Assembly: GCF_907165195.1 (NCBI RefSeq)
Contig: NZ_OU015584.1
Coordinates: 2,986,978-3,050,977 of the forward strand
Length of the DNA stretch: 64,000 bases
Origin: Parvicella tangerina
Lineage (GTDB): Bacteria; Bacteroidota; Bacteroidia; Flavobacteriales_D; Parvicellaceae
Direction of reading: 5' to 3'
Below are positions 1 to 64,000 of the stretch, piece by piece. Position 1 is the first letter of the stretch. The number at the start of each line of letters is the position of its first letter. The translations under genes and the position numbers were made by a program. The notes beneath the pieces were generated by a model. That model was not told the DNA's origin, ran no database searches, and saw only the letters and a list, made by a program, of their open reading frames with translations.

Positions 1-487
1 CTTTATTGTCCGTTAATGTAACAGCAGCTTCAATAAGTCTCCCGTAAATATCCTTTTCAGCACAATAATGACGATAAAAAGTGTTTAACGCATAGCGTTT
101 CCAATAACCGAGATCGGGCAGTTTATTCAGTGATATTCTCACCATTTCAATGGCTGGGGGAAGGTTGTTATAGACTTTCAGTTCAGCTAAGGTGGTCGTC
201 TTTTCTTTAACCCAAATCGTGTCTGATTCACTAATGGAAGAAGCGGGTAATTCAATTGATTCAATGCCAACTGCACTAATTCTAATCCTCAAGGTAGAAA
301 GATCATCTGATACGTTTAAACTGAACTGTCCATCTTCATTTGAAACACAACCTTTAGTACTACCAACAAGACCTATATTGGCAAAGGACAGAGGGAGGTT
401 AGTGGTGCGATTATAGATCAGCCCTTCAATCTGGGAAAATGGTGATAGCGCAATACTTGATAATATGTATAGAAGAAACACTCGCAT
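1..487 (-). CDS. Secreted protein with carboxypeptidase-like regulatory domain (partial)
   Basis: The reading frame starts at an ATG at 485-487 and stays open to base 2, so only the first 162 codons are in the window. I translated it by hand: it opens with a hydrophobic signal peptide (MRVFLLYILSSIALSPFSQ). About 75 residues of beta-rich sequence follow, with the pattern of the carboxypeptidase-D regulatory-like fold (LPLSFANIGLVGSTKGCVSNEDGQ, given here only as type: a conserved NEDGQF turn near residue 60). After that comes a helical segment with FYRHYCAEK. In Bacteroidota such domains sit at the N-terminus of outer-membrane or surface proteins. The role of the missing C-terminal part cannot be judged. 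It is separated from rpoC by a terminator, so it is probably transcribed on its own. Confidence 0.7.
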   Translation of the reverse strand, partial: MRVFLLYILSSIALSPFSQIEGLIYNRTTNLPLSFANIGLVGSTKGCVSNEDGQFSLNVSDDLSTLRIRISAVGIESIELPASSISESDTIWVKEKTTTLAELKVYNNLPPAIEMVRISLNKLPDLGYWKRYALNTFYRHYCAEKDIYGRLIEAAVTLTDNK

Positions 488-550
488 GCTACTTTAACGG
501 TATAAAGAACGGGAGGTTTCCATAAAAACAGGCAATGTACTAAAACAAAA

Positions 551-579
551 AGCCCTGACGCTCTTAAGAGGTCAGGGCT
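551..579 (-). terminator. Intrinsic terminator after rpoC
   Basis: A perfect 9-bp stem, AGCCCTGAC (551-559) with GTCAGGGCT (571-579), lies 20 bp past the rpoC stop. On the minus strand it is followed by TTTTTGTTTT, a classic intrinsic terminator. It closes the long ribosomal protein/RNA polymerase run. Confidence 0.9.
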
Positions 580-599
580 GTATATCACGTTAAAGAATC

Positions 600-3500
600 T
601 TATTTCATAGAGCCAACAGTCTCTTCTTCACCAACCAATCTTGCATACTCTTCTTTAGAGCCTACAGATAGGTTTTGGAATTCTCTGATTCCTGTTCCAG
701 CAGGGATCTTATGACCAACGATCACATTCTCCTTAAGACCAAGTAGATCATCCACCTTAGCTCCTACCGCAGCCTGGTTTAATACTTTAGTCGTTTCCTG
801 GAAGGAAGCAGCTGAGATAAAGCTATCCGTATGCAATGATGCTCTTGTAATACCTTGAAGTACTGGCTGAGCAGTTGCTAATACAGCGTCTCTCGCTTCA
901 ACTGTTTTCTTATCGTTTCTCTTAAGCAGTGAGTTTTCATCTCTTAACTTTCGCATTGAAATGATCTGACCAGCTTTCAAATTTTCAGAGTCACCTGGAT
1001 CAACAACCACTTTTTTACCCCAAAGTTCATCGTTCTCCTGAATGAATTCCCACTTATTCTCTTGAGCTTTCTCTAAGAATCTAGTGTCTCCTGGATCAAC
1101 GATAATTACTTTACGCATCATTTGTCTAACGATCACCTCAAAGTGCTTATCGTTAATCTTCACTCCTTGCAGACGGTATACTTCCTGAATTTCATTTACG
1201 ATGTACTCCTGAACCGCTGTAGGTCCTTTGATATTCAAGATATCTTTTGGAGTGATCGCTCCAGTAGAAAGCATCTGTCCAGCTTTGATGAAGTCATTTT
1301 CCTGTGCTAGGATATGTCTAGATAGCGGAATTAGGTACTTAGCCGTTTCCCCTGTTTTAGCCGTTACAATAACCTCTCTGTTACCTCTCTTGATCTTACC
1401 GTAAGTTACGATACCATCAATCTCTGATACAACAGCAGGGTTAGATGGGTTTCTAGCTTCAAACATCTCTGTTACTCTAGGAAGACCACCTGTAATATCT
1501 CCAGATTTACCAGCCTTTCTAGGAATCTTAACAACGATGTCACCAGCTGAAATCTTATCACCTTCTTTCACGGCAATGTGAGCGTCAACAGGCATGTTGT
1601 AAGACTTCAACTCCTCTCCTTTACTATCCACGATAGCAATGGTAGGAATCATCTTCTTATTTCTCGTTTCCTTGATCACTAATTCAGTAAATCCAGTCTG
1701 CTCATCCACTTCTTCACGATACGTCTCACCTTCAATCAGGTTGATAAATTTTACTTTACCTTCCACTTCAGACAAGATTACCGCATTATATGGATCCCAT
1801 TTACAAATTGGATCTCCTTTTTTGATCTTCTTATTATTCTTAGCAAAGAACTGAGCACCATAAGGAATGTTTGCCGTCATCAATGTTGCACCGCTGTCTG
1901 CATGAACAATTCTCATTTCAGCACCACGACCAATAACTACGTCTACTTTATTTCCTTCAGCATCCGTTTTAGTAACCGTTCTTAATTCGTCTACTTCAAG
2001 GATACCATTGTGCTTCGCCTTAATTTCTGATTCATCAGCAATGTTAGATGCCGTACCACCAACGTGGAATGTTCTCAACGTAAGCTGAGTACCTGGCTCA
2101 CCAATCGATTGTGCAGCAATTACACCGACAGCCTCTCCTTTCTGAACCATTTTACCAGAAGCAAGGTTACGTCCGTAACACTTCGCACAAACACCTCTTG
2201 TTTGCTCACAAGTAAGTACAGATCTGATCTCAACTTCTTCTAGTTCTGCATCTTCAACTGCTTTCGCTAATTCTTCGGTTATCTCAACACCTTCTTCAAC
2301 AATCACTTCCTCAGTCTCTGGGTGAATGATATCAAATAAAGCCACACGACCAAGAATTCTGTCGAATAACGACTCCACAATTTCATCGTCCTTCTTAAGT
2401 GCAGAAACTTTAAGACCTCTGAGTGTTCCACAATCCTCAATATTTACTACAACATCCTGAGCAACATCTACCAGTCTTCTTGTTAGGTAACCAGCATCTG
2501 CAGTCTTAAGTGCGGTATCGGCAAGACCTTTACGAGCACCGTGAGTAGAAATAAAGTAATCAAGGATCGTAAGACCTTCTTTAAAGTTAGACAGAATTGG
2601 ATTCTCAATAATGTCTTGACCTCCAGAAGTACCAGATTTCTGCGGCTTAGCCATCAGACCACGCATTCCAGACAGCTGACGAATCTGTTCTTTAGATCCC
2701 CTAGCTCCAGAGTCCATCATCATGTAAACTGAGTTAAACCCTTGCTGATCATTCTTCAATTTATCCATCAACGTGAACGTCAATCTTGAGTTCGTATGTG
2801 TCCAAATGTCAATAATCTGGTTGTAACGTTCGTTATTAGTGATTAGACCCATGTTATAGTTCATCTTCACTTCATCAACCTCTTCAATCGCTTTCTGGAT
2901 CAATCCTTCTTTTTCATCCGGAACCACAACATCAGCCAAGTTAAAGGATAAACCACCTTTAAATGCCATATAATACCCCATTTCCTTAATATCATCAAGG
3001 AACTGAGCTGTTGTAGCTACATCCGTCTCCTTCAAGATTCTACTAATGATAGATCTTAGCGACTTTTTAGTTAACAATTCATTGATGAATCCAACTTCAT
3101 TTGGAACATTCTCGTTAAAGAGTACCCTACCAGTTGTTGTTTCAACAATTCTTTGAATTGGTTCACCATCAACTACATCATTTACCTTAACCTTGATTGG
3201 AGCGTGAAGAGAAAGTTTCTTCTCATTGTAAGCGATGATCACCTCTTCTGCACTGTAAAAAGTCATTCCTTCTCCGTGGATAGGGAACTCTTTTGTATTT
3301 GTTCTAGGCTTTGTCATGTAGTAAAGTCCCAATACCATATCCTGAGAAGGTACCGTAATCGGTGCTCCGTTCGCAGGGTTCAGAATATTGTGCGATGCCA
3401 ACATCAACAATTGAGCTTCGAGAATTGCAGCATTACCTAATGGTAAGTGAACCGCCATCTGGTCACCATCGAAATCTGCGTTAAATGCAGTACACACTAA

Positions 3501-4904
3501 TGGGTGTAGCTGAATTGCCTTACCTTCAATAAGTTTAGGCTGGAAAGCCTGTATACCTAACCTGTGAAGCGTAGGAGCACGGTTCAACAGTACTGGATGT
3601 CCTTTCAATACATTCTCCAAGATATCCCAAACTACTGGCTCTTTCTTGTCAACAATCTTCTTAGCAGACTTCACTGTTTTCACGATACCTCTTTCGATCA
3701 TCTTTCTGATGATGAACGGTTTGTACAGCTCAGCCGCCATATCTTTTGGTAAACCACATTCATGTAATTTCAATGTTGGTCCAACAACAATTACCGAACG
3801 AGCAGAGTAATCCACACGTTTACCCAATAAGTTTTGACGGAAACGACCTTGCTTTCCTTTCAATGAATCAGAAAGTGATTTTAACGGTCTGTTTTTGTCC
3901 GTCTTAACAGCAGATGATTTTCTCGAGTTATCGAACAAAGAATCCACGGACTCTTGAAGCATACGCTTCTCGTTTCTCAAGATCACCTCTGGTGCTTTAA
4001 TTTCAATCAATCTCTTCAGACGGTTGTTTCTAATGATAACTCTTCTGTAAAGGTCATTCAAATCAGAAGTAGCAAATCTACCACCGTCTAATGGAACTAA
4101 TGGACGTAAGTCTGGAGGAATAACTGGAACAACTCTCACGATCATCCACTCTGGTCTGTTCTCAATCGTATCCTGAGCATCTCTAAAAGCTTCAATTACT
4201 TGAAGTCTCTTTAACGCCTCATTCTTTCTTTGTTGAGAAGTCTCTGTGTTTGCTTTATGTCTTAGAGCAAATGACTCTCCATCCAAGTCAATATTCTTCA
4301 ACGCATCATAGAGCGCTTCAGCTCCCATTTTTGCGATGAACTTGTTAGGATCTGAATCCTCTAAATACTGATTTTCTTTCGGAAGCGTATCCAAGATATC
4401 AAGGTACTCTTCCTCCGTTAAGAAATCAAACTTAGCTAGTTCTTCCCCATCCTCTTTTTTAGCAATACCCGGCTGAATTACCAAGTATCTTTCGTAATAG
4501 ATAATCTGGTCTAATTTCTTAGAAGGTAAACCTAATAAGTAACCAATTTTATTAGGTAACGATCTGAAATACCAAATGTGAGCAACGGGAACCACCAAGT
4601 TAATGTGTCCCATTCTTTCTCTACGAACCTTCTTCTCAGTAACCTCAACACCACATCTATCACATACGATACCTTTGTATCGAATTCTTTTATATTTTCC
4701 ACAGTGACACTCATAATCCTTTACAGGACCGAAAATTCTTTCACAGAATAGACCGTCTCTCTCAGGTTTATAAGTTCTGTAGTTAATAGTTTCAGGCTTT
4801 AACACCTCACCATTTGATCTAGACAAAATCTGCTCAGGCGAAGCCAAGCTAATGATGATTCTATTGAAACTACTGTCAACTTTTGATTCTTTTCTGAAAG
4901 CCAT
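600..4904 (-). CDS. rpoC: DNA-directed RNA polymerase subunit beta'
   Basis: The 1434-residue protein is full length for Bacteroidota RpoC. The N-terminal zinc site is present (C66, C68, C81, C84), as is the catalytic Mg2+ loop [10 protein letters not shown] at about residues 475-484 with its three aspartates. A second zinc site occurs in the [13 protein letters not shown] segment. Beta' forms the catalytic centre with beta and clamps template DNA. It follows rpoB by 53 bp, which contain a hairpin but no separate promoter that I could recognise, so the two are co-transcribed. The ATG start is at 4902-4904. Nothing in the catalytic motifs looks unusual. Confidence 0.98.
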
Positions 4905-4930
4905 AAGTTCTTTTTATTTAAGTTAAGGTT

Positions 4931-4950
4931 AGCCCCGAAAATTCGGGGCT
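4931..4950 (-). other. Hairpin between rpoB and rpoC
   Basis: An 8-bp GC-rich stem (AGCCCCGA, loop AAAT, TCGGGGCT) fills the short rpoB-rpoC gap. No T-tract follows it on the minus strand, so it is more likely an intercistronic stability or processing element than a terminator. Confidence 0.6.
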
Positions 4951-4957
4951 AGCTCCC

Positions 4958-7900
4958 TTATTTATCTAATGTAATGTTAAGTCCTAAACCACTCAATTCG
5001 TTCAACAATACGTTGAAGGATTCTGGAATTCCAGGTGTTGGTAAATTCTTACCTTTCACAATCGATTCGTATGTTTTCGCTCTACCGATAACATCATCCG
5101 ATTTAACCGTTAGAATTTCCTGAAGGATATTAGATGCTCCAAATGCTTCAAGCGCCCAAACCTCCATTTCACCAAAACGCTGACCACCAAACTGAGCCTT
5201 ACCACCAAGTGGTTGTTGTGTAATCAACGAGTAAGGACCAATAGAACGAGCATGCATTTTGTCATCCACCATGTGGCTTAGTTTAATCATATAAATGATA
5301 CCCACTGTAGCCGGTTGATCGAATCTTTCACCTGTTCCTCCATCATAGAGATATGTTCTACCATATCTAGGCACACCTGCTTCATCTGTATACTTGTTGA
5401 TCTCATCCATCGATGCTCCATCAAAGATTGGAGTAGCGAACTTCTTACCAAGTTTCTCTCCAGCCCATCCAAGCACCGTTTCATAGATCTGACCAAGGTT
5501 CATACGAGATGGTACACCAAGTGGGTTAAGAACGATATCCACTGGTGTTCCGTCTTCAAGGAAAGGCATATCCTCTTTACGAACAATTCTCGCAATGATA
5601 CCCTTGTTTCCGTGACGTCCTGCCATCTTATCTCCCACTTTCAGTTTACGCTTTTTCGCCAAATAAACTTTAGCCAATTGCATAATACCATTTGGTAACT
5701 CATCACCCACAGAAATCTGGAACTTCTTACGCTTAAAGCTTCCCATTACATCAGTAGCTTTAAGGTTGTAGTTGTGAAGAGTTGTTTCAATCATCTCGTT
5801 CACTTTATCGTCAGTCGTCCAGTTCTTAGGGTTAATGTGCAAGAACTCGATATCTTTAAGTGTCTTCTCAGTGAATTTCACACCTTTTTTGATCACTTCC
5901 TCTTTGAAGTTATTGAATACACCTTGACATTTCTTGTCCCCAATTATTTTCAAAAGTTTCTCGATCAACACACCTTTCAGTGAAGCCAACTCCTTGTCCA
6001 TTTCAGCATCAATTTGCTCTAGCAATGGTTTATCAGCAGCCTTCGACTTTCTGTCTTTAATCGCTTTTGAGAATAATTTCTTGTTAATAACAACTCCGCT
6101 TGTCGATGGAGATACTTTCAATGAAGCATCTTTCACATCTCCAGCCTTGTCACCAAAGATTGCTCTAAGAAGCTTTTCTTCTGGTGAAGGATCGCTCTCA
6201 CCTTTCGGAGTGATCTTACCTATCAAGATATCTCCAGGTCTAACTTCTGCACCGATCCTGATGATACCGTTCTCATCCAAGTCTTTCGTTGCATCCTCAC
6301 TTACGTTTGGAATATCAGAAGTTAATTCCTCAAGACCTCTTTTTGTATCCCTAACCTCTAGTGAGTACTCATCGATGTGAATTGACGTAAACACGTCTTC
6401 ACTAACTACTCTTTCAGAAATTACGATCGCATCCTCAAAGTTATAACCTTTCCAAGGCATGAAGGCAACCTTCATATTTTGTCCAAGAGCCAATTCACCA
6501 TTTTGTGTTCCGTACCCCTCTACAAGCACATCTCCTTTCTTCACTTTCTGACCTTTCTTAACAATAGGCTTCAAGTTAATTGATGTACCCTGGTTAGTTT
6601 TTCTATACTTGATCAAGTTGTACACTTTCACTTCATCTTCAAACCTAACGATCTTCTCCTCTTCAGAAAGGTTATATCTTACGTGAATTTCCATCGAATC
6701 CACATAAACAATTTCCCCATCCAATTCAGCATGGATCAATACTCTTGAATCCTTAGCAATCAATTTTTCGATTCCAGTACCAACAATAGGAGAGTTTGGT
6801 CTCAATAATGGAACTGCCTGACGCTGCATGTTAGATCCCATCAGTGCACGGTTCGCATCATCATTCTCCAAGAATGGGATACAAGATGCCGCAATCGATG
6901 CAATCTGGTTAGCACCAACATCCATTAAATCAACTTCTTCTGGAGAGACGATTGGGAAGTCACCCACCAAACGAGAAATAACTCTATCGTTTACGAACTT
7001 ACCTTTATCATCAATCGCAGCTGTTGACTGAGCAATTCTCTTATCATCTTCCTCTTCAGCAGATAGGTAAATTGGTTGACCTTTAATATCTACTTTTCCT
7101 TTCTCAACATTTCTATATGGCGTCTCAATGAAACCAAGTCTATTAACTTTTGCATAAACACTCAAAGAAGAGATCAAACCAATGTTTGGTCCTTCAGGAG
7201 TTTCAATCGTACAAAGTCTTCCGTAGTGCGTGTAGTGAACATCACGAACCTCAAATCCTGCTCTTTCTCTGGAAAGACCTCCAGGTCCAAGTGCTGATAA
7301 TCTTCTCTTGTGAGTCACCTCAGAAAGTGGATTCGTTTGATCCATGAACTGAGATAGCTGGTTCGTTCCGAAGAAAGAGTTAATCACAGAAGACAGTGTC
7401 TTTGCATTGATCAGATCAATTGGAGTAAAGACTTCATTATCTCTAACGTTCATTCTTTCTCTAATTGTTCTTGCCATTCTTGCAAGACCTACACCAAATT
7501 GCGTGTGCAATTGCTCTCCAACCGTTCTTACACGTCTGTTTGACAGGTGATCAATATCATCCACATCTGTCTTAGAGTTAACTAACTCGATCAAGTACTT
7601 AACAATCGAAATAATATCATTCTTTGTTAATACTCTTTGGTCGTATGACTCTTCAAGTTTAAGTTTCTTGTTAATTCTATATCTACCCACCTCTCCGAGA
7701 TCATATCTCTGCTCCGAGAAGAATAATTTATCGATAACACCTCGTGCTGTATCCTCATCTGGCGGCTCCGCATTTCTTAACAAGCGGTAGATGAATTCAA
7801 CAGCTTCTTTTTCAGAGTTCGAAGTATCCTTCTGAAGTGTGTTGTAGATAATCGCAAAATCAGCTGAGTTAACATCTTCTTTATGAAGAATAATTTCTTT

Positions 7901-8773
7901 AACTCCTGATTCCAAGATCAGTTCCAAGTGCTCCTTCTCGATAACCGTTTCACGATCTATCAACACTTCATTTCTTTCAATAGATACTACTTCTCCAGTA
8001 TCTTCATCAACGAAATCTTCTACCCATGTTTTTAACACACGAGCAGCCAATTTACGTCCAACGGCTTTTTTGATTCCCGTTTTTGTCACCTTCATTTGAT
8101 CAGCAAGATCAAACAAGTCTAAAATATCTTTATCACTTTCGAAACCAATCGCTCTAAACAATGTGGTAACCGGAAGCTTTTTCTTTCTATCGATGTAAGC
8201 ATACATTACGCTATTGATATCCGTAGCGAACTCAATCCAAGAGCCTTTGAAAGGAATTACTCTTGCAGAGTATAGCTTTGTACCATTAGCGTGACGACTT
8301 TGACCAAAGAATACACCAGGCGATCTGTGTAACTGTGAAACGATTACTCGTTCTGCACCATTAATTACAAAAGAACCTCTTGGAGTCATGTACGGAATTG
8401 TACCTAAGTAAACTTCCTGTACAATGGTTTCAAAATCTTCGTGTTCAGGATCTGTACAGTAAAGCTTCAAAACAGCTTTTAACGGTACAGAGTAGGTTAA
8501 CCCTCTTTCAACACACTCATCAATGGTATATCTTGGTGGATCAACGAAATAATCAAGAAACTCCAGTACGAACTGGTTTCTTGTATCTGTTATGGGAAAG
8601 TTCTCAGAGAACACTTTAAACAGTCCCTCGTTTTGTCTATTTTCTGGAGTTGTTTCTAACTGAAAAAATTCCTGGAAAGACTTTAGTTGTATTTCCAGAA
8701 AATCTGGATAAGGGAAGCTATGCTTACTAGAAGCGAAGTTTACCCTTTCTGTTGAAATGTTAGTTGTTGCCAA
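4958..8773 (-). CDS. rpoB: DNA-directed RNA polymerase subunit beta
   Basis: The 1271-residue protein is full length. The rifampicin cluster I region ([20 protein letters not shown], about residues 471-490, then LSALGPGG) has the sensitive residues corresponding to E. coli D516, H526 and S531. Just downstream the near-universal CPIETPEG motif reads CTIETPEG: residue 522, equivalent to E. coli P560, is Thr (ACG codon at 7208-7210). The start codon is TTG (complement of 8771-8773). An in-frame stop lies seven codons upstream, there is no ATG between, and no Met occurs before the conserved [15 protein letters not shown] segment. A structured 168-bp leader separates it from rplL. It is co-transcribed with rpoC. 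Confidence 0.97.
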
Positions 8774-8819
8774 GGCTAAAAATGTTTTTGTTTAACAATT
8801 TTGCTCTTTTTTAATTTAG

Positions 8820-8921
8820 AGAACACTGGAGCGGTGTGTTCTAAGAAGGTAGTTTCTAAAAACTACAAATGGTTTAGACGAATCCTGCTTCCGATTTCTC
8901 GGAAGCAAGGATGTCTAAACC
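8820..8921 (-). promoter_or_regulatory. Structured rplL-rpoB leader with three hairpins
   Basis: In transcription order, minus strand, there are three hairpins. The first is a long one at 8921-8871: GGTTTAGAC pairs with GTCTAAACC, then an imperfect AGGAT/ATCCT section, then GCTTCCGA with TCGGAAGC closed by a GAAA tetraloop. The second is a 7-bp hairpin at 8866-8849 (GTAGTTT with AAACTAC). The third is a 7-bp hairpin at 8842-8820 (AGAACAC with GTGTTCT). None has a U-tract. In E. coli the equivalent gap holds an attenuator and an RNase III site, so a role in setting rpoBC output relative to rplJL is plausible. The function here is inferred. Confidence 0.65.
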
Positions 8922-8941
8922 TAATAGAATAAGTAATCTTA

Positions 8942-9319
8942 TTACTTAAGCTCTACTTCAGCACCAGCCTCTTCAAGTGCTTTCTTCAAGCCTTCAGCTT
9001 CGTCTTTAGCAACACCTTCCTTAACTGGAGAAGGAGCGCTATCAACTAGATCTTTTGCTTCTTTAAGACCAAGACCAGTTTGCTCTTTAACAGCCTTAAC
9101 TACTGCCAATTTAGCTGAACCAGCTGACTTAAGAATTACATCAAACTCTGTTTTTTCTTCAGCAGCTTCACCACCACCAGCAGCAGCGCCACCAGCAACA
9201 GCTACTGCAGCAGCAGCAGGTTCGATTCCGTATTCTTCTTTAAGAACTTCTGCAAGTTCATTTACTTCTTTTACAGTTAAGTTTACTAACTCTTCTGCTA
9301 AAGCTTTAATATCCGCCAT
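8942..9319 (-). CDS. rplL: 50S ribosomal protein L7/L12
   Basis: This 125-residue stalk protein has an N-terminal dimerisation helix pair, an Ala/Gly-rich hinge (about residues 34-52) and the conserved C-terminal factor-binding domain (KTEFDVIL to the LKEAKDLVD helix). Its dimers attach to L10 and recruit EF-Tu, EF-G and IF2 to the ribosome. It sits 57 bp after rplJ, as is usual, and upstream of the hairpin-rich rpoB leader. Confidence 0.98.
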
Positions 9320-9376
9320 TTTGTTTTGTTTTTATTTTAAGTTCTAAAACTTATTAAATTCTACAATAAATAATTA

Positions 9377-9901
9377 TTAATTTTCTCTTTCCGATAATGT
9401 TTTAACTAAACCTGCAATTGTGCTTCCACCGGATTTAAGTGCAGAAACAACATTCTTCGCAGGCGATTGAAGCAACGTAACAATCTCTCCAAGTAATTCT
9501 TCTTTAGATTTAATGTTACTTAATGCCTCAAGTTGGTCATCTCCAATATAGATCGACTCATCAATATAGGCTGCCTTTAAAATTGGTCTATCGCTCTTTT
9601 TTCTGAACTCTTTGATCAATTTTGCTGGCGCATTACCTACCTCAGCGATCATAATTGCAGTTGGCCCTGCCAAAACACTGTACATTTCGGAATAGTCCTT
9701 GCCTTCGATTTTTTCCATCGCTTTCTGTAGTAATTTATTCTTTACTACGGTCATCTGGATGTTTTTATTGAAGCATTGTCTTCTCAGGTTACTTGTATTA
9801 GAAGCATCCATTGAAGAGGCATCTGCTAGATAAAAAACATTCGCATCAGATAACGTTTCCGCGATAGCATCTATGGCTTGTTGTTTTTCTACTCTGTTCA
9901 T
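9377..9901 (-). CDS. rplJ: 50S ribosomal protein L10
   Basis: At 174 residues this is the normal length for L10, the base of the ribosomal stalk that carries L7/L12 dimers on its C-terminal helix. The N-terminal ribosome-binding domain shows the usual VVKNKLLQKAM helix and LAGPTAI strand. Only 19 bp separate it from rplA, too short for the folded L10 leader seen in E. coli. If L10 autoregulation exists here, its target must lie elsewhere. It is co-transcribed with rplA and rplL. Confidence 0.97.
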   Translation of the reverse strand: MNRVEKQQAIDAIAETLSDANVFYLADASSMDASNTSNLRRQCFNKNIQMTVVKNKLLQKAMEKIEGKDYSEMYSVLAGPTAIMIAEVGNAPAKLIKEFRKKSDRPILKAAYIDESIYIGDDQLEALSNIKSKEELLGEIVTLLQSPAKNVVSALKSGGSTIAGLVKTLSEREN

Positions 9902-9920
9902 GTTTTCGTTTTTTTGAAGA

Positions 9921-10613
9921 TTATGCCGTTAGTGATTTCGTATCCACTTTCACCCCTGGGCTCATGGTACTTGAAAGCGTAACGCTTTGCATGTATGTAC
10001 CCTTTGCCGAAGAAGGCTTCATTTTAAGGATTGTAGAAATCAGTTCACTAGCATTCTCTGCAAGTTTTTCTGATTCGAAAGACGCTTTTCCAATCGCTGC
10101 ATGAACAATACCGTATTTATCAACTTTAAAGTCGATCTTTCCGGCCTTCACATCTGTAACTGCTTGTCCGATATTCATAGTTACCGTTCCTGTTTTAGGG
10201 TTAGGCATTAATCCTCTTGGTCCTAAAATTCGACCGAGAGCACCTACTTTACCCATTACAGAAGGCATTGTGATGATGACATCTACGTCTGTCCAACCAC
10301 CTTTAATTTTAGTGATGAACTCATCCAATCCTACGAAATCAGCACCAGCCTCTTGCGCTTCTGCTTCTTTGTCAGGGGTACACAAAACCAATACTTTAAC
10401 ATCCTTACCTGTTCCGTGAGGAAGAGATACCGTACCTCTAACCATTTGGTTAGCTTTACGTGGGTCTACTCCTAATCTAATAGCTAGATCAACAGTAGAG
10501 TCAAAGTTGGTTGATGTAATATCCTTGACAATTTTTGAAGCTTCCGCTAAAGAGTAATGTTGTTCAGCATTGAATTTTTCTTCAGCTTCTTTCCTCTTTT
10601 TTGTTAGTGCCAT
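9921..10613 (-). CDS. rplA: 50S ribosomal protein L1
   Basis: This 230-residue L1 binds 23S rRNA at the mobile L1 stalk, which helps move deacylated tRNA out of the E site. The conserved [15 protein letters not shown] segment is present around residues 130-146, as are the N-terminal [18 protein letters not shown] and the GKDVKVLV strand. It follows rplK by 23 bp. L1 represses its own operon in many bacteria; I did not recognise an L1-like site in the rplK leader. Confidence 0.98.
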
Positions 10614-10636
10614 AATTTTTCCGTTAATTCAGATTA

Positions 10637-11077
10637 TTACGCCCAAGGCGCAGTACCTTTAACTGTTAATCCCATGCTTCTCGCTGTTCCAGCAATCATT
10701 TTCATTGCTGACTCAGGTGTGAAACAATTCAAGTCTTGCATTTTATCATCTGCAATCGCACGAACCTGCTCCCAGGTCACTGAACCAACTTTTTTCTTGT
10801 TGGATTCAGGAGAACCTTTCTTAAGCTTAGCCGCCTCCATTAACTGCACAGCTGCAGGTGGAGTTTTGATCACAAAATCAAATGACTTGTCAGTGTAAAC
10901 AGTGATAACAACAGGTAAAACTTTCCCAGCCTTATCTTGGGTTCTTGCATTAAACTGCTTACAGAACTCCATGATATTAACTCCTTTAGCACCTAATGCA
11001 GGTCCTACAGGTGGCGAAGGGTTAGCAGCACCGCCTCGTACTTGAAGCTTTAATAATCCACTTACTTCTTTTGCCAT
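10637..11077 (-). CDS. rplK: 50S ribosomal protein L11
   Basis: The 146-residue protein has the proline-rich N-terminal linker ([15 protein letters not shown]) that forms part of the thiostrepton and RelA-sensing region, and a C-terminal RNA-binding domain ending [20 protein letters not shown]. With 23S rRNA it forms the GTPase-associated centre. It starts 72 bp after nusG and leads the rplKAJL block. Confidence 0.98.
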
Positions 11078-11149
11078 TGTTATTATTTATTTTTAGTTAT
11101 GTAATCTACTCGCGGGAAGCTTTAATCGCTTTGGACTACAATATGTTTA

Positions 11150-11701
11150 TTATCCTTCTTTTTCTACTTGCAAGTAGCTCAGTTCTAGTGGAGTCTTTCT
11201 TCCGAAAATCTTCACCATCACTTTTAATTTTTTCTTCTCTTCGTTCACCTCCTCAATAATTCCATTAAAGTTGTTGAAAGGCCCGTCAGTTACTTTCACT
11301 GATTCACCAACAACAAACGGAATATCCATCTCGGCATCCGTCTCAGCAAGTTCATCCACTTTACCGAGAATTCGGTTTACCTCAGATTGTCTCATTGGAA
11401 GCGGATCTCCGCCTTTCTCACCGCCCAAGAAACCAATTACATTATTCATCGATTTAATGGTATGCTCAACTTCTCCAACCAAAGCACACTCGATTAATAC
11501 ATATCCAGGTAGATATGCTTTCTCTTTTGAGACTTTCTTTCCGTTACGAATTTGATAAACCTTTTCTGTTGGAATTAAGATCTGTTCAACAAACTCGGTT
11601 AAGTTGTTACGTTCAACCTCCAACTCAAGCAGTTCCTTCACCTTTTTTTCCTTACCACTAATGGCACGAATCACATACCATCTTTTCTTTACATCAGACA
11701 T
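11150..11701 (-). CDS. nusG: Transcription termination/antitermination factor NusG
   Basis: The 183-residue protein has the NGN domain (WYVIRAISGKEKKVKELL at the N-terminus, LPGYVLIEC) and a C-terminal KOW domain (VTDGPFNNFNGIIEEV). NusG binds the RNA polymerase clamp, suppresses pausing and couples polymerase to the ribosome through S10. It lies 11 bp after secE, the widespread bacterial arrangement. Confidence 0.98.
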   Translation of the reverse strand: MSDVKKRWYVIRAISGKEKKVKELLELEVERNNLTEFVEQILIPTEKVYQIRNGKKVSKEKAYLPGYVLIECALVGEVEHTIKSMNNVIGFLGGEKGGDPLPMRQSEVNRILGKVDELAETDAEMDIPFVVGESVKVTDGPFNNFNGIIEEVNEEKKKLKVMVKIFGRKTPLELSYLQVEKEG

Positions 11702-11712
11702 ACCTGTACTTG

Positions 11713-11946
11713 TTAAAGTTTAATACCGTAAAAAATTCCTAAAAGTCCTTTCCAGAAACCTAATAATCCATCTTTACTTGGAACAACACCAAAAATGGTA
11801 TCCATTAACCAAATAGCAATTGATATTAAGATACACGTTACTAAAACTACGATCGAACTGTTTTGCAACTCTTCCCAGGTAGGCCATGAGACCTTAGTGG
11901 TCAACTCATGAACAGCCTCTTCTATATATGTCTTTATTCCAGCCAC
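11713..11946 (-). CDS. secE: Preprotein translocase subunit SecE
   Basis: This is a 77-residue single-span SecE. A conserved amphipathic helix (IEEAVHELTTKVSWPTWEEL) is followed by one membrane segment (IVVLVTCILISIAIWLMD). With SecY and SecG it forms the protein channel. I chose the GTG at 11944-11946, giving MAGIKTYIEE. The longer frame from a GTG at 11971-11973 begins inside the 3' end of tRNA-Trp and would add a basic extension not seen in the family. The gene starts 24 bp after the tRNA, so tRNA-Trp, secE and nusG share a transcript. Confidence 0.95.
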   Translation of the reverse strand: MAGIKTYIEEAVHELTTKVSWPTWEELQNSSIVVLVTCILISIAIWLMDTIFGVVPSKDGLLGFWKGLLGIFYGIKL

Positions 11947-11970
11947 TTTATACTTTTTTCTTTCTCTTAG

Positions 11971-12043
11971 CACGGGCGGTAGGACTCGAACCCACGACCA
12001 ATGGTTTTGGAGACCACTACTCTACCAACTGAGCTACACCCGT
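11971..12043 (-). tRNA. tRNA-Trp (CCA)
   Basis: A 73-nt cloverleaf: acceptor ACGGGTG pairs with CGCCCGT (one G-T pair), discriminator G, D-arm GCTCAGTTGGTAGAG, anticodon loop CTCCAAA with CCA at 12008-12010, and T-arm GGGTTCGAGTCC. The 3' CCA is not encoded. It lies between tuf and secE, a position typical of Bacteroidota. Confidence 0.98.
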
Positions 12044-12047
12044 ATGC

Positions 12048-12086
12048 GACAAAAAGGCAACCCCGATAAAGGGTATGCCTTTTGTC
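12048..12086 (-). terminator. Hairpin between tuf and tRNA-Trp, attenuator-like
   Basis: On the minus strand GACAAAAGGCATACCC, loop TTTATC, then GGGGTTGCCTTTTTGTC forms a stem of about 16 bp with one mismatch. Its descending arm contains a T5 run and ends 4 bp before the tRNA-Trp 5' end. It could terminate part of tuf transcription, serve as a processing site, or both. No independent promoter is obvious between it and tRNA-Trp, so read-through seems required for secE-nusG expression. Confidence 0.6.
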
Positions 12087-12116
12087 TAAAACTATATAAT
12101 TGCTATTGAGTTTATA

Positions 12117-13298
12117 TTACTCAATAATTTCAGTTACCTGACCAGCTCCTACAGTTCTACCACCCTCACGGATAGCGAATCTAAGACCTTTGTCCATTGC
12201 AACTGGAGTAATCAACTCAACAGTAATTGTTACGTTATCACCAGGCATTACCATTTCTCTTCCATCTTCCAATGAAATAGTTCCAGTAACGTCAAGCGTT
12301 CTCAAGTAGAACTGTGGTCTGTAGTTATTGTGGAAAGGAGTGTGACGTCCACCTTCTTCTTTCTTCAATACATAAACCTCAGCTTTGAATTTTCTGTGAG
12401 GAGTGATTGACCCAGGCTTAGCGATAACCATCCCTCTTTTGATATCAGATTTCTCGATACCTCTCAAAAGAAGACCAACGTTCTCACCTGCTCTACCTTC
12501 GTCCAAGATCTTTCTAAACATCTCAACACCAGTTACCGTAGAAGTCATTTTTTCATCCTGAAGACCAATGATTTCAACTGGATCACCAGTATTTACGATT
12601 CCAGTTTCAATAGCTCCAGTAGCCACAGTACCACGACCTGTAATCGAGAATACATCTTCCACAGACATCAAGAATGGCTTATCAGTATCTCTTTCTGGAG
12701 TTTCGATCCACTCATCAACTGTGTTCATCAATTCCATAACTGTGTCAACCCACTGTTGCTCACCGTTAAGTGCTCCAAGAGCAGAACCTTTGATGATTGG
12801 AGTATCTTCATATCCGTAAGAATCTAACAATTCAGTCAACTCCATCTCAACAAGCTCTAAAAGCTCAGCATCGTCAACCATATCCACTTTATTCATGAAC
12901 ACAACGATTCTAGGTACATTCACCTGTCTTGATAGAAGAATGTGCTCTCTAGTCTGAGGCATTGGTCCATCAGTAGCAGCACAAACAAGAATAGCTCCAT
13001 CCATTTGAGCAGCACCAGTTACCATGTTCTTAACGTAATCCGCGTGACCAGGACAATCTACGTGAGCATAGTGTCTCTTGTCAGTTTCGTACTCAATGTG
13101 AGCCGTGTTAATTGTAATACCTCTCTCTTTCTCCTCAGGAGCGTTATCAATTTGAGAGAAGTCTCTCTTCTCAGCCAAACCTGCATTTGACAATACAGAA
13201 GAAATTGCAGCAGTCAAGGTAGTTTTACCGTGATCCACGTGCCCAATTGTACCGATGTTTACGTGCGGCTTGGTTCTTTCGAAATTTGATTTAGCCAT
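12117..13298 (-). CDS. tuf: Translation elongation factor Tu
   Basis: The 393-residue protein has all GTPase motifs: GHVDHGKTT (G1), RGITINTAH (G2), DCPGHADY (G3), NKVD (G4) and the SAL motif (G5), followed by the two beta-barrel domains. EF-Tu delivers aminoacyl-tRNA to the ribosome. It is set among tRNA genes (Thr upstream, Trp downstream), which co-locates the factor with its ligands. A terminator-like hairpin lies upstream of the leading tRNA-Thr and another lies directly downstream, suggesting that its level is uncoupled from its neighbours. Confidence 0.99.
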
Positions 13299-13381
13299 TT
13301 TGCTTTTTGTTTAGTTTAATTATTACTTACTTTCTATGTTAATTTAAAATCACTCAAACAGTCCTTTAACATCTACTTAAG

Positions 13382-13453
<72 letters not shown>

Positions 13454-13480
13454 AGAATCTTAATCCTGTTAATGTAACGC

Positions 13481-13527
13481 AAAAAAAAGGAGCATTGGTA
13501 AAGTGTTTACTTTACCAACTCTCCTTT
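13481..13527 (-). terminator. Terminator between tRNA-Gly and tRNA-Thr(GGT)
   Basis: A 17-bp stem with one 2x2 internal mismatch: AAAGGAG (13486-13492) and TTGGTAAAGT (13495-13504) pair with ACTTTACCAA (13509-13518) and CTCCTTT (13521-13527), loop GTTT. On the minus strand it runs into eight T residues (13488-13481). It is one of the strongest terminators in the window, yet it sits inside the tRNA cluster, separating tRNA-Thr(TGT)-Tyr-Gly from tRNA-Thr(GGT)-tuf. Confidence 0.85.
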
Positions 13528-13535
13528 CGGCCCAG

Positions 13536-13608
13536 AGCGGGAGACCAGGTTCGAACTGGCGACCCTCAGCTTGGAAGGCTGATGCTCTACCAACTGAGCT
13601 ACTCCCGC
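13536..13608 (-). tRNA. tRNA-Gly (TCC)
   Basis: A 73-nt cloverleaf: acceptor GCGGGAG/CTCCCGC, discriminator T, anticodon stem TCAGC/GCTGA with loop CTTCCAA (anticodon TCC), T-arm GCCAGTTCGAACCTGGT. A terminator hairpin begins 8 bp downstream. Confidence 0.98.
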
Positions 13609-13682
13609 GTTAGTTAATTGCGCCAAAGATACAAAAATTTCATATCGGCAACACAATTATTCCAAATTCTGCCAAAATTTTG

Positions 13683-13765
13683 TGGGGAGAGAAGGATTCG
13701 AACCTTCGAAGTCGAAAGACAACAGATTTACAGTCTGCCCCATTTGGCCGCTCTGGAATCTCCCC
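13683..13765 (-). tRNA. tRNA-Tyr (GTA)
   Basis: An 83-nt tRNA with the long variable arm expected for bacterial tRNA-Tyr. Acceptor GGGGAGA/TCTCCCC, discriminator A, anticodon loop CTGTAAA (GTA), T-arm GAAGGTTCGAATCCTTC. Confidence 0.97.
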
Positions 13766-13808
13766 AACAATAGATTTTAAAGAACTTAATTTAACTATCT
13801 TAAATTAG

Positions 13809-13882
13809 AGCCGATGGAGGGACTCGAACCCACGACCTGCTGATTACAAATCAGCTGCTCTAGCCAGCTGAGCTACATCGGC
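13809..13882 (-). tRNA. tRNA-Thr (TGT)
   Basis: A 74-nt cloverleaf with acceptor GCCGATG/CATCGGC, discriminator T, anticodon stem GCTGA/TCAGC and loop TTTGTAA (anticodon TGT), T-arm GTGGGTTCGAGTCCC. It is the first gene after the cluster promoter and shares its acceptor stem with the tRNA-Thr(GGT) 400 bp downstream. Confidence 0.98.
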
Positions 13883-13906
13883 TTCTGTACTTTCAAACAA
13901 AAAAGA

Positions 13907-13930
13907 AGACCTTTCTTGTTAAAAAGGTCT
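13907..13930 (-). terminator. Terminator after hpf, in the tRNA leader
   Basis: An 8-bp stem AGACCTTT (13907-13914) with AAAGGTCT (13923-13930) is followed on the minus strand by TCTTTTTTG. It is about 100 bp past hpf and is the obvious terminator of rpsU-xerC-hpf. It also lies downstream of the tRNA promoter, so tRNA transcripts begin with or just before this hairpin. Confidence 0.75.
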
Positions 13931-13931
13931 G

Positions 13932-13989
13932 CAAATGTATAAAGTTTTTTTTATACACCAATTCTTTTTTGCCTTTTTTTGGATTTTTT
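13932..13989 (-). promoter_or_regulatory. Promoter of the tRNA/tuf cluster with phased A-tracts
   Basis: On the minus strand TTG (13961-13959), 19 bp, then TACATTTG (13939-13932) matches the Bacteroidota sigma consensus very well. Just upstream, three T-runs on the plus strand (13965-13970, 13974-13980, 13984-13989) have centres 9.5 bp apart, the phasing expected for intrinsically bent DNA or an UP-like element. The spacer carries a dyad TGTATAAA/TTTATACA (13936-13957). Confidence 0.8.
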
Positions 13990-14029
13990 CCTCACCCAAA
14001 AAAGTCTTCAATTGATAACTAACAGATTA

Positions 14030-14332
14030 TCAAACCTCTTGAAGTTTTTCTTTGTGTTTCTTTATCTGTCTCCTTAAGGCTTCAACAGCTTCATCAGCAG
14101 CTTTCTCAAAGGAATCCTCTTGCTTTTTAGCAAACAGTTCCTTTCCTGGTACATGCATTTTTATCTCAACAACTTTATTGTTGTGACTTTCTTTCTTCAC
14201 CACCTTCAAGATCACTTCACTGTCAATAATGTGGTCAAAAAACTGATTCAGCTTTTCCAGCTTACTTTCAATTAACTCCGTTAATTTGCTGTCTACAGCA
14301 AAATGAACTGCTTCTATATGAACTTTTCCCAT
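14030..14332 (-). CDS. hpf: Ribosome hibernation factor, short HPF/YfiA type
   Basis: The 100-residue protein belongs to the S30AE/sigma-54 modulation family: beta strands around KVHIEAVHF, then HIIDSEVILKVVKK, then EIKMHVPGKELFAKKQEDSFEKAADEAVEAL with a basic C-terminal helix. Such proteins bind the 30S decoding centre and stabilise idle ribosomes. There is no C-terminal dimerisation domain, so it is the short form. It starts 5 bp after xerC; rpsU, xerC and hpf are consecutive, the usual order in this phylum. Confidence 0.93.
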   Translation of the reverse strand: MGKVHIEAVHFAVDSKLTELIESKLEKLNQFFDHIIDSEVILKVVKKESHNNKVVEIKMHVPGKELFAKKQEDSFEKAADEAVEALRRQIKKHKEKLQEV

Positions 14333-14337
14333 ACTAA

Positions 14338-15222
14338 TTAAGATTTTCGCTCTTTTGGGTGAGCAGATTTATAAACTTGTTTTAATTTTTCTATTGTATT
14401 GTGTGTGTATATTTGTGTTGAAGAGAGGCTCTCATGCCCTAACAAGTCCTTTATTGCCATCAAGTCAGCACCGTTCTCCAGCATTTGGGTCGCAAAAGTA
14501 TGACGCAAGACGTGCGGACTTCTTTTCTTCAACGATGGTACACTACTAAGGTAATTATTTACTAATTGGTAGACAAACTTTTCAGTTAGTTTTTCCCCTT
14601 GATCGTTCACAAAAAAAGTTAAAGAATCCAGGGCATTCCTATTGCGTTCATCTACGTACCTTTTGATTTCCTTTACTACATTCTCTCCTAATGGAATAAC
14701 TCTTTCCTTGTTTCGTTTACCCAAAACTTTCACAACCCTTTGTGCAAGATCTACATTTTCTGATTTCAGGTTAACTAGCTCTGCTCTTCGCATTCCTGTA
14801 GCATACAACATCAAAAAGACCGTATACTCCATTCGTGAATTATAATCTTTCACCTCTTGTTCAGCACAATTCAGGAGCACCTCCATCTCGCTTTCTCTAA
14901 CAAAGTCTGGAAGTTTAGATTCCAGTTTGGGTAATGCAACTTTTGAGGTCGGATTTATTTCCACCTCTTCTATCTTGAGTAAAAACTTGAAAAAGGATTT
15001 CACCGCACTCATCTTGCGGTGAATACTTTTATTCTTTAGCCCCTGGTTTTTTAACGCAACTATCCAGGACCTAACTTGAAAGGAGTTGACTTCAACTAGA
15101 CTTATATCGAACTCGTTCTGAATAAACTGCTCAAATTGCTCAAGGTCATTACGATATGCCGTAACGGTAAGTGGCGAATAGTTTTTCTCATAACTCAAGT
15201 ATTCTAAAAAATTTTCACGCAT
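14338..15222 (-). CDS. xerC: Tyrosine recombinase XerC-like
   Basis: The 294-residue protein has an N-terminal SAM-like core-binding domain (about residues 1-85) and a catalytic domain with the complete residue set: R145 (TGMRRAEL), K169, H237 and R240 (HVLRH), H263 (LLGHESL) and the nucleophile Y272 (IYTH). Xer recombinases resolve chromosome dimers at dif. Its core location between rpsU and hpf, without mobile-element flanks, argues for the housekeeping role. The ATG at 15220-15222 directly follows the T-tract of the rpsU terminator. Confidence 0.92.
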   Translation of the reverse strand: MRENFLEYLSYEKNYSPLTVTAYRNDLEQFEQFIQNEFDISLVEVNSFQVRSWIVALKNQGLKNKSIHRKMSAVKSFFKFLLKIEEVEINPTSKVALPKLESKLPDFVRESEMEVLLNCAEQEVKDYNSRMEYTVFLMLYATGMRRAELVNLKSENVDLAQRVVKVLGKRNKERVIPLGENVVKEIKRYVDERNRNALDSLTFFVNDQGEKLTEKFVYQLVNNYLSSVPSLKKRSPHVLRHTFATQMLENGADLMAIKDLLGHESLSSTQIYTHNTIEKLKQVYKSAHPKERKS

Positions 15223-15256
15223 AAAAAAAGGGAACTAGACTAATTCTAATTCCCTT
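15223..15256 (-). terminator. Terminator/attenuator between rpsU and xerC
   Basis: Stem AAGGGAACTAG (15228-15238) with CTAATTCCCTT (15246-15256), one mismatch, 7-nt loop. On the minus strand it is followed by seven T residues (15229-15223) that run straight into the xerC ATG. It should lower xerC-hpf expression relative to rpsU. Confidence 0.85.
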
Positions 15257-15285
15257 AACGCTTTCTTCAAAAGAAGGTTTCTAAT

Positions 15286-15477
15286 TTAAGCCTCTTCCTC
15301 TCTCTTTTTCTGAATGTACTTTGCCTTAATCACCTCAGCTCTTCTTTTTACAGAAGGTTTTGTAAACTGCTGACGCGAACGAAGTTCTCTGATCACCTTC
15401 GTTCTATCGTATTTTTTCTTGTACTTCTTTAGAGCTCTTTCAATTGACTCTCCTTCTTTTACATTAATAATTAGCAT
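15286..15477 (-). CDS. rpsU: 30S ribosomal protein S21
   Basis: The 63-residue protein matches bS21 throughout (MLIINVKEGESIERALKKYK, then RSRQQFTKPSVKRRAEV and a basic C-terminal helix). In Bacteroidota bS21 helps hide the anti-Shine-Dalgarno end of 16S rRNA. I see no AGGAGG-like sequence in the 20 bases before the ATG. The only purine-rich match, GAAGGAGAG, lies inside codons 8-10. A clear promoter lies 37 bp upstream and a terminator follows, so it is mostly monocistronic. Confidence 0.97.
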   Translation of the reverse strand: MLIINVKEGESIERALKKYKKKYDRTKVIRELRSRQQFTKPSVKRRAEVIKAKYIQKKREEEA

Positions 15478-15513
15478 ATCGTATAAATATTATCTTGTTC
15501 TTAATCAGGGCTG

Positions 15514-15541
15514 CAAATATACATCTTTTTCTGAAAATCAA
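15514..15541 (-). promoter_or_regulatory. Promoter of rpsU
   Basis: Minus strand TTG (15541-15539), 17 bp, TATATTTG (15521-15514). This matches the Bacteroidota -33/-7 consensus and predicts a leader of about 30 nt. Confidence 0.75.
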
Positions 15542-15594
15542 CAGATTTGAGTGGATTTTTTCATTTTGTCTAAGAATTAAGCTTTGATTAACGC

Positions 15595-17262
15595 TTATTG
15601 AGGGTTTACCTCATTAAAATAGTCTCTCAATATTTCAGCTGATGCAACACCAGATGTATCGACTTCAAGAACTAAACCGCTAAATGTATTAGCTTGAAAA
15701 GCTGCTATCACGTTCATCAATACTATCTCAAGACCTTCTTCTTGATAGACTTTTTTGTAATCCTTCCCATAGGATTTACACAAACTCTCTAAATCGGTCG
15801 TGCTTTTAACTTGAAAATAATCCTCCAAAACACCTGTACTTGAAGGCCCATCGATAATCTTGAAAATTCCTCCACCTCCATTGTTGATCACAATAATCAA
15901 TACGTTATCAGTATTAAGCGCATTCCACAACGCATTAATGTCGTACTGAAAACTAAGGTCTCCAACTACAACGACATTCATTCTATCATCGTTGTGCGCA
16001 AAACCTAAAGCAGTGGAGACTATTCCGTCTATACCACTTACACCTCTGTTGGAGAGATAAAGCACCTCTTTGATCGGGTCAAATAATTGATAGTACCGAA
16101 CCACACTACTATTACCTTGATGCAGAATAGCCCCATCGGGTATCCATTCATAGATCAACGCATGAGCTTTCAGGTCTGACCACTGCACATTTGAGACAAA
16201 ATGCTCATGTCTTTCTTTATTTATAAACGACCGTTGAACCCATCTACTCTGGTAGTCTTCGTTTGATTCTAAAGACAAGCTATCAAAGATTGCTCTAAAG
16301 AACTTAGTAGGCGTAGTAAAAATCCTTTCTGTCAATGACTCAAAGGTATCTGGAAAAGTTTCCGTATCCGACACATGCCAGTGTTCAAGATTAGGGACAG
16401 AACGCAGGTATTTCTTAATTCGCTTACTCACAATCGCTCCTCCAACAGTAATCACTAACTCTGGAAGAAATTGATCTTGGTCTAATGAGGGCAAGCTTCG
16501 ATCAATACAACTTACAAAATGCCTATGAGATAGATTAGCATTTGTTTCAGTAAGCACTACTAAACGCTTGTCTACCAAAAGTTCTGACAGCAGATATTCC
16601 AAGCGCTCGTCTCTACTCATTTGACCAACGAGAACCATTACTCTTTTCTTCTTCAGATACTTATTTACCAAGTCTTCAGACTTCCAAAGTTCGTTTCTTA
16701 TTTCTGGCTGATTAAATTTATAGCTCAGAACCGCATCCTGTGTTCCGTACAACGGTTCTTCAAATGCCAAATTAAGATGAACAGGACCTCTTTTATGTCC
16801 AAAGAGATCACCCACAATCTTTTGAAACGTTTCTATCATTAACTCTTCGGAATCATCTTCATTCAGATGATAGGAGGACAAACAGTAGTTCTGATAAACA
16901 TTCACCTGATCTATGGACTGTCCTTCGCCATTACCAATCCATTTCTGCGGCCTATCTGCCGTAACAATGAATAATGGAACTTCCTGATGATAAGCTTCTG
17001 CGATGGCGGGAGCATAATTTAGAGCGGCTGATCCAGAGGTGCATGAAATAGCAGCTGGAGTTCCTTTTCTGATTCCTATTCCGAGGGCGATAAAGGCTGC
17101 GGATCGTTCATCAACAACTGGCAATGAATTTATTCTTGGATCATTTGCGAAAGTAAGTGTGATTGGAGCATTTCTAGATCCAGGCGAAATCACCCAATCA
17201 ACAATCCCCAAATCAAGACAGCATTTATGTAAGAGCTGTACGCTTTTTTTCTCTGAAATCAC
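15595..17262 (-). CDS. menD: SEPHCHC synthase (menaquinone biosynthesis)
   Basis: The 555-residue protein is a thiamine-diphosphate enzyme of the MenD family. It has the N-terminal pyrimidine domain (DWVISPGSRNAPITLTFA, then VDERSAAFIALG with the catalytic Glu), a central domain (VTVGGAIVSKRIKKYL) and the C-terminal TPP/Mg site GDLSFQYDINALWN through NN. MenD joins isochorismate and 2-oxoglutarate. It is 12 bp after menF and is the last gene of menI-menF-menD. No terminator was recognised after it; the rpsU promoter begins within 60 bp. Confidence 0.95.
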   Translation of the reverse strand: MISEKKSVQLLHKCCLDLGIVDWVISPGSRNAPITLTFANDPRINSLPVVDERSAAFIALGIGIRKGTPAAISCTSGSAALNYAPAIAEAYHQEVPLFIVTADRPQKWIGNGEGQSIDQVNVYQNYCLSSYHLNEDDSEELMIETFQKIVGDLFGHKRGPVHLNLAFEEPLYGTQDAVLSYKFNQPEIRNELWKSEDLVNKYLKKKRVMVLVGQMSRDERLEYLLSELLVDKRLVVLTETNANLSHRHFVSCIDRSLPSLDQDQFLPELVITVGGAIVSKRIKKYLRSVPNLEHWHVSDTETFPDTFESLTERIFTTPTKFFRAIFDSLSLESNEDYQSRWVQRSFINKERHEHFVSNVQWSDLKAHALIYEWIPDGAILHQGNSSVVRYYQLFDPIKEVLYLSNRGVSGIDGIVSTALGFAHNDDRMNVVVVGDLSFQYDINALWNALNTDNVLIIVINNGGGGIFKIIDGPSSTGVLEDYFQVKSTTDLESLCKSYGKDYKKVYQEEGLEIVLMNVIAAFQANTFSGLVLEVDTSGVASAEILRDYFNEVNPQ

Positions 17263-17274
17263 AAGTGCGAATTT

Positions 17275-18246
17275 CTAGTTTTTTTTCAATACTGACAACA
17301 ACGTTTCAGATTTAATATTTGTTTCTTCCCATTCTTTCTCAGGATTTGATTTTTCGGTAATACCACCACCAACATAGCAGCGTAACTCATCGGCAGTTAC
17401 CTCTGCGCATCTCAAGTTCACGAATAAAGACAGCTCTTCTCCCTTTTTCCACCCAATAACACCAGCGTAGAATTTTCTACTATGCGGCTCAAACTCTTCA
17501 ATAAACTGAAGCGCCTCCTTTTTTGGGGTTCCGCAAACCGCTGGGGTTGGGTGTAGCATGTCTGCAACCTTTAAGCTGTTAGCTGAATCAAACTTAAATG
17601 TCGTCAATAAATGCTCTAAGTTACCTGCTCTTACAGTTTCTGGCCCATCCATAACAAAGTTCAAATTAACTGACTTCAGTATATCACTAATATTCTCGGA
17701 AACAAACGCTTGCTCTGCCAACTCCTTTTTAGTCCATTCAAAAGGGTTAGTCACATCTCTACTCCCAGCCAATGCGTAAACCGTGCATTGTTGACTCAAC
17801 GAATGAACAAGGACCTCTGGTGTTGCTCCAACCCATGTACCAACTCCTTCTATACTAAAGCAGTAATTAAATGAGTGGTTGTACTTTTTACACAGATTCA
17901 CAAAAAAATCGGCAAGAGAAAAACCTTTTGGTAAGGAAGCACTCTTCACTCTTGACAAAACCACTTTGCCGTGATGGTATTTACAAAACGCCATGGCCTC
18001 AGTAGCCAACTGTTGATACTTATCAAAACTCATAGCATTAACCATGAACGATCCTCGATCAGCTTGATCAACTTCATGAATGTCGATCTGATCTTCTGGT
18101 TGGAATAAAAAAAGCTGTTCCTTATTGAAGGTAGAAACAATAAAGCCATCGCTCATCTCTTCGAGGTTATCGATCTCTTTAACTCTACAACTAAAACCTT
18201 GCGTTACCGAACTACCTGGATCTTGATAAAAAAAGTACCCCTTCAT
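17275..18246 (-). CDS. menF: Isochorismate synthase
   Basis: The 323-residue chorismate-binding enzyme has the family motifs YALAGSRDV, HPTPAVCGTPKKEAL, FYAGVIGW and the C-terminal YVGGGITEKSNPEKEWEET. It converts chorismate to isochorismate for menaquinone. It is shorter than the E. coli enzymes (about 390-430 residues), with most of the loss at the N-terminus, which is common for the compact Bacteroidota form. It starts 1 bp after menI and precedes menD, so pathway context supports MenF rather than a siderophore enzyme. Confidence 0.9.
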   Translation of the reverse strand: MKGYFFYQDPGSSVTQGFSCRVKEIDNLEEMSDGFIVSTFNKEQLFLFQPEDQIDIHEVDQADRGSFMVNAMSFDKYQQLATEAMAFCKYHHGKVVLSRVKSASLPKGFSLADFFVNLCKKYNHSFNYCFSIEGVGTWVGATPEVLVHSLSQQCTVYALAGSRDVTNPFEWTKKELAEQAFVSENISDILKSVNLNFVMDGPETVRAGNLEHLLTTFKFDSANSLKVADMLHPTPAVCGTPKKEALQFIEEFEPHSRKFYAGVIGWKKGEELSLFVNLRCAEVTADELRCYVGGGITEKSNPEKEWEETNIKSETLLSVLKKN

Positions 18247-18247
18247 A

Positions 18248-18667
18248 CTACTTCCTTTCTAGAATCATGATTGTCATCCTAGAATAGGAGATTAATCGTT
18301 CACTTTCATCTCTGATCTCTACGTTCCAAATATGTGTAGTCTTTCCTTTATGCAAAAGAGAAGCTGTTCCAACAACACTTCCCTTCATCACCGACCCAAC
18401 GTGATTTGCATTGATCTCAATACACACTCCATAATGCGTTTTAGTATCTATCATAAGATAAGTACCCACACTTCCCAGCGACTCGGCTAGGGCTACATTA
18501 GCTCCTCCATGCAATAAACCCATCGGTTGGAAGGTCCTCTCATCAACAGGCATTGATGCCTTTAGGCTTTTATCCCGAATCTCAGTAAATTCAATTCCCA
18601 GAGACTCCATCAATGTTCCCTTATTTATAGCATTCAGCTGTTTTAATGAGATATCTTTTGGTAACAT
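18248..18667 (-). CDS. menI: Hotdog-fold thioesterase, probable DHNA-CoA hydrolase
   Basis: The 139-residue protein has a PaaI/4HBT hotdog domain: GLLHGGANVALAESLGSVGTYL holds the family's HGG and catalytic acidic helix, followed by strands GVCIEINANHVGSV and KGSVVGTASLLHKGKTTHIWNV. Its position directly ahead of menF and menD, with a 1-bp gap, suggests that it hydrolyses 1,4-dihydroxy-2-naphthoyl-CoA. The fold is clear; the substrate is inferred from context. A -7-type box TACTTTTG lies about 25 bp upstream. Confidence 0.85.
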   Translation of the reverse strand: MLPKDISLKQLNAINKGTLMESLGIEFTEIRDKSLKASMPVDERTFQPMGLLHGGANVALAESLGSVGTYLMIDTKTHYGVCIEINANHVGSVMKGSVVGTASLLHKGKTTHIWNVEIRDESERLISYSRMTIMILERK

Positions 18668-18691
18668 ATTCTAGTTTTAGATCAATTTAAA

Positions 18692-18699
18692 CAAAAGTA
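18692..18699 (-). promoter_or_regulatory. -7 box of the menI-menF-menD promoter
   Basis: Minus strand TACTTTTG fits TAnnTTTG, 25 bp before the menI ATG. The -33 position falls in the T-tract of the upstream terminator and has no clear TTG, so confidence is moderate. Confidence 0.5.
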
Positions 18700-18711
18700 A
18701 ACTTCTTAGAA

Positions 18712-18753
18712 CATAAAAAAAAACCCTGACACTTCTTTTGAAGGTCAGGGTTT
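18712..18753 (-). terminator. Terminator after the large T9SS protease gene
   Basis: Stem AAACCCTGAC (18721-18730) with GTCAGGGTTT (18744-18753), extended by CTTC/GAAG around a TTTT loop, followed on the minus strand by nine T residues. It resembles the rpoC terminator (shared CCCTGAC/GTCAGGG core). Confidence 0.9.
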
Positions 18754-18772
18754 TAAAATTAAGCAGACTCGA

Positions 18773-21700
18773 TTATTTTGAAATCGTAATTCGTTTAGTA
18801 ATCGTTCCAGAGTTCGTGTTCACTTGTACAAAGTAAACTCCTCCGGCATGATCAGCTAAGTTAAATTCAACAAGCGTACTCGAGACATTTCCTAAATTTC
18901 TCGACTCAACCAATTGACCGATTGCACTGAACAACTTCACGTCAACCTCTTGCTCGATTCCAAAATCCAACTTCAAGTTAAATTGACCATCATTTGGATT
19001 TGGGTACAATGATACTCCACTTTCAAGAGAAGCTTGATCTATACCTGAAGTACCCACAAGAATAGTGATCTGATCAGTTTCTGTACAGTTTCCAATCGTA
19101 CCAGTCAATGTTACCGTATAAGTACCAGCAACGTTATACGTGTGAGACACAAATCCTTGAGTTGAAGACTGTCCGTCTCCGAAGTCCCACGAATAAGATG
19201 TCGCACTCGAACCAGCATTATCAAAATTAACCGTTCCGCCAACACCAATTGAAGTAACATCAGAATTCGCTACAACAGTTGGAGATGGATCAACACCTAC
19301 AGTCACCTGAACTGGTGTACCTGCACATGAACCATTCTGTCCTATAACCGTATAGGTAGTCTGTGATGTTGGACTAACCGTAATCGTAGGCGTAGTTGCA
19401 CCAGTATTCCATACATAAGATTGAGCTCCTGTTGCCGTAAGCGACTCCGAATTACCAGCACATATAGTTGAGTTATTCGGTATAACGGTTACCGTAGGCT
19501 CAGTTTCAACTGTAATCGTTACAGAAGCAGTTTCTGTACAAGAAGAAGCATCAGTAGCCTGAACTGTATAAACTGTAGTCACCGTAGGGGACACCGTATG
19601 GGATGCTCCTGTTGGTAAACCTTGGTCCCAAGTATATGAAGCCCCTGTTCCTGCACCACTTGCACTTATATTCACAGAGTTTCCTTCACAGATAGTTTGT
19701 CCAGACGCTGGGTTAACAATCAATGAGAATCCACCCGAATTGGTTACAGTTGCACTAGTAGATGTAGTACATCCAGCACCATCCTGAACTACTATTGCGT
19801 AAGTACCAGCAGCTAATCCAGGGAAGACAGAAGAAGTCTGATAAGTTGCTCCACCATCGTTACTATACTGAAGCGAACCAGTACCTCCAGTTGCATTTAC
19901 GATGATCTGTCCATTTGCATCCATACAAGTTTCATCTGATATTGTTGGACTTGTAATCGCTGGACCTGCTCCACCTCCTACGTTTTCTGTAGACGCAGTC
20001 GAAACACATCCGTTTGCATCGATAGCCTCAACCGTGTATGAACCTGCTGCCAAACCAGTAAATGTACCAGAAGCTTGAGCAGTTCCTGAGTTTAAGCTAT
20101 ACGTATACGGACCAGAACCTCCTGTAGCAGTTACCGTAATCGAACCGTTACTATTTCCACATGTAGCATCACTAACACTTGCTGTATGAACAACAGCAGT
20201 TGGTTCACCAATCGTAACACTTGCGGTTCCCTGACATGATCCTGCATCATTCACATAAATCGTATATGAACCTGCTGCCAAACCAGTGAAAGTTGATGAA
20301 GCACCAAAATTAGTTCCGTCTATACTATAAGTATAAGAAGGTGTACCACCAGTTGCAGTAACAGTAGCAGTACCATCAGAAGACCCATTACAAGAAACGT
20401 CTGTTCCTGTTGCTGCCACTGCTGGCCCAGCACTATTTGAAAGTGTTACAGAAGTTGTAGCCTGACATCCATTTCCGTCTTCTACAACAATATCATAAGT
20501 ACCCACAGCTAAACCAGTGAAGGTACTACTAGCTCCAAAGCTACTTCCTCCATCATTTGAGTAAGTGTAGGAACCTGATCCCCCTCCAGCAGTTACAGCT
20601 ATCTGACCATCAGATGCTCCACATGAGGGATCTGTTGGCGTTGCTGAAACCGTAACTGAACCAGATGTAGCATTTAAAGTAACCGAAGTAGTACCTTGAC
20701 ACCCATTATTATCCTGAACCACAACACTGTAAGTTCCAGGAGCTAAAGAGGTAAAAGTACTTGTCGGCACGAAGTTAGAGCCACCGTCAGTTGAATAACT
20801 GTATGGTGTAGCACCACCTGATGCAACGATATCAATTTGCCCATCATTACCCGCACAAGACGGATCTGTTGGTGTTGCAGAAACCGTTAAAGTTCCTGAC
20901 CCAGCATTTACCGTGACGGTCTGCATCGATTGACAACCATTAGCATCTATAACCAAAATATCGTAAGACCCTTGTGACAATCCGGTGAATGTACCTGAAG
21001 GCTGTAAAGTTCCTCCATCAATACTATATTGATAAGGCGTAGCACCACCTGTTGCGTTAGCTGAGATGGAACCATCATTTCCAGCACAAGATGGATCTGT
21101 AGGCGTAGCCGTCAAAATTGGTCCGTCTGTTACCGTAACCTGTACACTATCAATGATTTGTCCTTCACAATCTCCATCGAGCACCAGGTAAGCAGTGTAA
21201 TTACCCGCTGTACCATAAGTAACCGTTGTGTTTTGTGTAGTTGCACTAGTAGGAGTACCTCCAGTAGTGTACCAATTGTACGCTGTAGCATTTGTTGCCG
21301 TAGCGGTAAAGTCAATTGGAGAACCTGTACAAGCTGTTGTTGTACTAGCTGAAGCTGAACCAGAAACTGGAGCGTCTGTTATGTGAGCTGTTACGTATAA
21401 CGAGAAGTTATTACCAGCCCCCCAAGCACTTTCCATATCAATCCATGTACCATCACTCCATTGTTCATAAGCAGAATTAAGTGGCGTAGAAACACTCACC
21501 ATTTTTGAGACAATACCTAAAGAATCTCCTGCTCCAAGGTTATTAAAGTCCAAGCCGATATAGAAATCATTTCCTCCTACATTCACAGGCGCATCAAAAG
21601 GTAAGAAAACTAGTCCTTGTCCTCCTGTTAAAACACTATTCAGATCAGACATTGCGAAAGACGCTTGATCTAAAATTGTACCAGGTAATCCTGTTCCATC

Positions 21701-23674
21701 ATCATCCCAAATTGTCAATTCAACTGTAGATCCATTACCTCCATCTTCAAGTCCATAAATATAGATATCAGATCCTGTAACGTGTGTTCCTGAATATCCA
21801 GAGTATTTCTCAGCTTTTGCAAGATCACCGTAACTATTTACTCCAGTAATGAATCCACCACCTGAAGCACCATAGATTGTTAATGTATTCGTATCAACGA
21901 TATTCAACAACGTATCACACCCAGCAAAAGCAGATGCCACAATAGTTTGCGTACAAGTACTAGAGCCGTTTGCATTTGTAACAGTCAATTCTACTTCATA
22001 CGTACCAGGGTTAGCGTAAGTCACTGCACCAGGGTTTTGAGAAGTTGAAGTTGCTGGCGATACACCTCCTTGAGAAGTATTATCAAAATTCCAAGACCAA
22101 GAAGTCGGGTTTCCAGAAGATCCATCAGAAAAAGTAACTGATCCACCAGCTGTTACCGAAGTAGGACTAGCATTGATGTTACAAGTTGGAGGGTTAGTAG
22201 CATTACACGGCTCATAAGCGCCATCTAATGTAGTAACACCTGAACCAATTGGATCTAGCCAAGGCTCTAGTTGTGAGTTATTTGTAGTACCATTAGCCGT
22301 CCAGTTCATTGACATTTTACCATAAACATCAGTTGACGTTGGGCTCGAACAGAACGAACTACCTCCAGATAGTTGCCCTACAATTCTTCCCACATTATTA
22401 AATATTGGGGAACCTGAAGACCCTCCTTCCGTTACACCATGTCCATTCGCAGTAGCTGCCCATTGAACAATCCAGTGAGAATTTGCTGTACCTCCATTAA
22501 AGTTTCCATTTGCTCCGAGCGTACTTGTATAGGTAGAAATTTTCTTAGCTGATCCAGCAGGATGATGTATTCCTACTCCTGATGGCGAAGCTGTTGTCGT
22601 TCTATCCCACCCAGCATAAAATGCATTGTATGATGTTGGTGGCTGAGAATTCAGCTCCACTAAGTAAAAATCAGAACCTGCAACCTCATTCGTTCCAGGA
22701 GGCTGATTCAATGAGGTACCACTCCCAGAAGAAGCTACTACCGTACCTCCAGTCATTGTATCCGTTCCCTTAGAAGGGTCTGTACCGTTACTACCTGGTG
22801 AACAAGTCGTCTTCTGATAATTCCAATACCACACCCAAGAGCTAATATCTGCACCAGCATTTGGTTCACCACAATGCCAAGCGGTCAAAATGTATGGCGT
22901 ACAATCCTCTGCCGTGTTGTTAATCATGGCAGCAGAACAAACTGCGTAACCGCCACCAGAAGGGAATACATAATGCACCACAGCGTCTCGCTGCTCTTCC
23001 CATCCCGTAATCTCTGAACAAGCCACGTCAACCTGACAGTTATCAGCTTTCTCTGTTAACCCGTTCGAGAGTGTGTTTGGATCTTCAAATGGCTTTACAA
23101 ATTCCTCTACACCTCTGTAGAAATACCCTACTTCTTTAATCTCTATGATCGGAGTTTGTGTCACACCAGCTGGAGCGTAATACTCAAGCGTAATCGTCTC
23201 TCCCTGAATCATTTGTGTAGCACGGATGGTATTCTCATAATTGTAGTCACTTGTAAATGCCCCAATAACGTGGTTTTCGTTTTCATTATAAATAAAAACC
23301 TTACCACCGTTAGGAATGAAAAAATTATGATAATACAGACCTAAAGCCTTAGCTCCAGGTATATTAATTCTTAATCTCCAAAGACTACCTCCATCCGGAG
23401 TTGTCTCCCAAGTTCCTGAATTAACAGCATTATAATTTACTGGATATTTTAATCCTACCCGGTAATTCTGTTTTGAAACATCGTTTATTGCATCTGTCGC
23501 AGCGACCGTAACCATATCTGGCCCTGGAAGTTGCTTTAACTGAATCGCACTCTTTGGCTGGGTTGCGTTATTAAAGGTATAAGGTGTTCCACCTTTGCTC
23601 AACTGTGCAAATGCAGACGTACCTAATAAAACCCCCAAACCAATTGATAAGATTCTTTTGGTTATCTTTTTCAT
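18773..23674 (-). CDS. T9SS-secreted lysyl-endopeptidase-like protease with SprB repeats
   Basis: A 1633-residue secreted protein. Signal peptide 1-23 (ending SAFAQ). Residues about 210-480 form a chymotrypsin-like serine protease of the lysyl endopeptidase type, with H267 (TAWHC), D335 (AGSDFYLVEL) and S420 (GSSGSP). A PKD domain follows at about 498-582. A beta-sandwich region lies at about 590-850, then six tandem SprB-type repeats (about 850-1316), Ig-like/PKD modules (about 1317-1540), and a type A T9SS C-terminal sorting domain (1553-1633; VSLYPNPNDGQF, then GGVYFVQV). It should be exported by Sec, moved out by T9SS and anchored or released at the surface. It follows a small secreted protein by 11 bp and ends at a strong terminator. 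Cleavage after lysine is known for the family; specificity here is inferred. Confidence 0.92.
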   Translation of the reverse strand: MKKITKRILSIGLGVLLGTSAFAQLSKGGTPYTFNNATQPKSAIQLKQLPGPDMVTVAATDAINDVSKQNYRVGLKYPVNYNAVNSGTWETTPDGGSLWRLRINIPGAKALGLYYHNFFIPNGGKVFIYNENENHVIGAFTSDYNYENTIRATQMIQGETITLEYYAPAGVTQTPIIEIKEVGYFYRGVEEFVKPFEDPNTLSNGLTEKADNCQVDVACSEITGWEEQRDAVVHYVFPSGGGYAVCSAAMINNTAEDCTPYILTAWHCGEPNAGADISSWVWYWNYQKTTCSPGSNGTDPSKGTDTMTGGTVVASSGSGTSLNQPPGTNEVAGSDFYLVELNSQPPTSYNAFYAGWDRTTTASPSGVGIHHPAGSAKKISTYTSTLGANGNFNGGTANSHWIVQWAATANGHGVTEGGSSGSPIFNNVGRIVGQLSGGSSFCSSPTSTDVYGKMSMNWTANGTTNNSQLEPWLDPIGSGVTTLDGAYEPCNATNPPTCNINASPTSVTAGGSVTFSDGSSGNPTSWSWNFDNTSQGGVSPATSTSQNPGAVTYANPGTYEVELTVTNANGSSTCTQTIVASAFAGCDTLLNIVDTNTLTIYGASGGGFITGVNSYGDLAKAEKYSGYSGTHVTGSDIYIYGLEDGGNGSTVELTIWDDDGTGLPGTILDQASFAMSDLNSVLTGGQGLVFLPFDAPVNVGGNDFYIGLDFNNLGAGDSLGIVSKMVSVSTPLNSAYEQWSDGTWIDMESAWGAGNNFSLYVTAHITDAPVSGSASASTTTACTGSPIDFTATATNATAYNWYTTGGTPTSATTQNTTVTYGTAGNYTAYLVLDGDCEGQIIDSVQVTVTDGPILTATPTDPSCAGNDGSISANATGGATPYQYSIDGGTLQPSGTFTGLSQGSYDILVIDANGCQSMQTVTVNAGSGTLTVSATPTDPSCAGNDGQIDIVASGGATPYSYSTDGGSNFVPTSTFTSLAPGTYSVVVQDNNGCQGTTSVTLNATSGSVTVSATPTDPSCGASDGQIAVTAGGGSGSYTYSNDGGSSFGASSTFTGLAVGTYDIVVEDGNGCQATTSVTLSNSAGPAVAATGTDVSCNGSSDGTATVTATGGTPSYTYSIDGTNFGASSTFTGLAAGSYTIYVNDAGSCQGTASVTIGEPTAVVHTASVSDATCGNSNGSITVTATGGSGPYTYSLNSGTAQASGTFTGLAAGSYTVEAIDANGCVSTASTENVGGGAGPAITSPTISDETCMDANGQIIVNATGGTGSLQYSNDGGATYQTSSVFPGLAAGTYAIVVQDGAGCTTSTSATVTNSGGFSLIVNPASGQTICEGNSVNISASGAGTGASYTWDQGLPTGASHTVSPTVTTVYTVQATDASSCTETASVTITVETEPTVTVIPNNSTICAGNSESLTATGAQSYVWNTGATTPTITVSPTSQTTYTVIGQNGSCAGTPVQVTVGVDPSPTVVANSDVTSIGVGGTVNFDNAGSSATSYSWDFGDGQSSTQGFVSHTYNVAGTYTVTLTGTIGNCTETDQITILVGTSGIDQASLESGVSLYPNPNDGQFNLKLDFGIEQEVDVKLFSAIGQLVESRNLGNVSSTLVEFNLADHAGGVYFVQVNTNSGTITKRITISK
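19729..21127 (-). repeat. Six tandem SprB-type repeats, about 77 codons each
   Basis: Each unit reads approximately: TPTDPSCAGNDG, then ATGGATPYQYSIDGG, then FTGLSQGSYDILVIDANGC. There are six successive units, at about residues 850, 928, 1006, 1084, 1160 and 1238. They are diverged but keep the Cys pair and the GG-Y-YS-DGG core. SprB repeats are named from the Flavobacterium gliding adhesin. Confidence 0.9.
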
Positions 23675-23685
23675 GGTTCTATTGA

Positions 23686-23937
23686 TTATTTCTGATTGGT
23701 TTTCTTTTCTTCGATAACAGCCTCTTCACTTTTATTAGGAAGCGCCTTAAGGTTTTTCATCCTTACAGATTTTACCTCTTTTTTTGCTGGTTTTTTATCT
23801 TTGATAATTACCGAGTTCTTTGTCTTTACCTGTTTTTCATTAGTCTCACTCACCTCAGTAGACTGTGCTACCGAAAACGATAAAGCCCCAACAAAAAGTA
23901 ACAGGGTTAGTGTAATTTTTTTCATAAGTTGTTTCAT
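23686..23937 (-). CDS. Small secreted lysine-rich protein
   Basis: An 83-residue protein with a clear signal peptide (KKITLTLLLFVGALSFSVAQ). The mature part of about 58 residues is very rich in Lys and Glu (KQVKTKNSVIIKDKKPAKK and similar) and has no Cys. An ATG four codons downstream of the first (23923-23925) is an equally good start. It lies 11 bp upstream of the giant protease and is almost certainly in its operon. I do not recognise a family. Possible roles include a chaperone-like partner, a decoy substrate or a cell-surface peptide; none is shown by sequence. Confidence 0.65.
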   Translation of the reverse strand: MKQLMKKITLTLLLFVGALSFSVAQSTEVSETNEKQVKTKNSVIIKDKKPAKKEVKSVRMKNLKALPNKSEEAVIEEKKTNQK

Positions 23938-24003
23938 TTTGGTTTCATTAAATTATTTCAAAAGGTGGGTCAATTTACAAATATTTATTTAGAATCCCAA
24001 TCA

Positions 24004-24032
24004 TTGTTTAAAAGTCTAACTTATTAACTTTA
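24004..24032 (+). promoter_or_regulatory. Promoter of the response regulator gene
   Basis: Plus strand TTG (24004-24006), 18 bp, TAACTTTA (24025-24032), one mismatch to TAnnTTTG. The predicted start is about 10 bp before the ATG. Confidence 0.55.
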
Positions 24033-24049
24033 CGGTCAAACAACACATT

Positions 24050-24736
24050 ATGAACATTCTATTGGTTGAAGATGAAAGAGCACTCCATGAGGCTATTAAG
24101 CTCAATATGGAACTAGAAGGATTTAAAGTCATCTCAGCTTTTGACGGAACTGAAGCCATCGAAATTCACAAGAACACACGTATTGACCTGATTCTGCTGG
24201 ATGTAATGATGCCAAAGCTCAATGGGTTTGATGTTTGTGAAAAAATTCGGTTATCGGATCATAAGACCCCCATTCTTTTCTTAACTGCAAGAGGAGAATC
24301 TGAAGACAAGATCAAAGGCCTGACATTGGGGGCTGATGATTATATCACCAAACCCTTCAACACAAAGGAACTTGTTCTGCGAATTAAGAACATCCTCAAA
24401 AGAATCAATCCTGATCAAACCTCATCATGGAGTGAGTATAACATTGATGGACATCTCATTGACCTCAACTCCTACAGCGTAAAGAAAAGCGATAACACAA
24501 CAGTCCAACTCAGCGAGAAACAGGCAAAACTGCTCAAGTTACTTATTGATAACAAGGAGAATGTAGTCAGCAGAAAGGAAATCCTAGAGAAAATATGGGA
24601 ATATGAAAGAATCCCGAATACCCGAACAATTGACAATGTAATCCTTTCCTTTAGAAAAATCTTTGACTCCAAACAACACTCTCACTTTCAGTCAGTTAGA
24701 GGGGTGGGCTATAAATTCACTGAAAAAAAAGCCTAA
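24050..24736 (+). CDS. OmpR/PhoB-family response regulator
   Basis: The 228-residue protein has a receiver domain with the acidic pair E7-D8, phosphoacceptor D51 (LILLDVMMP), Thr in FLTARGE and Lys in TKPFN, followed by a winged-helix DNA-binding domain (about 130-225) ending RTIDNVILSFRKIF and VRGVGYKF. It is a phosphorylation-controlled transcription factor. No histidine kinase is adjacent; the only one in the window is 34 kb away, at 58879. It is monocistronic, with its own promoter and terminator. Confidence 0.93.
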   Translation: MNILLVEDERALHEAIKLNMELEGFKVISAFDGTEAIEIHKNTRIDLILLDVMMPKLNGFDVCEKIRLSDHKTPILFLTARGESEDKIKGLTLGADDYITKPFNTKELVLRIKNILKRINPDQTSSWSEYNIDGHLIDLNSYSVKKSDNTTVQLSEKQAKLLKLLIDNKENVVSRKEILEKIWEYERIPNTRTIDNVILSFRKIFDSKQHSHFQSVRGVGYKFTEKKA

Positions 24737-24839
24737 TTTAAGGCAACCATCTTTATTTATCATTCGTCACTTTAATGAGAACAATGAGATTGCTACCTCT
24801 TGTTTTTACTGGTTTTATATTTTCCTTGCAAAGAATTGT

Positions 24840-24865
24840 CCCGAGTTACCCGACTCGGGATTTTT
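24840..24865 (+). terminator. Terminator after the response regulator
   Basis: CCCGAGT (24840-24846), loop, ACTCGGG (24853-24859), then ATTTTTCG. It ends 4 bp before the stop of the convergent nuclease gene. Confidence 0.85.
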
Positions 24866-24868
24866 CGT

Positions 24869-27607
24869 TTAACAAAGCACACAATACTTACTCTTGGGAT
24901 TATGCTGAAAGTCTGAAGTAACAACCCTTTCAACAAAGTTAGACAAATACTCTTCAAACTCGTGGTTGAACTCTGTGGCAATCCACTCACTAGTAAACCG
25001 CCTCAAGCCTTTGTAATCCAACTCCTGAAAACCTTTACTTAGCTGCTTTAGCGAAATCATTCCAGAAGCAAGATCACTATCTGAATCAAACAAGTAGAGA
25101 TAAGTCATTAGCTGCAATTGATAGCTAGTCACCTTTTCCCAATCCCCTTTGAAATTTAAACTATCTACCTTTCCAGTCTTATAATCAACAACACGAATTA
25201 CATTGCCAATCTGATCTACCCGATCAATCAACCCTTTGATCTTAAGCTTTACCAAACCTCTTGAAGTTGATACCTCCAAAACCTTCTCCTTCTTCACTTC
25301 CAAGCCAAGCACCTTAATAACACCATGCTCCTCGACTACTTTCAGCTCGCTTGCAAAGAACTTTTTTATCGTGTGAATGGCAGTCTCATAGAGCAACAAG
25401 TTCTTACCAGTAAGGTAATTTCCTCCAGGGAAACGCTCATCAAAACTTTTCTTTAGTTCGCCTTGATAATTCTTTTGCATTCGTTGAATACTTCGCTTAT
25501 CTATCAATTCACCTTCACGCTTATAAAGGTTCTCAAGTACCTCATGCACTATCGTTCCATAAGTACTAAGCTCAATCTCTTCTTCAATTTCTTCATCCTT
25601 AGACAAACCGAGTAATTGCGTGTAAACAAAATTCTTAGGACATGTATTAAACTGATTGATTCCAGAAGCGGAAACACCCTTTTCGAAGTAGTTTAGCAAC
25701 CTTTGATGTAGAAATGGGTCTTTACTTATTTCAGTACTTAGCTCTTTAGTTGATATATCAACATCCAATTTTGGAACCACATGATTCACTTCAATATTGT
25801 CTTGATTTAGCTCTTCTTCCACTTGAAGTAAGTACCTACTTATTTCATTTGCTTGCAAACCATCCGCCTCACCAGCATTATAAACCAAATCGACATACTC
25901 TGCACGTTGAATGAGTCTATAGAAATAATAAGCAAAAATCGCATCCTTATCATCTCTTGTCGGCAACCCCAAATACAACCTTAAATCGTAAGGCATTAGC
26001 GAGTTTGAAAACGATCTTTTTGGAAGTATATCCTCATTACAAGACAAGAGAATAACCCGCTTAAAATCTAAAGCCCTGGTTTCAAGTAACCCTAACAATT
26101 GCAAGCCTTCCAATGGTTCACCAAGAAATGAAACCTTGAGGTTTCCAAGCATTTGACGAGTTAGTTGTCTCAATGTAGTCACTTTCTCAACCTTTTTATA
26201 CTCAAGCTGAGCTGTCAATACTTTCTCTAGCACCTCAATAAGCGCCAAAACCGACTCCCTCTCCAATACATTATCTTCGACCAATCCATAAACCTCTTTC
26301 AGGAAATCCAAGAAACTCTTAACAAACTCAACTACATCATTTGCTTTTTTAAACAAGAAACTGATGCGATCACTATTCTCCCCGAACTCCTTTAACAGCA
26401 GATCAAGTGGCAAATAGGCATAATTTTCCTCGTTTATCTTTTTTTGAATGCCAGAAGTATCCAAATTATTATTCCCTAAGAATAGTTGAAAGAATTCTTG
26501 ATTAGTGACCTGAAGAAAATCCTTGTAATATAAAAAGCCTTTGCTTTTGTATCGTTCAATACTAATCTGAACATGAATGGCTTCCTCAAAGAATACGAAT
26601 ACAGAAGCAGCATTTAGCGGATAACCCATGGCCACATTTAGCTGCTCTAGGCTCTCTGGCAACACATTCAACATCGGCTTGAGCAGGGACTCATCCGCAA
26701 AAACCAATGCGGTTTCACCAGCCTTGACTTCACCTGAATTACTAATTAATTGGCTTGCAATTGAAACCTGTTGCAAATTAGAGTTGGCTCCGTAAAGATT
26801 GATCATCTTAGGGTCAACACCAATATGACTACTACTGATTTCCTCTTGCCGTTTAGACCATCCGCTATATTTTCTAACGAATTTACCTGCCTCCATGATT
26901 TGGCTAGACAAATAATGGTCATCCACATCCCACACAGCCTCTCCGCTTCCGGAATTAGTAATGAATTTAATGATCTTTTCCTCTGCCACTGAAAGAGCGT
27001 TAAACCCAATAAAATACACATAACCACTTAGGGATGCTAAATACTTTTCAGGTGCTTCCGCAATTCTACGATACACCTGAGCATTGGTAATCTCACCTTT
27101 CGAATCTAATCGTGAATGAAACTTCTGGTAAAGCTCTCCGAGTCGTTCCCAAAATTTTAAAAACCCTTTCTGGGTATCACTTAACTCTTCAGTATCAAAA
27201 CTCCATGACTCAATATCCTTGATGGACTGCAAGTTCCTAAAGACTTGCTTGGGGTCTAGCAAATATTTGTCAATATCATTGAAGTCGGCTATAATCATTG
27301 GTGCCCAAGCAAGGAAATCATCAAAGCTATCTGGCGACTCAAAGGACTCACAATAGGCTTCATATAATTCAAAAACCAGCTCTAGTTCATCAATCACCGT
27401 AAAATCGTGGAGTTGTTCAAGAAACTGATTTACTGGCACAATCTGAGGCATCCAAAAACTCTTATCGGACAATTTTTGTAATTCCTCTCGAACATAGAGA
27501 GCTACCCGCTGGGACGGAATGACTATGGTCAATTCACTTAACCCCTCAACACTATGCTTCTTTAAAAGCATCTCGCAGAACTCATGAAGGAATGTTACTC
27601 TACTCAT
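24869..27607 (-). CDS. AddB-like PD-(D/E)XK nuclease
   Basis: The 912-residue protein resembles the Bacteroidota AddB-type subunit of a RecBCD-like recombination nuclease. The N-terminus (LTIVIPSQRVALYVREEL) is a degenerate helicase domain without a Walker A motif. The C-terminal nuclease has D795 (GLIDRVD), D808-x-K810 (VVDYKTG) and Q830 (SYQLQLMTY). A Cys at about 657 (FNTCPKNF) and C909/C912 at the extreme C-terminus recall the AddB iron-sulfur staple, but the usual fourth Cys is not there. No AddA-like helicase is next to it. It overlaps the upstream TPR gene by 8 bp. Confidence 0.85.
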   Translation of the reverse strand: MSRVTFLHEFCEMLLKKHSVEGLSELTIVIPSQRVALYVREELQKLSDKSFWMPQIVPVNQFLEQLHDFTVIDELELVFELYEAYCESFESPDSFDDFLAWAPMIIADFNDIDKYLLDPKQVFRNLQSIKDIESWSFDTEELSDTQKGFLKFWERLGELYQKFHSRLDSKGEITNAQVYRRIAEAPEKYLASLSGYVYFIGFNALSVAEEKIIKFITNSGSGEAVWDVDDHYLSSQIMEAGKFVRKYSGWSKRQEEISSSHIGVDPKMINLYGANSNLQQVSIASQLISNSGEVKAGETALVFADESLLKPMLNVLPESLEQLNVAMGYPLNAASVFVFFEEAIHVQISIERYKSKGFLYYKDFLQVTNQEFFQLFLGNNNLDTSGIQKKINEENYAYLPLDLLLKEFGENSDRISFLFKKANDVVEFVKSFLDFLKEVYGLVEDNVLERESVLALIEVLEKVLTAQLEYKKVEKVTTLRQLTRQMLGNLKVSFLGEPLEGLQLLGLLETRALDFKRVILLSCNEDILPKRSFSNSLMPYDLRLYLGLPTRDDKDAIFAYYFYRLIQRAEYVDLVYNAGEADGLQANEISRYLLQVEEELNQDNIEVNHVVPKLDVDISTKELSTEISKDPFLHQRLLNYFEKGVSASGINQFNTCPKNFVYTQLLGLSKDEEIEEEIELSTYGTIVHEVLENLYKREGELIDKRSIQRMQKNYQGELKKSFDERFPGGNYLTGKNLLLYETAIHTIKKFFASELKVVEEHGVIKVLGLEVKKEKVLEVSTSRGLVKLKIKGLIDRVDQIGNVIRVVDYKTGKVDSLNFKGDWEKVTSYQLQLMTYLYLFDSDSDLASGMISLKQLSKGFQELDYKGLRRFTSEWIATEFNHEFEEYLSNFVERVVTSDFQHNPKSKYCVLC

Positions 27608-28220
27608 CCTTCTTACCTTTAATCTTTAATCCATTCTTTAGGAATTGTAAATACTCCTTAAAAAGGTTCTTATCTGTGAATGTACCCTTTACAATAGACC
27701 AGGTATTTCTTGATGCCCCCTCTTTTGCTACCGGATTTTCTGAAGTCTTCTGGTCGCTACTTGATCGATCCTCTTCTACTTCAGGTAAGTCGATACCTCT
27801 TTCTTTTAATACTCCTTCAAGTTCATCCGCCCGATTAAAATTTCGCTTGGCCTGCTCCATTCGCCCCAGACTTTCTAATAGTAAACCAAGGTTGTTATGA
27901 GCAATAGCATCCTCAGGATCCAGCTGAACACACTTTTCATAGTCAGCTATGGCTCCTTTAATATCTTTCAATGCTGCTTTGACGTAAGCCCTACTTGAGT
28001 AGCGATAGGGATTGGATGGTTCTAATAGCACACAATAATCCAGTTCTTTCAATGCTCTCTGTTTATCCTCCAAATGAAAGTAGACCACCGCTCTTTCCGA
28101 GATCAAATTCGCATTATTCGCATCAAATTCAATCGTTTTATCTAACAACGCAAGTGCTTCTTCAAACTTTCCTTCTTTTATATAATTTTGTGCTATGCTC
28201 CAATTCTTTGCTACATCCAT
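27600..28220 (-). CDS. TPR-repeat protein
   Basis: A 206-residue protein without a signal peptide. At least three TPR units run through residues about 1-130 (WSIAQNYIKEGKFEEALALL, then AVVYFHLEDKQRALKELDY, then AHNNLGLLLESLGRMEQAKR). A Ser-rich linker follows, and a C-terminal tail WSIVKGTFTDKNLFKEYLQF. TPRs bind partner proteins. Its stop codon overlaps the start of the AddB-like gene, suggesting translational coupling and perhaps a shared task in recombination, though nothing in the sequence proves it. The start is 12 bp from the divergent small gene. Confidence 0.85.
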   Translation of the reverse strand: MDVAKNWSIAQNYIKEGKFEEALALLDKTIEFDANNANLISERAVVYFHLEDKQRALKELDYCVLLEPSNPYRYSSRAYVKAALKDIKGAIADYEKCVQLDPEDAIAHNNLGLLLESLGRMEQAKRNFNRADELEGVLKERGIDLPEVEEDRSSSDQKTSENPVAKEGASRNTWSIVKGTFTDKNLFKEYLQFLKNGLKIKGKKDE

Positions 28221-28232
28221 AACTTTAGAAAT

Positions 28233-28481
28233 ATGACGAATTTTCCTGTCTATCGCAAATATACAAACAAGAACACCTTTTTTAAGATTCTATCCGAAAA
28301 TGAATTTGAAGAGATTAGTCAATTGGGTAATCAACTGGTGAGCTATCATGTAATCGCACATCAATACCCGGAGCAATTAAGAATTATGGATATGATTGGC
28401 TGTAAGGATGATATTTGGTGTGAAATCAGTAAAGACGAATATGAGAAAACAAAAAAGCTCTTCCAACAAGGAAGAGCTTAG
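28233..28481 (+). CDS. Small conserved-type protein of unknown function
   Basis: An 82-residue protein starting MTNFPVYRKYTNKNTFFKI, chosen because an upstream ATG in the same frame would place the start inside the divergent TPR gene. It is soluble, mixed alpha/beta, with two Cys; I recall similar short proteins in other Flavobacteria but know no function. The last codons (KLFQQGRA) contain the rpmH terminator of the opposite strand. The promoter is not clear; TAATTTTG at about 28186 is possible, inside the TPR gene. Confidence 0.7.
   Translation: MTNFPVYRKYTNKNTFFKILSENEFEEISQLGNQLVSYHVIAHQYPEQLRIMDMIGCKDDIWCEISKDEYEKTKKLFQQGRA
28451..28479 (-). terminator. rpmH terminator inside a convergent coding region
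   Basis: AAGCTCTTCC (28455-28464) pairs with GGAAGAGCTT (28470-28479), loop AACAA, with a T6 tract on the minus strand. It terminates rpmH while overlapping the last ten codons of the 82-residue gene. Confidence 0.85.
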
Positions 28482-28506
28482 CATACATTAAGTAATGTTA
28501 ATGAGT

Positions 28507-28668
28507 TTATTTTCTTTTCAACGAAGTATGAGAAACAGAAAGTCTCTTTCTTCCTTTTTTTCTTCTTGCGTTAATCACTTTTCTACCTGCTTTGGTAGCC
28601 ATTCTAGATCTGAAACCGTGCTTGTTTCTTCTCTTTCTATTCGATGGTTGAAATGTTCTCTTACTCAT
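28507..28668 (-). CDS. rpmH: 50S ribosomal protein L34
   Basis: A 53-residue, very basic protein that I translated by hand: it starts [20 protein letters not shown] and continues [20 protein letters not shown], the diagnostic L34 core. It is a structural protein of the large subunit. Stop TAA at 28507-28509, start ATG at 28666-28668. It has its own promoter 53 bp upstream and a strong terminator. In many bacteria rpmH lies beside rnpA and dnaA; here it is separate. Confidence 0.97.
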
Positions 28669-28720
28669 TGTTCAATATTTTTAATCCCTTAAAGTTGGGC
28701 GTCTTTTCAATAATGGACTG

Positions 28721-28750
28721 CAAAAATACTTCTTTTTTCTAAATTACAAA
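28721..28750 (-). promoter_or_regulatory. Promoter of rpmH
   Basis: Minus strand TTTG (28750-28747), 18 bp, TATTTTTG (28728-28721), a full match to the Bacteroidota consensus. It predicts a leader of about 45 nt. Confidence 0.8.
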
Positions 28751-28771
28751 GAAGTTATTTCACTTTTTTAT

Positions 28772-29602
28772 TTAAAGTTTACCCCCGCAATACTTACAAA
28801 AAACGGCATCGTGTTCGTGTCCTTCTTGCGAGCAGTTAGGACAAACTTGTGTTGAGGGCTTGTGTTGGTTATCATTTCTGGCTATTTCAGCTGAAATTAT
28901 TCCCGTAGGAACAGCGATGATAGCATAACCCGTCAACATAATAATTGATGCTATGAATTGTCCTAGATCCGTATCTGGTTTAATATCTCCATACCCAACT
29001 GTTGTGAGCGTAACAATGGCCCAATAGACACTTCGAGGAATACTAGTAAAACCAGCTTCAGGTGATTCTACAATGTACATCAACGATCCCAGAATAAAAG
29101 TTAAGCTAAGCACAAATACAAGAAAAACTATGATTTTCGCTCTACTAGCTTTTAAGCTTCTGATCAACAGATTTGCCTCCCCAAGGAACTGCGAAAGTTT
29201 CAGTATTCGAAATATCCTAAGCAATCGAAGAGATCTGATAACAGAGAGCGAATGGGTCCCTGTGACAAAAATCCCGATGTAAGTTGGAATTATAGATAAA
29301 AAATCCACTACTCCATAGAAACTAAAAATATACTTCATTGGATTTCCAACACACAGAATACGTGCAATATATTCCAAACTAAACACGATTGTAATTATCC
29401 ACTCTAAGACAAACAACTCAGAACCGTAATTCCTGCTCAATGATGGCACACTTTCCAACATTACGACAACAATAGAGATCACAATAACGATCAGAAGAAC
29501 AATATCAAAGAGCTTACCTGCTTTTGTTTCAGCCTCAAAAATGACTTCATGCATCTTATTCTGCCAAGGCTTCAGTCCATTATGATGTTTAGCATTGCTC
29601 AT
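28772..29602 (-). CDS. Voltage-gated-type K+ channel with C-terminal zinc ribbon
   Basis: A 276-residue six-span channel. S1 is about residues 31-50. The S4-like helix (119-138) has Arg at 123, 126, 129 and 132. The selectivity filter TVGYGD is at 201-206, between S5 and S6. The tail (about 240-276) carries a zinc ribbon with C254, C257, C269 and C272. It should form a tetrameric K+ channel in the inner membrane; the ribbon might sense metal or redox state or aid assembly. The start ATG lies 5 bp after a TATATTTG box, so its mRNA is probably leaderless. Confidence 0.92.
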   Translation of the reverse strand: MSNAKHHNGLKPWQNKMHEVIFEAETKAGKLFDIVLLIVIVISIVVVMLESVPSLSRNYGSELFVLEWIITIVFSLEYIARILCVGNPMKYIFSFYGVVDFLSIIPTYIGIFVTGTHSLSVIRSLRLLRIFRILKLSQFLGEANLLIRSLKASRAKIIVFLVFVLSLTFILGSLMYIVESPEAGFTSIPRSVYWAIVTLTTVGYGDIKPDTDLGQFIASIIMLTGYAIIAVPTGIISAEIARNDNQHKPSTQVCPNCSQEGHEHDAVFCKYCGGKL

Positions 29603-29607
29603 GTGCC

Positions 29608-29637
29608 CAAATATACGATAAAAAGAAGCCCTGTCAA
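29608..29637 (-). promoter_or_regulatory. Promoter of the K+ channel, overlapping the secDF terminator
   Basis: Minus strand TTG (29637-29635), 19 bp, TATATTTG (29615-29608). The -33 TTG lies in the loop of the secDF terminator and the spacer holds its 3' arm and T-tract. Confidence 0.75.
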
Positions 29638-29654
29638 CTTTCGCTAACAGGGCT
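29627..29654 (-). terminator. Terminator after secDF
   Basis: AGCCCTGT (29627-29634) pairs with ACAGGGCT (29647-29654); on the minus strand TTCTTTTT follows. It is 22 bp past the secDF stop. Confidence 0.85.
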
Positions 29655-29676
29655 CATATAATCTCAATTAAATTGT

Positions 29677-32600
29677 CTATTTCTTTTTCTCTTGGCTTAC
29701 TGGCATCAAGTTCTTCGTAAATTCAACCACCGAAGGAGCTGCAATAAACAGTGATGAATAGGTTCCAACTGCTACACCAATTAACAACGCCAATGAGAAT
29801 CCAGAAATTCCGTCTCCCCCGAACAAGAAGATGATCAACAGTACCATAAACGTAGTTAATGAGGTATTGATCGTTCTTGAAAGCGTAGTGTTCAATGCAG
29901 AATTAATTACTTTATTCTGATCATCTCTCTTGTGCAAACCGATATACTCTCTAATTCTATCAAAGATAACCACCGTATCATTGATTGAGTAACCAATAAC
30001 CGTAAGAATCGCAGCGATAATTGCTTGATCAAGTTCTACGTTAATTGGAACATTAAGCGCGTAAAGAATTGAGAACACCCCAAGTACCACAAGGACATCG
30101 TGGAACATTGCAATCAAGGCTCCCAAACCGTACTGCCATCTATTAAATCTAAAGCCAATATAGATAAAGACCACTAACAATGATAATGCGATCGCAACCA
30201 ATGAACTCCACATCATGTTATTCGAAATAACGGCAGATACAGATCGTTGTCCTTCAACCGAGTAAGAAGGCGCTTCTTGATTAATCACCTCATCACTATC
30301 CACGTGGTAATAACCTAGTTCATTAAATGCTAGGTTCATCACACTATCCACTTTAGCCGTTGCGTTTTTATCATCAAGTTTAGAACCAATCAAATAATTC
30401 GTAGAGATAGATAATTGCTTGTCACCATCTACTGTTTTTACTACTGGTTTCACTCCTTTTTGACCATCTTGTTCAATCGAGTACTTCTCAATTACCGTTG
30501 CTACCTCATCCTGATCAGGAGCTTCTGAGAAGGCAATTGTATATGTTCTTCCTCCTGTAAACTCTACGCTCTTATCAATTCCAATAGTAAACAATGAAAT
30601 CACACCCGCTGCAACAATCGCTGCGGAGAAATAATAGTATTTTCTTCTTCCTTCCATAAAGGTGAAGTTCGCATTACTAAACCAGTTCGAAAACGAATTC
30701 GAAAAAGTAATCCCCATTTTCCTATCCAACATGTGAGAGAACAGTAATCTTGTTACAAAGATCGAACAGAACAAAGATGAGAAAATACCAATAATCAATG
30801 TTGTTGCGAATCCTTGAATTGGTCCTGAACCAAAGTAGGCAAGAATAATCGCTGTTAACAATGAAGTAATGTTTGAATCCAGAATTGCAGAATAAGCAGC
30901 TTTATACCCATCAGCAATGGCTTGTTTTAGGACTTTACCATTTTTCAATTCCTCACGGATTCTTTCGAAGATCAGTACGTTCGCATCCACCGACATACCA
31001 ATCGTCAATACCAGTCCAGCAATACCAGGGAGTGTCAATGCAGCACCTAAACTTGCTAACGTTCCAAAAATAAAGAACAGGTTAGCAATCAAAGCGATGT
31101 CTGCAACAATTCCAGCTTTCGCATAATAGAACACCATGTAGATCAATACAATCACCAAGGCAATTGCAAAACTCCAAAGTCCTTTTTGGATGTTTGCTTC
31201 TCCAAGTGTTGGACCTACCAAAGCTTCATCTACAATTACTGGTGAAGTAGGTAAAGAACCTGCCTCAAGAACTGCAGCCAACTCCTCAGCCTCTTCCAAA
31301 CTAAAGTCTCCGCTAATTCTAGTACTACCTCCAGAAATAGGACCGTTAATCACCGGAAACGAATAAATTACGTTATCCAAAGAGATTCCAACATACTGTC
31401 CGACTTTAGCAGAAGTCCAGTTTTCCCAAACATCAGATCCTTTTGAATCAAACGTCATATTCACAACCATACCTGGTCCGTCAGGGCTTGTTGAAGCTCC
31501 AGCACTCACCACATTAGCACCTGTAATTAAAAAGTTTGGATCTTGTGGATATGCCGCATATAGTTTAAAACCTTTTTCATCAGTGTCAGCACTCAGACTT
31601 TCAGGCTTGCTGCTCCACATGAAAATCACCTTATCGTCAGGAAGTAAAGACTGCGCATCAGCACTTCTTAGTATAGTTCCTACATAAACCGTATCAGAGG
31701 GCTTTGTAACAAATCCAACAGTTGGTGTAGCTACTTTTTCACCAAGCTCGTTTTGGTAAACCTCTTGCGTAAACGTGAACCTACCGTCAAACATATTTCC
31801 AGTAGCACCAGCATTTAGATCAACATCTTCCGTATTCTCCAGATTTGGGTTTTCTTCAGCTAGACCATCATTGAATGCTTCCTCTGCCTTCAGGATAGAA
31901 TCAGCTTTTACTAAGGCAAAATTAGCTTCCATCAATTTTGCAGAATCTTCTGCCGTTTGTGGCGCGTAACCATCAGCCAAATATGGCAGTAACGAATCCT
32001 CAACGTAGTCTAAGGCTGTTTTCTGCTCTTCCACTACCTCTTCTTGCCCTTCTTCTTTATCACCGTTTCCGATATTCGTCACAGACTCTACACCAGCGTA
32101 CTTCTGAGAGATCATCTTAAACGAATCCTCCAGGTCTTCATTATAACCATTCCAAAACTGAAGTATCGCTCTTGACTGAAGCATGTTTCTTAGTCCTTGC
32201 TTATCTTTCGCCCCAGGCACTTCGATGTGTAGTCTTCCTGAAAGCGGTTCTGATTGAATAACGATCTGACCCAATCCAAAACGGTTAACTCTTTCTTCGA
32301 TAACAGTTTTAGTTGCTTCGATCGACTCATCCGCCATTGCCTGAAGTTTTTCCTTCATTTCGGTCTGTGTCATGTCAGGAGTAAACTCTCCTTCAGATCC
32401 CATGTAAAAGAAATCCATCTTCTTGTCTTTCCATGGCCCCTCTTCATAAGCTTCAAAGAATAACTCGATAAAATCATCTCCTTGTCCCTTACCGAATGCA
32501 TCCAATGCAGCATCATAAGTATCCTTAAAAGGTTTTTGCTCGGCTTTAAACCCAGCCTTGTTCTTAACCAACTCCGGAATTGAAATTTCCAAGGTAAAAC

Positions 32601-32970
32601 TCATACCTCCCTGAAGATCCAGACCTTTTGTCAATTGCTGACTTTTACACTTTCTGTAAGACAACCCTAAAACAGGATAAACCGGATCATCTGCATGCTG
32701 AGCAATGTAGCTCGACTCGTAGTAAGAGTAGATATCCAACTCTTGCTTCGGGGTTAATTTACCATTCTCAACAACGATAGTATCAGAACCAAGAATCACC
32801 AATTCGTCTCCGTTTACTTCAACCGAATTTTTGATCTCTTCTAAAGTACTTGACGCTTCTACCTTCGCTTTGTCTTCTAAATCCCCTGTAAACCAAGACA
32901 AAGACAGCTGATAAAGACATGCCAATGTCAGAAGAATTGTAAAGACCCAAATTGCACTTCTATTACGCAT
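29677..32970 (-). CDS. secDF: Fused protein translocase subunit SecDF
   Basis: The 1097-residue protein fuses SecD and SecF, with two sets of six membrane spans. The SecD part has the conserved periplasmic region (GLDLQGGMSFTLEI, then LHIEVPGAKDKQGL), a long acidic insert (about 310-390), and GLVLTIGMSVDANVLIFERI. The SecF part has KSVEFTGGRTYTI and IGYSINDTVVIFDRIRE. It uses the proton gradient to pull preproteins through SecYEG. The fusion and insert are usual in Bacteroidota. It has its own promoter and terminator. Confidence 0.97.
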   Translation of the reverse strand: MRNRSAIWVFTILLTLACLYQLSLSWFTGDLEDKAKVEASSTLEEIKNSVEVNGDELVILGSDTIVVENGKLTPKQELDIYSYYESSYIAQHADDPVYPVLGLSYRKCKSQQLTKGLDLQGGMSFTLEISIPELVKNKAGFKAEQKPFKDTYDAALDAFGKGQGDDFIELFFEAYEEGPWKDKKMDFFYMGSEGEFTPDMTQTEMKEKLQAMADESIEATKTVIEERVNRFGLGQIVIQSEPLSGRLHIEVPGAKDKQGLRNMLQSRAILQFWNGYNEDLEDSFKMISQKYAGVESVTNIGNGDKEEGQEEVVEEQKTALDYVEDSLLPYLADGYAPQTAEDSAKLMEANFALVKADSILKAEEAFNDGLAEENPNLENTEDVDLNAGATGNMFDGRFTFTQEVYQNELGEKVATPTVGFVTKPSDTVYVGTILRSADAQSLLPDDKVIFMWSSKPESLSADTDEKGFKLYAAYPQDPNFLITGANVVSAGASTSPDGPGMVVNMTFDSKGSDVWENWTSAKVGQYVGISLDNVIYSFPVINGPISGGSTRISGDFSLEEAEELAAVLEAGSLPTSPVIVDEALVGPTLGEANIQKGLWSFAIALVIVLIYMVFYYAKAGIVADIALIANLFFIFGTLASLGAALTLPGIAGLVLTIGMSVDANVLIFERIREELKNGKVLKQAIADGYKAAYSAILDSNITSLLTAIILAYFGSGPIQGFATTLIIGIFSSLFCSIFVTRLLFSHMLDRKMGITFSNSFSNWFSNANFTFMEGRRKYYYFSAAIVAAGVISLFTIGIDKSVEFTGGRTYTIAFSEAPDQDEVATVIEKYSIEQDGQKGVKPVVKTVDGDKQLSISTNYLIGSKLDDKNATAKVDSVMNLAFNELGYYHVDSDEVINQEAPSYSVEGQRSVSAVISNNMMWSSLVAIALSLLVVFIYIGFRFNRWQYGLGALIAMFHDVLVVLGVFSILYALNVPINVELDQAIIAAILTVIGYSINDTVVIFDRIREYIGLHKRDDQNKVINSALNTTLSRTINTSLTTFMVLLIIFLFGGDGISGFSLALLIGVAVGTYSSLFIAAPSVVEFTKNLMPVSQEKKK

Positions 32971-33011
32971 TTATACAGTATTTATATAATTTCCAAAAAA
33001 ATTTAGGGCTG

Positions 33012-33042
33012 CAAATATAGAATTTCAATTTCGATTAACCAA
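33012..33042 (-). promoter_or_regulatory. Promoter of secDF
   Basis: Minus strand TTG (33042-33040), 20 bp, TATATTTG (33019-33012), predicting a leader of about 35 nt. A TATATTTG box for the divergent gene lies at 33094-33101 on the plus strand. Confidence 0.7.
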
Positions 33043-33127
33043 CATAATTTGACTTTTCTAATCACAATTACACTAAGACGGTTAATCATTGCGTATATTT
33101 GTTAGATCAAAGCAAAATTAACCCGAC

Positions 33128-35353
33128 ATGTTGAGTCTTACAAAAAAAACATTATTGCTTCTCTTATACCTGACTACACTTTTGGCAAGCACGGCCTATT
33201 CACAGGTAAATGGACATTACTACTTCCTTGAAGATGACTCAACGCTTGTAATACAGAACAATGACACCTTAATTAATCCCTGGACGGGAGGTTTCAACGC
33301 TGTACAGATTTCAACCATAGACTTAAATGGTGATGCTTATGATGATCTTTTTGTATTCGATAGAACTGGACACACGATTATACCTTTTGTGTGGGATAAC
33401 TCAGTTTCTTATTGGAAATATGCTCCAAGCTATGTGAACGAATTTCCAGAGTTAGGCAACTGGGCCATCTTGAGAGACTACAATTGTGACGGCAAGAAAG
33501 ACATCTTTAGTTATGTTTCTGGAGGTGTTGGTGTTTGGAAAAATGTTTCTCAGGGTGGCGATCTGGAGTTCGAGTACGTTTCAGACCCCTATTTAAGAGC
33601 AACACTTCTAGGTGGAACGGTAGCCAACCTCTATGTAAGCAAGGTTGATATTCCGGACATCAATGATGTAGATGGAGATGGAGACCTTGACGTATTAACT
33701 TTTGGCATCATTGGAAGTCGATTAGAATACTATCAAAATCAATCTCAGGAGCTCGGATACGGATGTGACTCGCTTATCTTTGAAATTGCCAATACCTGCT
33801 GGGGGCATTTTCTGGAAGACGGAACCAACACGAACGTCTGCTCTCTTCTGGACACTTGCGCATCAGGGTCTAATGTACCTGACCCTAAAAGTTTAGAAAA
33901 GCATAGTGGGTCAACCGTTTTGTCGCTAGACCTTAATGACGATGGCGTTAAGGATGTTTTACTTGGCGATGTAAGTTTCGATAATGTTGTCGCTTTGTAC
34001 AACGACAATAAAGGAGTGAATATGAACACTTCTATGATCTCTCAAGACACTGCCTTTCCAAGCAATACAACTCCTGTAGATCTTCATGTTTTTCCTGGGA
34101 CCTTTTACGAAGACATGGATCAAGACGGTGTTAGAGACCTCATAGCATCGCCAAATACAGACAACGGAACTGAAAATTACGAAAGTGTGTGGTTCTATAA
34201 GAATTATGGAACAAACACTGCCCCGCTGTTCTCTCATATCGAAAATAACTTTCTTCAAAACGAGACGATAGAACTGGGCACTGATGCTTATCCCGTACTT
34301 TTTGATTATAACAATGACGGACTTCTAGACTTATTTGTGGGTAACTTCGGCTATTATGACTTCAACAACCCCAACTCTTACAAAGGTAAGATAACGCTAT
34401 ATGAAAACACTGGTTCAGCTTCTCGCCCAGTTTTTGAATGGGTGACTGACGACTTCTCATCTGTTGGCTCTGCGGGCTTTGCAAGTGGTATCTACCCTAC
34501 TTTTGGAGATATTGACAATGATAATGACATTGACATGATTATTGGTGATTATGATGGAAAAATCCATCTTTTTCTCAACTCTTCCAACACCATGGGAACC
34601 ATGAACTTATCACTAGCCACTGCACAACTAGTGGATGACAACGCGCAGACCATCGATGTTGGCTATTCGGCTAAACCTCAATTGTTTGATCTCGACAACG
34701 ATAATGACCTCGACCTGATCATTGGTGAAGAAAATGGCAACTTGAACTTTTACGAAAATATTGGAAATTCAAGTTCCTATTCATTTCGTTTACGAACACA
34801 GGATCTTGGAGGCATAGATGTAAGCGAATGGTGGACAACAATAGGTAACAGTTCTCCGATGGCATTTACGAACTCTCAGGGAGAAGTAGAACTATTTGTA
34901 GGAAGTGCAAACGGACAAATCCATCACTACAATGACATCACAGGAAATATCTACGGCAATTATACACGAGTGGATTCTTCAGTTAACTACACTGGAAACA
35001 CCACAAATTCAAGTGTTGCGGTAGGGATGTTAAATAACGACACCTTGTTAGATATGATTGTGGGAAACGAAAGAGGAGGACTAAAATACTACCACGGTTC
35101 TACCGACATTTCTTTAAGTATTCAAAGCACCTCCTCTTCCGTAGTTGAGCTATACCCCAACCCCACGAAAGGAGAACTTCATATCAAGGGAAAAGCACCA
35201 AAAGGTCTAAAGGTATATGACCTGAGTGGAAAAATGGTAATCCAGAAATCAGCTCAAAACATGCTTGATGTTTCATCATTACCTTCTGGCATATACATTA
35301 TAGAACTCAACTATGAGGATCAAACAATCAGACGGAAGTTTATTAAAGAATAA
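33128..35353 (+). CDS. FG-GAP/VCBS-repeat protein with T9SS sorting domain
   Basis: A 741-residue secreted protein: signal peptide (to about residue 25, TAYSQ), then at least seven calcium-binding DxDxDG loops typical of FG-GAP/VCBS blades (DLNGDAYDD, DVDGDGDLD, DLNDDGVKD, DMDQDGVRD, DYNNDGLLD, DIDNDNDID, DLDNDNDLD). These suggest a beta-propeller. The last 75 residues are a type A T9SS signal (VELYPNPTKGELHI, then LPSGIYIIEL). Likely displayed on the surface or released; ligand unknown. Its end overlaps the next gene by 41 bp. Confidence 0.9.
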   Translation: MLSLTKKTLLLLLYLTTLLASTAYSQVNGHYYFLEDDSTLVIQNNDTLINPWTGGFNAVQISTIDLNGDAYDDLFVFDRTGHTIIPFVWDNSVSYWKYAPSYVNEFPELGNWAILRDYNCDGKKDIFSYVSGGVGVWKNVSQGGDLEFEYVSDPYLRATLLGGTVANLYVSKVDIPDINDVDGDGDLDVLTFGIIGSRLEYYQNQSQELGYGCDSLIFEIANTCWGHFLEDGTNTNVCSLLDTCASGSNVPDPKSLEKHSGSTVLSLDLNDDGVKDVLLGDVSFDNVVALYNDNKGVNMNTSMISQDTAFPSNTTPVDLHVFPGTFYEDMDQDGVRDLIASPNTDNGTENYESVWFYKNYGTNTAPLFSHIENNFLQNETIELGTDAYPVLFDYNNDGLLDLFVGNFGYYDFNNPNSYKGKITLYENTGSASRPVFEWVTDDFSSVGSAGFASGIYPTFGDIDNDNDIDMIIGDYDGKIHLFLNSSNTMGTMNLSLATAQLVDDNAQTIDVGYSAKPQLFDLDNDNDLDLIIGEENGNLNFYENIGNSSSYSFRLRTQDLGGIDVSEWWTTIGNSSPMAFTNSQGEVELFVGSANGQIHHYNDITGNIYGNYTRVDSSVNYTGNTTNSSVAVGMLNNDTLLDMIVGNERGGLKYYHGSTDISLSIQSTSSSVVELYPNPTKGELHIKGKAPKGLKVYDLSGKMVIQKSAQNMLDVSSLPSGIYIIELNYEDQTIRRKFIKE

Positions 35354-35747
35354 GCGCATCATCATTTTTGATGGAGAATGTGCCTTTTGCAATTCGAGCG
35401 TGCTATTTATCCGAAAACACAATGCTACCAACAACCTGCTTTATTGTTCAAGTCAGACGGATGCGGCTAAGGCACTAATTTCCACATTTGATATTGACCT
35501 CTCACCCGAAGATAGCCTAATCTACATTAAAGAAGGTGAACCCTTTGTTTACTCAAGTGCGGCATTAGAAATCGCTAAGGAGTTAGATCATTTTTGGGCA
35601 ATGCTGTCCATCTTCCTAATTGTACCTAAATCATTAAGAGATCGGATTTACCAATTTATAGCCAAATATCGCAAGTCCATTATGGGAACATCGGAGAGTT
35701 GCACAATAGCGCATCAAGAACTTTTTCAGGATAACGTTCTTAAATGA
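35313..35747 (+). CDS. DCC-family thiol-disulfide oxidoreductase-like protein
   Basis: A 144-residue DUF393 protein with the signature FDGECAFCNSSV: D20, C23 and C26 form the DxxC-x2-C site of a thioredoxin-like fold. Substrates are unknown for most of the family. The only start before the motif is the ATG at 35313, inside the preceding gene, so the 41-bp overlap appears real and suggests translational coupling. The functional link to a T9SS protein is unclear. Confidence 0.85.
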   Translation: MRIKQSDGSLLKNKRIIIFDGECAFCNSSVLFIRKHNATNNLLYCSSQTDAAKALISTFDIDLSPEDSLIYIKEGEPFVYSSAALEIAKELDHFWAMLSIFLIVPKSLRDRIYQFIAKYRKSIMGTSESCTIAHQELFQDNVLK

Positions 35748-35809
35748 CGAAGGCACACTTTTCTAAAAAGCATGCCTTACATCTATTACTTATTTTCTCA
35801 GCTAATTGA

Positions 35810-36658
35810 CTATGGCTTATACACCTTAAAAGTGATTACTTCCATTCCTTTTCTACAACGAATAAAATAGACACCGCTTGACAAGCTACTGTTATCAAGA
35901 TATATAACATCCGAAGTAATTCTCCTGGTTAGCTGAATTTCGCCTAATACATTGAAGACTGTAACTTCTCCCTGAGCCATCCCCTCAAGTCTAAAGCTAT
36001 TCTCCTGTACAACAACATCAGCTGCAAAAGAACTCTCCTCAACGCTCACCGTTCCACTTCCCATATCTCCAGCGTCAATTGCTGTTGAAGCAGATGTTTC
36101 ATATCCGTAGCTGTCAATCACACAAGTGTCATGGGTTGCACTTACTTCAACTTTAACCCAAGCATAGTGTGTAGAACCTGAAATATCAAATTTGACCCCA
36201 AAATACTTTTCTCCAGCACCAGCAAACTGCCCTACAGAAGCAAAACCACTAGCATCAGCATTTAAGCCTACCCCAGGAAATACCGAAGGCGTACTTGAGT
36301 TCACGTAGGTTGAGGAGCCATCAATAGTAAAACCAGGCAATAATGAATCAGCTTCTAAAACCGTTTCTGTTCCAACGGTAGTTGTACGACCTAAAACCTC
36401 CGTATTTCCGTAAGTAGTCATCGCAAAACCTGTTAATGTGACTGGAAAACCAGAAAACGTAGTATCGTGCTTCGTTCCATAGATCAACAATTCAGGGTTC
36501 TGGTCATTATCAAAATCTATACTAATCGACTCTCCAGCGTAGGTAGCGTGAATCTCCTCATCTGGTGCATAATCATGATAAGTAATCTGTGCATTTATTT
36601 GAACAACTGCGGCAACAGCCAAAATAGGAAGTAAAATTCTTTTCATCTTTAAATTCAT
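35810..36658 (-). CDS. Secreted T9SS-sorted protein of unknown function
   Basis: A 282-residue protein with a signal peptide (ILLPILAVAAVVQINAQ; the second Met, at residue 5, may be the true start). A beta-rich body has an IDFDNDQNPELLIYG segment and an area resembling lectin-like T9SS cargo (KYFGVKFDISGSTHYAWVKV). The C-terminal type A sorting domain has VTVFNVLGEIQL and LSSGVYFIRC. No catalytic motif was recognised. It is convergent with the DCC gene, with a 62-bp gap. Confidence 0.8.
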   Translation of the reverse strand: MNLKMKRILLPILAVAAVVQINAQITYHDYAPDEEIHATYAGESISIDFDNDQNPELLIYGTKHDTTFSGFPVTLTGFAMTTYGNTEVLGRTTTVGTETVLEADSLLPGFTIDGSSTYVNSSTPSVFPGVGLNADASGFASVGQFAGAGEKYFGVKFDISGSTHYAWVKVEVSATHDTCVIDSYGYETSASTAIDAGDMGSGTVSVEESSFAADVVVQENSFRLEGMAQGEVTVFNVLGEIQLTRRITSDVIYLDNSSLSSGVYFIRCRKGMEVITFKVYKP

Positions 36659-36778
36659 TTAGTTACTACAAAGAACTATCATTTTGCCTAATGGTTGCTC
36701 AATCTTAACGTTTTATTTTACCGTTCAACAATTTTTTTAGTCAAAATTGGTTAATACATTTGTCAACATTCTCGCAAT

Positions 36779-38179
36779 TTGAAGTCAACACTTTATATCA
36801 TATTATTGACTGCGCTATCAATTTTAGTCAGTTTATCAAGCTGTTTAAAGCCTAATGATGTATTCAATAACTCTGGTGATTTAAGGTTTTCATCAGACAC
36901 TATTCTTTTTGACACCCTCTTCACTACGGTTGGGTCAACGACTAAAAAATTCAAGATCTACAACGACCAGTCAGATCCAATTAAAGTAGCCAGTATACGG
37001 CTCGAACAGCAAACCAATTCGATGTTTAGGATCAACGTGGATGGAGTGTCTGGAGTAACTTTTTCAGATATTGTAGTTCCTGCCAAGGACAGTTTATTCA
37101 TTTTCGTTGAAGTCACGATAGACCCTAACAATAGTAACACACCTCAAATTGTAGAGGACAAAATCTCCTTTTTGACAAACGGTAATGAGCAACAGGTTGT
37201 ATTAAACGCCTTTGGTCAAGACGCCTATTTCCATGTAAATGAAATCATTACAGCTAACACCACCTGGCCGAATGATAAACCACATGTTATTTACGGATAC
37301 TGCGCTGTAGATTCTTCTGTTAAGCTTACTATTCCAGGGGGCACCTCAATACATGGCTACAACAATTCTTTCTTATATGTTTATAAAGGTGCTTTGGAGA
37401 CTCAGGGCACTTTGGGAAATGAAGTAAAGTTCTCTCAGAGCAGAACCGAAGACTTTATTTTATCGCCAGTAGATAGCGTGGGAGGTCAATGGCGCGGAAT
37501 TTACTTTTTTGCCCCGCAAAATTCAACCCTGAATTACACGGAAATCAAAAATGCAACCATCGGTATCCAGATAGACACCTTAAATAATCAAGACTCTGTA
37601 ACCTTGTTTAACGTTCGAGTTGACAACTCTTCGTTTGCTGGATTAGTGACACAAGGAGCAAACCTTCATGCCAACAGTTGTTTATTTGGTAATGCTGGCA
37701 CCTATTCCGCTTTTTTATCGATCGGTGGAAACATATACCTTGATCACTGTACTTTTGCGAATTATTGGCCAGCCCAACGAAACGACCCCGCTTTTGCTTT
37801 TAAGAATTATTATAAAGATGCGAATAACAACTATCAGTTCCGACCGTTTAACTCGTTCTTTTTAAAGAACAGTATTATCTATGGCTCAAACACCAATGAA
37901 ATAGGTCTTGATACTCTTGATCGATCTCTTACTGCTATTCCAAACTTCCATGCAGTCAATACTTTAATACGCTCTGAAGATCCAGTCAGCAATCAAGAGT
38001 TTTACCAAAACTGTTGGCGAAATTTAGACCCTGAATTCGCAAGCTCTGCTTTTTGGGACTTTCATACCACTGGAACAGCTGTGGATAGCAAGGGAACCTT
38101 TACGAACCCACAACCTGATCTAGATGGAAATCCAAGAAGCTTATCTGGAAATGACTTGGGTTGCTACAACTCCCCTTAA
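36779..38179 (+). CDS. Lipoprotein with Ig-like and beta-helix regions
   Basis: The 466-residue protein starts at TTG (36779). Upstream in frame there is a stop and no ATG. The signal peptide ends in a lipobox (LSSC), giving an acylated Cys at about residue 22. Residues about 40-145 look like an abnormal-spindle/DUF1573-type Ig domain (TKKFKIYNDQSDPIKVASI). The rest resembles a right-handed beta-helix (LYVYKGALETQGTLGNEVKF, then QWRGIYFFAPQNSTL). Probably an outer-membrane lipoprotein of unknown role. A TACATTTG box lies 17 bp before the start. The stop touches the convergent gene. Confidence 0.8.
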   Translation: MKSTLYIILLTALSILVSLSSCLKPNDVFNNSGDLRFSSDTILFDTLFTTVGSTTKKFKIYNDQSDPIKVASIRLEQQTNSMFRINVDGVSGVTFSDIVVPAKDSLFIFVEVTIDPNNSNTPQIVEDKISFLTNGNEQQVVLNAFGQDAYFHVNEIITANTTWPNDKPHVIYGYCAVDSSVKLTIPGGTSIHGYNNSFLYVYKGALETQGTLGNEVKFSQSRTEDFILSPVDSVGGQWRGIYFFAPQNSTLNYTEIKNATIGIQIDTLNNQDSVTLFNVRVDNSSFAGLVTQGANLHANSCLFGNAGTYSAFLSIGGNIYLDHCTFANYWPAQRNDPAFAFKNYYKDANNNYQFRPFNSFFLKNSIIYGSNTNEIGLDTLDRSLTAIPNFHAVNTLIRSEDPVSNQEFYQNCWRNLDPEFASSAFWDFHTTGTAVDSKGTFTNPQPDLDGNPRSLSGNDLGCYNSP

Positions 38180-39901
38180 TCAATAGATAAACTGATAAGT
38201 TTGAGCAGTTGAATTATTTCGTTCATCCTTAACAACAACCTTCAACTGATGTTCCCCTTTTGAGACATTGTTGTAGTCATCAAATGGAAGCGTTAACGTT
38301 CCCTTTCTCACGTTGTAAAAAGAAAGCTTCCATTGATCATCAATGTAAATATCATAATCATCCACTCCGCTGAGGTTGTCGGCTATCTTAAACTGAACAA
38401 ATGGTTGGTTCGACATGTTTTTTCCATCACTTATATTAACTGGCTTAACAACGGGAGCAACGGTATCTAATTTGATGGTATAATCTCCAAAAGACCGAAC
38501 CTTTGTCTCCACCCATCCTTCTTTGTAGCTTCCTCCTTTGGCGTACGCCACCTTCTTATTTTTACTCATCTCTACAATCAGCGCTTTATCCTCTTTTCCT
38601 TTTGGAATACCAACTGATTTCAAGCGCAATACAAAATACTCCTGAACCGGTGTATAATCATCATGAAACTCATGCAGAGGTGAGAATGCATTCGAAACTT
38701 TAGATTGCTTATATTGATATTTCAGGTCTTCATAAACCGCGTTTTTTGGTAGTTCAGCTTCAAAACCTTCTTCAGCAACCAAACTCCTGGATGATGCATC
38801 GATTAACTTATCTCCATTTTCAAGATCTTCACTCTCTCCTAACCCTTCACTTTTCATTGTGAAGCTTGCTGTTGACGTATTTCCATATACATCCTTAACG
38901 ATGTACTTAAAAGTGTGCACTAGGGTGTCATCAAACTCAATCCTACCCCTGTTCTTTATGAATTCATAGATATCCAACTTATTGTTCTCAGTTAAGAATG
39001 ACTTATGATAACTCTGCTTGTTCAGGCGATACCCCAAATAGTCACTATGCGCATTAATATACCTGTTGGTGGAAAAATCGAGTTTCTCCAATTTTTGCCG
39101 AAATACAGTATCACTATCGACCACCAGCTCAATCGTATAAATTCCACACTTATTTCCTGCTCCATTCAAGTAATCGATTGTATTGACTGCCAGACCAATC
39201 TTTCCCTTGAAGCGGATAGGAAGGTCGTATTGCCTTACATATTCCCCATCATTACCTTTAAGATCAACGTTGTACTCTTTTTTCTTTCCGTTGATTGCTC
39301 CTCCTTCAAGCGGGTAAACCTTCACATCCAGCAACACAGGTTTTTTCGTGTCCTTAATATCAAAGTTGAATAACAAAGGATTAACTGGTCTTTCCGTTTC
39401 CGTCTCTCGGATTTCAAAGTGCAAATGCGGAGCCGTTGAAGAGCCCGAGTTACCAGAATATGCAACTACTTCAGACTTTGCAACAGGCAACTCTGACTTC
39501 ATTGGGTAAACTTGAATGGTCTCTGACTCCTGAGAAAATTGTTTCTTTCTGATATAATCCAACACCTTTGGCGGGAACGTACTTAAGTGCGCATATACGC
39601 TTGTATACCCATTGGGATGCGTAATATAAAGAGCATTTCCGTACCCCCAGTGAGATACGTTAATCCGAGATATATAACCAGAGTCTATCGCATAGATTTT
39701 ATACCCTTCTCTACCATTCGTTTTAATATCTAGACCAGTATGAAAGTGATTTGATCGCATCTCGGCAAAATTTCCTGCCAACACTAAATCGATACCTAAA
39801 GGTGAAATAAAGTTCGTTGCTTCATAAGAAGCAGGTCCTTGCGAACAAGGTGACCAAAAACTAAAACAGATAAAACATAATAACAAAAGGTACTTATACA
39901 T
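38180..39901 (-). CDS. M23-family metallopeptidase
   Basis: A 573-residue secreted protein with an N-terminal LytM/M23 domain (residues about 35-180) that keeps the zinc ligands H54 and D58 (HTGLDI) and the H159-x-H161 pair (HLHFEI), so it should be an active peptidoglycan endopeptidase. The large C-terminal part is beta-rich, with Ig-like strands and the segment FKIADNLSGVDDYDIYIDD. Such proteins remodel cell-wall cross-links. A -7-type box TAAATTTG lies at 39933-39940 (minus). Confidence 0.9.
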   Translation of the reverse strand: MYKYLLLLCFICFSFWSPCSQGPASYEATNFISPLGIDLVLAGNFAEMRSNHFHTGLDIKTNGREGYKIYAIDSGYISRINVSHWGYGNALYITHPNGYTSVYAHLSTFPPKVLDYIRKKQFSQESETIQVYPMKSELPVAKSEVVAYSGNSGSSTAPHLHFEIRETETERPVNPLLFNFDIKDTKKPVLLDVKVYPLEGGAINGKKKEYNVDLKGNDGEYVRQYDLPIRFKGKIGLAVNTIDYLNGAGNKCGIYTIELVVDSDTVFRQKLEKLDFSTNRYINAHSDYLGYRLNKQSYHKSFLTENNKLDIYEFIKNRGRIEFDDTLVHTFKYIVKDVYGNTSTASFTMKSEGLGESEDLENGDKLIDASSRSLVAEEGFEAELPKNAVYEDLKYQYKQSKVSNAFSPLHEFHDDYTPVQEYFVLRLKSVGIPKGKEDKALIVEMSKNKKVAYAKGGSYKEGWVETKVRSFGDYTIKLDTVAPVVKPVNISDGKNMSNQPFVQFKIADNLSGVDDYDIYIDDQWKLSFYNVRKGTLTLPFDDYNNVSKGEHQLKVVVKDERNNSTAQTYQFIY

Positions 39902-40100
39902 GATCAGATTTTTAACCGTTACAATTGAATTACAAATTTACTGCCACATTAGATTCCCTGCGCTAAGAGCACATTTGAATATCAACAAGATTGCGTGAAA
40001 ACCAAGTTTTAAAGAAAATAACCTTAAAAAATATGACTCGAGATTATTCGAGTGCTTAATTAAGTGTTATTTTTGTTGGTGATTTGTGATAATTGAGAAA

Positions 40101-40394
40101 ATGAGTTTTAATCATTCTGTTGTAAGGGAAATTAATAGCAAAGTCCAGCAGATTATTTCTGAAAGAGATGCTTTGAAAGACAATGTGGCATCCTTGCAGG
40201 AAAAACTAGCTGTTTTGGAATCAACTATTCAACAAGAAAAAAGCGCATTGGAAGAATTAGAACAAAAATATAAAGTACTGAAGTTGGCAAAATCTTTAGA
40301 CGGGGAAAAGACTGGACCTGGTACAGACCTCAAACTAAAGATCAACGAGATGGTAAGAGAAATTGACAAGTGCATAGCATTATTGAACAAATAG
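40101..40394 (+). CDS. Coiled-coil protein upstream of zapA
   Basis: A 97-residue protein starting MSFNHSVVREIN, almost wholly a heptad coiled coil (KVQQIISERDALKDNVASL and on). A GTG five codons upstream (40086) is less likely because it lies only 11 bp past the TATTTTTG box (40068-40075). It sits 11 bp before zapA, a place often taken by a short coiled-coil protein in Bacteroidota, so a role in division with ZapA is plausible but inferred. Confidence 0.75.
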   Translation: MSFNHSVVREINSKVQQIISERDALKDNVASLQEKLAVLESTIQQEKSALEELEQKYKVLKLAKSLDGEKTGPGTDLKLKINEMVREIDKCIALLNK

Positions 40395-40405
40395 ATCAAT
40401 CATAA

Positions 40406-40675
40406 ATGAGCAGCCTTTCCATAAAAGTAAACATTGCAGGTAGAGTCTACCCACTTACAATAGACCCTCAAGAGGAAGAGTTTATTCGTAAAGCTGCGGA
40501 TAGAATTAATGCCAATGTAAAAGAGTTACAGGAAAACTATGCTGTTCGAGACATGCAAGATCTTTTGGCAATGACAACGCTTCAGTATGCTACTGAAGTA
40601 ATAAAAGGAGCTAAATCTGTTGAGTACAATCAACTATTGGATGATCTGAAGTTGCTTTCGGATTCGCTTGCCTAG
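40406..40675 (+). CDS. zapA: Cell division protein ZapA
   Basis: The 89-residue protein fits ZapA: an N-terminal strand-helix head (SIKVNIAGRVYPLTIDPQEE, then FIRKAADRINANV) and a C-terminal coiled coil (MQDLLAMTTLQYATEVIK). ZapA bundles FtsZ filaments at the division site. It follows the coiled-coil gene and precedes rny by 90 bp, the usual zapA-rny neighbourhood of this phylum. Confidence 0.92.
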   Translation: MSSLSIKVNIAGRVYPLTIDPQEEEFIRKAADRINANVKELQENYAVRDMQDLLAMTTLQYATEVIKGAKSVEYNQLLDDLKLLSDSLA

Positions 40676-40765
40676 ACCTTCTCTTTCGCCACTCACTCTC
40701 TTCAGAACTTAAGTTGTATGATCCTTTCAAAGAGAAAGGAAAGTGTTGAATTTAAATAATGAACA

Positions 40766-42298
40766 ATGGAAATAGCTATTGGAATTGTGATTGGGGTGCT
40801 TGTTGGAGCTGGGATTGGCTTTGTAATCTTTAACAACATCCTTAAATCTAAACGTACTGCAATTCTCAAGGAGGCCGAAGTGGAGGGAGAAACCATCAAA
40901 AAAGACAAGATCCTTCAGGCAAAAGAAAAGTTTCTCTCCTTAAAAGAAGAGCATGAAAAAAATGTGAATCAGCGAAATCAGAAGTTAGCTGAACGGGAAA
41001 ACAAGATTAAACAGAAAGAAAAGACGCTTTCTCAAAAGATCGAAGAAACGAACCGCAAAGATAAAGAGTTCAAAAAAGCTCAAAGCAAACTAGACAAGCG
41101 TCTTGAGGTCGTGACGACCAAACAAGATGAGTTGGAAAAGCTTCATGCAAAACAAGTCAAAGAACTGGAAAAGCTATCAGGATATTCGGCTGAAGAAGCC
41201 AAAGCGCAACTGGTGGAAGCCTTAAAAGACGAAGCAAGGACAGATGCTATGGCTTACATCAAAGAGATTCAAGATGAGGCTAAACTAAATGCGAACCGTG
41301 ATGCAAAGAAAATTGTTATTCAAAGTATCCAGCGCGTTGCAGCTGAAGAAGCAATTCAAAATTCTGTTTCTGTATTTAATATCGAAAGTGATGAGATGAA
41401 AGGTAGAATCATTGGTCGAGAAGGACGAAACATCCGTGCTATTGAAGCTGCGACTGGTGTAGAAGTAATAGTAGATGACACACCAGAAGCGATCATTCTT
41501 TCGTGTTTTGATCCCGTGAGACGGGAGATTGCAAGACTTTCACTTCATCAATTGGTGAGCGATGGTAGAATTCACCCTGCGAGAATTGAGGAGGTAGTTG
41601 CTAAAACAAAGAAATCCTTAACGGAAGAGATTATTGAAACGGGTAAGAGAACGTGTATCGACTTAGGAATTCACGGCCTACATCCAGAGCTGATCAAAAT
41701 GGTGGGTCGTATGAAGTACCGTTCTTCTTATGGTCAGAACTTACTGCAACACTCCAGAGAAGTAGCCAATTTATGTGCTACTATGGCATCTGAACTTGGA
41801 CTAAATCCTAAAGTTGCCAAAAGAGCTGGCTTATTGCACGACATTGGAAAAGTTCCAGAAGACGAACCAGAATTGCCACACGCTATACTGGGTATGAAAT
41901 TGGCTGAGAAATTTGGAGAGAAGCCAGATGTGTGCAATGCCATTGGTGCTCACCACGATGAAATCGAAATGAACACCTTGGTTGCTCCAATCGTTCAGGT
42001 ATGTGATGCCATCTCTGGTGCTAGACCAGGTGCTCGTAGAGAGATTGTAGAGTCTTACATTCAGCGAATTAAAGATCTTGAGAACATGGCGCTTGCATAC
42101 GATGGTGTAAATACCGCATACGCGATTCAGGCAGGTCGTGAGTTGCGTGTACTAGTTGAAGCGGATAAGATCAGTGACAAGCGTTCTGAAGAACTATCTT
42201 TTGAGATCTCTCACAAAATTCAAACAGAAATGACTTATCCAGGTCAGGTAAAAGTAACTGTGATAAGAGAGAAGAGGTCGGTTGCTTACGCGAAGTAA
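40766..42298 (+). CDS. rny: Ribonuclease Y
   Basis: The 510-residue enzyme has an N-terminal membrane anchor ([18 protein letters not shown]), a long charged coiled coil (about 30-190), a KH domain ([17 protein letters not shown], about 210-225) and an HD domain with LLHDIGK at about 355-361. RNase Y starts mRNA decay at the membrane. Length and domain order are normal. It ends at a strong terminator. Confidence 0.97.
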
Positions 42299-42318
42299 TA
42301 TTTATTTATAAAATGGTA

Positions 42319-42351
42319 AAGCCATCACCCTCAAAGGATGATGGCTTTTTT
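42319..42351 (+). terminator. Terminator after rny
   Basis: AAGCCATCA (42319-42327) pairs with TGATGGCTT (42339-42347), extended by CC/GG, followed by TTTTTTC. Confidence 0.92.
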
Positions 42352-42375
42352 CTTTTCTAATGCAAAAATAGTCAG

Positions 42376-42383
42376 TAGATTTG
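42376..42383 (+). promoter_or_regulatory. -7 box before the epimerase gene
   Basis: TAGATTTG fits TAnnTTTG 19 bp before the TTG start; the -33 region lies in the rny terminator tail and has no clear TTG. Confidence 0.45.
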
Positions 42384-42402
42384 TCCAAGACTGAATGACA
42401 CA

Positions 42403-43377
42403 TTGAGCTTAGCAGGTAAAAAAATACTCATTACAGGAGGTGCTGGATTTATCGGATCCAACTTGGCAGAACATTTTGTAAAGCAAAACGATGTCGTTGT
42501 TTTGGATAACCTCTCTACTGGACATCTTCAAAATATTGAACACCTCATCGGATTGAGTAATTTTCAGTTCATTGAGGGCGACATCAGGGACTTGGCGACA
42601 TGTCTTAATCATTCAAAAGATGTCGATCTTATATACCATCAAGCAGCGCTTGGAAGTGTTCCAAGATCTATCAATGATCCCATCACAACTAACCAAGTTA
42701 ATATTGATGGTTTTTTAAACATGCTGAATGCTGCACGGGAACAAAAAGTGGAGCGCTTTATTTACGCGGCAAGTTCATCAACTTATGGTGATAGCAAAGC
42801 TCTTCCTAAGGTAGAGGAAAACATCGGAAAACCTTTGTCTCCTTATGCTGTCACGAAATTAGTCAATGAGCTATATGCGGATGTTTTTTATAAACTTTAT
42901 GAGACAAAAGTAATTGGCCTGCGTTACTTCAATGTTTTTGGACTAAGACAAGATCCTAACGGAGCTTATGCAGCAGCAATTCCCAAGTTCATTAATAAAT
43001 TTGCCTCAGGAGAAGCTCCTACAATACATGGAGACGGCTTGCAGTCCAGAGACTTCACGCATGTGGACAACGTAATCTTAGCCAATGAACTAGCTGGGAC
43101 TACAACTAACCCTGATGCATTTGGCGAAGTCTTCAACGTTGCATGCGGAAAAGCAGTAGTCTTAACAGATTTGGTAAGCACACTCAAAGAAGAGTTAGCC
43201 CAGTTTGACTCTTCCGTATCGAAGGTTGGAGTTGTAAATGGTCCTGAAAGAATTGGAGACATCAAACACTCTTTAGCTTCTATTGATAAAATAAGTCGAA
43301 TTCTGGGCTATCAACCAGTCACCCACTTTAACGAAGGCATCAAAAAAACAATCAATTGGTACTGGGAAAATCGTTAG
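42403..43377 (+). CDS. NAD-dependent sugar nucleotide epimerase (SDR family)
   Basis: The 324-residue extended SDR has the Rossmann motif TGGAGFIG (11-18), the catalytic Ser cluster at 124-126 (ASSSTYGD) and Y148-x3-K152 (YAVTK). RYFNVFG and SRDFTHVDNV are typical of UDP-hexose or UDP-HexNAc 4-epimerases (WbpP/GalE type). Exact substrate not decidable. Start is TTG at 42403: the frame upstream holds only a CTG before a stop. It is convergent with a flippase gene, suggesting a small surface-polysaccharide pair. Confidence 0.88.
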   Translation: MSLAGKKILITGGAGFIGSNLAEHFVKQNDVVVLDNLSTGHLQNIEHLIGLSNFQFIEGDIRDLATCLNHSKDVDLIYHQAALGSVPRSINDPITTNQVNIDGFLNMLNAAREQKVERFIYAASSSTYGDSKALPKVEENIGKPLSPYAVTKLVNELYADVFYKLYETKVIGLRYFNVFGLRQDPNGAYAAAIPKFINKFASGEAPTIHGDGLQSRDFTHVDNVILANELAGTTTNPDAFGEVFNVACGKAVVLTDLVSTLKEELAQFDSSVSKVGVVNGPERIGDIKHSLASIDKISRILGYQPVTHFNEGIKKTINWYWENR

Positions 43378-43384
43378 TCTTGTA

Positions 43385-44914
43385 TTACCTCTTGAACCTG
43401 TTGATCACCTTATCATCTATCAGTTTCTTTACCTCTGGAGACAGATTTGTAATGTAAACTATTCCCCAAAAAACGACCGTGATCAATCCAGCCTTTAACA
43501 CAATTGTTATCCATGCGTTCGAGATCACAATACTTCCTGCAAGCATTACAATGACAACACCCAACAATATCGTTAACAAATTCCGTAAAGTAAAGGGTTG
43601 AAGACCATAGAATTTAGCAATTAAAAACCATACAACCGTGTTGATGATGAAGTAGGTTACAAATGTTGCCATGGCAGCACCTTCTATCTGGAAGAAATGC
43701 ATAAAAACGTAGTTAGACACCACAGTAAGGACAAGTCCTACAAAAGATAAATAGGTCAATACTTTATACTTAGGGCTATTCATCATCACAACTCCATTTG
43801 ACCCTGCCACCACATTCAAAAGTTTCCCTAAGAGTAACCACCCAAGAACATACTTTACTTCAGCATAGTTGTCCGGTAGGATCTCCAATACCTGATCAAC
43901 ACAAGCCCAAATCCCAACAGCAATATAGACCCCAATCACTACCATTGTTTCTGTTGACTTTCTGTATAACTCAAACACCTTCTCCATATTCTTTACTGCC
44001 CACGCCTGGGCTATGGAAGGTGCCAACGACTGGTTTAGCGCTCTAAACGGCATTTCGAGCATGGAAGACATATTCAAGGCTACAGCATAAATACTCACTG
44101 CCTCCAATCCTCTATTGTTTAAAGTATCAGAAAACGACAGTGCACCAACCATGACGGCAGAAACAACCAGCGCACCCACCATTAAACTATCTATTTTAAA
44201 GGAGATTTGTCTCGCGATACCCGAAAGAAATGTGTAGATACTAAATTGCCACACCTCTTTTTTGGCCTTCTGGTCTAAACGTTCGTTGAAGCCATGTAAT
44301 TCTCCAGCAAAAATGAGATACCCCACCAGAAAGACTAAAGAGAGCAAAAACAAGCACACAAACAACACCATAAACAGTTCGAGGTTAATATACTCAAAGT
44401 GATACAAGACGATGAGCACGGTTTGCCCAATCCGAATCAACACCTCTTTTTGAAAAACCTGTATATAAGATCGTTTTATAGCATTCAAATAACTCGTCAG
44501 CAGATTAATAAAAACCTGAACAAAGAATATCGGCAAAATGTAATAATAGTAATCTACCAGGAGTGGAGCATTCTTCTCATAGGCTTGAAACACATACCCT
44601 TTGAAAAAGACCAATAACAGCAGTATAAGTAACGTAGCTCCTCCGCTTATTACCAGAAGAAACCTGACTAGACCACCATTAGCGTTATTGTCATTATTTC
44701 TAAAGTGAGGAAAATACCTGATCAAGGCATTGGGCGTTCCAAAGCTACTGATGGCGGCTAAAAGAATAGCCATACTCAACACTAACGAGATTAGACCATA
44801 CTCTTCCTTTGGTAAGATCTTAGGATAAAGTAGAATAGTGTTTGCAAAACCAATCAATGCACCGACATACATCAGTATCACATTGCGACTACCATGTTTT
44901 GCTATCTCACCCAA
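43385..44914 (-). CDS. Polysaccharide flippase (Wzx/PST-like)
   Basis: A 509-residue membrane protein with about 14 hydrophobic spans and the family start (GSRNVILMYVGALIGFANTI, then LYPKILPKEEYGLISL). Members of the MOP superfamily flip lipid-linked oligosaccharides across the inner membrane. There are no glycosyltransferase genes beside it, only the epimerase. It lies after the SPOR-like gene with a terminator between, so it likely has its own promoter in the 70-bp gap. Confidence 0.88.
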   Translation of the reverse strand: MGEIAKHGSRNVILMYVGALIGFANTILLYPKILPKEEYGLISLVLSMAILLAAISSFGTPNALIRYFPHFRNNDNNANGGLVRFLLVISGGATLLILLLLVFFKGYVFQAYEKNAPLLVDYYYYILPIFFVQVFINLLTSYLNAIKRSYIQVFQKEVLIRIGQTVLIVLYHFEYINLELFMVLFVCLFLLSLVFLVGYLIFAGELHGFNERLDQKAKKEVWQFSIYTFLSGIARQISFKIDSLMVGALVVSAVMVGALSFSDTLNNRGLEAVSIYAVALNMSSMLEMPFRALNQSLAPSIAQAWAVKNMEKVFELYRKSTETMVVIGVYIAVGIWACVDQVLEILPDNYAEVKYVLGWLLLGKLLNVVAGSNGVVMMNSPKYKVLTYLSFVGLVLTVVSNYVFMHFFQIEGAAMATFVTYFIINTVVWFLIAKFYGLQPFTLRNLLTILLGVVIVMLAGSIVISNAWITIVLKAGLITVVFWGIVYITNLSPEVKKLIDDKVINRFKR

Positions 44915-44932
44915 AACTCAATGTTTTTAACC

Positions 44933-44960
44933 AAAAAAAGGAGTCACAAGAACTCCTTTT
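44933..44960 (-). terminator. Terminator after the SPOR-like protein gene
   Basis: AAAAGGAGT (44936-44944) with ACTCCTTTT (44952-44960), then TTT on the minus strand; the T-run totals seven. It ends 18 bp before the flippase ATG. Confidence 0.85.
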
Positions 44961-44983
44961 AAAATAAATTATTGTCTGCACAA

Positions 44984-46330
44984 TTACTGAATCCACTCCT
45001 GATTGGTAAGATTCAAGGCTTCTTGAACACTAATTCTCTCTCCTTGCTTGTAAGCCGTAACAAAAGGCCCTGGGAAATTATATGAACTTAATCCATTTCT
45101 TTTATCTCTAGCCTCCTTATAAACGCCATAGCTTCCTGTCGTGTACTTCACCCAACCTTCATGATTCTCAATATCAATACTTCCTCCATAGCCATAATGT
45201 TTCTTGATATAGCTATTCGAGACCGTTCTATGAGCTGCCATCACCTGAACTTTATACATAACATCACCATTTCCTGTGGGAATACTTGTCGTTGTTCCCG
45301 CATCTGTACTCGTTCCACCATCATTAGAATCAGAACCACCATTGTTGGCGTCAGCACCTCCATCATTCTGATCATTGGTACCATTATTATTATCTCCCCC
45401 ATCATTGTTGATCACAACATCGCCATCAACTTCGAATGAACCCAACGGAATCTCAACACTAGTAGGTTTATCATCCACAATCATAAACTCACCCGAGAAC
45501 TCCCCAATCAAATCGTACATTCCGGGTCCAGCAGACTCTGGAAAAAGTCTATATTTCACCTGGACTGTTTCCTCATCTTTCGGCAAAGAAGTCCATAAGA
45601 ATTTAGCCGCATCATCCACAAACTTGAATACTGCACCGGCATTCTCCACCGCCTCAGCACTGAACCCAGCAGGGACGTTATCCTTGATCCTAGCAAAACC
45701 ACCGTTCTGACCTTTAGTCACGTCTATCGTTACAAGGTATGAATCTCCATCCTTTTCGATACTTCTTGAACACGTCACATCAACCACATCCTGACTAGCC
45801 TCGTTAGAAGTTGCTCCTCCCTCATTCCCATCAGTTTCCGTAGTTGTATTCTCAGTAGTTTCACCACCACCATTAGTTTCTGAACTGGCCACAGAGCCTC
45901 CCTTCACATCGACAATGATTGTTGGAATTTCAAGCTTTTTCCTCTCCTCTTCATCAAGGTACGAAAACGTTCCTGAGATGGTCTTTGTACCAGAAGCATT
46001 CGCATCTGCCTTCAACTTGTAAGTTAACGTCAACTGCTCATCTGGTTGAATCGAATACCAGATAAACAATGCACTTCCCTCAGAAAAAGAAAAAGAAGCT
46101 CCTGCATTATCAATACCTTCAGCTTCAAGCCCTTCTGCATCGGCAAAGTCTAATTTTAATCTTGCCGGACCAGTTATTGCACCTTTATTCAGTGTGATTG
46201 TAACTTCAACTTCTCCACCAGCATCCATTTCAGAAGGAGCCTGATGTTCTACACTAACGTTTCCCACAAACAAAAAGGGAAGCATAGCTAACCCTACTAA
46301 GTTTATGGATATAAATAATGATTTTACCAT
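44984..46330 (-). CDS. Surface protein with duplicated domain and SPOR-like C-terminus
   Basis: A 448-residue exported protein. After a hydrophobic N-terminus, two related beta-rich domains occur (about 28-145 and 185-305). They share the pattern ARLK..G..AE.I.NAGA.F.F.....F.W.S....E....YKL. They are separated by a Thr/Glu/Gly linker. A 45-residue Asn/Asp/Gly-rich linker then leads to a C-terminal domain (about 365-448; VMYKVQVMAAHRTVSNSYIK, then VKYTTGSYGVYKEARD) like SPOR domains, which bind denuded peptidoglycan glycans. Its role is unknown. Confidence 0.7.
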   Translation of the reverse strand: MVKSLFISINLVGLAMLPFLFVGNVSVEHQAPSEMDAGGEVEVTITLNKGAITGPARLKLDFADAEGLEAEGIDNAGASFSFSEGSALFIWYSIQPDEQLTLTYKLKADANASGTKTISGTFSYLDEEERKKLEIPTIIVDVKGGSVASSETNGGGETTENTTTETDGNEGGATSNEASQDVVDVTCSRSIEKDGDSYLVTIDVTKGQNGGFARIKDNVPAGFSAEAVENAGAVFKFVDDAAKFLWTSLPKDEETVQVKYRLFPESAGPGMYDLIGEFSGEFMIVDDKPTSVEIPLGSFEVDGDVVINNDGGDNNNGTNDQNDGGADANNGGSDSNDGGTSTDAGTTTSIPTGNGDVMYKVQVMAAHRTVSNSYIKKHYGYGGSIDIENHEGWVKYTTGSYGVYKEARDKRNGLSSYNFPGPFVTAYKQGERISVQEALNLTNQEWIQ

Positions 46331-46661
46331 CTCGGTTTGTTTTAATACTTTGATCGTCAGTTAGCAAATCTAATATTAAGTTTGCATCCGTTAATCACTA
46401 CCCTTCAATGTTTTGTACACAAATATGTTAATATCATCCAACAATTTGAGCTATTTATCGATAAATATTCCTTTTTCAGTGCTTGCTGAGAACACAAACA
46501 ATTATACCCCTCTGATTAGCAATTAATTAATTCTACCTTCAAAAAAGCATTCCATCAAGACATTCAAAACAAGAATGTTAATAAATTATATCTCTCTGCC
46601 TCCTCTCCCCCCCCTACTATTCGCTATTTTTACGTGATTTTGGATTCCCGAAAAACAGATT
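46331..46661. other. 331-bp divergent intergenic region
   Basis: No gene was found. It contains a 16-bp perfect palindrome, TATTTATCGATAAATA (46452-46467), near its centre and a run of eight C residues (46607-46614) about 48 bp before the parE ATG. It must hold promoters for the divergent SPOR-like gene and parE, but no clean TTG/TAnnTTTG pair was found. Confidence 0.6.
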
Positions 46662-48512
46662 ATGGCAGAAGAAAAAGTATCCTACACGGAAGAAAATATC
46701 CGATCACTTGACTGGAAGGAACATATCCGTATGCGTCCAGGTATGTACATTGGAAAGCTAGGAGATGGTTCTTCCCCTGATGATGGGATTTACATATTGC
46801 TCAAAGAGGTCATGGATAACTCTATTGATGAATTTGTCATGGGCAACGGTAGAAAAATCAAAATTAAAATTGGTGATGGTTCAGTAAGTGTTCGAGATTA
46901 TGGTCGAGGTATTCCCTTGGGAAAAGTAGTTGATGTTGTTTCCAAAATGAACACTGGGGGTAAGTACGATAGTAAAGCTTTTAAAAAATCCGTTGGATTG
47001 AATGGAGTTGGTACTAAAGCCGTGAATGCCTTATCCAATTATTTCAAGGTAGAAAGCTACCGTGATGGTAAATGTAAAAAAGTTGAATTCAGCGCTGGAA
47101 ATATCACCAAGGAGTATGACTTAGAAGATACCGACAAAGAAAACGGTACGTTTGTAAGCTTTACTCCAGATCCCGAAGTTTTTAAAAACTACAACTACAA
47201 AACGAATTACATCGAAAAGATGTTGTGGAATTATTGTTACCTCAACAGAGGACTTACAATTCACTACAACAGCAAACGGTTTCATTCAAAAAATGGTTTA
47301 AAAGACCTTCTTGAGAACAATATGGATGGCGACCCACTCTATCCAATTATTCACTTAGAGGGTGATGACATAGAAGTTGCATTTACACATGCTCGCAGCT
47401 ATGGCGAAGATTATTCTTCTTTTGTGAACGGACAACACACCACACAAGGAGGAACACACCAGAGTGCTTTCCGAGAAGCTGTGGCTCGGGTGATCAAGGA
47501 TTTTTATGGAAAGTATGAACCCGTAGATATTCGTCAATCGATCGTTGCTGCGGTAAGTATCAAAGTTATTGAACCTGTTTTTGAATCACAGACCAAAACG
47601 AAACTCGGCTCATTAGAAATTGAACCTGGAGGTAAGTCAGTTCGTGCTTTTGTGATGGATTTCTTGAAGAAAAAGTTAGATAACTACCTGCACAAAAACC
47701 CTGATGTTGCCGACATCATTGAAAAAAAGATCAAGCAATCTGAAAAGGAACGTAAAGAGCTTTCTGGAATTCGAAAAATAGCCCGTGAAAGAGCGAAAAA
47801 AGCGAATCTTCACAACAAAAAACTGCGCGATTGTAAAATTCACTACAACGACCTTAAAAAAGAACGCAGAGAAGAAACCAGCATATTTATTACCGAGGGA
47901 GACAGTGCCAGCGGATCCATTACTAAATCAAGAGATGTGAACACGCAAGCGGTATTTAGCCTACGCGGAAAGCCACTAAACTCTTACGGTTTGACTAAAA
48001 AAGTAGTCTATGAGAATGAAGAGTTTAACCTCATTCAGGCAGCGCTTAACATTGAAGATGACATGGAAGACCTGCGTTACAACAAGGTGATCATCGCTAC
48101 TGATGCCGATGTAGATGGAATGCATATTCGGTTATTATTACTCACCTTTTTCCTACGATTCTTTCCTGATTTGGTAAAGAAAGGTCACGTATACATCCTT
48201 CAAACACCTCTATTCAGGGTGAGGAATAAAAAGGAAACGAGATATTGCTACTCTGATGAAGAGCGACAAAAAGCACTAAAAGAATTAGGGAAGAATCCAG
48301 AAATAACCCGCTTTAAAGGTTTAGGAGAGATTTCCCCTGACGAGTTTAAACATTTTATCGGAGAGGATATCCGCCTTGAGCCAGTGATACTGAGTAAAGA
48401 TCACTCAATAGAAGAAGTACTGACATTCTACATGGGGAAGAACACCCCGCAGCGTCAAGAATTCATTATCGAGAACTTAAAAATTGAAGAAGCTATTACT
48501 GAAGAAGTATGA
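46662..48512 (+). CDS. parE: DNA topoisomerase IV subunit B
   Basis: The 616-residue GHKL/TOPRIM protein has the ATP site EVMDNSIDE, the DYGRGIPLG loop and [14 protein letters not shown], a transducer domain, and TOPRIM motifs [11 protein letters not shown] and [10 protein letters not shown]. With ParC it unlinks replicated chromosomes. Assigned ParE rather than GyrB because a separate GyrB is at 60379 and parC overlaps its stop (ATGA). Confidence 0.96.
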
Positions 48513-51373
48513 GTAAAGACGAAGAACATAACGAGGACGATTTTGAGTTAGAAGGAGATGGTCAGAATGAAGGTGAAGAGGATAACATCATCCCACTGTC
48601 TGGGATGTACAAAGAATGGTTTCTAGACTATGCTTCCTATGTTATATTAGAAAGAGCGGTTCCCGCTTTGGCAGATGGACTGAAGCCCGTTCAAAGGAGG
48701 ATTCTGCACTCCTTGAAAGAACTTGATGACGGAAGGTATAACAAAGTTGCCAACATCATTGGTAATACGATGAAGTATCACCCACATGGTGATGCTTCTA
48801 TTGGTGATGCCATGGTACAAATTGGTCAAAAGGACTTACTTATTGACTGTCAAGGTAACTGGGGAAATACACTTACAGGAGATGGGGCGGCTGCTCCAAG
48901 GTATATTGAAGCGCGTTTGACGAAGTTCGGTAATCATGTGTTGTTCAACGCTAAAACAACGGAGTGGATTAAGTCTTATGATGGGAGAAACAATGAACCT
49001 GTGCACTTGCCAGTGAAGTTTCCATTACTCCTTGCTCAGGGCGCTGAAGGAATTGCAGTTGGTTTAGCCACAAAAATTCTTCCTCATAATTTTATTGAAT
49101 TGATTGATGCGAGCATCGACTATCTACGAGGACGAAAGGTAGAGATATTCCCGGACTTCCCACATGGTGGAAAGGCAGATTTCACGAATTATAATGATGG
49201 TTTGCGTGGTGGTAAGGTGCGAGTTCGGGCAAACATTATCAAGCAGGATAAAAAAACATTGAAGATTGACGAGATTCCTTTCGGAACAACTACTGACTCG
49301 CTTATTGACAGTATTGTCAAAGCAACCGAAAAAGGTAAGATCAAAATCAAAAAGGTAGAAGATAATACAGCTGCCGATGCTGAAATACTCATTCATCTGG
49401 CTTCAGGAGTTTCACCAGACAAAACAATCGATGCACTTTATGCTTTCACGAATTGTGAAATGAGTATCTCTCCTAATTCTTGTGTCATTGAAAATAACAA
49501 ACCACAGTTTTTAGGTGTTAGCGAGCTACTCAAGCGGTCAACAGATCGAACCGTTGATCTACTCAAGAAAGAACTTGAGATCAAACTAAATGAATTAGAA
49601 AGTGCCTGGCATTGGGCTTCTCTTGAAAGAATTTTCATTGAGAACAGAATCTATCGTGACATTGAGGAAGAGGAAACATGGGAGGGAGTAATATCTGCAA
49701 TTGATAAGGGGTTAAAGCCGCATATCAAACACCTTAAACGACCAGTTACCGAAGAAGATATTGTTAGGCTTACTGAAATCAAAATCAAACGAATTTCAAA
49801 ATTTGATAGTTTTAAAGCCGATGAAAACATTGCGAAGATCGAGGCCAATATTGAAGAGGTAAAGAATCATTTGGACAACCTCATCCAGTATGCGGTCGAT
49901 TACTTCAAGGATCTTAAGGATAAATACGCTGACGGCAAAGAGAGAAAGACAGAAATCCGGGTTTTTGACAATATCAATGCCTCTAAGGTGATTATCTCCA
50001 ACAAAAAACTATATGTTGACTACAAAGAAGGCTTTATTGGCTACTCACTGAGAGGAGGGGAATTCATTCAGGACTGTAGTGAAATTGATGATATCATTAT
50101 ATTCTTCGACACGGGGAAAATGATCGTGACCAAAGTTGCAGACAAGAAATTCGTTGGAAAAGGAATTGTGCACGTAGGTGTATGGCGAAAAGGAGATAAA
50201 CGAACTATTTACCACATGATCTATATGGATGGAAAAACGAAAGCCTCTTTTATGAAAAGGTTTAGCGTAAGTTCCATCACCCGAGATAAAGAATATGATT
50301 TAACGACTGGTCATAAAGGCTCTAAATTACATTACTTCTCTCACAACCCAAATGGAAGAAGAGAGGTAGTTTCGGTTAAATTACGAGCTAGACCTCACCT
50401 TAAAAAGTTGAAGTTCGACATTGACTTTGGTGAATTGTTAATTAAAGGAAGAGGGGCGAAAGGTAATCGAGTAACGAAAGAACTTATCTCAAAAGTTGAA
50501 CAGAAAGAAACAGGAGGTTCAACGTTAGCCGCCAGAAAAGTTTGGTGGGATGACGTTGTGCGAAGACTTAATGATGAGGGAAGAGGTAAATTTTTGGGGG
50601 CATTTAGAGGAGATGACAAAATACTCACGCTTCACGAATCTGGAGTCTATAAGTTGTCTGGATTTGAACTGGCTACGAAGTTTGATGACGACCTCATTAG
50701 CATCGAAAAATGGCATCCTGAGAGACCCGTTGCGGTTGTTTACTATAATGCTTCAAAAGAACTTTACTATGTGAAGAGGTTTGTTCCTGAATCCTCTACG
50801 AAGAAGGTCAACTTTTTGCCAGAGGAAGACGAGTGCGAGTTAATTGTTGCCACAACTCAATTCAATCCAACTATAAATATTGAGTATAACAAAAGACTCA
50901 AAGAGACTAAAAACCTACCTGACAAGCAGGAGGATCTTAACGAGTTTATTGATGTGAAAGGGTTGAAAGCGCAAGGTAACCAACTGACAAAGTTAAAGGT
51001 TAAGGAAATTACACTGTTACCTGCAAAAGAAGGAGAGGATTGGCCAGAAGAAGAGAATACGGAGGAAGAAGATGCGAATACAACTGAAGAAGGCGGATCA
51101 GAAGAAAACAACGCTACTGAGTCAACAGCTTCAGAGGAAAAAGAGTCTCAAGCAGATGAAGAAAAGTCTCCATCAGTTGATAAAGACAAAGAGGAAGAAC
51201 CTCCTGCCAGCAATAAAACTGTTGAAGACAAGAAGAAAGAGCCGATCAAGCCTGTAAAAGATGAGGGGCCTATAGAAGTGGAATGGGATGTAATTCCAAA
51301 GAAAGAAGATAAAAAGAATAAAAAAGGGCCAATCAAAGATGATGATGAGGAAGATCAAATGACATTGTTCTAG
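48509..51373 (+). CDS. parC: DNA topoisomerase IV subunit A
   Basis: A 954-residue type IIA subunit with a WHD/tower core; the catalytic Tyr is Y132 (APRYIEARL). The quinolone region reads [12 protein letters not shown], so E. coli S80 corresponds to A96 and E84 to D100. The C-terminal beta-propeller is followed by an acidic low-complexity tail of about 110 residues ending DEEDQMTLF, where QMTLF (950-954) resembles a sliding-clamp-binding motif. Start overlaps the parE stop by 4 bp. Confidence 0.95.
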
Positions 51374-51375
51374 GC

Positions 51376-52446
51376 ATGAAAAAACTGGGTGTAATTGTGC
51401 TGGCGTTTGCATCATGGGGTATCTTTTCTCAAGAAGACTCTACCCAATCAACCGTTAATCTCAGTGGTTATGTCGATGCGTTTTATGCTTTCGATTTTAA
51501 CCAACCTGAACAAAGCAGACAATCGTTCCTTTTTCATTATAATCGGCATAATACGTTCAACTTGAATCTGGCAATGATGAGATTGGACATTGACCATGAA
51601 AAATATCATGCTCGAGTGGCCTTACATGCAGGCACCTATGTGCAGGACAACTACGCTGCTGAACCGCTGATGTATAAACCCATCAACGAAGCCTATGTTG
51701 GCTTTGCCGCAACTAAAAAAGGCAATTTATGGATTGACGCGGGTATTTTTAGTTCTCACCTTGGCTTTGAGAGTCAGATAGGAGTTGATAATCCAGTGCT
51801 TTCCAGATCTCTTTCCGCAGAAAGTTCTCCCTATTTTCTATCAGGAGCAAAAATGACACACAATCTTAATAGTAAATGGACCTATTCTCTCATCCTTAGC
51901 AATGGATGGCAAAGAATTCAACGAGTAGCAGGTAACTCAATGCCCTCCGGAGGCACTCAATTAGTCTATACTCCCTCAAAAAAAGTACTGGTTAACTGGA
52001 GTACTTTTGTGACCACTGAAGACCCAGATACAACCAGAAGAATGATGTACTTCAATGACTTTTATGTCACCATCGACTGGAATGCTAAATGGCATTCGAT
52101 CATTGGCGTAGACTATGGCGTTATTCAAGAAGCAAAAGGTAGTACCCAGTATGACAACTGGTACAATGCATCGTTCATTACTCAATATCAATTCAGTACA
52201 AAGTGGTCTTCGGCAATTCGAGTAGAATATTTTAACGATCATAAAAATATCATCATCAATACTGGGTCAGGAAATAACTTTGAAGCGCTTGGAGTATCGT
52301 TGAATATCGATCGAAAAATCCATTCCAAGGTTTTTTGGAGAACCGAGTTAAGGACCTTTGTTAGTCCGAAGAACAACTTCCAGATAGAGAATGGATTCGC
52401 GACCACCAATACAACTTTGCTTACTTCTTTGGCAGTAAAACTCTAA
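51376..52446 (+). CDS. Outer-membrane beta-barrel porin (OmpL/BBP2-like)
   Basis: The 356-residue protein has a signal peptide (GVIVLAFASWGIFSQ) and alternating aromatic strands (LSGYVDAFYAFDFN, then EAYVGFAATKKGNLWIDAGI, then FLSGAKMTHNLNSKWTYSL), and ends in a strand with terminal L, as in porin-like barrels. It starts 2 bp after parC, so it is in that operon although unrelated in role. Substrate unknown. Its stop overlaps the convergent gene by 4 bp. Confidence 0.82.
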   Translation: MKKLGVIVLAFASWGIFSQEDSTQSTVNLSGYVDAFYAFDFNQPEQSRQSFLFHYNRHNTFNLNLAMMRLDIDHEKYHARVALHAGTYVQDNYAAEPLMYKPINEAYVGFAATKKGNLWIDAGIFSSHLGFESQIGVDNPVLSRSLSAESSPYFLSGAKMTHNLNSKWTYSLILSNGWQRIQRVAGNSMPSGGTQLVYTPSKKVLVNWSTFVTTEDPDTTRRMMYFNDFYVTIDWNAKWHSIIGVDYGVIQEAKGSTQYDNWYNASFITQYQFSTKWSSAIRVEYFNDHKNIIINTGSGNNFEALGVSLNIDRKIHSKVFWRTELRTFVSPKNNFQIENGFATTNTTLLTSLAVKL

Positions 52447-53555
52447 ATCAAACTAATCTGCCCTTGTCCTTCGAAGAACTCCCTGGTAGCCTGTTTAGTC
52501 TGTTCTGTTGTGTAGGTATATATTCCTTTCTTGCGCCAAGTATAAATCAGAAGTTCCTCTTTTTTTGAGATCACACCATCCAGTGCCATTCCCATTAAGT
52601 TCACTTTACTAAACCCTTCAATGGTTTTATCACTGGCTTGCTCCATTCGGTCCAGAAATTCCTTATCGTACTCATGATCAGGGTCTGGTTTAATCCCAAA
52701 CTCCTGCAGTACCACTAGTGCTAACATATAATGATTTCCGTGAAATTTTCGCTTCGTTATCGCCACAAAGTCTAGCATATAGTATAACTCATCAACAAAT
52801 TCAGGGTTATCCCTTTGCTCTTGGTATAGCTTTTTCGCAAAATCCTTGATAATCGGGTTTGCCATGATTCTCACTCGTGACTCTTTGATCACCACACGAG
52901 CTGCATAGGCATTCCAAAATGCATAAACAGGAATTCCAGCTAGATCAACCAGTAGCCTGAAGGCATACCTTCCTAAAGCTCGCTTTATGATCAACTTAAA
53001 CAGAAAGTTGGTCATTGCCGCCTTAACCAGGTTTATAATGGTAAATACCATGACCTGCCATTTACTCAAACCAGCAAAAGGATTAATTCCAATCTGACTT
53101 TGTGCTTTAATGTTTCTTTCCAATCCAACTGCAACTAATGACTCGACATTGGTCTCAAAAAATGGATCTTCTGGTAATGGATAATTACAAGTGTGAGCAA
53201 TACTTTTGACCGTGTGAATATTATTATAGGTCAGATAACCAATCTCAATCACTACCAATATTAAACTGTAAAGCAAGAACACTGCTTCCACTGCTATCGG
53301 TTCTTCCAAAAAAGGAAAACTCAAATCGAATACAGGAAATAACTCCTCTCCATAAACATGATAAGGAACATAAAGCGCCACGACACCAATAGCTCCTGCA
53401 AGAGCCGCCCTAAACATGGACCAGAACTGAATCTTTTTTAATTGTTTAGACTCTTCTTCCGTCAGCACATGTTCTCGATCATCACCTCCGTTTGTAGATG
53501 GTCTATCAACAATCTTTTTGTACAGATATCTCTCTAACGGATTCTTTGAGTTCAT
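52443..53555 (-). CDS. Uncharacterised membrane protein (LBF_2804-like)
   Basis: A 370-residue protein with about four hydrophobic spans (FRAALAGAIGVVALYVPY, AVFLLYSLILVVIEIGYLTY, a pair around 165-215) and a soluble C-terminal part including MGMALDGVISKKEELLIYTW, which resembles a TerB-like segment. I believe it belongs to the LBF_2804 family, from memory. Function unknown. It is 1 bp after purB. Confidence 0.7.
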   Translation of the reverse strand: MNSKNPLERYLYKKIVDRPSTNGGDDREHVLTEEESKQLKKIQFWSMFRAALAGAIGVVALYVPYHVYGEELFPVFDLSFPFLEEPIAVEAVFLLYSLILVVIEIGYLTYNNIHTVKSIAHTCNYPLPEDPFFETNVESLVAVGLERNIKAQSQIGINPFAGLSKWQVMVFTIINLVKAAMTNFLFKLIIKRALGRYAFRLLVDLAGIPVYAFWNAYAARVVIKESRVRIMANPIIKDFAKKLYQEQRDNPEFVDELYYMLDFVAITKRKFHGNHYMLALVVLQEFGIKPDPDHEYDKEFLDRMEQASDKTIEGFSKVNLMGMALDGVISKKEELLIYTWRKKGIYTYTTEQTKQATREFFEGQGQISLI

Positions 53556-53556
53556 G

Positions 53557-54918
53557 TCATCCTACCAAGTCAACCCCTGTATAATTGTGAGGTGAAATTT
53601 TCTTCAATTCATCCTTTATACCCTCTGAAACGTTTAGCGTATCAATAAAGGTGGCGATACTTTCAGCATTAATCTCCTCATTGGTTCTTGTTAAGGCCTT
53701 CAATGCCTCGTAAGGTTTAGGATATCCCTCTCTTCTCAAAACAGTTTGAATAGCCTCAGCAACTACTGCCCAATTGTCTTCAAGATCTGCTTTAAACTGA
53801 GCTTCATTTAAAATAATTTTTCCCAATCCCTTCTCTAGCGAAGCTAAAGCAATTAAAACATGTCCAAATGGCACCCCAACATTTCTCAAGACTGTACTAT
53901 CCGTAAGATCACGCTGCAATCTGGACACCGGTAATTTTGCAGACAGGTGCTCTAATATTGCATTGGCTATTCCTAAGTTTCCTTCACTATTTTCAAAATC
54001 TATTGGATTCACTTTATGTGGCATTGCTGAAGACCCGACTTCTCCTTCCTTAATGCGCTGCTTAAAGTACTCCATCGAAATATAAGTCCACATGTCTCGA
54101 TCAAAGTCGATTAGAATCGTATTGATCCGTTTCATTGCATCAAACAGGGCGGCAAGGTTATCATAATGCTCAATTTGAGTAGTAGTTTGAGAACGATTTA
54201 CTTTCAACTTATCCGCTAAAAAATTATTAGCAAATTCAACCCAATTGATCTCTGGATAAGCCACGTGATGAGCATTAAAATTACCTGTAGCCCCTCCAAA
54301 TTTACTGGAATATGGAATATTGACTAATTGTTCCAGCTGTACCTCCAATCGCTCTGCAAAGACCTTAAACTCTTTTCCTAGTTTTGTGGGAGAGGCTGGT
54401 TGACCGTGCGTCTTTGCCAACATCGAAACATTCTTCCATTCTTTAGAAAAACCATTCAATAGTTTAATGATGTTTTTAATCCTGGGGAGATAAACCTGTT
54501 CAACCGCATCTTTCAATGACCTTGGCACTGCCGTATTATTAATATCTTGAGACGTTAGCCCAAAATGAATAAATTCTTTGCTATCCCCAATTTTTAGGTC
54601 GTCCATCTTTTCTTTGATGAAGTACTCAACCGCCTTTACATCGTGATTTGTCGTCTTTTCGATTTCTTTGATACGGAGCGCATCTTCACTGCTAAAGTTC
54701 TCATAGATGGCTCTCAAGTTGCTAAACAAAGAATGGTCAAATTCTTCCAATTGAGGTAATGGCAATTCACAAAGTGCAATAAAGTATTCGATCTCCACTA
54801 GCACTCTATATTTCATGAGCGCTTCTTCAGAAAAATAATCGCTAAGTTGTGAACATTTACTTTGGTATCTGCCGTCAATCGGACTTACGGCTCTTAATGG
54901 AAAAATAGGTTGAGACAT
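53557..54918 (-). CDS. purB: Adenylosuccinate lyase
   Basis: The 453-residue member of the fumarase/aspartase superfamily has the signature loop GSSAMPHKVNP, TTNHDVKAVEYF and HFGLTSQDINNTA. It acts twice in purine synthesis, cleaving SAICAR and adenylosuccinate. Length is normal. A TATTTTTG -7 box on the minus strand (54946-54939) lies 21 bp upstream. Confidence 0.97.
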   Translation of the reverse strand: MSQPIFPLRAVSPIDGRYQSKCSQLSDYFSEEALMKYRVLVEIEYFIALCELPLPQLEEFDHSLFSNLRAIYENFSSEDALRIKEIEKTTNHDVKAVEYFIKEKMDDLKIGDSKEFIHFGLTSQDINNTAVPRSLKDAVEQVYLPRIKNIIKLLNGFSKEWKNVSMLAKTHGQPASPTKLGKEFKVFAERLEVQLEQLVNIPYSSKFGGATGNFNAHHVAYPEINWVEFANNFLADKLKVNRSQTTTQIEHYDNLAALFDAMKRINTILIDFDRDMWTYISMEYFKQRIKEGEVGSSAMPHKVNPIDFENSEGNLGIANAILEHLSAKLPVSRLQRDLTDSTVLRNVGVPFGHVLIALASLEKGLGKIILNEAQFKADLEDNWAVVAEAIQTVLRREGYPKPYEALKALTRTNEEINAESIATFIDTLNVSEGIKDELKKISPHNYTGVDLVG

Positions 54919-54938
54919 ATGCTTATAAATTAAGCAGT

Positions 54939-54974
54939 CAAAAATAGTAATTCCTTATTTAATTTTTATTTTTG
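54939..54974. promoter_or_regulatory. Overlapping divergent -7 boxes for purB and the EI24 gene
   Basis: CAAAAATA (54939-54946, minus-strand TATTTTTG) and TATTTTTG (54967-54974, plus strand) are mirror images 20 bp apart, so each promoter's -33 region lies inside the other's spacer. Neither has a clear TTG. Confidence 0.5.
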
Positions 54975-54994
54975 ATTCAGTAAAATTGAGGTGA

Positions 54995-55945
54995 ATGAAA
55001 TTTCTTAAAGACTTAAAGTTGGGGTATGTTTCGTATGTCGAAGCGTTTAAATTTATCAAGAAGCATAAGCTTTGGTATTACTTCATTTTCCCAGTGCTCC
55101 TGTTTCTGGGGATCTACTATCTGGGTTTTGTCTTTGAGGAGTTGAAAGATGGCATTGATCTAGAAAGTGAAGAAATTGGGTTGATCAAAAAGATCTGGCT
55201 TCTTTTTCTTCGTTCACTCTATGCACTACTAGCAGTTGTCATGCTATCCTTCATGCGATATATTCTGATCATCTTGCTATCCCCCATTCTATCCGTTGTC
55301 TCCGAACGAGTGGAAAGAATCTTAACTGGAAATAAGTACAAATTCAACCTCAAGCAATTAATTAAAGATATTAAGAGAGCGTTGAATCTTGCTATTCGAA
55401 ATGTGGTTTGGGAGTTGGCCATTGTCTACGGACTTATTCTTTGTTATGTGGTCTTTGACTTGATCGTTGATTTTAATGACAGCGCAGATGATTTCATTAC
55501 GGGAACGATTGCCATGCTTGTTGCCTTTTATTATTATGGTTTTGGGTTTATTGATTACCTTATGGAACGAATGCGAATGGATCTTCAAGAAAGCGTTAAG
55601 TTCGTGAGGCAACACCGAGGTTTTGCAATAGCACTGGGAAGTGTTTTCACGTTGATCTTCGTTTATAGCAACAACTACCTGATGATCTTGAGAGACGAAA
55701 TAGGAGGAGGATATTTACTGGTTTTGGTGATTATTGCCTCTATCATCTTAGCGATGATCCCTATTGTTACCATGGTTGCGGCCACATTGGGTGTTCACGA
55801 ACTCATTGACCTCACCAGCAATCCTCACGCTATAAAAGAAGAGCTTAAAGAACAAACGGATGACAATATGAGTTCATCTGATTCTCCCTCAACTATAGAC
55901 CCAGATCATGAGGAATCAGAATCCGATGAAGAAAGCGATCAATGA
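54995..55945 (+). CDS. EI24/CysZ-like membrane protein
   Basis: A 316-residue protein with about six membrane segments and the EI24-type layout (YVEAFKFIKKHKLWYYFIFP, then YILIILLSPILSVVSERVE). A hydrophilic acidic tail of about 40 residues follows. CysZ members are linked to sulfate uptake in Proteobacteria; in Bacteroidota the role is open. Confidence 0.82.
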   Translation: MKFLKDLKLGYVSYVEAFKFIKKHKLWYYFIFPVLLFLGIYYLGFVFEELKDGIDLESEEIGLIKKIWLLFLRSLYALLAVVMLSFMRYILIILLSPILSVVSERVERILTGNKYKFNLKQLIKDIKRALNLAIRNVVWELAIVYGLILCYVVFDLIVDFNDSADDFITGTIAMLVAFYYYGFGFIDYLMERMRMDLQESVKFVRQHRGFAIALGSVFTLIFVYSNNYLMILRDEIGGGYLLVLVIIASIILAMIPIVTMVAATLGVHELIDLTSNPHAIKEELKEQTDDNMSSSDSPSTIDPDHEESESDEESDQ

Positions 55946-55994
55946 ATTATGGAATAATAGTTGTTCCTTACCCTGTAAAGAATGAAGTTTCTTT

Positions 55995-56024
55995 TTGAAT
56001 TAAGAATTGGAATAACTATTTTTG
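55995..56024 (+). promoter_or_regulatory. Promoter of the TPR/PD40 gene
   Basis: TTG (55995-55997), 19 bp, TATTTTTG (56017-56024), a full consensus match. It predicts a start near 56030. Confidence 0.8.
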
Positions 56025-56042
56025 AGTAAAGCAAAACAAGGT

Positions 56043-57404
56043 ATGAAGCGAATTGGACTACTTCTATTTATATTGTGTACTGTCACACTGACGAATGCAC
56101 AGGTTGATACAACCAAAAACATCATAGACAAAGCTAAAATTCAATATAAATTATCTGAGGGGAAGGCGAAGTTTTATGAGAATAACTTTCGAGGATCTCT
56201 AAATATTTACCGGGAAGTTTTAGTAGCTGACGAAAACAATGCCTTAGCACATTACGGTGTAGCTGAATGTCAATACGCTTTGAAAAATTACGATGCAGCG
56301 TTGGAGCACCTTCATAAAGCTACCAAGATCAAACCTGATGTAAACAAAGAGGCTTTGTATACTGAGGGAAGCATTCTTCATCGCTTGGGTAAAGTAGAAG
56401 AAGCTAAAGCTAAATTTGAAGAATTCAGAAAGACGATAGCGGACAGCAAGAAAAAACTGGAAGAGTATGATATTGATCTGATGATCGCTCATTGTGAATA
56501 TGCAGCGACTCACAAAGAACCCAACCCAGATATTGAGATTACAAACCTTGGCTCAGCAGTTAATAGTGGCTATCCTGAGTTTGCTCCGTGTATTTCATTA
56601 GATGGAAAAACACTGGTGTTCACCTCTCGAAGAAATGACACGAAAGGAGGTGGTATTGATGTGAATTACGATCATCTTTACTATTCTGATGTCTATCAAT
56701 GTACTTGGAATGAAGAGTGGGAAGAGTGGGATAAAGCAGAGCCAATTCCTGGAAAGATCAACACTGATTACCATGATGGTGCATTAAGTTTTATGCCAGA
56801 AGGTGAGTTATTAATCTATCGTAATATCTACGGTGTGACCAGAAGTGGAGACATTTATGTTTCTAAACAAAGTAGTTCTTCCGGAAAGTGGGGAAAACCA
56901 AAAGAGATGCTGGCTAGAGAAAAGATGAACAAAAAACTGAATTCATCCTACTTTGAGAGTAGTGCAAGTATGACAGCAGATGAACAATACCTGTATTTTG
57001 TGAGCGAACGCCCAGGGGGACAAGGACAAGCAGACATATACTATATGCAGCAGAAAGACAGAGAATGGACAGAGCCAGTGAATCTAGGAGCTGAAATCAA
57101 TACTGCTTCTGACGAGAAATGTGTTTTTATTCACCCAGATGGGAATGTACTATTCTTCTCAAGTAACGGTCACAAAGATGGCTACGGAAGCTATGACCTT
57201 TACTATTGTAAAAAAGATGAGTCTGGAAAATGGGGTAAACCTGTCAATATGGGAGCTCCGATCAATACCGTTAGAGAAGAAAAAACCATTGCGGTCTCCA
57301 GAGATGGTAAATATGCCTATGTAGGTGCTTACTACCAGATCATGTCTAGAGGAGATGCGGATATCTTTCAAATTGATATCTCTGCTTTGGGAATTTTCGA
57401 GTGA
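56043..57404 (+). CDS. Secreted TPR/PD40 beta-propeller protein
   Basis: A 453-residue protein with a signal peptide (IGLLLFILCTVTLTNAQ), TPR-like helices (about 35-150) and repeated PD40/WD40-like blades (PEFAPCISLDGKTLVFTSRR, then SASMTADEQYLYFVSERPGG). Start ATG at 56043, because the longer frame's TTG (56022) lies inside the -7 box. The layout resembles the T9SS component PorE but lacks its OmpA-like domain, so I would not assign it. Confidence 0.82.
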   Translation: MKRIGLLLFILCTVTLTNAQVDTTKNIIDKAKIQYKLSEGKAKFYENNFRGSLNIYREVLVADENNALAHYGVAECQYALKNYDAALEHLHKATKIKPDVNKEALYTEGSILHRLGKVEEAKAKFEEFRKTIADSKKKLEEYDIDLMIAHCEYAATHKEPNPDIEITNLGSAVNSGYPEFAPCISLDGKTLVFTSRRNDTKGGGIDVNYDHLYYSDVYQCTWNEEWEEWDKAEPIPGKINTDYHDGALSFMPEGELLIYRNIYGVTRSGDIYVSKQSSSSGKWGKPKEMLAREKMNKKLNSSYFESSASMTADEQYLYFVSERPGGQGQADIYYMQQKDREWTEPVNLGAEINTASDEKCVFIHPDGNVLFFSSNGHKDGYGSYDLYYCKKDESGKWGKPVNMGAPINTVREEKTIAVSRDGKYAYVGAYYQIMSRGDADIFQIDISALGIFE

Positions 57405-57928
57405 TGCGTGCTTTAGTTATTGGCTTACTCACCCTTTTCTTTCTAGGATTGGTTTCCTGTGATATGAGGACCTACGAAGAAGCTAAAGAAGATTCTAGCT
57501 TTGATTTTTGTTCGTCTTACCAAGTTCAAGATTTATATAGGATTCCACTACTCTATCCTTACGAACTTACATCAGCAAGTTATGGATATAGTTGGCATTT
57601 TGATGGGATAGTGGATTTCAAAGGAGATTACTCATCATTTTCACTTTCATCCATTATTGAGGTTAATGTTAAAGCTCCATATATCTTTTTACATTCCACT
57701 AATGTATTCATCACAGGTGATGGTCAAGTTGATGCATTTATTATCTGTAATACCAAAACAGACTCAGCTATAATCATTAAAGCAAGTGAACTAAACGACC
57801 ATTCTCCTTTGGAGTTCAGCAACTCATATTTACCTGATTACGATATGCCTCTAATCCCAATTAAGGATATCAATGACGGGTTTCGAACCAACTCAAAACT
57901 TCCTTGGCATTGCGAATCAAATGAATGA
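57404..57928 (+). CDS. Lipoprotein of unknown function
   Basis: A 174-residue protein with a lipobox (FLGLVSCD) placing the acylated Cys near residue 20. The rest is a compact beta-rich domain with several Cys; no family recognised. The ATG shares one base with the preceding stop (TGATG), so the two are translationally coupled. The gene is noticeably AT-rich. It ends 6 bp before the convergent bestrophin gene. Confidence 0.75.
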   Translation: MRALVIGLLTLFFLGLVSCDMRTYEEAKEDSSFDFCSSYQVQDLYRIPLLYPYELTSASYGYSWHFDGIVDFKGDYSSFSLSSIIEVNVKAPYIFLHSTNVFITGDGQVDAFIICNTKTDSAIIIKASELNDHSPLEFSNSYLPDYDMPLIPIKDINDGFRTNSKLPWHCESNE

Positions 57929-57934
57929 TTCCAA

Positions 57935-58804
57935 CTAATTCCTCAACAAATCCTCTACATTCGCTTTGATCTTATGGCACAAGTCGTCAGTAGGAAGGTC
58001 GTTGTCATCTTGTCCGAAGGGATCTTCGATTTCCTCAGCCAACACTTCCATACTCACTAATACATAGAAAATAAAAATGGCAATAAGTGCTGTTCCATAA
58101 CCAAATGTAGGTACAAATGCTAGCGGAAGAGTTGTCACGTAAATGAAGATAAATTTCTTTAAAAACAAACTATATGAATACGGAATCGGTGTGTTTTTAA
58201 TTCGTTCGCAAGCACCAGTAATATCCAGCAATGCATTGATATTCGTATCAAAAATACGATACTCCTCTTCGGTTAACTCTCCATTTGCCTTTAAGGTCTT
58301 AAACTCTTTATACATCATTGATGTCAGTTTAGTTGGTGGATGCGAAGCCTCGACAATCTGGTCTACCTCTTCAGCAGTTCCTAACAACTCCTCGCGTTTT
58401 ACCCCGTCTCTCAAATGTTCTTTCAAGACAAACGGATAATTGACAATCCACCTACTGAACTTTTTTCGTGATTGGTCATTGACAATCTTACTATCCACCT
58501 TGGCTGCCAGGTTTCTTGTATTATTCACCATCTCTCCCCATTTCTTTCTTCCCTCCCACCAGCGGTCATAGGCCGTATTTGTTCTGAACACCAACAAAAG
58601 TGATAATACAAATCCAACTAACGAATACACACCCGTAATCTCAGTTAAAAATTGGATATGGTCAAAAAAGTTGATCTCTACATAAGTAATCCCTGTAGTC
58701 AAGATTCCCATGATGAGCATTTCCTTCCAAAGAATCCGTAATGTATCACTCTTTGCTACATGAAAAATATGGGTGATCCAAAGTTTGGGATTGTATTTGA
58801 TCAT
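57935..58804 (-). CDS. Bestrophin-family anion channel
   Basis: The 289-residue protein has the bestrophin/UPF0187 core: LVFRTNTAYDRWWEGRKKWGEMVNNTRNLA, here noted by its RTNTAYDRWWEGRK motif, and four main membrane segments, including LPLAFVPTFGYGTALIAIFI. Bacterial members form pentameric ion channels. A TATTTTTG box lies on the minus strand at 58843-58836. Confidence 0.9.
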   Translation of the reverse strand: MIKYNPKLWITHIFHVAKSDTLRILWKEMLIMGILTTGITYVEINFFDHIQFLTEITGVYSLVGFVLSLLLVFRTNTAYDRWWEGRKKWGEMVNNTRNLAAKVDSKIVNDQSRKKFSRWIVNYPFVLKEHLRDGVKREELLGTAEEVDQIVEASHPPTKLTSMMYKEFKTLKANGELTEEEYRIFDTNINALLDITGACERIKNTPIPYSYSLFLKKFIFIYVTTLPLAFVPTFGYGTALIAIFIFYVLVSMEVLAEEIEDPFGQDDNDLPTDDLCHKIKANVEDLLRN

Positions 58805-58866
58805 TTACTGATAATTTTTAGTAAAAATACAATATCAAAAATAAAAACAAGGTTTCTCACATTTCT

Positions 58867-58874
58867 TACCTTTG
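58867..58874 (+). promoter_or_regulatory. -7 box of the histidine kinase gene
   Basis: TACCTTTG ends 4 bp before the ATG, so the mRNA would start at or near the start codon (leaderless). The -33 region is not a clear TTG. Confidence 0.5.
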
Positions 58875-58878
58875 CTTC

Positions 58879-59925
58879 ATGATCAGTACGCCTAGACAAT
58901 TTGCCATTTTCATAAGTTTGATCCTTGCGATCATTGCCACTGCTTTTGTGGGATTGGGATCTTGGCTTGCTTTTGATGACTTTGATCTTATTCTGACCGT
59001 GATCACATTTATTGTTGCTGGGACAATCAGCTACTTCGTTGTTTTCTACCTACTCGAAAAACTGGTCACGAATAAAATACGTATTCTATATCGTACCATT
59101 CACTCGTTTAAGATCAACAAAGGAGATTTCCCTATAAACATGGATGATGATGTTTTAGAGAAGACGGAAAAAGAAGTTTTTTCCTGGGTAAAAACTAAGC
59201 GCGAAGAGATTGAACGCCTAAAAGAACAGGAGGCTTTTAGAAGAGAATTTATTGGGAATCTTGCTCATGAATTAAGAACTCCCATTTTTAGTATTCAGGG
59301 ATATATTCTAACCTTACTTGAAGGTGGAATTGAAGACGAAAGTATCAACGTAAAATTTTTGGAACGTGCTTCAAAGGGAGTAGATAGAATGACCAATATT
59401 CTAGAAGATTTAGATACCATTACAAAAATTGAATCGGAGCGCGTTAAGATCAATAAAAAGAATATTGATATTAAAGACCTTGCAGAAGAGATTCTTGAGA
59501 GTTTTGAAATGAAAGCTGAAGAGAAAGGCATTCGATTAATGCTGGAATCTCAAGACATGGAAACCGTGATGGTTAACTGTGACCGGGATAAAATTGGGCA
59601 AGTCTTAACCAACTTGATCAACAATGCCCTGAATTATGGAAATGAGGGGGGTTATGTTAAGGTCCGCTTCTTCGATTTTGAAGATCATTACCTCGTGGAA
59701 GTTGCGGACAATGGAATTGGCATCGAAGAAAAACATTTACCACGTCTGTTCGAACGATTTTATCGTGTTGACAAAAGTAGATCAAGACATGATGGTGGAA
59801 CAGGATTGGGACTAGCCATAGTAAAACACATTGTGGAAGCTCACGGTCAAATGATCAATGTAAGAAGTACACCAGGAGAAGGTGCTACATTTTCCTTTAC
59901 GCTCCAAAAAGCGATCAAAGAATAA
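58879..59925 (+). CDS. PhoR-like sensor histidine kinase
   Basis: A 348-residue kinase with two membrane spans (about 8-30 and 38-60) and almost no extracellular loop, then a linker, the HisKA helix with H130 (AHELRTP), and the HATPase domain (NLINNALNYG, DNGIGI, GTGLGLAIVKH). It lacks a PAS or periplasmic sensor domain, so it may sense the membrane or a partner. No response regulator is beside it. Confidence 0.92.
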   Translation: MISTPRQFAIFISLILAIIATAFVGLGSWLAFDDFDLILTVITFIVAGTISYFVVFYLLEKLVTNKIRILYRTIHSFKINKGDFPINMDDDVLEKTEKEVFSWVKTKREEIERLKEQEAFRREFIGNLAHELRTPIFSIQGYILTLLEGGIEDESINVKFLERASKGVDRMTNILEDLDTITKIESERVKINKKNIDIKDLAEEILESFEMKAEEKGIRLMLESQDMETVMVNCDRDKIGQVLTNLINNALNYGNEGGYVKVRFFDFEDHYLVEVADNGIGIEEKHLPRLFERFYRVDKSRSRHDGGTGLGLAIVKHIVEAHGQMINVRSTPGEGATFSFTLQKAIKE

Positions 59926-60324
59926 TCAAATCGACATTTCTTTTTTCAGGATTTTCTCCAATTCTCCTTCAATAGGTCTAGGCCTACCCGTTTTTTTATC
60001 CAGTATTACGAAAGTAACTTTAGCACTACACACAATAGTATCTGTATCATTGAGATACACTGTCTGCTGGAAGGTCATGCTCGTGCTCCCTACCCTATCA
60101 ACTTCCGTATGAATTCGGAGTGAGTCACCTAAGGTGGCAGGGTATTTATAGTCGATGTTAATGTTAACGATCACAAATGCCCAATCCGCATTCTGTAGGG
60201 CCTCCCTACTTAAGTTATCGTAATACTGCCATCTGGCTTCTTCTAAAAACTCAAGATATCGTGCATTGTTCACATGATTGTACCCATCTAAATGGTATCC
60301 TCTAACTGGTAATTTTATTTCCAT
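59926..60324 (-). CDS. YbgC/FadM-type acyl-CoA thioesterase
   Basis: A 132-residue hotdog protein with the 4HBT core (RGYHLDGYNHVNNARYLEFL, then VNINIDYKYPATLGD). The catalytic Asp of most YbgC proteins (DxDxxGHVNN) is present as D in HLDGYNHVNN. Start chosen at 60322-60324; a longer frame would begin inside the gyrB terminator. It likely hydrolyses an acyl-CoA. Confidence 0.85.
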   Translation of the reverse strand: MEIKLPVRGYHLDGYNHVNNARYLEFLEEARWQYYDNLSREALQNADWAFVIVNINIDYKYPATLGDSLRIHTEVDRVGSTSMTFQQTVYLNDTDTIVCSAKVTFVILDKKTGRPRPIEGELEKILKKEMSI

Positions 60325-60357
60325 AACAAAAAAAACACCCATCGTTTGATGGGTGTT
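60325..60357 (-). terminator. Terminator after gyrB
   Basis: AACACCCATC (60334-60343) with GATGGGTGTT (60348-60357), then a T-rich run that reaches to 3 bp before the thioesterase ATG. Confidence 0.9.
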
Positions 60358-60378
60358 AACTATTTAGTTGATTAACTA

Positions 60379-62370
<1,992 letters not shown>

Positions 62371-62499
62371 TTAGCATGGTGAATTACTAACGTCCATAGG
62401 CGTTTCAAGCACTATTTATTAACATTGAGCTAACATAATTAACACAATGTATCAACTTGCGAAATGAAGGACGAGAATTGAATGGATAAGCAGCAAAAA

Positions 62500-62766
62500 C
62501 TAATCCGTTGAAACCTCTTTTTTTGATGTTCGGGTAAGGTAGTATACGTTAACTCCAATGATGGCTGCATTGGTGATGATAATTGGCAATCCAACACGCA
62601 GTGAAGGCATCAATAAACCGTATGCCACAAATAGCGCACACCCAACAATGTTGACGATACGTAACTTGAAAATGTCTTTCATGACAAATGACATTGCCAC
62701 CATTAAGCTAGCAGCGTAGCCCACCCACTCTGTGAGGTAAACGCCTAAAAACGACACTTCTTCCAT
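62500..62766 (-). CDS. Small membrane protein (YgjV/CBU_0592-like)
   Basis: An 88-residue protein with three hydrophobic spans (VGYAASLMVAMSFVM, IVNIVGCALFVAYGLLM, LPIIITNAAIIGVNVYYL) and a charged tail. It resembles small PQ-loop-like or YgjV proteins; no activity can be assigned. It starts 2 bp after the barrel gene. Confidence 0.7.
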   Translation of the reverse strand: MEEVSFLGVYLTEWVGYAASLMVAMSFVMKDIFKLRIVNIVGCALFVAYGLLMPSLRVGLPIIITNAAIIGVNVYYLTRTSKKEVSTD

Positions 62767-62768
62767 TC

Positions 62769-64000
62769 TTAGAATTTAAAGGTAAACCCGCCAAGCACAT
62801 TAAAGCGATGAACAGGGAATTTATTCAACTGTTGATATTTAGATGCCGTAAGGTTATTAAAATCAACATATATGGACAGTTTCTTGTTATATCGATACTC
62901 AACTCCCAAATTAGCGTCAACATAGGGTTTAAGATCTAAAACGTACTGTCCCTGATCATTTGGAGTTACGTCATCAATTGCATGGTATGAAAAAGACTTT
63001 CTATTCCCCACCAAAAAGACATTCATTCTTCCAAGTATCTTATCGGCAAGATCTACGTTTCCACTGAGCGTAACTTTAAAGTCTGGTTGCAACCAGGCAA
63101 ACTCTTGATTTTGTGTATTGTAGATGAAGTACTCTGCTTTTCCGAACACCTTAACTTTTTCTCCATTTTGAAAAGCCAGTTGTCCTGACAAGGTTGTCTT
63201 ACCAATCGTATCATAAATGATTCCAAAAGCATTTTCATAAGCAAATGTGGTATCATTATAATAAAGAGCAGCATTCGACAACTTCTGATAGCGGGCCAAA
63301 ACATTGAACGACCATTTTGAGCTCATTGAACCTCTAATCCCACCATAAAGGTTTATCTTTTCATTGGTATTCAATACATTCGAATTAGAAAGTAAGAATG
63401 GATTGTCATTTCTTAGGTAATTCCATGAATTTCTATGTACTCCGCCTGTTGCTCCTGCATAAGGAATAAAGACATCATTAAATAAACTGTAGCTCAGTTC
63501 CAATTCTGGATAAAAGTAGAAGTAGTTATTTGCAGATGCAATGTCTACATTGATCCCAAACCCACCTTTAAAATGAAGTTTATTGAGAATTTTATTATTG
63601 ATCACATAAGGCACTAGTCTGATGATCGCTGAATTATTCTGCGTTCCGATTTGGTTATTCACCACGCCCAATGTATCAACAGACTCCAGAGCAGGTTGCG
63701 ACAGTGCGTTAAAATCAACTTCGAAGTCTCCATTTATCTCAATATTTTCACCTTCAAGGTATTTACTCAAAGATGTATTGAGCACAACGTTATGCTCTTG
63801 TAGCTTCTCAATGTTATTCAGATAATGATACTTCAGCCCTACCTGGTGCTGTATCTTAGAACTATCTCTCAACTTGCTGCTGGACAAAAGCCCCTGAAAA
63901 CCAATCAAATTGTAAACCATCCTTGTGGAGTCTTCATTTTCACGGTATGCCTGAGGTATTAACGAATCGTCTAAGCTAAAACCATAGTAGTGTACCACAT
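62769..64000 (-). CDS. Outer-membrane beta-barrel protein (partial, 5' end missing)
   Basis: The frame is open to the window edge, so at least 410 codons are present and the N-terminus is outside. The sequence is a series of amphipathic strands with aromatic girdles (LELSYSLFNDVFIPYAGATG, then LSGQLAFQNGEKVKVFGKAE, then VEYRYNKKLSIYVDFNNL). It ends in FTFKF, a terminal Phe signal for outer-membrane assembly. It resembles the barrel of TonB-dependent receptors or a large porin. Co-transcribed with the small membrane gene. Confidence 0.8.
   Translation of the reverse strand, partial: VVHYYGFSLDDSLIPQAYRENEDSTRMVYNLIGFQGLLSSSKLRDSSKIQHQVGLKYHYLNNIEKLQEHNVVLNTSLSKYLEGENIEINGDFEVDFNALSQPALESVDTLGVVNNQIGTQNNSAIIRLVPYVINNKILNKLHFKGGFGINVDIASANNYFYFYPELELSYSLFNDVFIPYAGATGGVHRNSWNYLRNDNPFLLSNSNVLNTNEKINLYGGIRGSMSSKWSFNVLARYQKLSNAALYYNDTTFAYENAFGIIYDTIGKTTLSGQLAFQNGEKVKVFGKAEYFIYNTQNQEFAWLQPDFKVTLSGNVDLADKILGRMNVFLVGNRKSFSYHAIDDVTPNDQGQYVLDLKPYVDANLGVEYRYNKKLSIYVDFNNLTASKYQQLNKFPVHRFNVLGGFTFKF

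Follow-up and report, generated by a model that had tools for sequence, protein, structure and literature searches.

Introduction

Gliding adhesins have been described as type B substrates that are linked to the tracks by carrier proteins (PMC10994853, in excerpt), and SprF-like proteins are named as the carriers of type B gliding adhesins in parts of three reports (PMC10994853, PMC12618676, PMC9143113). Regarding SprB, the gliding adhesin of Flavobacterium johnsoniae, a passage of PMC9143113 that cites earlier work states that sfGFP attached to the last 368 residues of this protein was propelled along the surface when SprF was co-expressed. Three orphan type B substrates are mentioned in F. 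johnsoniae, and RemA is given as an example of type A, in PMC12618676. A secreted enzyme, the fucoidanase Fhf1 of Formosa haliotis, has also been described as having an SprB repeat together with a T9SS signal of type A; its single predicted repeat is absent from the truncated construct Fhf1-delta-470 (PMC7698502, in part).

Secreted proteases may also be encoded next to small partners. In Bacteroides, C10 cysteine proteases and staphostatin-like inhibitors are described as operons in which the gene of a small exported protein lies within a few bases of that of a secreted protease (PMC3462683, in excerpt). The closest enzymes of solved structure to the protein described here are lysyl endopeptidases (4nsv, 4nsy), including Achromobacter protease I (API; 1arb).

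In the present study, we analyzed a stretch of 64,000 nucleotides from Parvicella tangerina (the window), in which an earlier note had described one 1633-residue protein with a lysyl-endopeptidase-like serine protease, PKD domains, six SprB repeats and a T9SS signal. This description was borne out by Pfam, NCBIfam and solved structures, and the architecture of an SprB-stalked, secreted lysyl-endopeptidase-like protease is real. The protein resembles Fhf1 in being a secreted enzyme with SprB repeats and a type A signal, and differs from it in that Fhf1 is a glycoside hydrolase with one repeat. We consider it likely that the locus encodes a T9SS-exported, API-type lysyl endopeptidase on a modular stalk, in a two-gene unit with a lysine-rich mini-protein.

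Domain organization and predicted export

The protease gene (3005750-3010651 of the 3.98 Mb genome, a single contig) is a single intact ORF with an ATG start and no internal stop. Its product begins with a signal peptide, a pro-region, the protease domain, a PKD domain, a jelly-roll domain, a second PKD/Ig-like stretch and the six SprB repeats, and ends with Ig-like stretches, a PKD domain and a type A T9SS signal. The pro-region, the jelly-roll, an Ig_7-like stretch and a small ORF upstream are additional to the parts previously noted.

18773-23674, minus strand: T9SS-exported lysyl-endopeptidase-like protease, 1633 aa (ORF and domain matches)
23606-23674, minus strand: signal peptide, residues 1-23 (judged by eye)
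23045-23605, minus strand: pro-region, residues 24-210 (between the signal and the protease match; relatives have a similar leader)
22217-23044, minus strand: protease domain, residues 211-486 (match to solved lysyl endopeptidases)
21938-22180, minus strand: first PKD domain, residues 499-579 (Pfam)
21368-21925, minus strand: jelly-roll domain, residues 584-769, with a fold like those of Cwp84 and a phage baseplate protein (structure model)
19739-21121, minus strand: array of six SprB repeats, residues 852-1312, without Lys or Arg (Pfam)
19496-19708, minus strand: Ig_7-like stretch, below the cut-off (Pfam)
19064-19282, minus strand: last PKD domain, residues 1465-1537 (Pfam)
18782-19009, minus strand: type A T9SS C-terminal signal, residues 1556-1631 (Pfam and NCBIfam)
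18712-18754, minus strand: terminator-like hairpin with a T run, directly 3' of the protease gene (seen by eye)

The protein scored 130 bits for SprB (PF13573; gathering cut-off 28, six stretches), 85.4 bits for PKD and 47.9 bits for Por_Secre_tail. The match to TIGR04183 (45.4 bits, cut-off 23), together with the N-terminal signal, identifies it as a type A T9SS cargo, and the type B C-terminal domain TIGR04131 had no match in the ORF. The hairpin is not among the sites given by the terminator scan, and the scan for promoters and terminators gave fewer sites than in shuffled sequences.

The protease would be exported through Sec and then through the T9SS, for which the type A signal suggests the PorV route, and may work outside the cell in an anchored or released form. 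The pro-region probably keeps the enzyme inactive until it is processed.

Catalytic domain

Residues 211-486 matched 4nsv at 2.8e-42, 4nsy at 3e-42 and API (1arb) at 1.1e-41. In the API numbering and with the residue roles that we assume here, which the aligned letters fit, the catalytic triad of API, His57, Asp113 and Ser194, corresponds to His267, Asp335 and Ser420 of the protease and API Asp225 corresponds to Asp449, while all six cysteine positions of API are also cysteine in the protease and the domain lengths are alike. The triad, the equivalent of Asp225 and the six cysteines were invariant in all 12 aligned domains. In contrast to API, the protease carries Phe392 at the position of Trp169 and Ser436 at that of His210, in addition to its long modular stalk and T9SS signal; the Trp169-His210 pair is not kept, and Ser occupies the His210 column in 12 of 12 domains. 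This pair is presumably a trait of API and may not define the whole family. Since these two residues near the active site differ, the lysine preference is a prediction: judging from the alignment, we expect the protease to prefer Lys, perhaps Lys and Arg, and to have a pH profile different from that of API, with an optimum predicted to lie nearer to neutral because of the Ser at the His210 position. The catalytic domain was also modelled, but with a poor result (mean pLDDT 49.1) that was set aside.

Relatives of the protease

The protease domain was matched (1e-10 or better) in 282 of the 299 genomes drawn from the order, and there is nothing unusual in the protease by itself. Most of the relatives in named records bear the label Flavobacteriales, Fluviicola among them. 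Two protease-domain matches at 0.001 were present in the source genome. The second lysyl-endopeptidase-like protein, G000:C1:2648185-2649894 (L065), has 772 aa and a domain 43% identical to that of the protease; its signal is of type A, Pfam gave no match to SprB in it, and its gene is not preceded by a lysine-rich ORF.

For the survey, the protease and the best 80 of 280 confirmed named loci were compared (81 rows). Using our own SprB profile, which gave seven matches in the protease versus six by Pfam, at least five SprB-like units were found in 11 of the 81 rows; eight of these were confirmed by Pfam, and the arrays in L069, L073 and L115 were seen by our own profile alone. Two matches each were obtained in L081, L086, L087, L101, L113, L125 and L129; because the three that were scanned with Pfam (L081, L086 and L087, also L054, L055 and L056) lacked SprB, only rows with five or more units were counted.

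On a tree of the 81 domains, the SprB-stalked rows fell into two distant parts, one being the group of the protease, which lies within a starred set of 32 rows, the other an Aureispira/Chitinophagales group. The SprB label needs four changes on this tree, with the direction of gain or loss being indistinguishable, and the branching order within the protease's own group is weakly supported. Two separate origins of the SprB stalk would be the simplest reading of the tree. The second group consists of Aureispira proteins (L115, L119 and L137) and one from a Chitinophagales MAG (L107), which belong to the same protease family; L107, L119 and L137 have 5 to 11 SprB stretches and Por_Secre_tail by Pfam, and L115 has its array by our own profile only. 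Unlike the protease, they lie in a separate part of the tree, and no lysine-rich ORF was found upstream of them by script. It had been considered in the earlier note that the architecture might prove to be common and characterized. The arrays in 11 of 81 rows and in two parts of the tree agree with the first point; on the second, nothing was recognized in the open-licence PubMed Central literature on a protease-SprB fusion or on its lysine-rich partner.

Two records deserve mention for other reasons. In L048/L069 (about 740-1460), from a MAG, the protease ORF is broken by an in-frame stop, which would represent a pseudogene or an assembly error. The protease of L080 (CP034120.1), in a record named Glaciecola amylolytica (Pseudomonadota), groups within Fluviicola, and the genome is probably misnamed.

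Pfam tables for 15 proteins (the protease, its paralogue and 13 relatives) contained SprB in five, namely, the protease, L047, L049, L051 and L052. The nearest SprB-less relatives, L054-L057, keep the protease, PKD, jelly-roll, Ig_7-like, PKD and signal parts, and L060-L062, which belong to another family, carry HYR modules instead of SprB. Since this protease occurs without SprB in close relatives, the stalk appears to be modular and the SprB array an interchangeable spacer.

The stalk

By the stalk of 1059 residues (PKD, jelly-roll, SprB and Ig-like parts), the enzyme would be kept at a distance from the cell and might be bound to a glycan or matrix target, with the jelly-roll being the likelier binder and the SprB repeats a spacer. 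The jelly-roll was modelled at a mean pLDDT of 78.5, and this model matched two proteins at the same Z of 13.1, namely, Cwp84 (3.2 A over 158 residues) and a phage baseplate protein (3.0 A over 149 residues). Cwp84 is a surface-layer-associated protease, the structure entry of which names a cysteine protease and a lectin-like domain; based on the title of the entry and the matched range, the match appears to fall in the lectin-like part. A Foldseek search with the jelly-roll returned two rows at an E value of 0.001 or less, both of which were phage baseplate proteins. The domain is common to relatives with and without SprB (ten sequences, six with and four without). The modelled fold suggests the jelly-roll, rather than the SprB repeats, as the likelier binding module; glycan binding is putative, a fold match alone being insufficient for its assignment.

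When cut by script, each of the six SprB units has 74 residues; the units are spaced 77-78 residues apart and are 37-65% identical to one another. Residues 487-1545 contain three Lys and no Arg in 1059 residues. Protection of the stalk from its own enzyme was considered as a reason and rejected: in five further SprB ORFs of this genome, the 13 fragments compared (L001-L015 minus two fragments of the protease ORF) contain 0-1.11% Lys, and the depletion is therefore not specific to the protease. In the Aureispira relatives L115, L119 and L137, the stalk contains 0.09-0.19% Lys versus 1.0-1.1% Arg, possibly a sign of selection against Lys in these proteins; the comparison with other SprB ORFs covered the source genome of the protease.

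SprB repeats and gliding

From the SprB repeats, it had previously been proposed that the protease may be held on moving surface tracks or target polysaccharide. According to this explanation, the repeats put the enzyme on moving tracks, and digestion is swept over the surface during gliding. The six repeats above the Pfam cut-off are consistent with this idea, and GldJ was found in the genome over its cut-off, which indicates that gliding-type machinery exists; GldJ is uninformative about the protease itself, and an argument for a gliding role from its presence alone was rejected. RemA, although of type A, is reportedly mobile, since the title of a cited paper refers to it as a mobile surface lectin, and a gliding role for a type A protein such as the protease is thus conceivable. 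However, the protease signal is type A and not type B, and no PorP/SprF gene was found beside it, the nearest of the 22 PorP_SprF matches in the genome being located at 2963708 and 3209477. The absence of such a neighbour is not decisive by itself because of the three orphan type B substrates in F. johnsoniae. Furthermore, movement of sfGFP required no more of SprB than its last 368 residues, together with SprF (PMC9143113, in excerpt), and close relatives of the protease lack SprB repeats. The protease shares these repeats with SprB, from which it differs in its type A signal, the lack of an adjoining SprF gene, its N-terminal enzyme and its array of only six repeats. We regard a gliding-associated protease as improbable; the SprB repeats give this reading no positive support, and the claim derived from them was not upheld. 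The SprB-stalked protease is a variant of an ordinary kind of secreted bacterial protease, for which the gliding inference is weak.

The distribution of the repeats in the genome points in the same direction. At least 136 SprB matches were present in at least 19 ORFs, both of which are lower bounds with 150 of 212 candidates scored; the count of type A signals was similarly made with 150 of 196 candidates scored. When the ORFs were paired with signal classes by position and frame length, with type B taken over its cut-off, 12 of the 19 found were type B, six (including the protease) were type A and one was neither. A PorP/SprF gene was located within about 1 kb of an end in seven of the 19, six of type B and one of type A. 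SprB repeats consequently accompany type A as well as type B signals here and are also part of an enzyme, and the name "SprB repeat" alone gives no ground for assuming motility. The type A exception, G000:C1:2348036-2350838, is an odd pairing because PorP/SprF carriers go with type B signals.

A lysine-rich mini-protein upstream

The protease appears to form a two-gene unit behind a mini-protein gene and faces a response regulator gene.

23686-23937, minus strand: small exported lysine-rich protein, 83 aa, the stop of which is 11 nt before the protease ATG
24050-24736, plus strand: OmpR-type response regulator, divergent from the mini-protein/protease pair (domain match)

After its presumed signal, the mini-protein has 58 residues, of which 15 are Lys and one is Arg, with no Cys and no aromatic residue. 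In the nine mature mini-proteins compared, 138 Lys and five Arg were counted, the Lys share ranged between 19 and 35%, Cys was present in none, and seven to eight of the nine lacked aromatic residues of the few types checked, one having a single one. The 32 other ORFs chosen from the window (15158 residues) contain 7.35% Lys and 3.93% Arg; the Lys excess of the mini-protein over these was marked (p 1.4e-5) and its Lys:Arg skew modest (p 0.010). Strong copies (1e-8, profile of nine) were found in 10 of 39 genomes of the family, one per genome and in three genera (g1, g2 and g6). All ten are directly upstream of the protease on the same strand at a gap of 11-44 nt, including the tenth (G084), which was outside the training set of the profile. 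G093 (g2) has no mini-protein, and its best protease match was only 2.8e-46. In the survey, the mini-protein was found by script in eight of 81 rows and additionally in L069, the protease ORF of which has a stop; L094, L101, L103 and L124 start inside the gene and are uninformative on this point. Among three close genomes, dN/dS was 0.24-0.34 for the mini-protein versus 0.07-0.09 for the protease (three non-independent pairs), which fits a translated but faster-evolving protein.

A small ORF on the same strand and closely spaced with a protease gene is the arrangement of genetically linked inhibitors of the staphostatin, Spi and Bfi/Bti kind, and inhibitor-protease operons in Bacteroides are a precedent (PMC3462683, in part); unlike the cysteine proteases and staphostatin-like partners described there, the partner here is lysine-rich, probably disordered and without known relatives in Pfam, NCBIfam or the PDB. 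The mini-protein may be a dedicated brake, a disordered lysine decoy or an inhibitor with which enzyme that becomes active too early would be engaged in the periplasm until its export. The constant position of the strong copies, the Lys excess of the mature peptides and the dN/dS values favor this explanation, which we put forward as a tentative one, short of being likely. Inhibition would be transient because a lysine-rich disordered chain should itself be digested, and this expectation counts against a brake, as do the lack of a known family or fold, the modest Lys:Arg skew and the absence of the mini-protein from most relatives of the protease. The narrower proposal, namely, a sacrificial lysine decoy that soaks up premature periplasmic protease and is consumed during export of the enzyme, is more doubtful; if true, it would represent a sacrificial-substrate brake matched to the specificity of the protease instead of a folded inhibitor. 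A lysine-rich exported partner of an apparently lysine-cutting enzyme looks new. Should the mini-protein control the protease, it would protect the cell from its own secreted enzyme in a simple way that is matched to the specificity of this enzyme, and it would be a candidate reagent for the control of LysC, a protease in wide use in proteomics.

Other exported lysine-rich ORFs and weak profile matches in the same genomes also argue against a dedicated brake. At a loose threshold of 0.1, the mini-protein profile matched something in 19 of 20 genomes, and most of the weak matches covered it only in part; the seven strong matches among these genomes (8e-19 or better) were all at the protease locus. 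Six weak places were fetched, three of which held short exported Lys- and Cys-rich ORFs beside a kinase/regulator pair and three other lipoprotein-like ORFs. We also examined 16 stretches totalling 210 kb, most of which were chosen for a weak match or for the locus itself. Of their 60 short ORFs, 27 had a signal-like start and 11 of these contained 18% or more Lys after the signal, eight at the protease and three Cys-rich, with the L049 copy being lost to an overlapping false ORF. Exported lysine-rich small proteins are therefore not unique to the protease locus, and within the 16 stretches the Cys-free type was found only there.

Regarding the response regulator, no kinase gene lies beside it in the window. 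According to a motif script, a divergent response regulator gene is present within 2 kb in 23 of the 81 surveyed rows (the protease's group, Fluviicola-like relatives and three others), eight of which also have the mini-protein. This arrangement is at most suggestive of shared control. Alternatively, the mini-protein may have nothing to do with proteolysis and may be a small envelope protein that belongs to the regulon of the response regulator and shares the promoter region by chance. Its absence from 15 of the 23 rows with a divergent regulator is in line with this view, as is the situation in G000, G063 and G081, where a kinase/regulator pair is divergent from a different exported Lys- and Cys-rich ORF, whereas chance sharing does not readily account for the pairing with the protease in all 10 genomes and three genera despite poor sequence conservation. 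A regulon protein of this type is a conceivable explanation, although not a likely one.

Searches with the nine mini-proteins gave nothing over the cut-off in Pfam or NCBIfam and no PDB match below E 0.065. The matches to DUF6520 (E 0.0032, below the cut-off, residues 1-39) and EF0750_LPXTG (E 0.00096, 19.6 bits, cut-off 47) were dismissed as signal or low-complexity matches. The Cys-rich ORFs in the protease's genus, at 4024-4251 (+) of L163, 3995-4249 (+) of L164 and 4236-4457 (-) of L165, are each divergent from a histidine kinase/response regulator pair. The position of the mini-protein directly upstream of the protease is occupied in genus g7 by a META-domain lipoprotein (L088-L091 by script). 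This lipoprotein was rejected as a relative of the mini-protein because it belongs to a different family (PF03724), which the one g7 copy scanned with Pfam, at 7563-7964 (-) of L059, matched with 64.6 bits.
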